Notes under the pieces: generated by a model
Databases searched by the model: none
What the model saw: only the letters and a program-made list of their open reading frames with translations
Told to the model about the DNA's origin: nothing
Source: Bacteroidales bacterium
GTDB taxonomy: Bacteria; Bacteroidota; Bacteroidia; Bacteroidales; P3
Length of the DNA stretch: 40,412 nucleotides
Reading direction: 5' to 3'
NCBI GenBank assembly: GCA_017483575.1
Contig: JAFUWF010000014.1
Location: forward strand, 1-40,412
Shown: positions 1 through 40,412 of the stretch, piece by piece
How positions within the stretch are numbered: position 1 is the stretch's first letter
Layout of the letters: each line of letters opens with the position of its first letter
Position numbers and translations under genes: made by a program

Positions 1-401
1 ATCTTTTTCAACATCTCTGTTTTCCGTCGAAAGCGAGTGCAAAGATACAACCATTTTCCAAACTGACAAAATATTTTTTCAAAAAAATTTCCATCCACGA
101 ACGAAACACCTGAAAATCAACCATCACAAAAACAAAAAAAATTTCAACCAACATCCGAGAACGCCCCGCAAAACACCCCTCCCCCACCCTTTTCCCTCCA
201 AAAATCCGACTTCACAGGAAAGAAAAACGGCAAAAACAGGCCAAAATCAAAATATCACACTATAAATCAACAAGATAAATCAAAATACACAACAAAACAA
301 CCCTCAAACAAGGCCAATATCATACCCCCTCGAATGCCCTACATATACATATATAATATACTTTCGAAACGGAAAAAAGGGGACAGACAGCCATTGCTTC
401 A
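1..401. other. AT-rich leader and spacer without a gene
   Basis: No credible coding frame is seen. The left end is the 5' leader of a minus-strand gene lying outside the window. Its promoter is at 40-70. The rest is A/C-rich low-complexity DNA running to the 3' end of the DUF6266 gene. A short plus-strand frame starting at 334 overlaps that gene and has no family features. Confidence 0.6.
40..70 (-). promoter_or_regulatory. Bacteroidota-type promoter reading out of the window to the left
   Basis: On the minus strand a TATCTTTG box (40-47) matches the Bacteroidota -7 consensus TAnnTTTG. A TTTG box (67-70) lies 19 nt upstream, the normal spacing for the -33 element. It would drive a minus-strand gene beyond the left edge. 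Confidence 0.6.
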
Positions 402-1226
402 TCACAACGGAACGGGATCGGAGGGGTTGCCGACGGCCATCCCTTCCGGGGAACCGACAGACAGCGACGGAAGAATCTCACCAGTCTCAGGGTCAACGAG
501 TTCCGTCATATCGGAGCTTTCGGGCAATCCGGAATCGGCAGACAATGCGGAAGAACTGGGGTCCAGGCCCATGTATGCCGTCTCCGAACAACGCCCCTGG
601 TCGTCCTGCGCGAAGGCATAGACGTGGAGCGTAGTGCCCTGAAACTCATCCGGCAAGGCCACCGAGGCCCGCTGGCTGCGGCGATAGACGGGGTTGCCCA
701 GATAGCCCTGCTGCAGCTCCTCGCTGTAGATCCAAAGGTACACGTTGTCGAACCCGTTGCAGGTACGCCTCAGGGGATTCTTTTCGAACTTGACATTCAG
801 TATGTTGTCGGCATCGACAGCAGCCTCGGTCAACGCCACCGGCGCCTCGGGGCCGGCACTGATCTGCAGGGCGGCATAGTCGACGACCAGACGGCCGCTA
901 CTCATGCCGTCCAAGGCCTCGTCTTCAGAGCGGATCGATTGCCAACCGAACGCCTGTTGGTTGCCTTTCACGAAGAGGTTCATGGGCGTCATATTCAGCT
1001 CATCGGCAGGGAGTTTGAGCCCCACGTTGAGCGCCCAGCGCATACGACCGGCCAGCTGCACCTCGGCCTTGAACATGGCCCGGTGCTCCTGCTGCGCCTC
1101 AGTACGCGGATTCTTAACTATTTGCGGGTGAGAACGCACGCACCATATACCCTTCCAACGGTAGCCCACTACCGTCCCTACCTTTCCATTGAACCCTCCG
1201 AGGATTCCGTCTGTCTGTCTTGCCAT
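402..1226 (-). CDS. DUF6266 family protein
   Basis: This 274-residue protein has the DUF6266 start (ARQTDGILGGFNGKVGTVVG) followed by a WKG.....RSHP block and KNPRTEAQ. The family is found in Bacteroidota and its function is unknown. There is no signal peptide or membrane segment. The middle contains beta-strand-like stretches such as NVYLWIYSEEL and TTLHVYAFAQDD. The C-terminal 50 residues are rich in Ser, Asp, Glu and Pro and are probably disordered. The gene stands alone, divergent from tamB, with a palindrome-related repeat starting 41 bp upstream of its start codon. The family assignment rests on the N-terminal motif only. Confidence 0.8.
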   Translation of the reverse strand: MARQTDGILGGFNGKVGTVVGYRWKGIWCVRSHPQIVKNPRTEAQQEHRAMFKAEVQLAGRMRWALNVGLKLPADELNMTPMNLFVKGNQQAFGWQSIRSEDEALDGMSSGRLVVDYAALQISAGPEAPVALTEAAVDADNILNVKFEKNPLRRTCNGFDNVYLWIYSEELQQGYLGNPVYRRSQRASVALPDEFQGTTLHVYAFAQDDQGRCSETAYMGLDPSSSALSADSGLPESSDMTELVDPETGEILPSLSVGSPEGMAVGNPSDPVPL

Positions 1227-1267
1227 ATGCGAATGTTTTTGTTTTAACTGCGGATTAATTCTTTTTT

Positions 1268-1312
1268 AAACGGCGAACAAATCGAATTTTGCGAATGCTA
1301 CGCTGGCCAATT
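1268..1312 (+). repeat. REP-like half element, copy 1
   Basis: This matches the left arm of the palindrome at 26648-26690. Both begin TTTTTTAAACGGCGAA, then CGAATTT, GCTACGC and a terminal CAAT, with one gap and scattered mismatches. No full inverted partner is present; only a short GCGAATTGTCCTG echo follows at about 1326. Like copy 2, it lies just upstream of a minus-strand start codon. Confidence 0.6.
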
Positions 1313-1612
1313 GCATGCGAACGGTGCGAATTGTCCTGGTTTTACCTACCGGAAGCCACCATCCCCAGGGAAGGACAACTGGCTGTCTACCAGTCAACAA
1401 ACTGCAATATTCGGTTTATCATTCGTTTATTATAACGTTACATTCACATTATTATTGCCTACAAAAGAAAATTTTTATATTGAGAGGATAAAGAGAGTGG
1501 TAAGAGAGGGGTAAGAGGGGATAGTAGGTTATTGCTGGGTTTGAGCGGGTTGGAAGAGGCCGGAAGGGGCGTTTTTTGACATGGATTCTCAGTTTTCGGC
1601 GCGGAGCGGAAA

Positions 1613-1678
1613 GGGCGTTGCCGATGGAGGATAGCGATGCGGAAAGGGCGTTGCCGATGGAGGGTAGCGATGCGGAAA
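1613..1678 (+). repeat. 33-bp direct tandem repeat, two copies
   Basis: Units 1613-1645 and 1646-1678 both begin GGGCGTTGCCGATGGAGG and differ at one base (A/G). A third, partial unit follows. The 33-bp period is a multiple of three, but the small frame across it has no other gene-like property. Confidence 0.75.
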
Positions 1679-1766
1679 AGGGTTCAGCGATAAAAAACAA
1701 AGGTGTTGCCGCTAAAAATTATGGTATACTATATAATAAATTGCGTTTTTTTGTGTTATTAGGTAC

Positions 1767-4700
1767 GTGAAAAAGGTTTGGAAGATAGTATCGCGCCTGC
1801 TGTTGGGCCTCGCGTTGACGGTGTATGTCGTCGTCGCGTTGGTGAACTATTCCGTAGTGCAGAGCTTTGCAGGAGCCGTTGCGGGCAACTATTTTTCCAA
1901 GGAGTGGGGCTGCGAGTTGAGTATCGGGTCGCTGCACGCCATGCCGTTCGACCACCTGATACTGGACCACGTGCTGTGGGTAGCGCCCGACGGAGACACG
2001 TTGTTCGACGGAGAAAAGATCAGCGTTACCTTCAACCACTTCCCCTTCGACGGCAACGGGCTGGACTTGGAGCGCGTGCAGCTGAAGAACGCGTACTACC
2101 ATTTCGCGACCACGGGCGGGAGCAACATCAACCTGAAGTTCCTCATAGACTACTACAAGGCCCGCCGCGACCCCCATCCGAAGGAGAAGCCCCCCAAAGG
2201 CCCCTTCACGGTGAAGGCCAAGACCCTCATCCTGGACAACGTACACTACAAGATGGACCTGCCGGACAACCGCCAGACGGTCTACCCCTATGGGGTGCAG
2301 ATTCCGCACATGGAGTTCTTCAATATCAACGCCAAGATACGCAATGTGCTGGTGATGAACGACGACGTGACGTGCAATATCGTGCGTTTTGCCACGCGTG
2401 AGCGCAGCGGGTTCACCCTGAAGGACATGCGTGGCGACATCCACGTGAGCCCGTATGAGATTGTGGCCCACAACATGAGGGTGGTCACCGGGAGGAGCAC
2501 CATCGTGACGGACGCCGAGTTGCACTACGACACCTGGAAGGGCATGAAGGGATATGTCAGCACCGTACAGCACCAGGCCACGCTGAAGGAGGGCACGCAT
2601 GTGGCGATGAGCGACGTTGCCTACTGGGCGCCGGTGCTCTGGGGCATAGAGGCGGAGGCCGAAGCAGAGGGGAGTGCCTGGGGGACCATCGACTCGTTGA
2701 CGACGGACATGATGGTCCGTTGGGGCGAGAGCTCGACGGCCCTCGTGGCGGGAAGGGTGCGGGGATTGCCGACGATAGACACCACGGACTTCGATGTCAA
2801 CATAGAACACCTGCGCACCAACGCCAAGGACATGGAGCCGTTGACGGCGTTGGCCCAGCTGAGCCCGTCGACGGAGCGTATGCTCGAGGAGCTGGGGACG
2901 CTGAACCTGAGCGCCGAAGTGCGTGGCGGCATCCGCGAGACGGCAAGCGTCAACCTCCTGGCCGACTGCCGGTTGGGGCAGTTGCGCACCGACGCCACCC
3001 TGCGCCATACCCCTGGTTCGTACCGCATCACCCTCGATGCCGGAAGCGACGGCATGGGGCTGGGGCTGCTGAGGACGGACTGGATTACGCGTACCGGCTT
3101 CAGCGTGAGCGTCAACGGCCAATGGCCCGAGGAGCACGGGAAGTGGAGAATGGAGCGCGGCGAATGGGAGATGGAGGGCGAGCTGACGAACAGCGTGGTG
3201 AAGGGGCACCTCCTGAGCACCGCCACCCTGGACGGCACCCTGAAGGAAGGCACGCTGCAGGCCCACGTGGAGAGCAGCGACAGCCTGGCGGACATGAGCG
3301 TGGAGCTGACGGCCAACCTCGGCGACAGCACGAAGAGCTACCGCGCCGACGTGGAGGTGGACTACCTGGACCTGGGCATCCTGCCCCGGCCGCTGGCCAC
3401 GAGCCTGACGGCCCGCCTGAGGGGCAACACCCTGGAGGAGATGAGCGGCACCATCAAGGCCCGCCAGACGGAATACGGGAAGCTGAGAGTGAAGAACATA
3501 GACCTGGCCATAGAGAACGACGAGGGGGGCAAGGACATAGAGCTGGAGAGCGACCTGGCGGACGTGAACGTGCGCGGACAGTTCAAATACAGCGACTTGC
3601 CGCTGATGGCGGAATACTTCGGACGGAAATACCTGCCCGAGATGTTCGGCCCGGAAGCGGAAGCCGACAGCACGCTGAGCGCGGCGTTGAAGGACAAGAC
3701 GATGGCCTTCCAGCTGAGGTGGCTGGACGACGGCAGCATCCTGCACGGCCTGGCGGAGAACCTGACCATTGCCCGTGGCACACGCGTCGACGGCAGCTAC
3801 AACTTCGGAGAGCAGATGAAGGTGGTGGCGCTGAGCGACAGCATCGTCGTCGGGAGCCTGAAGCTGGAGAATGTGGGCGTGAACGGGCGCTCGCTGGGCG
3901 ACCACTACATCCTGCAACTGGAGGCGCAGAGCCTGAATGTGGGGAAGATGGAACTGCTGGAGCGAGGACTGCTGACCCTCAACAGCAGCCGTCGGTTGGC
4001 GACAGCCAAGTTGGTGTGGGGCAACACGGAGAGCACCTCGATGGGCGACATCATGCTGGGACTGGACAGCAACGAGATACGCGTGATGAACCCGTTGTTC
4101 TACGTCGGCGACACACCCTGGACCCTCTCGGCCGAAGGACTGCGGCTGGAAAAGGGTGAGAAACTGGGTATTGCAGGCGAAAGGATAGGAATCGAGAGTG
4201 CGGAACAAAAGATCGGCGCCAGCCTGAGCCTCATGGGGCAGGTGGACGACCATGTGGACCTGGACTTCAGGAGCTTCAGCCTGGACCTTCTGAGCGACCT
4301 CCTGCTGCAGGAGAGCCCGCTGGACATCCGCGGCAACATTGACGGAAACGTAGCGCTGCGCAGCCTGCAGGAGACCCCGTACCTGAACGCCAACCTGAAG
4401 ATAGACAGCTGCGCAGTGAACCGACAGGAGCTGGGCGAAGTGCTGCTGAGCAGCAGCTGGAACTCGGAGCTGAACCTGCTCAACCTGCAAATGGCGAACC
4501 AGAAGGTGGACGCCAACGGATGGGTGGAGCTGGGCAAGGAGGTGCCGGGGCTGAACATCGATGCCCACTTCCGCGGGTTGCAGCTGGCGATGGTGGAACC
4601 CGTGGTGCGTTCCTTCTCGAGCCATGTGGGCGGCGAGCTCAGCGGCGACCTGAGCCTCACGGGCAACACGAAAGAACCCATGATTGTGGGCGACGCGAGA

Positions 4701-6122
4701 GTGGCGGACGGCGAGCTGAAGATAGACATCACGGGGGTGACCTACCACACGTCGGACAGCCTGCTGTTCGAGAACAACACGATACACCTGAAGAACTTCG
4801 TCATCGACGACCGCGCGGGCAACGAAGCCATAGCCAACGGCACCATCAGGCTCGACAGAGGGCAGCAGCTGTTGCTGGACCTGGGGGTGAGGACCGACAA
4901 CCTGATGGTGCTGGACCAGAAGAGCGGCGAGCAGTTCTACGGCAAACTCTTTGCATCGGCCGACGGGCGTGTGACGGGCCCTGTGAACCACCTGGACATC
5001 GCCGTCCGTGCACGCACCAACCCCGGCTGCGAGCTGACGGTGCCCATCAGCTACCAGCAAAGTGTCAAGACACAGAACTACATAGCCTTCATCAACGACG
5101 AACCCCTGGCCGAGATTGACGGCGAGGAGGCGGAGCGGCGAGCGGACTTCGACCTGGAGCTGGACCTCAGCATCACGCCGGACGTGAAGCTGAACCTGCC
5201 GATGGACTTCAAGGAGGTGGGCGTCAACGTCGGCGCCACGGGAGCCGGCGACCTGCACCTGAACCTCAGCGCCGGGAGCAGCCCGCAGGTGATAGGCAAC
5301 TACGAAATCAATTCCGGCCAGATGAAGGTGGGCCTCTTCTCGGTGTACGAAAAGCGTTTCACCATCGAGAACGGCAGCAGCCTGATATTCCAGGGCAACG
5401 TGCCCGACGCACGCTTCGACATGCAAGCCGTCTATTCGCAACGCGTGAACCTGTCGACGCTGACGGGCAACCTCTCGTCGGTGGACAACACGCAGAAGTA
5501 CCTGCAGGTGGAGAACGTGATAGCCATCTCGGGCACGCTGCAGGACCCCACCATCGGATTCGACATCCGCCTTCCCAATGCCGACCAGAGTGTGGAGGAA
5601 GAGGTGTTTGCCTACATCGACCGCAACAGCGAGCGCGACATGCTGAACCAGACCATCTCGCTGCTCATCAACGGCAGTTTCTACAACGTCAATAGCGACA
5701 ACACCACCACGGGCGGTGCCGATGCCCTGGGGGCCGTGACCTCCTTCGTGGGCAACAGCCTGACGGACATGGTGCAGTTTGTCGACGTGAACATCGACTA
5801 CAAGTCCGCCAACGAGTACACCAACCAGCAGCTGGACGTGAACATCAGCAAGGACTGGGGCCGCTGGTACCTGGAGAGCACGCTGGGCTACGGCGGCGAG
5901 AGCCGTGAGCTGGAGGCCAGCTCAGTGAACGGCGCCGTCATCGACGCCCTCATCGGCTACCGCCTGAGCCCGATGTTCCACCTCTTTGCCTACAACCGCA
6001 CCAACACCAACGACTACACCCGCATCGACCTGCCGTACAAACAGGGGGCCGGACTGAAGCTGACGAAAGACTTCGACCGTTGGAGCGACCTCTTCAAACG
6101 CAAAAACAAGAAGAAAAAATGA
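1767..6122 (+). CDS. tamB: TamB-like inner-membrane translocation/assembly protein
   Basis: This 1451-residue protein starts with a GTG at 1767. It has an N-terminal membrane anchor (about residues 7-27, LLLGLALTVYVVVALV) followed by a long AsmA/TamB-type beta-rich body of repeated strands. It ends with the TamB (DUF490) domain, seen in the last 400 residues by NYEINSGQMKVGLFSVYEK, a long amphipathic tail and LDVNISKDWGRWYLESTLGY. Such proteins bridge the inner and outer membranes and help phospholipid transport or outer-membrane assembly. Its last codons overlap the next gene by four bases (ATGA). Residues about 457-472 (GKWRMERGEWEMEG) are low-complexity and resemble the heptamer-encoded peptides elsewhere in the window. 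No Omp85 partner is adjacent. Confidence 0.9.
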   Translation: MKKVWKIVSRLLLGLALTVYVVVALVNYSVVQSFAGAVAGNYFSKEWGCELSIGSLHAMPFDHLILDHVLWVAPDGDTLFDGEKISVTFNHFPFDGNGLDLERVQLKNAYYHFATTGGSNINLKFLIDYYKARRDPHPKEKPPKGPFTVKAKTLILDNVHYKMDLPDNRQTVYPYGVQIPHMEFFNINAKIRNVLVMNDDVTCNIVRFATRERSGFTLKDMRGDIHVSPYEIVAHNMRVVTGRSTIVTDAELHYDTWKGMKGYVSTVQHQATLKEGTHVAMSDVAYWAPVLWGIEAEAEAEGSAWGTIDSLTTDMMVRWGESSTALVAGRVRGLPTIDTTDFDVNIEHLRTNAKDMEPLTALAQLSPSTERMLEELGTLNLSAEVRGGIRETASVNLLADCRLGQLRTDATLRHTPGSYRITLDAGSDGMGLGLLRTDWITRTGFSVSVNGQWPEEHGKWRMERGEWEMEGELTNSVVKGHLLSTATLDGTLKEGTLQAHVESSDSLADMSVELTANLGDSTKSYRADVEVDYLDLGILPRPLATSLTARLRGNTLEEMSGTIKARQTEYGKLRVKNIDLAIENDEGGKDIELESDLADVNVRGQFKYSDLPLMAEYFGRKYLPEMFGPEAEADSTLSAALKDKTMAFQLRWLDDGSILHGLAENLTIARGTRVDGSYNFGEQMKVVALSDSIVVGSLKLENVGVNGRSLGDHYILQLEAQSLNVGKMELLERGLLTLNSSRRLATAKLVWGNTESTSMGDIMLGLDSNEIRVMNPLFYVGDTPWTLSAEGLRLEKGEKLGIAGERIGIESAEQKIGASLSLMGQVDDHVDLDFRSFSLDLLSDLLLQESPLDIRGNIDGNVALRSLQETPYLNANLKIDSCAVNRQELGEVLLSSSWNSELNLLNLQMANQKVDANGWVELGKEVPGLNIDAHFRGLQLAMVEPVVRSFSSHVGGELSGDLSLTGNTKEPMIVGDARVADGELKIDITGVTYHTSDSLLFENNTIHLKNFVIDDRAGNEAIANGTIRLDRGQQLLLDLGVRTDNLMVLDQKSGEQFYGKLFASADGRVTGPVNHLDIAVRARTNPGCELTVPISYQQSVKTQNYIAFINDEPLAEIDGEEAERRADFDLELDLSITPDVKLNLPMDFKEVGVNVGATGAGDLHLNLSAGSSPQVIGNYEINSGQMKVGLFSVYEKRFTIENGSSLIFQGNVPDARFDMQAVYSQRVNLSTLTGNLSSVDNTQKYLQVENVIAISGTLQDPTIGFDIRLPNADQSVEEEVFAYIDRNSERDMLNQTISLLINGSFYNVNSDNTTTGGADALGAVTSFVGNSLTDMVQFVDVNIDYKSANEYTNQQLDVNISKDWGRWYLESTLGYGGESRELEASSVNGAVIDALIGYRLSPMFHLFAYNRTNTNDYTRIDLPYKQGAGLKLTKDFDRWSDLFKRKNKKKK

Positions 6123-6976
6123 AGCGACTGTACATACTGACACTGATGGTGAGCTGGTGCCTGGCGGCATGCTCGCAGAGGGTGGACTACAGCGTAGACT
6201 CCCTCCGCGTGGTCAACGCCGAGTGGCGTACCGACAGCCTTGAGGGCTTTGTCTTCAAGAGCTACCACTTCGGCGAGGGCACCCTCTTCTGCTCGGCGCA
6301 GCATCTGTTCGTCATAGAGATACCCGCCGGGTCACCGCGCCGGCTGGCCTTTGCCTACGACTCGGTGCTGACGCCCGTTGCCGCCCTCGCCGAACGGCAG
6401 GAGGCCTATGCCGCCATCAACGGTTCCTTCTTCGACATGGACAAGGGAAACCCCATCTGCTACCTCCGCATCGACGGCCGTCTGCGCGGCGAGAATACGC
6501 CACAGAAGACCGACAGCGTGAACCGCAAATACTACCAATACGCCACGTTGACCCTCAGCCCCACCCACCTATGGGTGCCCGACAGCAACCGTTGCTGGGA
6601 GAACGTCCTCTCCGACGGCGACATCATGACCGCCGGACCGATGCTGCTCCACGAAGGGCAGTATGTGCCTCAAAGGGACGACCGCACCTTCGTCACCAAT
6701 AGGCACAACCGCACGGCCCTGGGTCTGAGGCCCGACGGCAGCACGGTATTGCTCGTGGCCGACGGCCGCTTCAAGCACAAAGCCGAGGGGTTCTCGCTCC
6801 CGGAGCTGGAGCGGGTGATGCGATGGCTGGGGTGCACCGAGGCCATCAACCTCGACGGCGGCGGCTCCAGCACCATGTATATCAAGGACAAAGGAGTGGT
6901 GAACTACCCCTCCGACAACAACCGGCACGACCACGAGGGCCAACGGCCGGTGTCGAACGCCATCCTGCTGCTATAG
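6119..6976 (+). CDS. Phosphodiester glycosidase (NAGPA-like) lipoprotein
   Basis: The start at 6119 is chosen because it makes an ATGA overlap with tamB and opens a lipoprotein signal (MKRLYILTLMVSWCLAAC, lipobox LAAC). The mature part carries the phosphodiester glycosidase core: AAINGSFFD, RTALGLRPDG, EAINLDGGGSSTMY and a final RPVSNAILL. The family cleaves GlcNAc-1-phosphodiester bonds in the lysosomal uncovering enzyme; bacterial substrates are mostly unknown. The product has 285 residues, close to the size of one domain. Coupling to tamB suggests an envelope role, which is inference. The gene converges on, and overlaps by six bases, the small lipoprotein gene on the other strand. Confidence 0.85.
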   Translation: MKRLYILTLMVSWCLAACSQRVDYSVDSLRVVNAEWRTDSLEGFVFKSYHFGEGTLFCSAQHLFVIEIPAGSPRRLAFAYDSVLTPVAALAERQEAYAAINGSFFDMDKGNPICYLRIDGRLRGENTPQKTDSVNRKYYQYATLTLSPTHLWVPDSNRCWENVLSDGDIMTAGPMLLHEGQYVPQRDDRTFVTNRHNRTALGLRPDGSTVLLVADGRFKHKAEGFSLPELERVMRWLGCTEAINLDGGGSSTMYIKDKGVVNYPSDNNRHDHEGQRPVSNAILLL

Positions 6977-7201
6977 TGTAGGATACAGGGCCACCTGGCC
7001 GGGATCCATGCGCTCGTAGCTTTCCACGCAGCCACGTTCGCCACTGCCCAACGAGGCACAGGGGGTATCGGTATTGGTATAGACCTCGGACTCGTAGCCG
7101 CCCTCGTAGCAATAGCAAAGCTTGCTGTCGCACGAGGCGAGGACGAAGACTGCCACGACGGCAGCAGCAAGGGAAAGTATCTTCTTCATATCGGTATTCA
7201 T
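6971..7201 (-). CDS. Small Cys-rich lipoprotein, member A of a pair
   Basis: A 76-residue protein with signal peptide and lipobox (FVLASC), so an envelope lipoprotein of about 55 residues after processing. The mature part starts C-DSKL-C-Y-C and has two more Cys (TPC, RGC). The layout resembles the lipoprotein at 39940: lipobox Cys, a CxC a few residues on, then Tyr/Gly and a YT segment before another Cys. The ATG at 7201 overlaps the GH92 stop (ATGA), so the two are probably translationally coupled. A second ATG four codons on is possible. The family is not recognised. Confidence 0.75.
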   Translation of the reverse strand: MNTDMKKILSLAAAVVAVFVLASCDSKLCYCYEGGYESEVYTNTDTPCASLGSGERGCVESYERMDPGQVALYPTL

Positions 7202-9510
7202 TTAATGATTATTTCATCTGCAAATAGCCAAGCCTGCTCGCCGGCGCTGATGTGCCAGTCGGGCAGGGGGCCGCGGTTCTCGGCGTCGATTCTGATATAC
7301 TTGGCACGGACGCTTTTCTCCACTCCGAAGGTGTGCGTCACACTCTCTTCCTGGCGGGAATGGACAACAGGGAACTGCACATTGCGTGCCAATCCATAGG
7401 GTTCCCAATGTTCGCCGTCGAGGCTGTAGGAAATCTCCACGCACTTCGGGAAGAATATCCACGAGCGCATGTTCTCCAGGCAGTCGAGGCCCACATAGTG
7501 GATGGTCTGTTCCTTGTCCAGTTCGACAGTGGCAGTCATGTCGCCCTGCCAGCCCTGCCAGCCGCCGATGCGGTAGTTGGCCGTGCCGCGGATGTTGTCC
7601 ACCATGCCCTCGGGGCCGTTCTCGGTATACTGAGGCGCGGGCTGCGTCTGGTAGGTGACGTGCTTGTCGGTCGAGGTCTTCACCTCCACGTGGCGCACCG
7701 TCTGCGACGGCAGGCGACCTTCCCACTGGGCCGAGGTGTCGGTCACCTTGTCGCGGGTGCTCTGCATGCGCCAGTCGGTGAAGGCGGGGCACGGCGTGAT
7801 GCGCAGAGAGTCAGGGCAACAGAGCGGCTCGCCGAGCGGGTCGGAAGCCAGCGCCCAGTCGAGGTCGTTCTTGAACAGCGGTTCGGTTTTCGCCCAGATG
7901 CCGCTGCCGGGGCATATCTCATACATGCCCAGCGAGGCCAGCACATACCAGGCGCTCATCTGGCCGCAGTCCTCGTTGCCGCAGAGGCCGTCGGGCTGGC
8001 TGGTGTAGAAATGGTCGAGGATGTAGCGTACATATTTCTGTGTCTTCTCGGGCTGGCCCAGGTAGGTGTAGAGCCAGGCGGCATGGTGCGAGGGCTCATT
8101 GCCGTGGGCATACATGCCGATGAGGCCTGTGACGTCGGCCTGGTCACGGCCGCTGAGGCTGTTGTGGCCCTCGAAAAGGCTGTCGAGGAAAGCCAAAGCG
8201 TTCTCCTTGCCGCCGAGGCGTTCCACCCAGGCGTCGATGTCGTGCGGCACGTAGGTGCTGTACTGCCAGCTGTTGGCCTCGGTGAAGTGGTTGTTCACCT
8301 CCGTGGGGTCGAAGGGTGTCACCCAACCGCCATTGCGACGGGCATGGGCGAAACCGTTGCTGTCGATAACGTTCTGCCAGCTTTGGCTGCGAATCCAGTA
8401 GGTGCGCGCCGTGGCTGTGTCGCCGGCCATCTGGGCCATCTGGGCGATGCACCAGTCGTCGTAGGCATATTCCAATGTCTTGGAAACCGATTCGTTGTCA
8501 AGCTCCGAGGAGAGGTAGCCCTGAGCCCCGTAGGCGCGGTGCTCCGGCGTGCGGTTGCTGGTGGCCACCATGGCCTCGAGCATCTGCTGCGGCGTGTAGC
8601 CAGCCAGGGTGCCGTCTTCCTCGTGCAGGTAGTTGTAGGCCTCGAGGAGCATCGGCGCGGCGTGGTAGCCTATCATACAATGCGTCTCGTGGCTGGCCAG
8701 CTCCCACATGGGCAGCTCGCCGCCCTGCTCATACTGCTTCATGGCGCTGTATACGAAGTCGACCGTGCGCTCGGGTTCTATCTGCGTCAGCAGCGGGTGC
8801 AGGGCGCGGTAGGTGTCCCAGAGCGAGAAGACCGTGTAGACCTCGCGGCCGGGGTCCACGGTGTGGATCTGGTTGTCGGTGCCACGGTAGCGACCGTCCT
8901 CGTCGCTCCAGAGGTAGGGCGACGTTATACAATGATAGAGGGCCGTATAGAAACAACGCTTCTGCTCCTTGGAGCCGTCCTCCACACGCAGCTTGCCGAG
9001 GGCCTCTTCCCAGGTACGGTCGGCAGCGCGGCGGGCACTCTCGAAGTCTTCGTGGCGCGCGGTGATGAGGTTGCCGATGGCGCCCTCGATGTCCACACCG
9101 CTGATGGCCACCTGCAGCTCCAGCCGCTTGGTGCCGTCGGGCAGGAAGACAATGGCACTGGTGGAATCCTCATTGAAAAGCACATTGCTCAGGTCCACGT
9201 CGCCGCGGATGGCGAAGTGCAGGTGCTGGTCGGGATTCCATGCCGAGCTCTCGCGCCAGCCCACCAGCATGCCGTCCTTCACCATAATCTTGCCGCTGAG
9301 CAGCACATCGCGATGGCGAAGGTCGATAACGAAGGCATTGTTGTGGTCGTCGGCGTAGGTGTAGGCATGGTAGGCCACGCGGCGGTCGGCCGTCAGCTCC
9401 ACAATGGTGTTCGTGCGGTCGAGCAGCACTTTGTAGTATCCCGCTTTGGCGGTCTCGTTCTTGTGGCTGAAGTGGCTCTTGTATCCTTCTCTCCACTCTC
9501 CACTCTCCAC
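7198..9510 (-). CDS. GH92 alpha-mannosidase, main fragment downstream of a frameshift
   Basis: These 770 codons carry most of a GH92 exo-alpha-mannosidase: GYYKVLLD and ELTADRRVAYH in the N-terminal beta domain, the catalytic (alpha/alpha)6 region with LYHCITSPYLWSDEDGRYRG, YGAQGYLSSELDNESVSKTLEYAYDD and GNEDCGQMSAWYVLASLGMYEICPG, and a C-terminal discoidin-like domain ending GEQAWLFADEI. The signal peptide and first domain residues lie in another frame upstream (9490-9802), separated by a GTGGAGA array. GH92 enzymes usually trim mannose from host or yeast glycans in the periplasm. Removing one heptamer would rejoin the frames. In this form the protein would lack its export signal, so it is either an off state, a pseudogene or a sequencing error. 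Confidence 0.85.
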   Translation of the reverse strand: MESGEWREGYKSHFSHKNETAKAGYYKVLLDRTNTIVELTADRRVAYHAYTYADDHNNAFVIDLRHRDVLLSGKIMVKDGMLVGWRESSAWNPDQHLHFAIRGDVDLSNVLFNEDSTSAIVFLPDGTKRLELQVAISGVDIEGAIGNLITARHEDFESARRAADRTWEEALGKLRVEDGSKEQKRCFYTALYHCITSPYLWSDEDGRYRGTDNQIHTVDPGREVYTVFSLWDTYRALHPLLTQIEPERTVDFVYSAMKQYEQGGELPMWELASHETHCMIGYHAAPMLLEAYNYLHEEDGTLAGYTPQQMLEAMVATSNRTPEHRAYGAQGYLSSELDNESVSKTLEYAYDDWCIAQMAQMAGDTATARTYWIRSQSWQNVIDSNGFAHARRNGGWVTPFDPTEVNNHFTEANSWQYSTYVPHDIDAWVERLGGKENALAFLDSLFEGHNSLSGRDQADVTGLIGMYAHGNEPSHHAAWLYTYLGQPEKTQKYVRYILDHFYTSQPDGLCGNEDCGQMSAWYVLASLGMYEICPGSGIWAKTEPLFKNDLDWALASDPLGEPLCCPDSLRITPCPAFTDWRMQSTRDKVTDTSAQWEGRLPSQTVRHVEVKTSTDKHVTYQTQPAPQYTENGPEGMVDNIRGTANYRIGGWQGWQGDMTATVELDKEQTIHYVGLDCLENMRSWIFFPKCVEISYSLDGEHWEPYGLARNVQFPVVHSRQEESVTHTFGVEKSVRAKYIRIDAENRGPLPDWHISAGEQAWLFADEIIIK
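9490..9510 (-). repeat. Three tandem GTGGAGA heptamers at the GH92 frameshift
   Basis: On the gene strand three perfect GTGGAGA units are followed by a partial one. Seven is 1 mod 3, so each unit gained or lost changes the frame. Loss of one copy restores the GH92 frame. Confidence 0.9.
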
Positions 9511-9802
9511 TCACCGGCATCAGCAGCACGTCGCCGTAGTCCTCGCAGCCGGTGCCGCTGAGGTGGGTGTGGCTGAAGCCATAGATGGTGTCGTCCGAGT
9601 AGTGGTAGCCGCTGCAACCGTCCCAGCCGCTGAGGCGCGTGTCGGGACTGGGCTGTATCTGCCCGAAGGGCACTATGGCTCCGGGGAACGTATGCCCGTG
9701 GCCGTCAGTGCCCACCATGGGGTTGACATACGACGTCAAGCTCTTTTCGCCGCAGGCGGTGAAAAGACCGCAAACCAATAAGATGTAAAGTATCCTTTTC
9801 AT
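9490..9802 (-). pseudogene. GH92 N-terminal fragment, out of frame with the rest
   Basis: From the ATG at 9802 this frame encodes a lipoprotein signal (MKRILYILLVCGLFTAC) and the canonical GH92 beginning: YVNPMVGTDGHGHTFPGA, VPFGQIQPSPDT, GCSGYHYSDDTIYGFSHTHL and GTGCEDYGDVLLMPV. It then runs into the heptamer array and leaves the GH92 frame. The frame stays open to 9170, but the later peptide is not GH92-like. Codon starts upstream are 1 mod 3 and downstream 0 mod 3, so there is one nucleotide too many (modulo 3). With the fragment above it makes a complete lipoprotein enzyme. Confidence 0.8.
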
Positions 9803-9820
9803 TGTCTGTCTATGATATCT

Positions 9821-9862
9821 GTCTGTTTTACACACTCCTCCGTCTGTTTTACACACTCCTCC
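9821..9862 (+). repeat. 21-bp direct repeat, two copies
   Basis: GTCTGTTTTACACACTCCTC plus C occurs at 9821-9841 and again at 9842-9862. The second copy runs into the palindromic element. It lies just upstream of the GH92 start, so it may be part of the leader. Confidence 0.85.
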
Positions 9863-9996
9863 GTCCGCCCTTCGGGCGTCCACCTCCCCTAACTTAGGGG
9901 AGGAGCCAAGATAGTGCATGTTGACAACTTTGGTTTCTTGGCTGCTCCCCTAAGTTAGGGGAGCTGGCAGGCGCTTGCGCCTGACTGAGGAGTGTG
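9852..9996. mobile_element. REPIN/MITE-like palindromic element
   Basis: Two inverted halves, 9852-9903 and 9945-9996, flank a centre of about 40 bp. Each half contains two hairpins: a GC one (CGCCCTTCGGGCG or AGGCGCTTGCGCCT) and CTCCCCTAACTTAGGGGAG or its mirror. Outer ends are CACACTCCTC and GAGGAGTGTG. GCCAAG/CTTGGC extends the pairing inward. There is no coding capacity, so any movement would need a transposase elsewhere. It separates ROK from GH92. Confidence 0.75.
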
Positions 9997-10049
9997 TCAG
10001 GGAGTGTATCAAGGAGTATGTCAACACCTGTCAAGCCATCATCTCCCAA

Positions 10050-10997
10050 TCATTCTTTCATTTTCAACAACGCCGCGGCGCCTAGGATGGCCACCTCGTT
10101 GGCGCGGAGCTCGCTCATGCGTATCTGGCAGGTGCCGGCGAAGATGTTGAGCAGGTACCGGTCAAAGGCCTCGCGCAGGGGCTTCAGCAGGGGCTCGCCC
10201 ACCTGTGCCGGGCCGCCCATGAGGAAGATGGCCTCGGGGGCCGAGAAGGTGACGGCATTGGCCATGGCCAGACCCAGCTGGTCGCCCACGGTGGCCCAGG
10301 TCTTCAGGGCAACGGGGTCGCCCTGATGGGCCAACTCGCCAATCATCTTGCTGGTAATCTCATTCTCAGACCTCATACCTCCTACCTCAGACTTCAACTC
10401 TTTATAAGTCTGCACGATGCCACGTGCCGACGTGTAGGTCTCCAGGCAACCCTCGCGGCCGCAGGAGCACTTGCGCCCATGCTGGTAGAGGATGGCGTGG
10501 CCAAGCTCGCCGGCGGCGCCGGTGCAGCCATGCACCAGCTTGCCGTCCACCACGATGCCGCTGCCCACGCCCGTACCAAGGGTGAACATGATGAAGTGCT
10601 TCATGCCACGGGCGCCGCCATAGACATACTCGCCATAGGCGGCGGCGTTGGCATCGTTGCTCAGCACCACGGGAACATCACGGTATTTGTGAATCTCCTT
10701 GCCGAAATCGAGCACGCCCTTCATCGTCAGGTTGGGGGCGTTGTCCACACACCCGGTATAGAAATTGCCGTTGGGGGCGCCGACGCCGATGCCCTCCAGG
10801 GCCGGCACCACGCCGTCGATGGCGTGCTGCGCCTCGAGCATCTCGTCGACAACCTTCATCAGGTCGCGGATGTAAGGTTCAAACTCCGTATAGGCATTGG
10901 TCGGAATGTTCCGACGCTGAATGATGTTTCCGTTCTCGGTCACCAGGCCCAGGTCCGTGTTGGTGCCGCCCATGTCAACTCCAATAGAGTACTTCAT
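10050..10997 (-). CDS. ROK family sugar kinase (glucokinase-like)
   Basis: A 315-residue cytoplasmic kinase. It shows the phosphate-binding start GVDMGGTNTDLG, a sugar-binding SNDANAAAYGE, GTGVGSGIVVDG, and the ROK zinc motif GELGHAI...CSCGREGCLE. No N-terminal DNA-binding domain is present, so it is a kinase rather than a ROK repressor. The likely substrate is glucose or another free hexose, phosphorylated with ATP. Residues about 201-212 (KSEVGGMRSENE) are encoded by an imperfect direct repeat of the AGTCTGAGGT type and look like a small insertion in the C-terminal helices. It lies upstream of GH92 on the same strand, a fitting partner for released sugars, but a 247-bp spacer with a palindromic element separates them. 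Confidence 0.88.
   Translation of the reverse strand: MKYSIGVDMGGTNTDLGLVTENGNIIQRRNIPTNAYTEFEPYIRDLMKVVDEMLEAQHAIDGVVPALEGIGVGAPNGNFYTGCVDNAPNLTMKGVLDFGKEIHKYRDVPVVLSNDANAAAYGEYVYGGARGMKHFIMFTLGTGVGSGIVVDGKLVHGCTGAAGELGHAILYQHGRKCSCGREGCLETYTSARGIVQTYKELKSEVGGMRSENEITSKMIGELAHQGDPVALKTWATVGDQLGLAMANAVTFSAPEAIFLMGGPAQVGEPLLKPLREAFDRYLLNIFAGTCQIRMSELRANEVAILGAAALLKMKE
10361..10397 (-). repeat. Short imperfect repeat inside the ROK gene
   Basis: On the gene strand GTCTGAG occurs at both ends of a purine-rich block, with GAGGTAGG and AGGTATGAG between. It encodes SEVGGMRSENE in frame. It resembles one arm of the paired arrays elsewhere; no complementary arm is seen in this gene. Confidence 0.5.
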
Positions 10998-11025
10998 ATT
11001 ATTGTTTTTATTTCAATTTAAAATG

Positions 11026-11057
11026 CAAAGATACACAGAATTCCCGACATGGACAAA
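11026..11057 (-). promoter_or_regulatory. Promoter of the ROK gene
   Basis: On the minus strand TATCTTTG (11026-11033) matches TAnnTTTG, and TTTG (11054-11057) lies 20 nt upstream. The -33 box overlaps the T-run of the terminator of the upstream barrel gene, so one gene ends where the next begins. Confidence 0.65.
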
Positions 11058-11087
11058 AAAAAGTTGCCCCCCAAAACGGAGGCAACT
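11053..11087 (-). terminator. Rho-independent terminator of the barrel gene
   Basis: On the minus strand AGTTGCCTCC pairs with GGGGGCAACT around a GTTTTG loop (about 10 bp including one G-T pair) and is followed by eight T. Confidence 0.8.
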
Positions 11088-11111
11088 ATAATATGCTGAA
11101 ATTCCAGTACC

Positions 11112-11585
11112 TTAGAAGCGGTAACGGATACCGAGGGCGATGTCACCCCAGTGGAAATCGGTGTCGGGGATGAGCCAGAAGTTGGGGCGGATGTCGAGGG
11201 ACAGCTGGAAGGGGATGGCGTCGAAATTGTACTCGATACCGGCCTGGCCAACGAGGGCGAGAGCGAAATCGCTGTCATGATCCTTGTAGCCGCTTTCCCA
11301 GCTCCACATGGCGAGACGGGCGCCGACACCGGCATACCAGCTGAAGCCGCTTCCGATTTCACCGGTCCACTGGTAGATACCAGCCAGGCTGAAGCCCGTG
11401 TAGTGATCTCCGCTGTTCCAACCGAGGTCGGTCTCAAGACGCTGACCCATGAAGCCCCACTGGGCGGAAAGTTCGGCGCCGTAACCCTGACCGCCGCCAA
11501 CGCGGACACCGAGGGTCTGAATCTGTGCGCTGGCCATAGTGCTCATTGCAAAAACAGCCACAAGTGCAATAAAAAATTTTTTCAT
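11112..11585 (-). CDS. Small outer-membrane beta-barrel protein
   Basis: A 157-residue exported protein with a clear signal peptide (MKKFFIALVAVFAMSTMASA, cut before Q). The mature part alternates hydrophobic and polar residues in about eight strands and ends in the outer-membrane signature aromatic, RYRF. Strand examples are GAELSAQWGF, FSWYAGVGARLAM and GDIALGIRYRF. No enzyme or receptor motif is visible, so a specific role cannot be given. It is monocistronic, with its own promoter candidate upstream and a strong terminator downstream. Confidence 0.8.
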   Translation of the reverse strand: MKKFFIALVAVFAMSTMASAQIQTLGVRVGGGQGYGAELSAQWGFMGQRLETDLGWNSGDHYTGFSLAGIYQWTGEIGSGFSWYAGVGARLAMWSWESGYKDHDSDFALALVGQAGIEYNFDAIPFQLSLDIRPNFWLIPDTDFHWGDIALGIRYRF

Positions 11586-11779
11586 TTTTGTGTTGATTTT
11601 TAATGTGTTATTAATAAATTGTTATCAATTTTCCATTTGTTTTTCAAATGCAAAGATAACAAAATTTTTGATAATATGTGCAAAAAATGTATTTATTAAC
11701 ACTTTTCACCCTCCCATCCTTATCTCCTCCCACACAGCCACTTGACACCCTCCAACATCGTCCCTTCTCATATCGTATT

Positions 11780-11860
11780 CATATAGTATACATATACTTC
11801 TCATATAGTATTCATATACTATATATAAGAACTATATGAGAAGTATATGTATACTATATG
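11780..11860. repeat. Perfect 30-bp inverted repeat with 21-nt loop
   Basis: Arm 11780-11809 is the exact reverse complement of 11831-11860. Each arm stutters through variants of CATATAGTATA and CATATACTTCT, and more degenerate units flank the arms. No T-run follows, so it is not a normal terminator. Confidence 0.9.
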
Positions 11861-11944
11861 TATACTATATAAGAACAGTCGAATAAAGCACCTGTTTGGT
11901 CCCTGTTTGTTACAGCCCAAAGGGGCGTTGTATGCAAAAAATAT

Positions 11945-11975
11945 TTTGCCATGTCGTAGGGATTTCGTATTTTTG
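11945..11975 (+). promoter_or_regulatory. Promoter of tsaD
   Basis: TTTG (11945-11948), exactly 19 nt, then TATTTTTG (11968-11975): a consensus Bacteroidota promoter. Transcription would start near 11982, which excludes longer tsaD starts and supports ATG 11998. Confidence 0.75.
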
Positions 11976-11997
11976 CATTTTGTTTATACTAATATAT

Positions 11998-13086
11998 ATG
12001 TCTACTATCCTAGCTATAGAATCCAGTTGCGACGACACCTCGGCGGCGGTGTTGCGGGACGATGTGCTGCTGAGCAATGTCATTGCAAGCCAGAAGGTTC
12101 ACGAGCAATACGGTGGCGTGGTGCCCGAATTGGCAAGCCGTGCGCACGAACAGAATATTATTCCCGTGGTGGATGGCGCCATCCGCGAGGCGGGTATCCG
12201 CAAGGAAGAGATTGACGCCGTGGCATTCACCCGCGGGCCGGGACTGATGGGCTCGCTGATGGTGGGCGTCAGTTTCGCCAAGAGCTTCGCCCAGGCCCTG
12301 GGCAAACCCATCATCGAAGTGAACCACCTGCAGGCGCATGTGCTGAGCCACTTCATCAGACAGGAAGTACAGGAGTGTAGGAGTACAGGAGAGCAGACAA
12401 ATGCGCTGCCCGACAAGAAGCAAGAACACTCGTCTGCATTCCTGCACTCCCACACTCCCACACTCCCCTCATTCCCGTTTATCTGCCTGTTGGTTTCTGG
12501 CGGGCACACGCAGATACTTCTGTTGCACAGCCACTTCGACATGGAGATTCTGGGGCAGACGATTGACGACGCTGCTGGCGAGGCCATCGACAAGGCGGCC
12601 AAAATCATGGACCTGGGCTATCCCGGAGGTCCCATCATCGACCGTCTGGCCAAGGAGGGCGACCCTGAAGCCTTCCACTTCGCCACACCGCAGATTGCGG
12701 GATACGACTATTCGTTCTCCGGCATCAAGACGTCGTTCCTCTATTTCCTGCGCGACCGCCTGAAGGAGGACCCCGATTTCATCGAGAAGAACAAGGCCGA
12801 CCTTTGCGCCTCCATCCAGAAGACCATCGTGGACTTCCTGCTGAAGAAGGTGGAGAAAGCAGCCCTGAAACACGGCGTGCGCCAGGTGGCCATTGCCGGT
12901 GGCGTCAGCGCCAACAGCCGTTTGCGCAGCGAGCTGCAGCGCATCTGCGACAAGCACCGCTGGCAAGCCTTCATCCCTCCCTTCAAGTTCTGCACCGACA
13001 ACGCCGCCATGGTGGGCATCGCCGGATACTTCAAGTACTTGAAAGGCGAGTTCGCCGATATCTCCTTACCTCCATACACGAGATAA
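11998..13086 (+). CDS. tsaD: tRNA N6-adenosine threonylcarbamoyltransferase TsaD with an in-frame insertion
   Basis: TsaD transfers the threonylcarbamoyl group to A37 of ANN-decoding tRNAs (t6A), acting with TsaB and TsaE. The 362-residue product shows ILAIESSCDDTSAAVL, VPELASRAH, the metal-binding NHLQAH (H110, H114), LLVSGGHTQI, GEAIDKAAK, GGVSANSRLR and a final CTDNAAMVG. Start 11998 is fixed by the promoter just upstream. Residues about 122-158 have no counterpart in ordinary TsaD, which runs from the HxxxH helix straight to FPF-CLLVSGGHT; they are encoded by a paired purine/pyrimidine repeat array. The insertion is near the metal site, so if it is retained in the protein it should form a surface loop. 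The stop is followed directly by the next hairpin array. Confidence 0.95.
   Translation: MSTILAIESSCDDTSAAVLRDDVLLSNVIASQKVHEQYGGVVPELASRAHEQNIIPVVDGAIREAGIRKEEIDAVAFTRGPGLMGSLMVGVSFAKSFAQALGKPIIEVNHLQAHVLSHFIRQEVQECRSTGEQTNALPDKKQEHSSAFLHSHTPTLPSFPFICLLVSGGHTQILLLHSHFDMEILGQTIDDAAGEAIDKAAKIMDLGYPGGPIIDRLAKEGDPEAFHFATPQIAGYDYSFSGIKTSFLYFLRDRLKEDPDFIEKNKADLCASIQKTIVDFLLKKVEKAALKHGVRQVAIAGGVSANSRLRSELQRICDKHRWQAFIPPFKFCTDNAAMVGIAGYFKYLKGEFADISLPPYTR
12361..12470. repeat. In-frame inverted repeat array inside tsaD
   Basis: Arm 1 (12361-12398, variants of AGGAGTGTAGGAGTACAGG) is largely complementary to arm 2 (12432-12470, CACTCCCACACTCCCACACT). The innermost GCAGAC/GTCTGC pairs perfectly. A 33-nt loop separates them. 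The whole element is translated in frame. Confidence 0.85.
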
Positions 13087-13184
13087 AGTGGAAAGATGAA
13101 AGCGGAAAGTGGAAAGATAAAGAAAATGATAATGCTGGTTTGCGTCAGCATGGCTTTCCACTTTCCATTTTCCACTTTCCACTC
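13087..13184. repeat. Heptamer hairpin over the porP start and signal peptide
   Basis: Arm 1 (13087-13116) and arm 2 (13154-13184) are complementary at 26 of 30 positions; both are built of GTGGAAA/TTTCCAC heptamers. The porP ATG (13096) lies in a mismatched part of arm 1. The 37-nt loop encodes the start of the signal-peptide core. Arm 1 begins at the tsaD stop. Confidence 0.9.
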
Positions 13185-14112
13185 GCTCCGCGCGCAGGAC
13201 ATACACTTCTCCATGCTGGACCTGGACCCGTTGCTGTTCAACCCTGCCTACAGCGGATTCTTCGACGGCGTGGGACGCTTCGGCGTCATCTACCGCAACC
13301 AGTGGGCTTCCGTAACCACCCCGTTCCAGACCATCAGCGCCACCGCCGAGCTGAGCCTCATGCGCAGCAAGCGCAACCACAACGGCCTCAGCATCGGTGC
13401 CTGGGTGAGCAACGACCGCGCCGGCGAGTTGAACTACGGTTCCACCTCCACCAGCGCCATCCTCTCCTACTTCCAGGCCATAGGCGACGGCGAGCACCTC
13501 GTATCCTTCGGTGCCGAAGCCGGAGTGGGCCAGGTGGGGTTCAACGTGGAGGACATCGATCTTGCCGACGGCACGGAGACCTTCGTGCGCGAGAAGGCCC
13601 TCTACCCCACCCTGGGGGCCGGTGTGGCATGGTTCTGGCAGGTGCACGACCAGCTCTATGCCAAGGCAGGCCTCTCGCTGCGCAACATCAACGAGCCCGA
13701 CATCTCCTACCTGGGCCTCAGCGACACCCGCCTCAGCCGCCGTTGGAACGCCTATGCGCGTGCCGAATGGCGCTTCCACCCCCAGTGGAGCGTGCTGCCG
13801 GTGGTGGGGTTCCAGATGCAAAAGGAGTTCAGCGAACTGGTCTACGGTGCCGACCTGAAATGGTATTTCAACGAGCGTGCCCGCAACTACCTCACCTTCA
13901 GCGCCGGCCTGCTGGGAAGACACGGCGACGCATTGTCGGTGAACCTGGCCGTGGAATGGACCTCGTGGATCTTCGGATTGAGCTACGATGCCAACCTCTC
14001 CACCCTGGCCGAAGCCAGCCATACCCTGGGAGCCTTCGAGATAGGTGTCATTTACAAAATAGGAAAAAAGGACGGCATCCACCGCGGTGCGCTGCCGTGC
14101 CCGATAATATAA
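13096..14112 (+). CDS. porP: PorP/SprF family type IX secretion outer-membrane protein
   Basis: A 338-residue PorP/SprF barrel protein: after the signal peptide comes QDIHFSMLDLDPLLFNPAYSG, the family's opening signature, then YRNQW, SIGAWVSNDRAGELNYGSTS and LSYFQAIGDGEHLVSFGAEAG. PorP proteins help present cargo or energise type IX secretion at the outer membrane, with a PorE-like OmpA partner. The signal peptide is odd: its C-terminal half (FHFPFSTFHS) is encoded by tandem TTTCCAC heptamers. An internal ATG at 13126 is an alternative start, but the first start aligns residue for residue with the next gene's signal. It follows tsaD by nine bases. SprF-type paralogues not tied to secretion also exist. 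Confidence 0.88.
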   Translation: MKAESGKIKKMIMLVCVSMAFHFPFSTFHSLRAQDIHFSMLDLDPLLFNPAYSGFFDGVGRFGVIYRNQWASVTTPFQTISATAELSLMRSKRNHNGLSIGAWVSNDRAGELNYGSTSTSAILSYFQAIGDGEHLVSFGAEAGVGQVGFNVEDIDLADGTETFVREKALYPTLGAGVAWFWQVHDQLYAKAGLSLRNINEPDISYLGLSDTRLSRRWNAYARAEWRFHPQWSVLPVVGFQMQKEFSELVYGADLKWYFNERARNYLTFSAGLLGRHGDALSVNLAVEWTSWIFGLSYDANLSTLAEASHTLGAFEIGVIYKIGKKDGIHRGALPCPII

Positions 14113-14215
14113 ATTGAAAATTGAAAATTGAAATTATCAAAGTTCATAAACGGGCCACTGAAGTTGATGTTCTGCGTCAGCCTGATTTTCAATTTTCAAT
14201 TTTCAATTTTCAATT
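14111..14215. repeat. Heptamer hairpin over the porE-like start and signal peptide
   Basis: Arm 1 (14111-14135, TTGAAAA units) and arm 2 (about 14185-14215, TTTTCAA units) share at least 22 bp of perfect complementarity. The arrangement matches that at porP, but with another heptamer. The TTG start lies inside arm 1. Arm 1 begins at the porP stop. Confidence 0.9.
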
Positions 14216-15699
14216 CGACCTTTGGCCAATACCGCGTGGTGCATCTGGAGAAACCGTTCAACACGCCGGGGAGCGAGACCGGTGCCCTGCGCGTGGGCGA
14301 CACGGCGATGGTCTACTCGTCGATGCCGCCCAAGGTGAAGACCAACAGCCACTTCGACATGGGCGGGGGCGTGATGCAGGTCTACCAGGCCCGTATCGCC
14401 AAGAGCGGCAAGGTATCGCGTCCGAAGCTGGACCGTTGGGGGCTCAACAGCCGTCGCGACCACACAGGCAACCTCGCCATCGACCCCCTGAGCCAGGACC
14501 TCTACTTCACCCGTGGCGACGTGGAGACGCTGGACTGCGAGATATGGTTCGCCAAGAAGAAGAAACGCCGCGGATGGGAGAAGCCCGTCAAACTCAAAGG
14601 ACCGGTGAACCTCAAGGGGTACACCTCGACGCACCCCGCCGTGGGGCGTTTGGCGGACAGCACGGTGATACTCTACTTCGTCAGCAACCGTCCGGGCGGT
14701 CTGGGCGGCAACGACATCTGGTACACCCTGGTCAAAGGGACGACAACGTCGGAGTGCGTGAACCTGGGCCCGATGGTGAACTCGGCGGCGGACGAGCTGA
14801 CACCCTTCTACGACCAGCGCAACGGTGTGCTCTACTTCTCGTCGGACCGCGAGGGTGGCCGCGGTGGCCACGACATCTATTGCGCCCAAGGCCATCGCAA
14901 CACATGGCAGCAGGCCGAGGCCGTTTGCGGATGCCTCAACAGCGAGCAGAACGACCTCTACTTCAACATCTCCGACTACGACAGCCTCAGCGGACGCCCC
15001 ATCGGGGGATTCCTGGCCTCCAACCGTAGCGACAGCTATTTCCTCACGGACTCCACCTGCTGCAACGACCTCTACCGTTGGGGCCTCGACTCCGGCTTTG
15101 TCATCGAGCTGCCCATAGTGGACACCGTGGTGGAGAACATCGACACCATCCAGCAGCGCGTGCTGAGGTTCATGTTCCCCCTGTTCCTCTATTTCCACAA
15201 CGACGAACCCGACCCGCAGAGCCGCGAGGTGGTGACGGAGACAACCTATCCCGACTGCCAACGCCACTATGCCTCGTTGCGCAACGAGTACATCTCGCGC
15301 CAACGGAACGCCGACGACTCTTCGATGATGGCCCTCTTCTTCGACACCTGCGTGGTGGGCAATTTCAACCGCACCGAGGAGCTGCTGGAGTACGTGGAGA
15401 GCCTGCTCGATGCCGGCCACAGCATCACCATCACCATTGCCGGCTACGCCAGCCCGTTGGCCCGCAGCGACTACAACCTCAACCTCTCGCGTCGCCGCAT
15501 CGGCAGTTTCATTAATATGATACGCACGTGGCGCGGAGGGGTCTTCGAGGACGCCCTCACCGAAGGGCGCCTCTTCATCGAGCAGAAGCCCCACGGCGCC
15601 GTGGAGCCCACCACCGAGAGCACCTCGCAGGACCCCGTCTACGGCCTCCCCGCCGCCCTCGCCCGCCGCATCGAGATCATTGGCTGCAGAATAAAATAA
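14128..15699 (+). CDS. PorE-like PD40/OmpA-family protein, type IX secretion partner of PorP
   Basis: A 523-residue exported protein. The middle has WD40-like PD40 blades (STHPAVGRLADSTVILYFVS then NRPGGLGGNDIWYT; GVLYFSSDREGGRGGHDIY; NDLYFNISD). The C-terminus is OmpA-like and peptidoglycan-binding (ITIAGYASPLARSDYNLNLSRRR). PorP genes are commonly paired with such a protein, which anchors the complex to the cell wall. Classical PorE is a lipoprotein, but no lipobox is visible here; the signal ends near STFGQ. The start is taken as TTG 14128, because it aligns the signal with that of PorP; ATG 14167 is the alternative. The porP stop is 15 bases upstream, so the two form an operon. Confidence 0.8.
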   Translation: MKLSKFINGPLKLMFCVSLIFNFQFSIFNSTFGQYRVVHLEKPFNTPGSETGALRVGDTAMVYSSMPPKVKTNSHFDMGGGVMQVYQARIAKSGKVSRPKLDRWGLNSRRDHTGNLAIDPLSQDLYFTRGDVETLDCEIWFAKKKKRRGWEKPVKLKGPVNLKGYTSTHPAVGRLADSTVILYFVSNRPGGLGGNDIWYTLVKGTTTSECVNLGPMVNSAADELTPFYDQRNGVLYFSSDREGGRGGHDIYCAQGHRNTWQQAEAVCGCLNSEQNDLYFNISDYDSLSGRPIGGFLASNRSDSYFLTDSTCCNDLYRWGLDSGFVIELPIVDTVVENIDTIQQRVLRFMFPLFLYFHNDEPDPQSREVVTETTYPDCQRHYASLRNEYISRQRNADDSSMMALFFDTCVVGNFNRTEELLEYVESLLDAGHSITITIAGYASPLARSDYNLNLSRRRIGSFINMIRTWRGGVFEDALTEGRLFIEQKPHGAVEPTTESTSQDPVYGLPAALARRIEIIGCRIK

Positions 15700-15720
15700 A
15701 AACTTTTTTTCACTTTTTTT

Positions 15721-15746
15721 TGTAAGATTTTTGCACTTCTTGCGTC
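15721..15746 (+). promoter_or_regulatory. ECF-type promoter motif before sigma cassette 1
   Basis: TGTAAG at 15721 and TGCGTC at 15741 are 20 nt apart (start to start) after a T-run ending TCACTTTTTTT. The same pair with the same spacing precedes cassette 2 (18335/18355), and the spacers share GCACTT/CCACTT. Autoregulation by the encoded sigma factors is inferred. Confidence 0.6.
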
Positions 15747-15795
15747 AATAGGGCAAACAACCGAGTAGGCACAAGAAGCACTCCTCGACACCCTG

Positions 15796-16254
15796 ATGGC
15801 CCTCCAGCCTGCCCTGCAGCTCACCGCTGAGAAGCTGCTGCGCTCGGAGGCCGACGCCGAGGACACCGTGCAGGACGCCATCATCGACCTCTGGCAACGC
15901 CGCGACGAGCTGGAGCATGTGCGCGACATCCGCGCCTACGCCATGCAGAGCCTCAAGAACCGCTGCATCTCCTTCCTCCGCAAGAGCCGCGACATCGCCA
16001 CCGACAAGATTGAACTCTTCGACACCGTCGACGACGACGCCATCCGCGAAGAGGCGGCCCTCACCGAGGAGCGTGCCGCACGCCTGGACGGAATGATGGC
16101 CCAGCTGCCACAACGTCAACGCGAGGCTGTGACGATGAAATACATCGAAGGCATCAGCCACGAGGAGATGCAACGCCGACTGGGCATGACCAGCACCAAC
16201 GTCTACGCCACCCTCTCGCGTGCCATGAGTACTCTGAAATCCATGATTAAATAA
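15796..16254 (+). CDS. ECF RNA polymerase sigma factor, cassette 1
   Basis: A 152-residue sigma-70 family protein with region 2 (EADAEDTVQDAIIDLWQRR, AYAMQSLKNRCISFLRK) and region 4 (LPQRQREAVTMKYIEGISHE, then LGMTSTNVYATLSRAMSTLK). It is the paralogue of the protein at 18392. The alignment continues upstream of the ATG (LLDTL against FLDTL), but the codon matching the paralogue's ATG is TAG (15766-15768). The start is therefore shorter, or a start codon has decayed. Most of region 2 is intact, so the protein is probably functional. The gene is 15 bases ahead of its putative anti-sigma gene. Confidence 0.88.
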   Translation: MALQPALQLTAEKLLRSEADAEDTVQDAIIDLWQRRDELEHVRDIRAYAMQSLKNRCISFLRKSRDIATDKIELFDTVDDDAIREEAALTEERAARLDGMMAQLPQRQREAVTMKYIEGISHEEMQRRLGMTSTNVYATLSRAMSTLKSMIK

Positions 16255-16268
16255 AAAAAAGAACAGCT

Positions 16269-16919
16269 ATGAAAAACAAGGAATTGCAAGAGCTCTTCGC
16301 TGCCAAGCGCACCACCGAGGCCAACCGCCGCCGCCAGGCGGAGCTGCGCCAGAAGCTCGAGGCCGCAGCAGCCCCCGCCGCACCGGCGAAGACCCGCCGC
16401 CTATGGCCCGTGTGGGCCGGCGCCGCCGCTGCCAGCATCGCCCTGCTGATAGCCACCCTGCCCCTGCTCATCACCAACAGCCAGCCCACTTCCATACCGA
16501 TAGCCCAAGCCAACGTGCCGGAGGTGCAAAAAGAGGAGGTCGTCGAAGAGACCCTGACCGCCACTCCGGCCCGTCCCGCCAGCGCCGTCGCTGTTGCCGT
16601 CAGCAGACACAAGGCAACTACCGCAGGCGAGCCCACCCTCGACCTCGCCGCCACCGAAGAAGAAGCAGAGCCCCTCTTCGAGACCGGGGAAGAACCCTTC
16701 ATAGAAGCCCCGGCCCTCGACCTTGCCGACAACACCACCCCCCAACCTCAGCCCTCCACCGCTCCGCGCATCCACCACCGCACCAGCACACGCATGGTCA
16801 GCGGCAACAGCAGCGAAACTCCCGCCAAGGAGACCCTCACCGTCGGCGAGGCCCTCGCCCAAGTCCTCAGCTCCGGCAACAGCTCACCCCTCATCCTGAA
16901 GAAAATAGAATTGTCATAA
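16269..16919 (+). CDS. Putative single-TM anti-sigma factor, cassette 1
   Basis: A 216-residue protein. The N-terminal cytoplasmic part starts KNKELQELFAAKR with coiled-coil-like Arg/Gln/Glu helices. One membrane segment lies at about 57-75 (AAAASIALLIATLPLLI). A long Pro/Thr/Glu-rich periplasmic region follows. The start motif (KELQxLFxAKR), topology and position match the paralogue at 18912. An anti-sigma role is inferred from its place directly behind an ECF sigma gene; no zinc or FecR motif is present. Confidence 0.7.
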   Translation: MKNKELQELFAAKRTTEANRRRQAELRQKLEAAAAPAAPAKTRRLWPVWAGAAAASIALLIATLPLLITNSQPTSIPIAQANVPEVQKEEVVEETLTATPARPASAVAVAVSRHKATTAGEPTLDLAATEEEAEPLFETGEEPFIEAPALDLADNTTPQPQPSTAPRIHHRTSTRMVSGNSSETPAKETLTVGEALAQVLSSGNSSPLILKKIELS

Positions 16920-16948
16920 ATCATTAACCTTTAATCATCACCCACATC

Positions 16949-18307
16949 ATGAAACACATAGCCAGCATACTCAAAGATGCCATTGCCTTCGTTGGCGTCG
17001 CCGCCATCGTCATCATTGTTATCTTCGCCTCCACCAGCGCCTCGGCACAGGACCTCTACCAGATAGAGCAGTCGTTCGGACACGACCACCCGGTGAACAG
17101 ACTCTACATCAGCCGTGGCTGGGACGCCCACCTGCACCAGAGCCCCAAAGGCACCCAGACCCGCGTGGTGGTCACCACCAGCTGCTCCGAGTTCTTCGAG
17201 GAGGGCCATGAGCCCGACCTCTTCAGTGTGAAGAAGCTCGGCAAGAAAGACGGCTGGTACTTCCTGCGTGGCAACCAGTCCATGCCCCACACCACCCGCG
17301 TGGTCATCTACACCTCGCAGACCTTCGAAACAATCGAGCTCTACGAAGATGCCCGTCTCACCATCCACCGCTACGACTTCGACTCCACCGAGCTCTACCT
17401 CACGGCCGATACCGGCGCCACCCTCGTTGTGGACACCCTGCTGAACCGTCAGAGGACGAAAATCTCGCTTCACAACGCCACCCTCGAACTGCAACACCTC
17501 GAATGCCCGGAACTCACAATCTGGTCCTATGGCGAAAGCACCGTGAACGAGAGCACCGCCGAAGGCGCCATCCGGTGCGAGAGCCAGAAACTCTTCCTGA
17601 GCAACAACACACGCAGCACCGTCGGTGCCACCGACTCGGCACGCCACGTCTATGTAATGCACAAGAAGAGACTGGACACGGAGCCGCTCATCAAAAGAGT
17701 CGACCTCGACCTCAGCCTTGGCCTTGCCATGCCCATAGGCTTCAACGACAGCCGCTACGGCTCGCCCTACAACACCAACTACACCATGGAGTACCACATC
17801 GCCCTCCACACCAACGACATGCCCCTCAACCGCAACTGGACGCCCCGCCTGTGCTGGGACTTCGGCCTCGACTTCGGCATCACCTTCGCGGGTCTCGACA
17901 ACATCGTCCGCGAACAGAACCGCCGCCTGGTGCTCGACGACTCCTACGGCGCCACACCGCCGCGCCAGCAACTCTACTGGTACTCCCTCGGCTTGCCCAT
18001 CACACTCAAGTACAAGAGCAAATGGCTCAAGCCCGTGTTCCACACCTGGTACATCCGGCTCACCCCCACCCTCAACCTCAACCAATTCTACGGTAAGCGC
18101 AGCCTCGACGAAGACAGCCATTGGAGCGACTGGGACAAGAGCCGCGTCGACATCCTCAACCGCTTCAAAGTCCGCGCCGCCATCGGAGTCAACTGCGCCA
18201 TCTCGGGCATCAACAAGATTGAATTCTTCATCGACCTCCTGCCCACCTTCAAATCCTCCGCCGATGCCCCGCAGACACGCATGATGGGACTGACGTACAC
18301 CTTCTGA
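16949..18307 (+). CDS. Exported surface/outer-membrane protein, cassette 1
   Basis: A 452-residue protein with a long signal peptide (hydrophobic AFVGVAAIVIIVIFASTSASA, cut before Q). The first half looks like the short repeated strands of a DUF2807-type beta-helix (TIHRYDFDSTELYLTADTGA, TLVVDTLL, ISLHNATLELQHL). The second half looks like an outer-membrane barrel ending in FFIDLLPTF....MMGLTYTF with a terminal Phe. It is the paralogue of the protein at 19474: both mature proteins begin QD-LY-IEQ-F. The role is unknown; it may be the signal source or the main target of the sigma/anti-sigma pair upstream, as the operon suggests. Confidence 0.72.
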   Translation: MKHIASILKDAIAFVGVAAIVIIVIFASTSASAQDLYQIEQSFGHDHPVNRLYISRGWDAHLHQSPKGTQTRVVVTTSCSEFFEEGHEPDLFSVKKLGKKDGWYFLRGNQSMPHTTRVVIYTSQTFETIELYEDARLTIHRYDFDSTELYLTADTGATLVVDTLLNRQRTKISLHNATLELQHLECPELTIWSYGESTVNESTAEGAIRCESQKLFLSNNTRSTVGATDSARHVYVMHKKRLDTEPLIKRVDLDLSLGLAMPIGFNDSRYGSPYNTNYTMEYHIALHTNDMPLNRNWTPRLCWDFGLDFGITFAGLDNIVREQNRRLVLDDSYGATPPRQQLYWYSLGLPITLKYKSKWLKPVFHTWYIRLTPTLNLNQFYGKRSLDEDSHWSDWDKSRVDILNRFKVRAAIGVNCAISGINKIEFFIDLLPTFKSSADAPQTRMMGLTYTF

Positions 18308-18334
18308 TAGAAGATACACAATTCTCACTTTTTT

Positions 18335-18360
18335 TGTAAGATTTCAGCCACTTTTGCGTT
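18335..18360 (+). promoter_or_regulatory. ECF-type promoter motif before sigma cassette 2
   Basis: TGTAAG (18335) and TGCGTT (18355) with the same 20-nt register and the same upstream TCACTTTTTTT as at 15721. The conserved pair in front of both sigma genes supports a shared regulator. Confidence 0.6.
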
Positions 18361-18391
18361 ATATAGATGTAAACCATCAGCAACGCAGAAG

Positions 18392-18901
18392 ATGACCCAA
18401 CGCCGATTCCTAGATACCCTCCTGCCCCTGCAGCCCACCATGCGAATGGTGGCGGAGCGCCTGCTGGGCGACAAGGAGGAGGCCGCGGATGCCGTGCAGG
18501 AAACCTTCGCTCGGCTGTGGGAACAACGACGGAGGGTGGCCAGGCATGTGGCCCCAGAGGCCTTCGCTATGCAGGTGCTGAAGAACCATTGCATCAGCCT
18601 GCTGCGCCAACGGCACCCCACCGAGCCGCTGGACCGCCTGGCCGAAATATCCGACGACGACGCCCGCCGCGAGTCCGAACTGCTGGAGGAACGCGCTGCC
18701 ACGCTGGACCGCCTCATGGAGCGCCTGTCCGAGGTGCAACGCAAGGCCATACACATGAAATACATCCAACAGATGAGCCACGAGCAGATGCAACAAGCGC
18801 TGGGCATGTCGAGCGCCAACGTCTACACCACCCTCTCGCGCGCCGTCGCCAACCTGAAACAAATGAAGGAACGCGAGCGAAGTCGAGCGAACCTATTATA
18901 A
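18392..18901 (+). CDS. ECF RNA polymerase sigma factor, cassette 2
   Basis: A 169-residue paralogue of the sigma factor at 15796. Region 2 is DKEEAADAVQETFARLWEQRR with AFAMQVLKNHCISLLRQR. Region 4 is LSEVQRKAIHMKYIQQMSHE with LGMSSANVYTTLSRAVANLK. It starts with ATG in MTQRRFLDTLLPLQPTM, giving nine more N-terminal residues than cassette 1. The last residues (KERERSRANLL) are encoded by GAACGCGAG-CGAAG-TCGAGCGA, which resembles the 39-bp tandem unit at the window's right end. The anti-sigma gene follows after ten bases. Confidence 0.9.
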   Translation: MTQRRFLDTLLPLQPTMRMVAERLLGDKEEAADAVQETFARLWEQRRRVARHVAPEAFAMQVLKNHCISLLRQRHPTEPLDRLAEISDDDARRESELLEERAATLDRLMERLSEVQRKAIHMKYIQQMSHEQMQQALGMSSANVYTTLSRAVANLKQMKERERSRANLL

Positions 18902-18911
18902 ATGATACACC

Positions 18912-19469
18912 ATGGAAGATAAAGAATTGCAACAACTGTTCGACGCCAAACGCTGGCAAGAGGAGAACCAACGCCAGCAGGAGTCCATCGCCGCCGCCAC
19001 CGCAGGCCACCGCCGCTGGCTGGGCTGGGGCGTCGCCGCCGCCGTGATGATTGGCCTGCTGGGGCTGACCCCGCTGCTTCGCAGCGAAGAAAAAGAGGCG
19101 GTGCTTGTGGCAGAGGCCGGAGAGGTTATAGAAGAAATAGAGGCGATAGAAACTATAGAAAATCTAGAAAATCTAGAAAATTTAGAAAATCTAGAAAAGC
19201 CAGAGCCTATCCCCTCTATCGAATCTATCCCCTCTATCCCTTCTACCCCCTCTATCCCCTCCCCCACGCAGGCGGCACCTGCCCCCGCCACCCCCGCCGC
19301 ACCCCCTACCCCTGCCGCTCCCCGCATACATCGCCGCCGCGGCACCCTCCTGGCCGAAACGGCACGGCAGCCGGAACGCCCGAAGGTGTCGCCCCTCATT
19401 GCACACTACCTCGACATCCCCGACAGCATCAACTTCACCTCCAACATCGTCATTCCATTAAAAAAATAG
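18912..19469 (+). CDS. Putative single-TM anti-sigma factor with repeat-encoded linker, cassette 2
   Basis: A 185-residue paralogue of the protein at 16269. It starts EDKELQQLFDAKR, has one membrane segment at about 36-53 (LGWGVAAAVMIGLLGLTPL), then a periplasmic tail. Residues 72-118 are built of repeats: an acidic run with IENLENLENLENLE, then a Pro run IPSIESIPSIPSTPSIPS. These come from a purine-rich array followed by a pyrimidine-rich one, the same design as the inverted arrays elsewhere. The conserved C-terminal part (LLAETARQPERPKVSPLIAH) follows. The linker is likely extended and may vary in length. The anti-sigma function is inferred from context. Confidence 0.7.
   Translation: MEDKELQQLFDAKRWQEENQRQQESIAAATAGHRRWLGWGVAAAVMIGLLGLTPLLRSEEKEAVLVAEAGEVIEEIEAIETIENLENLENLENLEKPEPIPSIESIPSIPSTPSIPSPTQAAPAPATPAAPPTPAAPRIHRRRGTLLAETARQPERPKVSPLIAHYLDIPDSINFTSNIVIPLKK
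19125..19265. repeat. Purine array then pyrimidine array in the anti-sigma gene
   Basis: 19125-19199 is built of ATAGAAA and TAGAAAATC (9-nt period, about four copies); 19206-19265 is built of CTCTATCCC units. GATAGA and TCTATC segments are complementary, so partial hairpins can form. It is translated in frame. Confidence 0.8.
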
Positions 19470-19473
19470 CACC

Positions 19474-20706
19474 ATGAAAAAGACCCTCTTTTCCACAATC
19501 CTGTTCTTCATTTTTCAATTTTCTGCAAGTGCACAGGACGACCTCTACGTCATCGAGCAGGCCTTCCCCGTGGCCATACGCCAACTGACGGTGGTCGAGG
19601 GCTGGACCCTCCGCCTCGCCTACACCCCCGGCGAGGACTCGACGCGCGTCGCCGTGGTCACCCCCTGCCCCTACTACTTCGCCGAGGGCAAGGAACCCAC
19701 CGTCGTCGCGCTCGAGGGCGACAAACTCCACATCCTCACCAACCGCACCATGCCTCCGGGCACGACGGTCGAAGTGCGCTACCCCGAACCGCTGGACGTC
19801 GTCATGGCCACGGGCCACGTGCACCTGGACACCCTCCACATGCAGCTGCGCAGCCAGGGCCCCCGCGCCGCCGCCGTCATGGTGGCCGGACGCAACTCAA
19901 GGCTGGAAATCGACTACCTTGAAGCCGACGGCGACCTCGGCGTGGAATGCCGCGACGAGGGCTCCCGGGTGGAGATAGGCACCCTGCGCTGCCGCCAACT
20001 CCTCGTCGACGAACGCCATCGGGAACGGGTCAAGGTGCAACGCCTGCAGGCCGACAGCCTCGTGGTGGTGCCTCATCATTGGTGGAACGACATCAACTGG
20101 TACCTCAACACCATCATCATCGACGGTAAGATCGGCGTTGCCGGATTGATGAGCAGCGAAAGCACGCCCTACTCCACCTCCATGATGGCATCCTTCAACA
20201 TATTGGGGCGCTGGCTCGAAATACCCATGCCCAACCGCTGGCGCTTCGAAGCCCAATTCGGCATAGGGTTCAATTTCCAAAAGTTGTCCTACGATGTGTT
20301 GTTCGACGACGACCGCCTCGTCTTCAACCCCAACAACACCGTCGACCACCCGATAACCTTCATCGGTCAAACATATCTCGCCCTGCCTCTCAAACTGCAG
20401 TACCGTCCAAAGAACAGAAAGGTCCGAGTATTCTCCAACCACCTCGACCTTCACCTCACACCAATGCTCAGCCTCGCCGATCAAATAGATAGATTCAGCA
20501 GCGGCACAAATTATTCTAAAAAGGCCAACCTCCACAGCCGTTTCCAACTGCGCCTGGGATTGAGCAACACCTGTCTGGCCTCCGTTAGGGGCGACGTCAT
20601 CTCCGGCGGCATCACGTGGGAGGTCTTCGTCGACCTCCTGCCCACCTACCGCCCCTCCGCCGGCGCAAAAGGGATGCACCAGATAGGCTTCGCCCTCCAT
20701 TTTTAA
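19474..20706 (+). CDS. Exported surface/outer-membrane protein, cassette 2
   Basis: A 410-residue paralogue of the protein at 16949. Signal peptide MKKTLFSTILFFIFQFSASA is cut before Q; its IFQFS is encoded by TTTTTCAATTTTC, close to one heptamer unit. The mature start is QDDLYVIEQAF. A beta-helix-like half (VVMATGHVHLDTLHMQL, SRLEIDYLEADGDL, SRVEIGTLRCRQL) is followed by a barrel half ending FVDLLPTYRPSAG and MHQIGFALHF. The gene follows the anti-sigma stop by four bases. The function is unknown. A DUF2807/adhesin-like name for the first half is tentative. Confidence 0.72.
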   Translation: MKKTLFSTILFFIFQFSASAQDDLYVIEQAFPVAIRQLTVVEGWTLRLAYTPGEDSTRVAVVTPCPYYFAEGKEPTVVALEGDKLHILTNRTMPPGTTVEVRYPEPLDVVMATGHVHLDTLHMQLRSQGPRAAAVMVAGRNSRLEIDYLEADGDLGVECRDEGSRVEIGTLRCRQLLVDERHRERVKVQRLQADSLVVVPHHWWNDINWYLNTIIIDGKIGVAGLMSSESTPYSTSMMASFNILGRWLEIPMPNRWRFEAQFGIGFNFQKLSYDVLFDDDRLVFNPNNTVDHPITFIGQTYLALPLKLQYRPKNRKVRVFSNHLDLHLTPMLSLADQIDRFSSGTNYSKKANLHSRFQLRLGLSNTCLASVRGDVISGGITWEVFVDLLPTYRPSAGAKGMHQIGFALHF

Positions 20707-20709
20707 ACC

Positions 20710-20804
20710 CACCATCCACCCACCAACACCCTACCATCTCCAACCGTGGTAGGACATGGGTAGGAGTTGGGTAGGAGTTGGTAAGGAGATGGTAAGGAGA
20801 TGGT
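20710..20804. repeat. Intergenic inverted stutter array with CCGTGGT centre
   Basis: A C-rich arm (20710-20743, ACCATCC/ACCCACCAAC/CCTACCATCTCC) meets a G-rich arm (20748-20804, GGGTAGGAGTT and GGTAAGGAGAT repeated) across CCGTGGT. A sister element with the same centre is at 28175-28250. Confidence 0.8.
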
Positions 20805-20846
20805 ACTGATTATGTGCCTGTTACAGACACCGAAAATATTCACTAA

Positions 20847-20886
20847 ACGCAGAAACGACACTCAACCAATGGGTTAAGTGCCGTTT
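20847..20886. terminator. Probable bidirectional terminator between converging genes
   Basis: AAACGACACTCAACC pairs with GGGTTAAGTGCCGTTTT with two mismatches around a three-base loop. T-rich on the plus side, A-rich start giving T on the minus side. It lies between the cassette 2 gene and the exonuclease gene. Confidence 0.6.
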
Positions 20887-20929
20887 TATGCTTGTAACGC
20901 GTTGATTTCCAATACAGGTTCCGTTGGCG

Positions 20930-21790
20930 TTATTTGGAGCCGAAATGGGATTTCAGGGCGTCGATTTTTTTCTGTTTGCGACGGTCCCAGATCTGGGAGA
21001 TGAGCTTTTTGGTGGAGAGGGGGAAGTCTGACTTCATCATCCAGTCGTAGTAGGAAGGTTCCTGCTCGAAGATCTGTTCGACGGACTTGCCTTTGTGTTT
21101 GCCGAAGTTGAAAACCTCGTGGCGTTGGGCGTCGTAGCCGATGTGGCCCACGAGGTCGGCCCACTGCTGGTTGCAGGTGAAGCGGCTGAGGGCGTCGATG
21201 TCGTTGACGACGGGCTGGGTGACCTTGCCGGAGCGGTCCTTATAGTCTACGCCCTGATAGCGGTCCAGCTGGGCTTTGAGCACCTCGTAGGTGGCGATGG
21301 TGTCGGCGGCGGCGGAGTGGGCGTTCTCGAGGTCCTTGTCGCAATAGAAGCGGTAGGCGGCGATGAGGGTGCGTTGTTCCATCTGGTGGAAGATGTTCTG
21401 CACGTCGACCAGACGGCGGCAGGAGAGGTCGAGGTCGTAGCCTGCACGGAGGAACTCCTCGACGAGCAGAGGCACGTCGAACTTGTTGCTGTTGTAACCC
21501 GCGAGGTCGGCATCGCCGATATATTCCAGCAGGCTGGGAGCCAGTTCCTTGAAGGAGGGTTTGTCCTTGACGTCGTCGTCGGTAATGCCGTGGACGGCCG
21601 TGGTTAGTTCGGGGATGTGGACGGTATTGCCCTGGGCGTCGACGGGACGCACGCGTTCCACGCGGGTGTCGGTGCTGTTGTCCGGCATCACCTTGTGGAG
21701 ACATATTTCGACGATGTGGTCGGAGCCGACCTGCACACCGGTGGTTTCGAGGTCGAAGAAGATGATGGGTTTGGTGAGGTTGAGTTCCAT
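20930..21790 (-). CDS. DEDDh 3'-5' exonuclease (DnaQ/ExoX-like)
   Basis: A 286-residue cytoplasmic nuclease. Exo I is FFDLETTG (D13, E15), Exo II is LAGYNSNKFDVPLL and Exo III is AHSAAADT, with the catalytic His of the DEDDh type. The C-terminal part (FNFGKHKGKSVEQIFEQEP...WMMKSDFPLSTK) is the small domain also found at the end of ExoX-type exonucleases. It is the usual stand-alone proofreading/repair type rather than a polymerase subunit. It is last of four closely spaced minus-strand genes; the 37-bp gap upstream holds an A/T-rich AATCTATA repeat. Confidence 0.85.
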   Translation of the reverse strand: MELNLTKPIIFFDLETTGVQVGSDHIVEICLHKVMPDNSTDTRVERVRPVDAQGNTVHIPELTTAVHGITDDDVKDKPSFKELAPSLLEYIGDADLAGYNSNKFDVPLLVEEFLRAGYDLDLSCRRLVDVQNIFHQMEQRTLIAAYRFYCDKDLENAHSAAADTIATYEVLKAQLDRYQGVDYKDRSGKVTQPVVNDIDALSRFTCNQQWADLVGHIGYDAQRHEVFNFGKHKGKSVEQIFEQEPSYYDWMMKSDFPLSTKKLISQIWDRRKQKKIDALKSHFGSK

Positions 21791-21827
21791 ATTATTATTT
21801 ATATAGATATTATAGATTCAATAGAAA

Positions 21828-22646
21828 TTATAGATTCTTTACGGTCTGTCGGATGGCCACGAGGTGCTCGAGAAGGGGCTCGGCGAGGTCGAGGCGGAGC
21901 ATGTTGGCGCCGTCGCTCTTGGCGCGGCCAGGGTCGGGATGGGTTTCCATGAAGATGCCGTCGGCGCCCACGGCGATGGCGGCGCGGCCCATGGTCTCGA
22001 TCATGTCGGGGCGGCCACCGGTGACGCCGGCGCTCTGGTTGGGCTGTTGGAGCGAGTGGGTGATGTCCACCACCACGGGTACCCTGTTGTACTGCATGGT
22101 GGGCACTCCGCGGAAGTCGACAACGAGGTCCTGGTAGCCGAAGGTGGTGCCGCGCTCGGTGAGCATGAAGTTCTCGCATCCGAAGGCACGCATCTTGTCG
22201 GAGACCTGCTTCATGGCCTCGGGCGAGAGGAACTGACCCTTCTTGACGTTGACGCAACGGCCCGTGCGGGCGGCGGCATGAAGCAGCTCGGTCTGGCGGC
22301 AGAGGAAGGCGGGGATCTGCAGCACATCGACGTATTCGGCGGCCATCTCGGCCTCGGCCTCGCTGTGGATGTCGGTCACCACGGGGACATTGTACCGCTG
22401 ACGGATGGTACGCAGAATCTCGAGGCCCTCGCGGTCGCCGATGCCGGTGAAGGAATCGACGCTGGAACGATTGGCCTTGCGGTAGCTGGCCTTGAAGGCA
22501 AAAGGAATCTGCAGGCGATTGGTGATGGCGAGGAGCCGTTCGCACACCTGGAAGGGGTTTTCGTGGTCCTCAATCACACAAGGACCGGCAATTAGGAAGA
22601 AATTGCCGGTCGCTTGATGGGTTAATAATGGTAAGTCTGGATACAT
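21828..22646 (-). CDS. kdsA: 3-deoxy-8-phosphooctulonate (KDO-8-P) synthase
   Basis: KdsA condenses phosphoenolpyruvate with arabinose 5-phosphate to KDO 8-phosphate for lipopolysaccharide core synthesis. The 272-residue product has FFLIAGPCVIED, FKASYRKANRSS, VPVVTDIHS, LQIPAFLCRQT, KKGQFLSPE, ERGTTFGY and DGIFMETHPDP. Cys23 in GPC stands where metal-independent enzymes such as that of E. coli have Asn, so this should be a metal-dependent KdsA. The length is normal. It is nine bases behind the four-helix-bundle gene in an operon-like run. Confidence 0.95.
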   Translation of the reverse strand: MYPDLPLLTHQATGNFFLIAGPCVIEDHENPFQVCERLLAITNRLQIPFAFKASYRKANRSSVDSFTGIGDREGLEILRTIRQRYNVPVVTDIHSEAEAEMAAEYVDVLQIPAFLCRQTELLHAAARTGRCVNVKKGQFLSPEAMKQVSDKMRAFGCENFMLTERGTTFGYQDLVVDFRGVPTMQYNRVPVVVDITHSLQQPNQSAGVTGGRPDMIETMGRAAIAVGADGIFMETHPDPGRAKSDGANMLRLDLAEPLLEHLVAIRQTVKNL

Positions 22647-22655
22647 AAATATGTA

Positions 22656-23108
22656 TTAATAAGACATCTCTTCGTTGGCGTAGGGGTCAGTCGGTTCGTC
22701 GTCGGTTTGCTCATGACGACGCTCGGACGAACGCTGGAGCGAAATGATGAGGGCACCAAGCATGCGGGTGAGCTCCATGAGGTACTCACGCGACTGGTTG
22801 TGCTGCTCGTCATTCATAAAGCCCAGGTTGTGAGCCACCTCAGTGTAGACGACGCACTCGCGGATGGCCGTTTTGGCAATCTTCAGGTAGTGGTCGAACT
22901 GGCTCTTGCTACGGCTCGAACCCTCGGCGATGTTGAGGGCGATGTCGTAGGACGAGTGACAGAACGAGGCAGCGAGGTTCTTTTCACTCTCGTTGCGGGG
23001 GACTCCCACCTGGTTCGACACCCAAGTGGCGTAATCGGTAGCTTTGGCATAGACACGCAAATCCTCAAAACGGAAAAAGCTGACGGTTCTTTCTTCTTGT
23101 TGCTCCAT
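22656..23108 (-). CDS. Four-helix-bundle protein (23S rRNA IVS-like family)
   Basis: A 150-residue protein with the family signatures FRFEDLRVYAKATDYA, NIAEGSSRSKSQFDHYLKIAK and IRECVVYTEVAHNLG. The fold is a four-helix bundle first seen in proteins encoded by intervening sequences of 23S rRNA; free-standing copies like this are common in Bacteroidota and have no proven function. The C-terminal 25 residues are hydrophilic. Its place between a DHOD-like gene and kdsA, nine bases from kdsA, suggests cotranscription rather than a shared pathway. No rRNA sequence is nearby. Confidence 0.85.
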   Translation of the reverse strand: MEQQEERTVSFFRFEDLRVYAKATDYATWVSNQVGVPRNESEKNLAASFCHSSYDIALNIAEGSSRSKSQFDHYLKIAKTAIRECVVYTEVAHNLGFMNDEQHNQSREYLMELTRMLGALIISLQRSSERRHEQTDDEPTDPYANEEMSY

Positions 23109-23158
23109 GATTTTGTAATTTTGGGTTTAATGAATATTCAATATTGATTTATCTTGAC

Positions 23159-24142
23159 TCAAACTATTTCTGCGAAATATTTCATAAACTGGGTACGCAT
23201 GGCCACCGAGGCCTTGTCGTTGGGCTGCACGGCCAGTTTGCCACGGAACTGGCTCAGGCTGTTGTAGCCTTTCTTCTCCATCCAGGCGGCGAGGCCCTGG
23301 TTGAGCTGGGCGATGACGTCGATACCGTTCTTGTAGAGGCTGCTGACCACCTGCACGGTGGTGGCGCCGGCAAGGAGCATCTTCACCACGTCGTCGGAAG
23401 TGTAGATACCCGTCGAGGCGGAGATGTCGCAACGCATCTTCTTGCTCAGGATGGCCACCCAGCGGAGGGTGTTGTAGATGTCTTCGGGGTTGGAGAGATA
23501 GGAGGCATTCTGCAGGCTCTCTTTCTCGATGTCGATGTCCACCTGGACACTCTTGTTGAACATGGTAACACCCTGGATACCCATCCAACTGAGCTGCTGC
23601 ATCTGCTTGGCCATGTCAGTGAAGTAGGTGCCCACCTTGATGCTGATGGGAATGCTGATGGATTTACGCAGGGTATTGATAATCTGCGAGAAGGTGCGCT
23701 CCACATCGTCGGCCGAAAGGGAGGTCTCGTAGGGCAGGATGGCCATGTTGAGCTCCAAGGCGTCGCAGCCGGCCTCCTGGAACTTGATGGCGTAGGTGAG
23801 CCAGTTCTCGTAGGAGAAGCAGTTGATGCTGCCGATGACGGGGATGGAGAGACGCTTCTTGGCATCGCGGATCATCTGGAAATGCTTGCTCAGCGAGTCG
23901 TCGGCCACATGGGCGGCGATGTACTCGTAGCTGTCGCCGTAGTTGTCGGTGGGGGCAAAGACGTGGGTATTGCGCTTGATATCGTAGATAATCTGTTCTT
24001 CAAAGACTGATTTGAGGATGACGGCACCTGCACCGGCCTTCTCCATGGCGACCATATTGTCGACATCGGCGGTCAGTCCGCAACTGCCAGCGATGATAGG
24101 ACTCTTGAGGTCCAATCCGAGGTATTTTGTGCTAGTATCCAT
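23159..24142 (-). CDS. Dihydroorotate dehydrogenase-like flavoprotein
   Basis: A 327-residue TIM-barrel protein of the DHOD-like family: YLGLDLKSPIIAGSCGLT, AGAGAVILKSVFEEQI, SIPVIGSINCFSYENW, DALELNMAILPYE, ISIKVGTYFTD and GATTVQVVSSLYKNG with the FMN phosphate region. The usual NxSCPN segment holding the catalytic Ser/Cys is replaced by NMAILPY, so true dihydroorotate oxidation is doubtful. Close homologues in Bacteroidota are normally annotated only as DHOD-like. It is first in the run toward kdsA, with a TATCTTTG promoter box upstream. A pyrC gene is in the window but 5.6 kb away. Confidence 0.8.
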   Translation of the reverse strand: MDTSTKYLGLDLKSPIIAGSCGLTADVDNMVAMEKAGAGAVILKSVFEEQIIYDIKRNTHVFAPTDNYGDSYEYIAAHVADDSLSKHFQMIRDAKKRLSIPVIGSINCFSYENWLTYAIKFQEAGCDALELNMAILPYETSLSADDVERTFSQIINTLRKSISIPISIKVGTYFTDMAKQMQQLSWMGIQGVTMFNKSVQVDIDIEKESLQNASYLSNPEDIYNTLRWVAILSKKMRCDISASTGIYTSDDVVKMLLAGATTVQVVSSLYKNGIDVIAQLNQGLAAWMEKKGYNSLSQFRGKLAVQPNDKASVAMRTQFMKYFAEIV

Positions 24143-24215
24143 AGTATACTTTTTGCTTTATTTTTTCGTTAAAATTATAATTTTTCCACTTTATACACTC
24201 ACAAATTTCAACTTG

Positions 24216-24242
24216 CAAAGATATGTAAAATATATTTACAAA
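24216..24242 (-). promoter_or_regulatory. Promoter of the DHOD-like gene
   Basis: TATCTTTG on the minus strand (24216-24223). The nearest TTTG (24239-24242) is only 15 nt upstream, so the -33 element is uncertain. Confidence 0.45.
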
Positions 24243-24381
24243 AAAAATTTTTTTTCACTTTTTTTAACAATAACAGCATAACAAACTGAATATCAACCAT
24301 ATTTTTTTATCCATTTTTTAAAATCCAGGGCTTTTAGAGACGCAACTTTCAACTTTCCTTCTTCAATTCATAAAAAATTTG

Positions 24382-24389
24382 TACTTTTG
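24382..24389 (+). promoter_or_regulatory. -7 promoter box of the TPR membrane protein gene
   Basis: TACTTTTG matches TAnnTTTG. An ATG at 24387 would lie inside this box, so translation must start downstream at 24432. Confidence 0.6.
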
Positions 24390-24431
24390 CATTCCGATTT
24401 TTACCAAGAGAAACATAAAAAGTCATTCATA

Positions 24432-25100
24432 ATGGAAAAGCAATTCGAAGAAAAAAACACAGAGATGGGTAATGTCATTACCCGTACCGAGGAATTCATC
24501 CAAAAGAACCAGAAGAAGATCATCATCATCATCTGCGCCATCATCGCCATTGCCTTGATCATCTTCTGCTACTTCAAGTTCTACAAGCAGCCCCGCGAGG
24601 AGAAAGCCGCTACAGCCATCTTCTATGCCGAGAACTATTTCGACAACGGCGATTACCAGCAGGCCCTCGAAGGCGACGGCCAGAACATGGGCTTCCTCGC
24701 CGTCATCGACAACTACGGTTCCACCAAGAGCGGCAAGCTGGCTAAGCTCTATGCCGGCATCTCCAGCCTCCGTCTGGGCAAGTTCGACGAGGCCGCCAAG
24801 CTGCTCAGCTCTTACTCCGGCAAGGACCTCTACACCGCTCCCATCGCCCTGATGGCCGAGGCCGACGCCATGGCCGAGAAGGGTGACATGGACGGCGCCG
24901 CCAAGCTCTACATCAAGGCCGCCAACACCAACGAGAACGAGCTCACCTCCCCCTCCGCCCTCGTCAAGGCCGGTCTCTGCTACCTCGGCGTCGACAACGC
25001 CAAGGCCATCGACCTCTTCAAGCAGGTGAAGACCCAGTACCCCACCAGCACCGAGTACACCGAGGTTGACAAATACATCGGCCTGGCCGAAGCAAAATAA
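24432..25100 (+). CDS. Membrane-anchored tetratricopeptide-repeat protein (YfgM-like topology)
   Basis: A 222-residue protein: a charged cytoplasmic N-terminus, one membrane helix at about 28-46 (KIIIIICAIIAIALIIFCYF), then a periplasmic domain of TPR-like helices (FYAENYFDNGDYQQALEG, KLAKLYAGISSLRLGKFDEA, AEADAMAEKGDMDGAAKLYI, VKAGLCYLGVDNAKAIDLFK). The layout recalls YfgM, which works with the SecYEG chaperone network, but homology is not certain. The start at 24432 is set by the promoter box at 24382-24389. A strong terminator follows, so the gene is monocistronic. Confidence 0.85.
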   Translation: MEKQFEEKNTEMGNVITRTEEFIQKNQKKIIIIICAIIAIALIIFCYFKFYKQPREEKAATAIFYAENYFDNGDYQQALEGDGQNMGFLAVIDNYGSTKSGKLAKLYAGISSLRLGKFDEAAKLLSSYSGKDLYTAPIALMAEADAMAEKGDMDGAAKLYIKAANTNENELTSPSALVKAGLCYLGVDNAKAIDLFKQVKTQYPTSTEYTEVDKYIGLAEAK

Positions 25101-25120
25101 GCAGCTGACAAACGACAAAA

Positions 25121-25157
25121 AGAGAAGGCTTCCTGTTCGGGAAGCCTTCTCTTTTTT
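25121..25157. terminator. Strong bidirectional terminator
   Basis: AGAGAAGGCTTCC (25121-25133) pairs perfectly with 25140-25152 around TGTTCG and is followed by TTTTTT. AAAAA before the stem serves the minus-strand gene that converges here. Confidence 0.9.
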
Positions 25158-25171
25158 GTATCGTCACGATA

Positions 25172-25933
25172 CTACAGTTCGTCGACCGGAATAATCAGGT
25201 CGAACTTCTTGCCCGAGGGTTTGCCCACATAGCGGAAGCCCAAGGCCTTGCCCTCCTGCTTGCACATGGCCATAAAGGATGCACTCGAGGGATTGGAGGC
25301 AAACTGCTCCTTGAGAGCCTTGCGATTGCCCGCAGCATTGACGGCAATGGCATCGACAGAGGAATACTGTTCGTTGATTTCGTAGACGTAGAACACCGTA
25401 TCGACCTCTATTTCAACGCGGGCAACAGTAATATTCTCGTTGACCTTCATTGGATACATGGCGTTTATCAGGTCGATGGTTGCCTGCAGTTTGCTCTTCG
25501 GGGTGGACGAGGGGGCGCCGTCGAGGGCGGAGCGCACCTCGTCGAGGGTCAGATGCACCAATACGGTCTTCTTCGATCGACGGCCATGGAAAGCATAGGT
25601 CATACCAAGATCGTGGGTCTCCATCACCTGAACCAAAGCCCGGACAGAAGCATCGGTGTTGCCCTTGAGGTTGTTGATTATCGACTGCTTCAACACCTTC
25701 GGGTCCATCATGCTGATGGTGAGGCCCTGGGAATCATCGTCGAATTCCATGGTATACACCAGCGAGGAATGATCATAGCCCAGCGAAGACAGCGTCATAC
25801 CGCCACCGGCATCCGTCGGCAGATAGGCATTGGCCTCGTCGAGCAACTGTTGCACATCGGCAGGCACCTGTGCCATCACGGCCACAGGCGCAGTAGCCAA
25901 CAGTACTGAAAAAATCAGAAACTTGATTTTCAT
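25172..25933 (-). CDS. Exported protein of unknown function
   Basis: A 253-residue protein with a signal peptide (MKIKFLIFSVLLATAPVAVMA, cut before Q), so periplasmic or surface-bound. The mature part looks like two alpha/beta halves: PADVQQLLDEANAYLPTDAG, LTISMMDPKVLKQSIINNLK and LGMTYAFHGRRSKKTVLVHL, then IDLINAMYPMKVNENITVA, ALKEQFASNPSS and ALGFRYVGKPSGKKFDLI. No known family is recognised. Its ATG overlaps the elbB stop by four bases (ATGA), so the pair is probably coupled, although one product is exported and the other cytoplasmic. Confidence 0.75.
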   Translation of the reverse strand: MKIKFLIFSVLLATAPVAVMAQVPADVQQLLDEANAYLPTDAGGGMTLSSLGYDHSSLVYTMEFDDDSQGLTISMMDPKVLKQSIINNLKGNTDASVRALVQVMETHDLGMTYAFHGRRSKKTVLVHLTLDEVRSALDGAPSSTPKSKLQATIDLINAMYPMKVNENITVARVEIEVDTVFYVYEINEQYSSVDAIAVNAAGNRKALKEQFASNPSSASFMAMCKQEGKALGFRYVGKPSGKKFDLIIPVDEL

Positions 25934-26631
25934 AGGCTTGCAGCGTTTGTTTCACCCAGCATTATCTCCAGCTCGGCGACCATGTTCTCGGCGCCGGCGA
26001 AGATCTCGCTGATGCGGCTGGCAGCCATATAGGCGGGGGTGGTGAGGACCTTGTGCTCGGTGTCGACGCAGACGTCGGTGGGTCCGCAGGCCTGCACACG
26101 GCAGCCGAAGCCCTTGGCCACGCCGGAGGCCTGGTTGTCGTCGGGACCCAGCGTCAGCTCCACCTCGTAGCGGCCCAGCACCTTGGCCACCACCATGGGA
26201 GCTATGCACATGGCTACGACGGGCTTGTGGGCACGATAGGTCTCGAGGATGGCATCCTGCACGCTGTCGACAACCTCCATACGTGGACCGTCGAAAGCGA
26301 AGGTGCTCAGGTTGCGCGCGGCGCCCATGCCGCCGGGGAGCGCCAGAGCGTCGTAGTCGGCAGGCTTGTACTCCTCCAACGGGAGCAGGTTGCCACGGGC
26401 GATACGGGCGCTCTCGACGAAGATGTCCCTCTGCTCCATGTCGAGCACGGTGCCTTCCTCCTCGTCGTCCTGCACGTCGACGTGGGGCACCACCTCGAAC
26501 AGCCCTTCGGGGGCGAAGCATTGGTACTGCCATCCGCGGCGGTCCACGGCCAGCATCAGGCTCAGGCTCTCCTGCAGTTCGCTGCCGTCGCGATTGCCAC
26601 AACCGCTAAGTATTATCGCTATCTTCTTCAT
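25930..26631 (-). CDS. elbB: ElbB-like glyoxalase, DJ-1/PfpI superfamily
   Basis: A 233-residue protein with the ElbB opening (AIILSGCGNRDGSELQESLS), LALPGGMGAARNLSTFAF, the nucleophile elbow VAMCIAPMV (Cys), and LTTPAYMAASRISEIFAG. ElbB of E. coli has weak glyoxalase activity and was linked to isoprenoid synthesis; its physiological role is unsettled. Length is normal for the family. It is first in a two-gene unit with the unknown exported protein, and a REP-like palindrome begins 16 bp upstream of its start. Confidence 0.9.
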   Translation of the reverse strand: MKKIAIILSGCGNRDGSELQESLSLMLAVDRRGWQYQCFAPEGLFEVVPHVDVQDDEEEGTVLDMEQRDIFVESARIARGNLLPLEEYKPADYDALALPGGMGAARNLSTFAFDGPRMEVVDSVQDAILETYRAHKPVVAMCIAPMVVAKVLGRYEVELTLGPDDNQASGVAKGFGCRVQACGPTDVCVDTEHKVLTTPAYMAASRISEIFAGAENMVAELEIMLGETNAASL

Positions 26632-26647
26632 AGTATTCTCTTTTTTT

Positions 26648-26789
26648 AAACGGCGAATTACCCGAATTTAACGAAGCTACGCAGGTCAATCGTAGGCGGA
26701 TTACTCGAATTCTCTCATCGTATAGCATTAGAGTAATTCGCTGATAATTGTCCTGCGCAGCTTCGTTAAATTCGACTAATTCGCCGTTT
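26648..26789. repeat. REP-like nested palindrome, copy 2
   Basis: Outer arms 26648-26690 and 26747-26789 match at 39 of 43 positions (AAACGGCGAATTA... against its complement). Inside, GCGGATTACTC (26696-26706) pairs with GAGTAATTCGC (26731-26741). The left arm is related to 1268-1312. Confidence 0.85.
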
Positions 26790-26801
26790 TGTTAAATATT
26801 T

Positions 26802-28007
26802 TTATTTACGGCTCTCGTCGACCGATTCCTTGATGAGCTGGAAGGTGGCCTCGATGTCGTTGTCCAGACCCATGGAGAAGCGGATAAGGCCTTCGCTCAT
26901 ACCCATTTCTTTCTGGATGTCCTCAGGAACCTCGCTGGAGGTGGACTTGCCGCTGTTGCTGAAGAGGGTCTTGAAGTAGCCCAGGCTGACGGCCAGATAG
27001 CCGACGCCCTTCTTCTGCATGATTTCCATAATCTTGCTGGCGCTGTCGGCGGTGCCCATGTCGATGCTGATCATGCCACCGAAACCGTAGCCCTCGTTCA
27101 TCATGCTGCAGAACAGCTGATAGTCAGGATGCTCGGGCAAACCGGGGTAGTTGTACTTGAAACCAACCTCTTTGAAGCGCTTGGCCAGATACATGGCGTT
27201 CTCGCCGTGCTTCTTCATGCGGATGTGCAGGGTGTGGAGGTTCTTGTTGATGGAGGCGCTGCGCATGGGATCCAGGACGGGGCCGAGGAGCATGCAAGTG
27301 CCGTTGTTGACGTCGATGAGGCTGCCAATGTACTCAGCCGTACCGCAGATGGCACCGGCCACGCAGTCGTTCGTACCGTTGATGTACTTGGTCATCGAGT
27401 AGACGGTGACGTCGGCACCCAGACGGCAGGGGCTGAAAATCATGGGGGTAAAGGTGTTGTCGACAATGAGCTTGGCACCGGCGGCATGGGCCATCTTGCT
27501 CAGTTCGGGCACGTTGGCGATGCGGAGCAGGGGGTTGTTCATGGTCTCGGTGTAGACAACCTTGGTGTTGGGATGCGCGGCGAGGGCTTTCTTCACAGCG
27601 TCGAGGTCCTGCATGTTGACAAAGGTGCAGTCGACATTGAACTTCTTCAGGTAGTTGGCCATGAAGGCGAAGGTGCCACCGTAGGTGGTCATGCTGGCAA
27701 CGATATGGTCGCCGGCCTTCACTTCGTGCAGCAGGGCGCAGGTGATGGCGGCAAGGCCGGAACCGGTAACCCAAGCGGCCTCAGTGCCCTCCATGGCGGC
27801 AAGGCGCTGGCAGAGAGCAAGGTTCGAGGGGTTCCAGTGGCGGCTGTAGAGGAAGTAGCCCTCGGTTTCGCCGTGGAAAGTCTCGGTCATGAGGTGAGCC
27901 TCAGGGAAGGTGAAGGTGGCGCTGTCGCAGATTGCGGGGTTCACACCACGGTTGGCATCGCGGCCATCGACGCGCTGAATAGCGGTTGCGGGATCGAATT
28001 TGTTCAT
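26802..28007 (-). CDS. Cys/Met metabolism PLP enzyme (methionine gamma-lyase/cystathionine lyase type)
   Basis: A 401-residue fold-type I PLP enzyme: SRHWNPSNLALCQRLAAMEG, ASMTTYGGTFAFM, ETMNNPLLRIAN, IVDNTFTP (D183 contacts the PLP ring nitrogen) and SMTKYINGTNDCVAG with the Schiff-base Lys at 207. The C-terminus has SLGYFKTLFSNSGKSTSSEVP and SEGLIRFSMGLD. The family includes methionine gamma-lyase and cystathionine beta- or gamma-lyases, and these cannot be separated safely by eye. Several Bacteroidota annotations of this type use methionine gamma-lyase. The gene is single, with its own consensus promoter. Confidence 0.88.
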   Translation of the reverse strand: MNKFDPATAIQRVDGRDANRGVNPAICDSATFTFPEAHLMTETFHGETEGYFLYSRHWNPSNLALCQRLAAMEGTEAAWVTGSGLAAITCALLHEVKAGDHIVASMTTYGGTFAFMANYLKKFNVDCTFVNMQDLDAVKKALAAHPNTKVVYTETMNNPLLRIANVPELSKMAHAAGAKLIVDNTFTPMIFSPCRLGADVTVYSMTKYINGTNDCVAGAICGTAEYIGSLIDVNNGTCMLLGPVLDPMRSASINKNLHTLHIRMKKHGENAMYLAKRFKEVGFKYNYPGLPEHPDYQLFCSMMNEGYGFGGMISIDMGTADSASKIMEIMQKKGVGYLAVSLGYFKTLFSNSGKSTSSEVPEDIQKEMGMSEGLIRFSMGLDNDIEATFQLIKESVDESRK

Positions 28008-28053
28008 TGTTATTTACGTTTTTATTATAAGTTGTTATTCATTAATGAAAGTG

Positions 28054-28084
28054 CAAAGATACAAATTTTGATTGAAACGGCAAA
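28054..28084 (-). promoter_or_regulatory. Promoter of the PLP enzyme gene
   Basis: Minus-strand TATCTTTG (28054-28061) with TTTG (28081-28084) exactly 19 nt upstream: a consensus Bacteroidota promoter. Confidence 0.75.
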
Positions 28085-28174
28085 ATTTTTTTATCCACAC
28101 CATCGCTGGCACCTTCCAACAGACAGCACACAAACTTTCCTAACAAACGTTAAAAATCCGCTTTTTCGCCAGTT

Positions 28175-28250
28175 CATCTCCCACCAAATTCCCACCGTGG
28201 TGGGAGTTGGTAGGGAGTTGGTAGGTAGTTGGTGGGGTGTTGACTGGGAG
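28175..28250. repeat. Intergenic inverted stutter array with CCGTGGT centre, second copy
   Basis: A C-rich arm (CATCTCCCACCAAATTCCCA) and a longer G-rich arm of GGGAGTTGGTAGG units meet at ACCGTGGTGGG. The centre and unit type match 20710-20804, so they are the same family. Confidence 0.8.
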
Positions 28251-28292
28251 TTTACGGTGGTTGAACTCGGAGTAAATAATTATTTTTTTTGC

Positions 28293-28321
28293 TTGCGGAT
28301 GGAAAAAGTTTCGTATCTTTG
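28293..28321 (+). promoter_or_regulatory. Promoter of the WG-repeat gene
   Basis: TTG (28293-28295), 18 nt, TATCTTTG (28314-28321). The ATG is about 48 bp further on. Confidence 0.65.
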
Positions 28322-28369
28322 CATTTTGAATTGGTACAATAATATTATAGCAAAAACAGACAAAAAGAT

Positions 28370-29722
28370 ATGAAACGTGGCATTTTAACACTCGTTGTGG
28401 CGTTGATGGCCGGGGGATGGCTCCAGGCGCAGACCCTTGTGTACGAAAGTTCTCTGCAGGCATTCGGCTACAAGAACGACAACGGCACGTGGAAAATTCC
28501 TCCCCGCTACCAGCGAGCCGGCGAGTTCGAGGGCAGCGCCCGCAAATGGGCCCCGGTGAAGCTCGACGGCCGATGGGGCTGCATCGACGTGGACGGCAAC
28601 ATGATTTGCCGCAATCTTTTTCCCAACAAGGAGGTGGCCCGCGAGGCCGGCCACGAGTGGGAGATTATGAGTGAGCCCGGCAAGTGGGTCTATCCCGCCC
28701 GCAACCAGGCCGACGGCCGCTGGGGTTTCGTCGACTATTACGGCCGTTGGAAGTACCAGCCCGTCTACGAGGCCGCCAATCCCCACCAGGGCAAAGACCC
28801 CAAGAGCTACGCCACCGTGAAGAAGGAAGGCCGTTGGGGCTGCATCGACGGCCGTGGCGTGCTGGTCATCAACAACATCTTCCTCAGCGCCGAGCAGGCC
28901 GAAGAGGCTGGAAGCCAGTGGGCTATAGGCAGAAACTATTATAAATGGCGCGTGCCGGTGACGCATCCTACCACAGGCCTCTGGGGCTTCGTGGACTATC
29001 TGGGCCGTTGGTCGGTGCAGCCGTTGTATACAGACCGCGTGCCTTTCGGCGACGACAACTGCTATGAGTTCACTCAGGTGAAGCAGGAAGGCCGCTGGGG
29101 CAACATCAACCGCAACGGCGAGGTTGTCTCCACCCCCATTTTCTTCACCAAAGAGGACGCCGCCTATGCCTTGCGGCAGTACGAGCATGGCCGGACCCTG
29201 GAGGGATGGCGCGTGCCGGTGACCAACCCCAAGGACGGCAAATGGGGCTGGGTGGACTGGAGCGGCGAATGGCGCATACAGCCCATCTTCGAAGATGCTT
29301 CGCATTTCGCCAACGATACGGGCCTGTTCGCCACCGCCAAATTCGACGGCTACTGGATGGTTGTCAGCGACACCGGTGAGTATCTCTCGCGCAATGTCTT
29401 CACCCTTTCGTCGGAAGCCTGGCTTGCCGGCGACCAGTGGGATCGCGGCGAGGAGCTGGGCCATTGGCTCTATCCCATCATGGACCCCGGCACCATGGCC
29501 TGGGGCTATGTCGACTACCGCGGCGAGTGGGTCATCAAACCGACCCTTGAGGACGCCAAGCTGTTCACCTACGTCTGGAACGACCGCGTGGCACCTGCCA
29601 AGATGGACGGCAAATGGGGCTGCGTGGACCACACAGGGCAGTTCGTGGTAAAGAACCAGTACAACACCTCGGCCGAAGCGGCCATCGCCGGCCGCCGCTG
29701 GGCAGAAGGGAAAAAATTCTGA
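28370..29722 (+). CDS. Exported WG-repeat protein
   Basis: A 450-residue protein with a signal peptide (MKRGILTLVVALMAGGWLQA, cut before Q). The mature part is almost entirely WG beta-hairpin repeats. About nine units are visible, for example DGRWGCIDVDGNMI, DGRWGFVDYYGRWKYQP, EGRWGCIDGRGVLVI, TGLWGFVDYLGRWSVQP, DGKWGWVDWSGEWRIQP and DGKWGCVDHTGQFVV. Long units ending in W.YQP or W.IKP alternate with short ones, so the repeat is really a pair. WG proteins are thought to be binding scaffolds; no ligand can be named. It ends two bases before pyrC, which suggests cotranscription. Confidence 0.88.
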   Translation: MKRGILTLVVALMAGGWLQAQTLVYESSLQAFGYKNDNGTWKIPPRYQRAGEFEGSARKWAPVKLDGRWGCIDVDGNMICRNLFPNKEVAREAGHEWEIMSEPGKWVYPARNQADGRWGFVDYYGRWKYQPVYEAANPHQGKDPKSYATVKKEGRWGCIDGRGVLVINNIFLSAEQAEEAGSQWAIGRNYYKWRVPVTHPTTGLWGFVDYLGRWSVQPLYTDRVPFGDDNCYEFTQVKQEGRWGNINRNGEVVSTPIFFTKEDAAYALRQYEHGRTLEGWRVPVTNPKDGKWGWVDWSGEWRIQPIFEDASHFANDTGLFATAKFDGYWMVVSDTGEYLSRNVFTLSSEAWLAGDQWDRGEELGHWLYPIMDPGTMAWGYVDYRGEWVIKPTLEDAKLFTYVWNDRVAPAKMDGKWGCVDHTGQFVVKNQYNTSAEAAIAGRRWAEGKKF

Positions 29723-29724
29723 TT

Positions 29725-31113
29725 ATGAAAACATTGATACATAATGCGACCATCGTCAACGAGGGTCGCATTTTCGTTGGCTCCGTCGTCATCGAGGGCG
29801 ACAAGATAGCCAAAGTGACCGAGAATTCCGAGTACTCCGAAGCCTCCGGCTTTTCAAAGACCATCGACGCCACAGGCATGCTCCTCCTGCCTGGAGTGAT
29901 TGATACCCATGTGCATTTCCGCGACGGCGGCAACAGCGAGAACCCCGCAGGCACCTTCTACAGCGAGAGCCGCGCGGCCCGTGCCGGCGGTGTCACTTCC
30001 GTTGTCGACATGCCCAACACCAAGCCCCAGACCGTGGGACTGGCCGAACTGGAGGCCAAGGAGGCCCTGGCGGAAAGGGACAGCGCCGTCAACTACGGTT
30101 TCATGCTCGGCGCCACCAACGACAACATCGACGACCTGCTGGCCATCGAGCCCACACGCTATGCCGCCATCAAGCTCTTCCTCGGCTCGTCGACGGGCAA
30201 CATGCTCGTCAACAACCCCGAGCAGCTGGACCACCTCTTCCGCGATGCCAAGAAACTGATTGTGGCCCATTGCGAGGAGGAGCGCGTGGTGCAGGCCAAC
30301 CTGGCCAATGCCAAACGCGAATTCCAGGGCACCCCCGACGAGACCGCCGCCCTGCACCCCAAGATCCGCAACAACGAGGCCTGCTTCCTCAGCACCTACC
30401 ACGCCATAGAGCGTGCCCGGAAGTACGGCACCCGCTTCCATGTGGCCCACATCTCCACGGCAACGGAGCTGTCGCTGCTCTCCAATTTCGACCTCGAGAA
30501 GAAGAATGTCACCGCCGAGGTGACGCCCAACCACCTTTGTTTCGACGACCGCGACTATGCCGAGTTGGGGAACAAGATCAAGTGCAACCCCGCCATCAAG
30601 ACCAACGACGACCGCATGGCGCTGTGGCTCGCCCTCGAGGACGGCCTCATCGACACCATCGCCACCGACCATGCCCCCCACCCCCTCGAGGCCAAGATGA
30701 AGCCCTACTTCGACGCCCCCAGCGGCATACCCTCCATCCAGCACTCGCTGCAGATGATGCTGGAGGTGGTATTTGGAGTGGAAAGCGAAAAGTGGAAAGT
30801 GGAAAATTCAGAAGAGCTGACCGAGAAACTCTCCACATTCCACTTTCCACTTTCAACTTTAATCTCGAAGATGTGCCACAACCCCGCCCTGCTCTTCGGC
30901 ATCCGCGGCCGCGGATTCATCCGCAAAGGCTACCAGGCCGACCTCGTGCTGGTGCGTACAGGGGTGGAAGAGACCGTCACGCGCGAATCATTATTATATA
31001 AGTGTGGTTGGAGTCCCCTCGAAGGGCAGACCTTCCACACCCACATCGAGCACGTATGGGTCAACGGAGACGACAGCGGTTCCGGAGCCGAACCGTTGAC
31101 GTTCTCCAAATAA
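29725..31113 (+). CDS. pyrC: Dihydroorotase with an in-frame repeat-encoded insertion
   Basis: Dihydroorotase closes carbamoyl-aspartate to dihydroorotate in pyrimidine synthesis. The 462-residue product has the metal-binding GVIDTHVHFRDG (H62, H64), RAGGVTSVVDMPNT, AIKLFLGSSTG with the carboxylated Lys at about 150, IVAHCEEE, HVAHISTATEL and the catalytic ATDHAPHPLE. The start at 29725 is two bases after the WG-protein stop. Residues about 352-379 (VESEKWKVENSEE....STFHFPLSTL) interrupt the usual path from the MLE helix to KMCHNPA. They come from inverted heptamer arrays. All catalytic residues lie before the insertion, so activity is expected. A strong terminator follows. Confidence 0.93.
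   Translation: MKTLIHNATIVNEGRIFVGSVVIEGDKIAKVTENSEYSEASGFSKTIDATGMLLLPGVIDTHVHFRDGGNSENPAGTFYSESRAARAGGVTSVVDMPNTKPQTVGLAELEAKEALAERDSAVNYGFMLGATNDNIDDLLAIEPTRYAAIKLFLGSSTGNMLVNNPEQLDHLFRDAKKLIVAHCEEERVVQANLANAKREFQGTPDETAALHPKIRNNEACFLSTYHAIERARKYGTRFHVAHISTATELSLLSNFDLEKKNVTAEVTPNHLCFDDRDYAELGNKIKCNPAIKTNDDRMALWLALEDGLIDTIATDHAPHPLEAKMKPYFDAPSGIPSIQHSLQMMLEVVFGVESEKWKVENSEELTEKLSTFHFPLSTLISKMCHNPALLFGIRGRGFIRKGYQADLVLVRTGVEETVTRESLLYKCGWSPLEGQTFHTHIEHVWVNGDDSGSGAEPLTFSK
30780..30860. repeat. In-frame inverted heptamer array inside pyrC
   Basis: Arm 1 (about 30780-30806, GTGGAAA units) and arm 2 (about 30835-30860, TTTCCAC units) share GAAAGTGGAAAGTGGAA in perfect complement. The loop encodes NSEELTEKL. 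The same heptamer is used at porP. Confidence 0.88.
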
Positions 31114-31114
31114 A

Positions 31115-31157
31115 AAGAATCGGGATGCCCTGCAAGAGAGCATCCCGATTCTTCTTT
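31115..31157. terminator. Strong bidirectional terminator
   Basis: AAGAATCGGGATGC (31115-31128) pairs perfectly with 31140-31153 around an 11-nt loop. CTTTTAT follows on the plus strand and TTTTTA on the minus strand, serving pyrC and the converging barrel gene. Confidence 0.88.
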
Positions 31158-31168
31158 TATCAATTGTA

Positions 31169-31789
31169 TCAATACCGCGAACCCAAATCGAAACCGATTC
31201 CGGCCATGAAGGTGCTGCCTTCCCAGGCGGCGGTGTAGGCTTCGGTACTGGCATAATTGAAGTTCTGGTGGTCGATGAGACCGATGTTGAATCCGGTATA
31301 GATATGGAAGATGCCGAACTGGGCACCCACACCGGCATTGAACCCCATGTCGAAGTGCAGGTCGCTGGAGTTGTTCACCGTGGCGAGGTTGCGGATGGTG
31401 GAGAGCGACATGTTGAACACAGGGCCGGCAAACACGAAGACTTTACCAAAGGAGAAGTTGAAATGGAACGGCACCTTGAATGCGAAGTCCGAGGTGGTAG
31501 GCTCGGAGCCGTCGTCGAGGGTGCGTTTCATCTGGGCAAAGTTGAGGTAGGCGCCGGGTGCCAGCGAAAGGTTGCCTATCATGGGCACGTTGAGGCTCAC
31601 GCCGGCAAAACCGCCGTGCATCCAGTTGTCTTCCTGCGACACCTGGGTGGCCAGCGTGCCGTTGCCGAGGTTGAAAGAGTGCTCCTGCAGGATATATCCG
31701 GCGTTGATGCTGAGTTGGGCCTGCGCTCTTTGCGGGAACACGAAGGTTCCGGCCAGAGCAAAAACGGCGATAATGGCAAGTCTTTTCAT
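31169..31789 (-). CDS. Outer-membrane beta-barrel protein (PorT-like size)
   Basis: A 206-residue exported protein with a signal peptide ending RAQA before QLSINAGY. The strands alternate as in eight-stranded barrels: LSINAGYILQEHSF, HGGFAGVSLNVPM, LSLAPGAYLNFAQM, FKVPFHFNFSFGKVFVFAGP, GFNAGVGAQFGIFHIYTGFN and STFMAGIGFDLGSRY, ending with an aromatic residue. It fits the general outer-membrane barrel family of Bacteroidota, and no specific role can be assigned. It lies 21 bp behind the acyl-CoA synthetase gene on the same strand. Confidence 0.8.
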   Translation of the reverse strand: MKRLAIIAVFALAGTFVFPQRAQAQLSINAGYILQEHSFNLGNGTLATQVSQEDNWMHGGFAGVSLNVPMIGNLSLAPGAYLNFAQMKRTLDDGSEPTTSDFAFKVPFHFNFSFGKVFVFAGPVFNMSLSTIRNLATVNNSSDLHFDMGFNAGVGAQFGIFHIYTGFNIGLIDHQNFNYASTEAYTAAWEGSTFMAGIGFDLGSRY

Positions 31790-31810
31790 ATCTTTACTGT
31801 TTTTTCAAAG

Positions 31811-33883
31811 TTATTTCTCAAGGCGGATACGAGCGTCGACAGCGGTGACGTAGCGCGGGTTGCCGAGCAGGGGGTTGAGGTCCATCTCGGCAATTTCGGG
31901 AGCGGCCTGCACCAGGGCGCTGACGCGAGCCACCTGGTCGGCGTAGAGATCGAGGTTCACACCCTCTTGGCCACGCACACCCTGCAGGATCTTATAGCCT
32001 TTCAGCTTGGTGAGCATCTCCTTGGCCTCGGCGGCGGTGATGGGGGCGAGGGCGCTCTGCACGTCCTTCAGCACCTCGATGAAGATACCGCCCAGACCGA
32101 AGAAAATCTGATGGCCGAACTTGGCATCGCGGATGGCGCCGATGTAGACGTCGGTACCGTCGAGCATGGGGTACATTTCCACAGCGTAGGTCTCGGGGAT
32201 GACGATGAGGCGGTCGAACTCCTTGGCCACGGTGTCGAGGTCCTTCACGCCGAGGGTCACGCCGCCCACGTCGCTCTTGTGCAGGGGACCGACGACCTTC
32301 ATCACGAGGGGTACATCCTTCGAGCAGCCCACCTCCTTGGCGAAGGCGAGGGCATCCTCCTTCTTGCTCACCTCGACGCTCTTCTTGCGGCTGATGCCGG
32401 CGGCGTCGAGCAGCTCGTTGTAGTCGGAGATTTCCATGTAGCCGTCCTTGCAGCGGTCGACGGTCTTGCGGATGCGGTCCACATCGATGGCGGGCAGCTC
32501 CACGTGTTCAGGCTGGGGCTTGGGAGTGTGGTAGACCTTGCAGATGGCGTTGCCAAGCACGCACTCCTCGGGGAAGTTGATGCGGCCCTTGGAGATGAAG
32601 TCCTCAATCTCCTCTTTCACATTGATGATGGAAGGCAGCACGGGGAAGATGGGCTTCTTGCAGGTCTTCATCTTCTCATCCAGCAGGTCGTAGACCTCCT
32701 TGTTGGAGAAGAGTCCGGGGCTACCGAAGATAACAACGGAGAAGTCGATGTCGGTATAGTCGTTCTCGACGGCGTCGATGATATATCCAAGCTGTTCGGC
32801 GGTGCCGGTGGCAAGGAAGTCGATGGGGTTTCCGACGGAGCTGCCGGCGAAGAGTTTCTCCAACAGGGCGGGGCTGGCGGGATGCTCTTTCAGCGAAGGC
32901 ACCTCCATGCCGCCATTGCTCAGCACATCGGTGAGCATCACGGCAGGGCCGCCGGCGTGGGTGATGACGGCGCAGCGTTTGCCCTTGATTTCAGGGTGCA
33001 TAAAGACGGCGCAGACGGTGGTCAGCTCCTGACGGTTCTGGCAGCGGACGATGCCGGCCTTGCGGAAGAGGGCGTCGACAGCGGCGTCGTTGGTGGCCAG
33101 GGCACCGGTGTGGCTGCTGGCGGCACGGCTGCCGGCGGCGGAGCCACCGCTCTTGATGGCGGCGATGTGGCAACCCTTGTTGATAAGCGAGCGACTATGC
33201 TTCAGCAGGCGCTGCGGGTCACCGATCTTCTCCATGTAGAGCATGATGACGTGGCTCGACTTCTCGGGGTCGAAGGTTTTGTCGAGGTGTTCGAGAACAT
33301 CCTCAATACCCAGCTGGGCGCTGTTGCCAACGGCCCAGACGCTGTTGAACTTAAGGCCGTTGCTCATGCCGTACTCCTTGATGAACACGGCGGTGGCGCC
33401 GCTACCAGTGATGAAGTCCACACCCTTGGGGTCGAGGTGAGGGATGGGGGTGTCGAAGCAGCCGGCATAGTTGGTGTTGAGGAAGCCGGTGCAGTTGGGG
33501 CCGATGAGCGAGCCGCCGACGGAGTTGATGGTGTCGACGATGTGTTTCTCGATGGCGGCACCCTCGGCGTTCTCCTCGGAGAAGCCGGCGCTGATGATGA
33601 TGAAGCCCTTGGTGCCCTTCTCCTTGGCCAGCACGTCGACAGTCTGGGCGCAGAACTTGGCGGCAATGCAGAGGATGGCGCAGTCCACCTGGGGCAGGTC
33701 GTCCACCTTGGCGTAGCACTTCACGCCCTGGACCTCGGTTTCCTTGGGGTTGACGGCGTAGATCTGACCCTTGAAGGGGCTGTCCAGCAGGTTCTTCAGG
33801 GCCTTGCCGCCGGGTTTATGCACATCGGAAGAGGCACCGCAAATGACGATGCTCTTGGGGTTGAGTAGTTCTTTTGCTATCAT
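31811..33883 (-). CDS. ADP-forming acetate/acyl-CoA ligase, fused alpha-beta
   Basis: This 690-residue enzyme converts acyl-CoA, ADP and phosphate to acid, CoA and ATP, a fermentative energy-saving step. The alpha part has a CoA-binding Rossmann domain (KSIVICGASSDVHKPGGKAL) and a ligase domain with the phosphorylated His in ASSHTGALA (H258). The C-terminal beta part is an ATP-grasp (LPLVMKVVGPLHKSDVGGV-type region, then ALAPITAAEA and EMDLNPLL). Start 33883 is preferred because IAKELLNPKSI opens the family; 20 upstream residues of an alternative start are AT-rich leader. It suits an anaerobe with [FeFe]-hydrogenase. The substrate (acetyl, propionyl or aryl) is not decided. Confidence 0.9.
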   Translation of the reverse strand: MIAKELLNPKSIVICGASSDVHKPGGKALKNLLDSPFKGQIYAVNPKETEVQGVKCYAKVDDLPQVDCAILCIAAKFCAQTVDVLAKEKGTKGFIIISAGFSEENAEGAAIEKHIVDTINSVGGSLIGPNCTGFLNTNYAGCFDTPIPHLDPKGVDFITGSGATAVFIKEYGMSNGLKFNSVWAVGNSAQLGIEDVLEHLDKTFDPEKSSHVIMLYMEKIGDPQRLLKHSRSLINKGCHIAAIKSGGSAAGSRAASSHTGALATNDAAVDALFRKAGIVRCQNRQELTTVCAVFMHPEIKGKRCAVITHAGGPAVMLTDVLSNGGMEVPSLKEHPASPALLEKLFAGSSVGNPIDFLATGTAEQLGYIIDAVENDYTDIDFSVVIFGSPGLFSNKEVYDLLDEKMKTCKKPIFPVLPSIINVKEEIEDFISKGRINFPEECVLGNAICKVYHTPKPQPEHVELPAIDVDRIRKTVDRCKDGYMEISDYNELLDAAGISRKKSVEVSKKEDALAFAKEVGCSKDVPLVMKVVGPLHKSDVGGVTLGVKDLDTVAKEFDRLIVIPETYAVEMYPMLDGTDVYIGAIRDAKFGHQIFFGLGGIFIEVLKDVQSALAPITAAEAKEMLTKLKGYKILQGVRGQEGVNLDLYADQVARVSALVQAAPEIAEMDLNPLLGNPRYVTAVDARIRLEK

Positions 33884-34118
33884 ATCTGTGGTTTTTATTA
33901 ATTTTTTTATAATAATATTTATTGTAACGCTCACTTTGCACAATTATTGTGTACACTCATAAAAATAATTCATCATTTCTTCCACGGCACAATATCCGCC
34001 GCCCTTTTGCGTTAAATAATGACTGAAATATCAACCCGCTCTGACGAAAACCGAAAAGAAACAGAATATCCTCCACGGGGCCCTGTTTGCCCTGCTGAGC
34101 ACAGGCCTGCTGGCGCTG

Positions 34119-35912
34119 GTGCTCTTCTCCTATATGCTCGGCGCCGGCGACACCTCCTTCATGGACCTCCTCGGATGGGTCTACTACCTCTCCTCCTCGC
34201 TGATGCACGCCGTCCTGATAGGCGCGGTACCGTTCCTGGTGGTCTACCTCCCCCTGGCGCTGGCCGGGGTGCGCAACCGCATTTCCATTCCCATCCTCGG
34301 CACCCTCTACGGGCTGCTGATACTCCTGGCGGTCGTCAACCGTTTTGTGTTCCAAATCTACCACTTCCACATCAACGGCTTCGTATTGGACATGCTCTTC
34401 TCGCCCGGCGCGGGCGACATCTTCGTCTTCTCCTTCTGGCTCTATGTCAAGGCCGTCCTCATTCTCCTCTGCGTCGCCGCTGCCGTGGTGCTGACGGCCT
34501 GGCTGGCCCGGCGGTGGGCGCAGCGCATAGGCCGTAGTCAACGATTCTATACCCTCATCCTCAGCGCCTTGCTATTAACGGCGCTCCTCTCGCAGGGCAT
34601 CCACATCTTCGGTGCCGCCACGCTCCGCACCTCCATCCTGGAGGCCGATGCCTACCTCCCCTACTACTTCCCCATCAGCATGAACTCGGCGCTGGACAAA
34701 TGGGGCATCATCGACAAGAAACAGATAGCCACCATCAACATCAGCGAGAGCCGTTCGCCCCTCAACTACCCCCTTCATCCGCTGCAGACCGACGGCCAGG
34801 CCGAGCGCCCCAACATCGTCGTCATCGCCATCGACTCGTGGAATTTCCGCACCCTCACCCCGGAGTGCATGCCCAACCTGTGGCAGTTCAAAGAGGACAA
34901 CGAGTTCTACGCCAACCACCTCAGCAGCAGCAACGGTACCCGCGGCGGCATCTTCGGCCTCTTCACGGGCCTCTCGTCCTACTACTGGAAGAGCTTCGAG
35001 TACTCCTCGCTGCGCCCCGTCCTCTTCGACCAGCTGATTGAGAACCGCTACGCCATACAGCTCTACCCCTCCGCCACCCTGCAGAGTCCCCCGTTCGACC
35101 GCGTCCTCTTCAAAGGCATGGAGGGGCTGAACCTCGGCACCGAAGGCTCCTCGGCCTACGAGCGCGACTGCCGCCTCACGCGCGACTTCCTGCACGACCT
35201 GCCCGCCATGGCTACGCCCGCCGACACCGCGCCCTTCTTCGCCTTCCTCTTCTACGACCTCGCACACGCCATAGCCCTCCCTGCCGAGAAGAACACCCGC
35301 TTCACCCCCGCCTGGGACTTTGCCGACTACTCGCGCCTGAGCAACAACACCGAGCCCACACCCTACTTCAACCTCTACCGCAACTGCCTCTACCAGATCG
35401 ACTCCCTTGTCGGCATGGTCCTCCACGAGCTCCAGGAACGCGAACTGCTGGGAAACACCATCGTCCTCATTACCGGCGACCACGGGCAGGAATTCAACGA
35501 AAACCACAAGAACTACTGGGGCCACGCCGGCAACTACACCAAGTACCAAATCCAGGTGCCACTCATCCTCCACTATCCCCACGGCGACCCCGGCACCGTC
35601 CACACCCATCGCACCACACACTACGACATCGTCCCCACGCTCCTCTGGCTCGCCTGCGACGTCACCAATCCCACCGCCGACTATTCCATGGGCACCTTCC
35701 TGGGCGACACCACCGCGCGCCCCTGGCACATCGTAGGCAACGACCTCAACTACGCCTTCATCTCCGAAGACGGACACATCATCGAGAAACAAGGCAACGG
35801 CAACGTAAAAATCTACGACTCAGCCCTCAACCTCCAGCCTTCCTATCCCCTCACCCCGCGTCAAATCAACGACAACCTCCTCCTGCTCAACCGCTTCTAT
35901 AAGAACGACTGA
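34119..35912 (+). CDS. YejM/PbgA-like inner-membrane sulfatase-family protein
   Basis: 597 residues from GTG 34119. Five membrane helices in the first 170 residues are followed by an alkaline phosphatase/sulfatase-fold domain: PNIVVIAIDSWNFRTL, SSSNGTRGGIFGLFTGLSSY, VLITGDHGQEFNENH and YWGHAGNYTKYQIQVPLIL. This is the YejM/PbgA design, which in enterobacteria controls LPS synthesis. Unlike E. coli YejM, the metal-site DHG and HxxN regions look preserved, so it may be a real hydrolase or transferase. The GTG cuts the first helix: the same frame is open back to 34023 (KYQPALTKTEKKQNILHGAL) without ATG, GTG or TTG. The true start is probably upstream, or a base was lost after ATG 34019. Confidence 0.82.
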   Translation: MLFSYMLGAGDTSFMDLLGWVYYLSSSLMHAVLIGAVPFLVVYLPLALAGVRNRISIPILGTLYGLLILLAVVNRFVFQIYHFHINGFVLDMLFSPGAGDIFVFSFWLYVKAVLILLCVAAAVVLTAWLARRWAQRIGRSQRFYTLILSALLLTALLSQGIHIFGAATLRTSILEADAYLPYYFPISMNSALDKWGIIDKKQIATINISESRSPLNYPLHPLQTDGQAERPNIVVIAIDSWNFRTLTPECMPNLWQFKEDNEFYANHLSSSNGTRGGIFGLFTGLSSYYWKSFEYSSLRPVLFDQLIENRYAIQLYPSATLQSPPFDRVLFKGMEGLNLGTEGSSAYERDCRLTRDFLHDLPAMATPADTAPFFAFLFYDLAHAIALPAEKNTRFTPAWDFADYSRLSNNTEPTPYFNLYRNCLYQIDSLVGMVLHELQERELLGNTIVLITGDHGQEFNENHKNYWGHAGNYTKYQIQVPLILHYPHGDPGTVHTHRTTHYDIVPTLLWLACDVTNPTADYSMGTFLGDTTARPWHIVGNDLNYAFISEDGHIIEKQGNGNVKIYDSALNLQPSYPLTPRQINDNLLLLNRFYKND

Positions 35913-35917
35913 ACCTC

Positions 35918-37402
35918 TCACCCCCGGTGGAGCAGTTTGCCCACAACGCGGCGGACCATAGCCCGCTCCGACCAGAGGATGACAGCGAGGTAAACCAACA
36001 GGAGCAACGTATTGAAGGCCAGACGGAGCCAGAGGTTGTCAATATGTACGAGGGCGCTGGCGGCATACAGGGCCAACGCCAACGCAAAATAGCCGAAGAT
36101 AGTCGCCACAGGGTAGGGCACGCGGTAGTAGTGCTGGCCTATGAAATAGCTCAGCAGCACACAGGTGCCGTACCCTGCCAGACCGCCCCAGGCGCAGGCC
36201 ATGTAGCCGATACGGGGCACAAGCGCCACGTTGACGGCCACAAGCACGATGCATCCGATAACACTCATGATGGCGCCCCAGTAGGTTTTGGCCGTCAGCT
36301 TGTACCAGAAGGAGAGGTTGAAATAGATGCCCATCAGTATTTCGGCCATCATGACGATGGGCACAGCACGCAATCCCTCCCAGTAGTCGCTCTGGATGAT
36401 GTACTTGAAGAGGTCCATATAGCACACCACCACCATGAAGGCAAAGAGAGTGAACATGACGAAGTACTTCATCACCAACGCCTGACTCTCCTTGCTCTTG
36501 CTGTCGCGCCCGCCGGCGAAAACAAACGGTTCGTAGGCATAGCGGAAAGCCTGGGTGATCATGGCCATAATCATGGCAATCTTGACACAAGCGCCGTAGA
36601 TGCCCAGCTGGACCTCGCCCTCGGGACCCGGCATAAGGTAGGGGAACAGAATCTTGTCGGCCACCTGGTTGAGGATTCCGGCGATGCCGAAAACCAGCAG
36701 CGGCCATGCATAGCGCAGCATCTTCTTGAGCAAGGCGATGTTGAAGAACGAAAAACGAAAATCCTTCAGTTCGCGCCAGAAACCAAAGGTCACCAGAGCC
36801 GTACAGATGAGGTTGACATAGAAGATGTAGCCCACATTGTTCTGCTCGTCGTACCATTGCATCATCGGCAGATGCTGGAGCCTGGGGGCAAGGAGGAACA
36901 CAAAGAGATTCAGCCCGATATTCATCACGATGAAAGCCAGCTTCAACGCCGCAAACTTCCACGCCTTGTTCTCGTAGCGCAGGCGGGCGAAGAGCAGGGC
37001 CTGGAAAGCATCGAAGGCCACAACAACAGCCATCGCCGCTATATACTGTGGATGAGTACCATAGCCCAATGCCGACGATATGGGACCCAGCAATGCCAAC
37101 ACCGCCAGCACAAACACCATGCTCACGCTTCCCACAGCCCCCAGGGCCGTGGAGAAGACACGCCTGACGTCGGCGCCCTCGCGGTTGGCGAAGTAGAAGA
37201 ACGTGGTCTCCATGCCGAAGGTGAGGATGACTAGCAGCAACGCCGTGTAGGCGTACACGTTGGTGACAACCCCGTAGCCACCCGAAGCGGCGGAGATATG
37301 ATAGGTGTAGAGGGGGACAAGCAGGTAGTTCAGGAACCTGCCGACAATGCTGCTCAGGCCGTAGACGACCGAGTCCGAAAGGAGTTTCTTCAATGACGAC
37401 AT
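35918..37402 (-). CDS. Polysaccharide flippase (Wzx/MATE-like, MOP superfamily)
   Basis: A 494-residue membrane protein with about 14 hydrophobic helices. The start is SSLKKLLSDSVVYGLSSIVG, typical of oligosaccharide flippases, then PLYTYHISAASGGYGVVTNVY and MLRYAWPLLVFGIAGILNQVADK. Such proteins flip lipid-linked sugar repeat units across the inner membrane. The start at 37402 (MSSLKK) is chosen over one 13 residues upstream because the MOP family begins there. No glycosyltransferases are adjacent, so the substrate is unknown. It converges on the sulfatase gene with five bases between and diverges from the GH20 gene. Confidence 0.88.
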   Translation of the reverse strand: MSSLKKLLSDSVVYGLSSIVGRFLNYLLVPLYTYHISAASGGYGVVTNVYAYTALLLVILTFGMETTFFYFANREGADVRRVFSTALGAVGSVSMVFVLAVLALLGPISSALGYGTHPQYIAAMAVVVAFDAFQALLFARLRYENKAWKFAALKLAFIVMNIGLNLFVFLLAPRLQHLPMMQWYDEQNNVGYIFYVNLICTALVTFGFWRELKDFRFSFFNIALLKKMLRYAWPLLVFGIAGILNQVADKILFPYLMPGPEGEVQLGIYGACVKIAMIMAMITQAFRYAYEPFVFAGGRDSKSKESQALVMKYFVMFTLFAFMVVVCYMDLFKYIIQSDYWEGLRAVPIVMMAEILMGIYFNLSFWYKLTAKTYWGAIMSVIGCIVLVAVNVALVPRIGYMACAWGGLAGYGTCVLLSYFIGQHYYRVPYPVATIFGYFALALALYAASALVHIDNLWLRLAFNTLLLLVYLAVILWSERAMVRRVVGKLLHRG

Positions 37403-37479
37403 ACCCCCATAACGGCACCCGACGAAAAATATTGTACGCAAACCATAATAAAAAAGGCCTTCTTCCGTTATGGAAAAAT

Positions 37480-38931
37480 ATGAAAAGGATTCTCACATCT
37501 ATCATGACACTAATGTGCCTGGCAGCCTTCTGCGCCTGTGGCCGCACGGTGACGGTCACGGAGTTCGACATCGTGCCGGAGCCCGTCTTCATGGTCAAGA
37601 AGGAGGGCACCTACACCCTCGAGCGCACCATAGCCATTGCCACCCAAGGCCTCGGCCAGAACTCGCCCACAGCCAAATACATCATGAACTCCCTGCGCCA
37701 CGCCCGCATGCGGCCTTCGCTGGTGTCGCGGTCCGAGGAGAGCGACATCGAGCTCATCATCAACGACACCGTCAACCCCGAGCTGGGCGACGAAGGCTAC
37801 CTCCTGGAGGTGCGCCAGAACGGCATCCGCCTCTCCGCCAACACCGAGACGGGCCTCTTCTACGCCTACCAGACCTTCATCCAGATGGTGCCACCCGACG
37901 TCGAGGAGCACCGCTACCGTTCCGTTGTGCTGCCCGAGTGCACCATCCTGGACCATCCCCGTTTCGCTTGGCGCGGAGCGCACCTCGAGGCCGACCGGCA
38001 GCGCTTCAACGTGAAGTTCATCAAGAAGTATCTAGACCTCATGGCCACCTACAAGTTCAACCACTTCCTCCTCCAGCTGCCCGACAGCAACAGCTTCATT
38101 CCCGACAGCCTGGCGGACTCCATCGCGGACATCGACCTCAGCGAGCACTTCTACTCCCAAGAGGAGCTGGCCGACATCAACGACTACGCCGCCTCCCTCT
38201 CCATCACCGTGCACCTGAACGACTCCTCCTTCCTGTGGGACGACACCACCCTCCTCCCCTACTCCACCCTCGAAGCCAACCGCCTGGTGGCCTCCCGCCA
38301 GCCCCTGGCCGCCGCCCACCGCCTCGCCCGCCTGGGCAACCACGTGGTGGTCTGTCCCGACGACTACTGCCGCCTCGACTGCTACCAGGCCGACCCCCGC
38401 TACCAGACCAAGGCCTCCGACGGCCTCATCACCCTGGCACACGCCTACCTCTTCGACCCCGCCCCGCAGGGTACCAACAAGTACATCGAACAGAACATCC
38501 TCGGCGGACAGCTCAACCTCTGGACCGCCCTCATACCCTCCTCCTCGGCGGCCGAGTACATGCTCCTGCCGCGCCTGCTGGCCATGAGCGAAAGCCTGTG
38601 GTCGCCTCGCGAGAACAAGAGCTGGAACCGCTTCCGCAAGAAGGTGGAACTCCAGAAGCTGCGCCTCGCCAGCCGCGGATACAACTACTGCGAAGGCTCC
38701 TTCACGCCCCTCTTCCGCGCCACACGCGTCGACGACCGCACCACCAACATCGCCATCGAGACCGAGGTGGCCTCCACCTACATCTTCTACACCACCGACG
38801 GCAGCACCCCCTCGCGCAGCTCGCAGGTCTACCTCGGCCCCATCAACCTCCAGCGTGGCACCCACATCAAAATCCTACCCGTATACAAAGACCAAGTACG
38901 CGACTCCGTCTATGAATTTATCATCAAATAA
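37480..38931 (+). CDS. GH20-like lipoprotein lacking the catalytic core (pseudoenzyme)
   Basis: A 483-residue lipoprotein (MKRILTSIMTLMCLAAFCAC). The GH20 N-terminal domain is present (GLFYAYQTFIQMVPP), as are the barrel's first strands (RFAWRGAHLEADRQRFNVKF, FIKKYLDLMATYKFNHF) and its end (LGNHVVVCPDDYCRLDCYQA, ILGGQLNLWT, EYMLLPRLLAMSESLWSP), then a chitobiase-type C-terminal domain (IFYTTDGSTPSRSSQVYLGP). Between ITVHL and LARLGNHVV only about 40 residues remain, where active GH20 enzymes have about 150, including the catalytic GGDE. The usual HLTDDQGW is LQLPDSNSF. The frame is intact, so this is a maintained, probably glycan-binding protein. It overlaps hydE by 20 bases. Confidence 0.85.
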   Translation: MKRILTSIMTLMCLAAFCACGRTVTVTEFDIVPEPVFMVKKEGTYTLERTIAIATQGLGQNSPTAKYIMNSLRHARMRPSLVSRSEESDIELIINDTVNPELGDEGYLLEVRQNGIRLSANTETGLFYAYQTFIQMVPPDVEEHRYRSVVLPECTILDHPRFAWRGAHLEADRQRFNVKFIKKYLDLMATYKFNHFLLQLPDSNSFIPDSLADSIADIDLSEHFYSQEELADINDYAASLSITVHLNDSSFLWDDTTLLPYSTLEANRLVASRQPLAAAHRLARLGNHVVVCPDDYCRLDCYQADPRYQTKASDGLITLAHAYLFDPAPQGTNKYIEQNILGGQLNLWTALIPSSSAAEYMLLPRLLAMSESLWSPRENKSWNRFRKKVELQKLRLASRGYNYCEGSFTPLFRATRVDDRTTNIAIETEVASTYIFYTTDGSTPSRSSQVYLGPINLQRGTHIKILPVYKDQVRDSVYEFIIK

Positions 38932-39913
38932 CATCCGCCACCTGCTCACCACCAGCGACCCCGTGGCCATCGACGACCTCTTCGAGGAGGCCTCGCGCAC
39001 ACGCGACGAGGTCTACGGACGCAACGTCTTCATGCGCGGCCTCATCGAGATCACCAACCACTGCCGCAACAACTGCCTATACTGCGGTATCAGGCGTTCG
39101 GCCACGGTGCACCGCTACCGCCTCTCCCCGGAGCAGATACTCCAATGTTGCGCCGAAGGCCACCGCCTGGGTTTCCGCACCTTCGTGCTGCAGGGCGGCG
39201 AGGACGCCTGGTTCACCGACGAGGTGCTGTGCCGGCTCCTCGAGGACATCAAGCGCCGGTACCCCGACTGCGCCGTCACCCTCTCGCTGGGCGAACGCGG
39301 CCGCGACAGTTTCCGCCGTCTGCGCGACGCCGGTGCCGACCGCTACCTCCTCCGCCACGAGACCGCCGACGCCGACCACTACGCCAGTCTCCACCCCTCG
39401 GAAATGAGCTTCGACCACCGCATGCAATGCCTCCACGACCTCCGCGACCTGGGCTTCCAGGTGGGCGCAGGCTTCATGGTGGGCTCTCCGGGACAGACCG
39501 TCGACACCCTGATGAAAGACCTGGAGTTCATCCAGACCTTCCGCCCGGAGATGGTAGGCATCGGCCCCTTCATCCCCGCCGACGGCACCCCCTTCGAGCA
39601 CGAACGCGCCGGCAGCGTGGAACTCACCCTCCGCCTGCTGGCCATCATACGCCTGCTGCACCCCCACGTGCTGCTCCCCGCCACCACAGCCCTCGGCACC
39701 CTCCACCCCACAGGACGCGAGCGCGCCATCATGGCCGGGGCCAACGTCGTCATGCCCAACCTCTCGCCACAGGACACCCGCACCCTCTACTCCATCTACA
39801 ACAACAAACTCTCCACCGGCTCCGAGGCCGCCGAGAGCGCCGCCGACCTCCGCCTGCGCCTCCAGGCCATTGGCTTCGACATCCCCGACACCCGCGGCGA
39901 CTATGAGAAATGA
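38912..39913 (+). CDS. hydE: [FeFe] hydrogenase H-cluster radical SAM maturase HydE
   Basis: A 333-residue radical SAM enzyme with the HydE order: EITNHCRNNCLYCGIRR (C51, C55, C58 bind the 4Fe-4S cluster), RLSPEQILQCCAEGHRLGFR, FVLQGGED, SLGERGRDSFRRLRDAGADR, LRHETAD, QVGAGFMVGSPGQT, VGIGPFIPADGTPF and a C-terminal ATTALGTLHPTGRERAIMAGANVVMPN. HydE helps build the diiron subcluster of [FeFe] hydrogenases. The start at 38912 (MNLSSNNIRHLL) overlaps the GH20-like gene by 20 bases. HydF, HydG and the hydrogenase are not in the window, and no hydrogenase link with the neighbours can be shown. Confidence 0.93.
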   Translation: MNLSSNNIRHLLTTSDPVAIDDLFEEASRTRDEVYGRNVFMRGLIEITNHCRNNCLYCGIRRSATVHRYRLSPEQILQCCAEGHRLGFRTFVLQGGEDAWFTDEVLCRLLEDIKRRYPDCAVTLSLGERGRDSFRRLRDAGADRYLLRHETADADHYASLHPSEMSFDHRMQCLHDLRDLGFQVGAGFMVGSPGQTVDTLMKDLEFIQTFRPEMVGIGPFIPADGTPFEHERAGSVELTLRLLAIIRLLHPHVLLPATTALGTLHPTGRERAIMAGANVVMPNLSPQDTRTLYSIYNNKLSTGSEAAESAADLRLRLQAIGFDIPDTRGDYEK

Positions 39914-39939
39914 AAAATGAGAACTGAAAAAATATAAAA

Positions 39940-40155
39940 ATGGCCCACAAAAATAGATACGGCAAAATACTCGTGTTGGCCCTCCTGTGCCTCACGACAA
40001 CCCTCAGCGCCTGCCACAAGACCTGCACCTGCATCGGCTACAACGGCGTTGCCGACACCTACACCGCCGAGGAGGTGGACGACCGCGGCGTCACCTGCCC
40101 CGACATGGTTTTCTTCGGCGGAGTACAATACTATTCGGTATGCAGCTGGGATTGA
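39940..40155 (+). CDS. Small Cys-rich lipoprotein, member B of a pair
   Basis: A 71-residue protein with lipobox LSAC. The mature part begins C-HKT-C-T-C-IGYNG, then ADTYTAEE, GVTC and a C-terminal CSWD. Spacing of the lipobox Cys, CxC and the YT segment matches the lipoprotein at 6971, so the two are probably related despite low identity. The pair sits at opposite ends of the window in different contexts. The gene overlaps the next one by 16 bases. The function is unknown; disulfides or metal binding by CxC is only a guess. Confidence 0.72.
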   Translation: MAHKNRYGKILVLALLCLTTTLSACHKTCTCIGYNGVADTYTAEEVDDRGVTCPDMVFFGGVQYYSVCSWD

Positions 40156-40412
40156 GCATAAACCCTTGCACCCTGTGCCCGCGGCAATGCCGTGTGGACC
40201 GCACCCGCGAACGCGGCTACTGCGGCGCCCCCGCCGACCCCGCCATTGCCTCCGTCACCATCCACACCGGCGAAGAACCCCCGATTTCGGGGGAACGCGA
40301 GTGGAACACGAGCGAGCCCCGGGAAAAAGGGGAACGCGAGTGGAACACGAGCGAGCCCCGGGAAAAAGGGGAACGCGAGTGGAACACGAGCGAGCCCCGG
40401 GAAAAAGGGGAA
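40140..40412 (+). CDS. Radical SAM protein (PflA-like), cut by the window edge and carrying a 39-bp repeat array
   Basis: Ninety-one codons are visible. The opening (LGLSINPCTLCPRQCRVDR, then GYCGAP) is the extra Cys motif of a PflA-like radical SAM group. HTGEEPPISGE follows. In relatives this is followed at once by a glycine-rich strand and the CxxxCxxC cluster, but here the frame enters tandem copies of GEREWNTSEPREK until the window stops. The array is in frame, without stops. Whether the radical SAM core resumes is not visible. The start at 40140 overlaps the lipoprotein gene; TTG at 40152 is possible. Confidence 0.75.
   Translation, partial: MQLGLSINPCTLCPRQCRVDRTRERGYCGAPADPAIASVTIHTGEEPPISGEREWNTSEPREKGEREWNTSEPREKGEREWNTSEPREKGE
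40293..40412 (+). repeat. 39-bp tandem repeat, three copies reaching the window edge
   Basis: The unit begins GAACGCGAGTGGAACACGAG and recurs at 40293, 40332 and 40371 without a single change. It encodes 13 residues per copy in frame. The array reaches the end of the sequence, so copy number is a minimum. Confidence 0.95.

Follow-up and report, generated by a model that had tools for sequence, protein, structure and literature searches.

A dispersed, protein-coding hairpin repeat lies across putative signal-peptide starts in a genus of rumen Bacteroidales

The window, the whole 40,412-nucleotide stretch of Bacteroidales DNA analysed here, carries porP and a porE-like gene behind tsaD, and each of these two genes starts within a hairpin whose arms are inverted heptamer arrays (Table 1). 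The second product is best called PorE-like, its NCBIfam score lying far under the cut-off. The arms are 30 nt each with 87% complementarity at porP, and 23 nt each with 100% complementarity at the porE-like gene; the predicted RNA folds have z-scores of −5.8 and −4.8, and none of 200 dinucleotide shuffles was as stable at either locus. Arm 1 starts at, or inside, the upstream gene's stop codon and takes in the start codon, and arm 2 lies at +58 to +87 from the ATG of porP and at +57 to +87 from the TTG of the porE-like gene, which agrees to within one base with an earlier, sequence-only reading of the locus that had described the arrays. The two signal peptides, MKAESGKIKKMIMLVCVSMAFHFPFSTFHSLRAQ and LKLSKFINGPLKLMFCVSLIFNFQFSIFNSTFGQ, align without a gap and have C-V-S and a pattern of F and S in common; as that reading had noted, C16-V17-S18, F21, F23, F25-S26, F28 and S30 all coincide.

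Table 1. Genes, hairpin arms and loops in the window.
Feature	Positions	Strand	Remarks
tsaD-internal paired arms	12372..12458	+	GGAGTGT / CACTCCC type; in frame; TIGR03723 match split into two stretches
porP arm 1	13087..13116	+	GTGGAAA-type heptamers; directly after tsaD stop; includes ATG 13096
porP (PorP/SprF family)	13096..14112	+	PF11751 and TIGR03519, both above cut-offs
porP loop	13117..13153	+	core TGCGTCAGC at 13141-13149
porP arm 2	13154..13183	+	TTTCCAC-type heptamers; encodes FHFPFSTFHS
porE-like arm 1	14111..14133	+	TTGAAAA heptamers; includes TTG 14128
porE-like gene	14128..15699	+	NCBIfam T9SS_PorE 111.3 bits, cut-off 600; Pfam PD40 above cut-off
porE-like loop	14134..14184	+	core TGCGTCAGC at 14173-14181
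porE-like arm 2	14185..14215	+	array, paired part 14187-14209; TTTTCAA heptamers; encodes FNFQFSIFNS
pyrC (dihydroorotase)-internal paired arms	30789..30853	+	GTGGAAA type; in frame

The two hairpins belong to a family of repeats of about 50–140 bp found in one rumen genus of the Bacteroidales. In each copy, a purine-rich arm of short tandem units, mostly heptamers, is separated from its pyrimidine-rich complement by a loop in which TGCG(T/C)(C/A)AGC often occurs. Some copies are intergenic, others interrupt housekeeping proteins in frame at loops that tolerate them, and others again span the starts of genes for putatively secreted products. We sampled the genome, which is 78% complete, as 440 kb: the window and a further 20 stretches, each of 20 kb. 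Arrays in this sample number 68 at period 7, 36 at period 11, 17 at period 9 and 8 at period 14; in one dinucleotide shuffle there are none. Among the 25 pairs of same-period arrays no more than 150 nt apart, the units are inverted in 18 and direct in none. A more sensitive test found 76 heptamer arrays, 27 of them with an inverted partner within 150 nt (each arm of a pair counted separately), 2 with a direct one and none with one in shuffled flanks; the 49 arrays that lack an inverted partner are counted as solo. The heptamers are highly diverse (AATTGAG, AGTGGAG, AGGTCGG, AGTTAAG and GGTTATT, among others). The core TGCGTCAGC, or a near variant, adjoins arm 2 in the loops of many paired arrays, coding and noncoding. 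As a word it is not over-represented in the sample (16 occurrences, where shorter words predict 14.5 and a shuffle has 9), so the case for a core depends on its position in the loop; 9 of the 16 occurrences lie in listed inverted repeats. Within the genus, 15 of 59 genomes (own included) contain the exact core-plus-arm pattern, and none contains a reversed control. An array of three TTTTCAA units alone is not restricted to the genus: among 198 genomes from the order it occurs in 8 (own included), and the reversed control matched a few too.

Other repeats were seen alongside. Long AT-rich palindromes of 11-mers (ATATAGTATAC), a separate dispersed family, lie at window positions 11765-11875, L002:14395, L005:4734, L006:12437, L009:19777 and L013:6021, several with TCGAC/GTCGA flanks, and dispersed CTCCCCTAACTTAGGGGAG palindromes form inverted pairs at window positions 9880-9967, L008:17773 and L006:12616. 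The window further contains 9-mer arrays at 19147-19261, purine-rich TAGAAAATC followed by pyrimidine-rich CTATCCCCT within one open frame, and a perfect 39-nt tandem repeat of 3.2 copies at 40290-40412 that reaches the window end.

Paired arrays are not peculiar to signal peptides. The sequence-only reading had described them at porP and the porE-like gene; the same structure sits in frame within two enzymes of the same window, tsaD and pyrC, and the idea that the arrays are specific to signal peptides was rejected. In a crude frame test, 39 of the 76 heptamer arrays fell inside open frames, against 1,407 of 2,000 random places (frames of at least 180 codons, at least 60 codons from either end, porP arm 2 being counted via an overlapping frame); arrays are therefore rarer than chance inside long frames, yet common there. 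An insert peptide, KIENSADASNNSQFSILNSQF and variants, is common to 8 of 14 listed frames. Pfam matches on the insert-bearing frames are MnmA, TopA, GH94, CobW, QueG and a glycosyltransferase, and one frame has Fn3/CHB_HEX; only the MnmA and TopA carriers also reach NCBIfam cut-offs, and L063 has no NCBIfam match at all. Five of the eight inserts, judged by eye, read IENG, whereas a plain array of heptamers would give IEN-stop, a hint that the frame may have been kept open.

Comparison of orthologs shows these inserts to be variable. Six of 35 genomes (window, G007, G001, G004, G012 and RUG134) have a long insert in the TsaD loop, and in the other 29 the loop is short; L113 gave no alignment across the site, and L118 is a duplicate of L036. 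The TsaD inserts belong to at least three arm families, and in the roughly 90% relatives RUG12038 and UBA4347 the loop is short, with a fragment of another palindrome in UBA4347. The PyrC site has GTGGAAA arms in G007 as in the window genome; G002 has a TGATGAG-like pair there and G036 a 9-mer array, and the site is short in G009 and G022. No target duplication was evident by eye at the TsaD and PyrC sites.

The same type of signal peptide also stands in front of unrelated genes. Among 14 loci at which the match to porP is confined to the signal, 13 carry the GTGGAAA-type peptide (consensus MKxESGKWKVxVLICVSMAFHFPLSTFHSLxAQ or variants), some of them decayed, and L139 carries the TTGAAAA type. 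Nine of these cassette proteins were scanned for domains. Five belong to different families (DUF6089/outer-membrane barrel, M23 peptidase, DUF5683, NlpC/P60 and FGE-sulfatase), one has a weak TPR match and three have no match; four of the five outside the scan look, by eye, like scanned ones. A profile built from ten signal peptides (E ≤ 1e-6), run over the genus and other families with up to 126 candidates scored per genome, matched in at least 18 of 61 genomes, at least 18 of 37 within the genus (own included) and, among the candidates scored, in none of 24 genomes of other families; a few matches with stops are in-gene copies. The mobile signal-peptide module proposed as one option by the sequence-only reading is supported in that one cassette type sits on unrelated genes. 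The cassettes mostly end in x-A-Q, the window porE-like signal in FGQ; an AQ cleavage site would accord with the Q-rule of Bacteroidetes (PMC5837995). The maximum hydropathy over 10 residues is 2.3–3.4 in six cassette peptides and 2.1–3.3 in five array-free porP orthologs, ranges that overlap. The cassette peptides are putative export signals. Two near-identical signal-peptide starts at contig ends in the window genome (L053 on C19 and L054 on C16 of G000), one with a stop right after the start, could be a single locus or a duplicated one, and at L141 (G007:C55) a GTGGAAA-type signal peptide is followed by five residues and a stop codon.

At the orthologous porP and porE starts of other species, both arms have given way together to different sequences that still pair, or are missing. 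GTGGAAA arms occur at the window porP and in G036, and TTGAAAA arms in G007 (UBA3684), RUG12038, UBA4347 and G012. Other heptamers form the arms in G010 (AATTCTC-like), G019 (AAAAGTG) and, at both genes, G002 (AAAGTAAAAACT), and a non-heptamer CCTCACCCC repeat does so at both porP and porE of G001, G004 and RUG134. Weak GACAAC arms were seen at porP of G009 and G022. Arms are absent at most other loci, and porE of G015 has kept arm 2 alone; relatives lacking an arm, which the sequence-only reading had taken to count against its claim, thus exist. The CCTCACCC-type cassette, searched for in 8 genomes, was found at porP and porE only (5 matches, in G001, G004 and G015).

Arm and loop covariation was assessed in 65 assembled regions, of which 41 entered the arm-pairing test and 39 the loop test; regions without a core match (those with no cassette and those of the CCTCACCC and AAAGTAAA types) and, by hand, porE of G023 were excluded, and three whose cores the rule had probably mis-assigned (L061, L066 and L137) were retained. 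The regions' own arms gave a pairing sum of 794.6, against 589.5 (sd 26) with arms 2 permuted (0/5,000), and when arms were permuted within arm families the total was again exceeded in 0 of 5,000. Taken singly, the GTGGAAA family (beta) shows covariation (3/5,000), which was not seen in TTGAAAA (alpha, the main family; 569/5,000) or TTTTTCC (841/5,000). Covariation is therefore mainly between arm families, with some left in beta. The sequence-only reading had called the arms covarying from two loci, but unlike arms at different loci of one genome are not comparative covariation; as to the compensatory changes it proposed to look for in related genomes, joint replacement of both arms is real between families, beta shows some residual covariation, and none is seen in alpha. 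Loops change together with arms: for the stretch upstream of the core, the nearest neighbour is of the same arm family in 25 of 39 regions, as many occurring in 2 of 5,000 permutations, although in beta the stretch includes part of arm 1, which biases the test toward a positive result. Loop stretches are 89% identical between porP and porE of G007, and 91% between porE of G007 and porP of UBA4347.

These data bear on a possible origin in place, in which slippage would grow the arrays, template switching within the hairpin would copy arm 2 from arm 1, and nothing would move. The solo arrays fit such turnover, as do the signal peptides with arm 2 alone (arm 1 is absent in about half of the signal-peptide copies in the window genome), and slippage is an idea already published for heptamers, in excerpts of PMC4692102. 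Slippage does not explain why loops track arm families over genes and species, and the lack of residual covariation in the TTGAAAA family also speaks against it; we consider this origin unlikely as the whole account.

An RNA switch, in which the hairpin would mask the start codon and couple translation of porP and porE either to export or to the upstream gene's translation, was the other option of the sequence-only reading. It draws on the stable predicted hairpins, the start codons inside arm 1 and the residual covariation in the GTGGAAA family. Against it, the hairpins within tsaD and pyrC are equally stable (z −6.1 and −5.1), the TTGAAAA family lacks residual covariation, and many orthologs have no arms. 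An automatic arm test (score of at least 12 and beyond 20 shuffles) was positive at 11 of 37 porP and 9 of 37 porE loci, counts in which the arm-bearing porP of L026 and L035 are overlooked through window placement and the look-alikes L036 and L118 stand as two loci; of another set of 24 loci, five lie on contigs equal in length to ones already counted, and twelve were left out. Among 18 signal-peptide copies hand-chosen from 30 loci of the window genome, 8 have arms scoring above all 50 shuffles and 10 do not (one tie). A riboswitch would show a conserved structure with compensatory change in orthologs, which the porP loci do not display. We thus regard the switch as improbable, and the hairpin may affect porP translation incidentally. 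Convergence on look-alike low-complexity signal peptides, or assembly errors, might be invoked given that metagenome assemblies are among the genomes compared and that the window genome is incomplete, but unrelated genes have non-repeat loop DNA in common and the pattern recurs, with open frames, across assemblies from several projects, which makes this explanation very hard to credit.

Among known systems, the closest in working are the Rickettsia palindromic elements (RPEs), small palindromes inserted without loss of frame into many unrelated protein genes, where they are translated (Ogata et al. 2000, 2002, cited via PMC10969869). The rumen repeats, compared by description only, are likewise small palindromes translated in frame within unrelated protein genes, as the eight-frame insert, tsaD and pyrC show; unlike RPEs, which have one conserved sequence, they have arms made of short-tandem arrays that can stand in for one another, and their copies form signal peptides. 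REP elements, tagged GTAG or CGTC and associated with RAYT transposases, are short dispersed palindromes with some copies in genes (excerpts of PMC3733652). The rumen repeats share these traits and a CGTC within the core, whereas their arms are longer, built of heptamers and variable in sequence. Heptanucleotide arrays are described as STRR-type repeats of cyanobacteria and GGGAATC of Xanthomonas (part of PMC4692102) and as TAACTGA arrays of Beggiatoaceae and some Bacteroidetes (part of PMC4679880). They are similarly dispersed 7-nt units, frequently near start codons and now and then in open frames, but mostly a single direct unit, where the rumen family has a variety of units, paired in inverted orientation on either side of a loop.

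Three Y1_Tnp genes were inspected, and heptamer arrays occur at one of the three loci, as a pair within the 3.2 kb locus, with another palindrome closer. At this Y1 transposase-like gene (L083, G000:C5:136924-137163; L007:15966-17532), TGGAGCGCCGGC palindromes flank and the heptamer hairpin is about 0.7 kb off. As in MITEs the copies have inverted ends; conserved ends matching a transposase and, by eye at TsaD and PyrC, a target duplication were not found, and arm sequence varies among copies. BrickBuilt MITEs are non-autonomous and consist of tandem units enclosed by conserved inverted ends. The rumen repeats resemble them in being non-autonomous elements of Bacteroidales with tandem units and inverted ends, and differ in that BrickBuilt elements are longer, with the tandem units inside the ends, whereas in the rumen repeats the inverted arms themselves are built of the tandem units. 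BrickBuilt elements belong to Porphyromonas gingivalis and are named in PMC5771137.

We conclude, with a probability of roughly 70%, that the hairpins are copies of a dispersed, protein-coding repeat, RPE-like in its working, that has repeatedly been adopted as a signal peptide. Such a repeat would make good raw material for one. GTGGAAA arrays translate to VESGKWK and their complement to FPLSTFH, and TTTTCAA arrays to FSIFNFQ in every frame without stops. Three 7-nt units equal seven codons and 7 is not divisible by 3, so that the same peptide, cyclically shifted, is read in all three frames and the phase of insertion would barely matter. The Lys/Glu-rich purine arm would supply the start codon and lysines, and its reverse complement Phe, Ser, Leu and Ile; an inserted copy would take over the n- and h-regions while the gene's own cleavage site, mostly x-A-Q, would remain. 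The arms would stay paired because they are gained and lost as a unit, not through selection for an RNA switch. In-place turnover of arms may act as well.

A further step, which we put forward tentatively, is that the signal peptide is itself mobile: the hairpin would be moved by its shape and not by its sequence, its frame-independent heptamer arms would give the n- and h-regions, and selfish DNA would partly supply and swap export signals. Arms and loop change jointly at porP and porE between species, in keeping with the module of the sequence-only reading. No transposase link, autonomous partner or strain-level movement was found; all named relatives are metagenome assemblies.

Open-licence full texts yielded no account of signal peptides encoded by hairpin repeats. 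Arms that change wholly and yet still pair would call for a mover that recognises structure independently of sequence, or for homogenisation of the arms. For the genus, insertion of a repeat that codes for the same hydrophobic peptide in every frame would offer a route to export signals distinct from point mutation.
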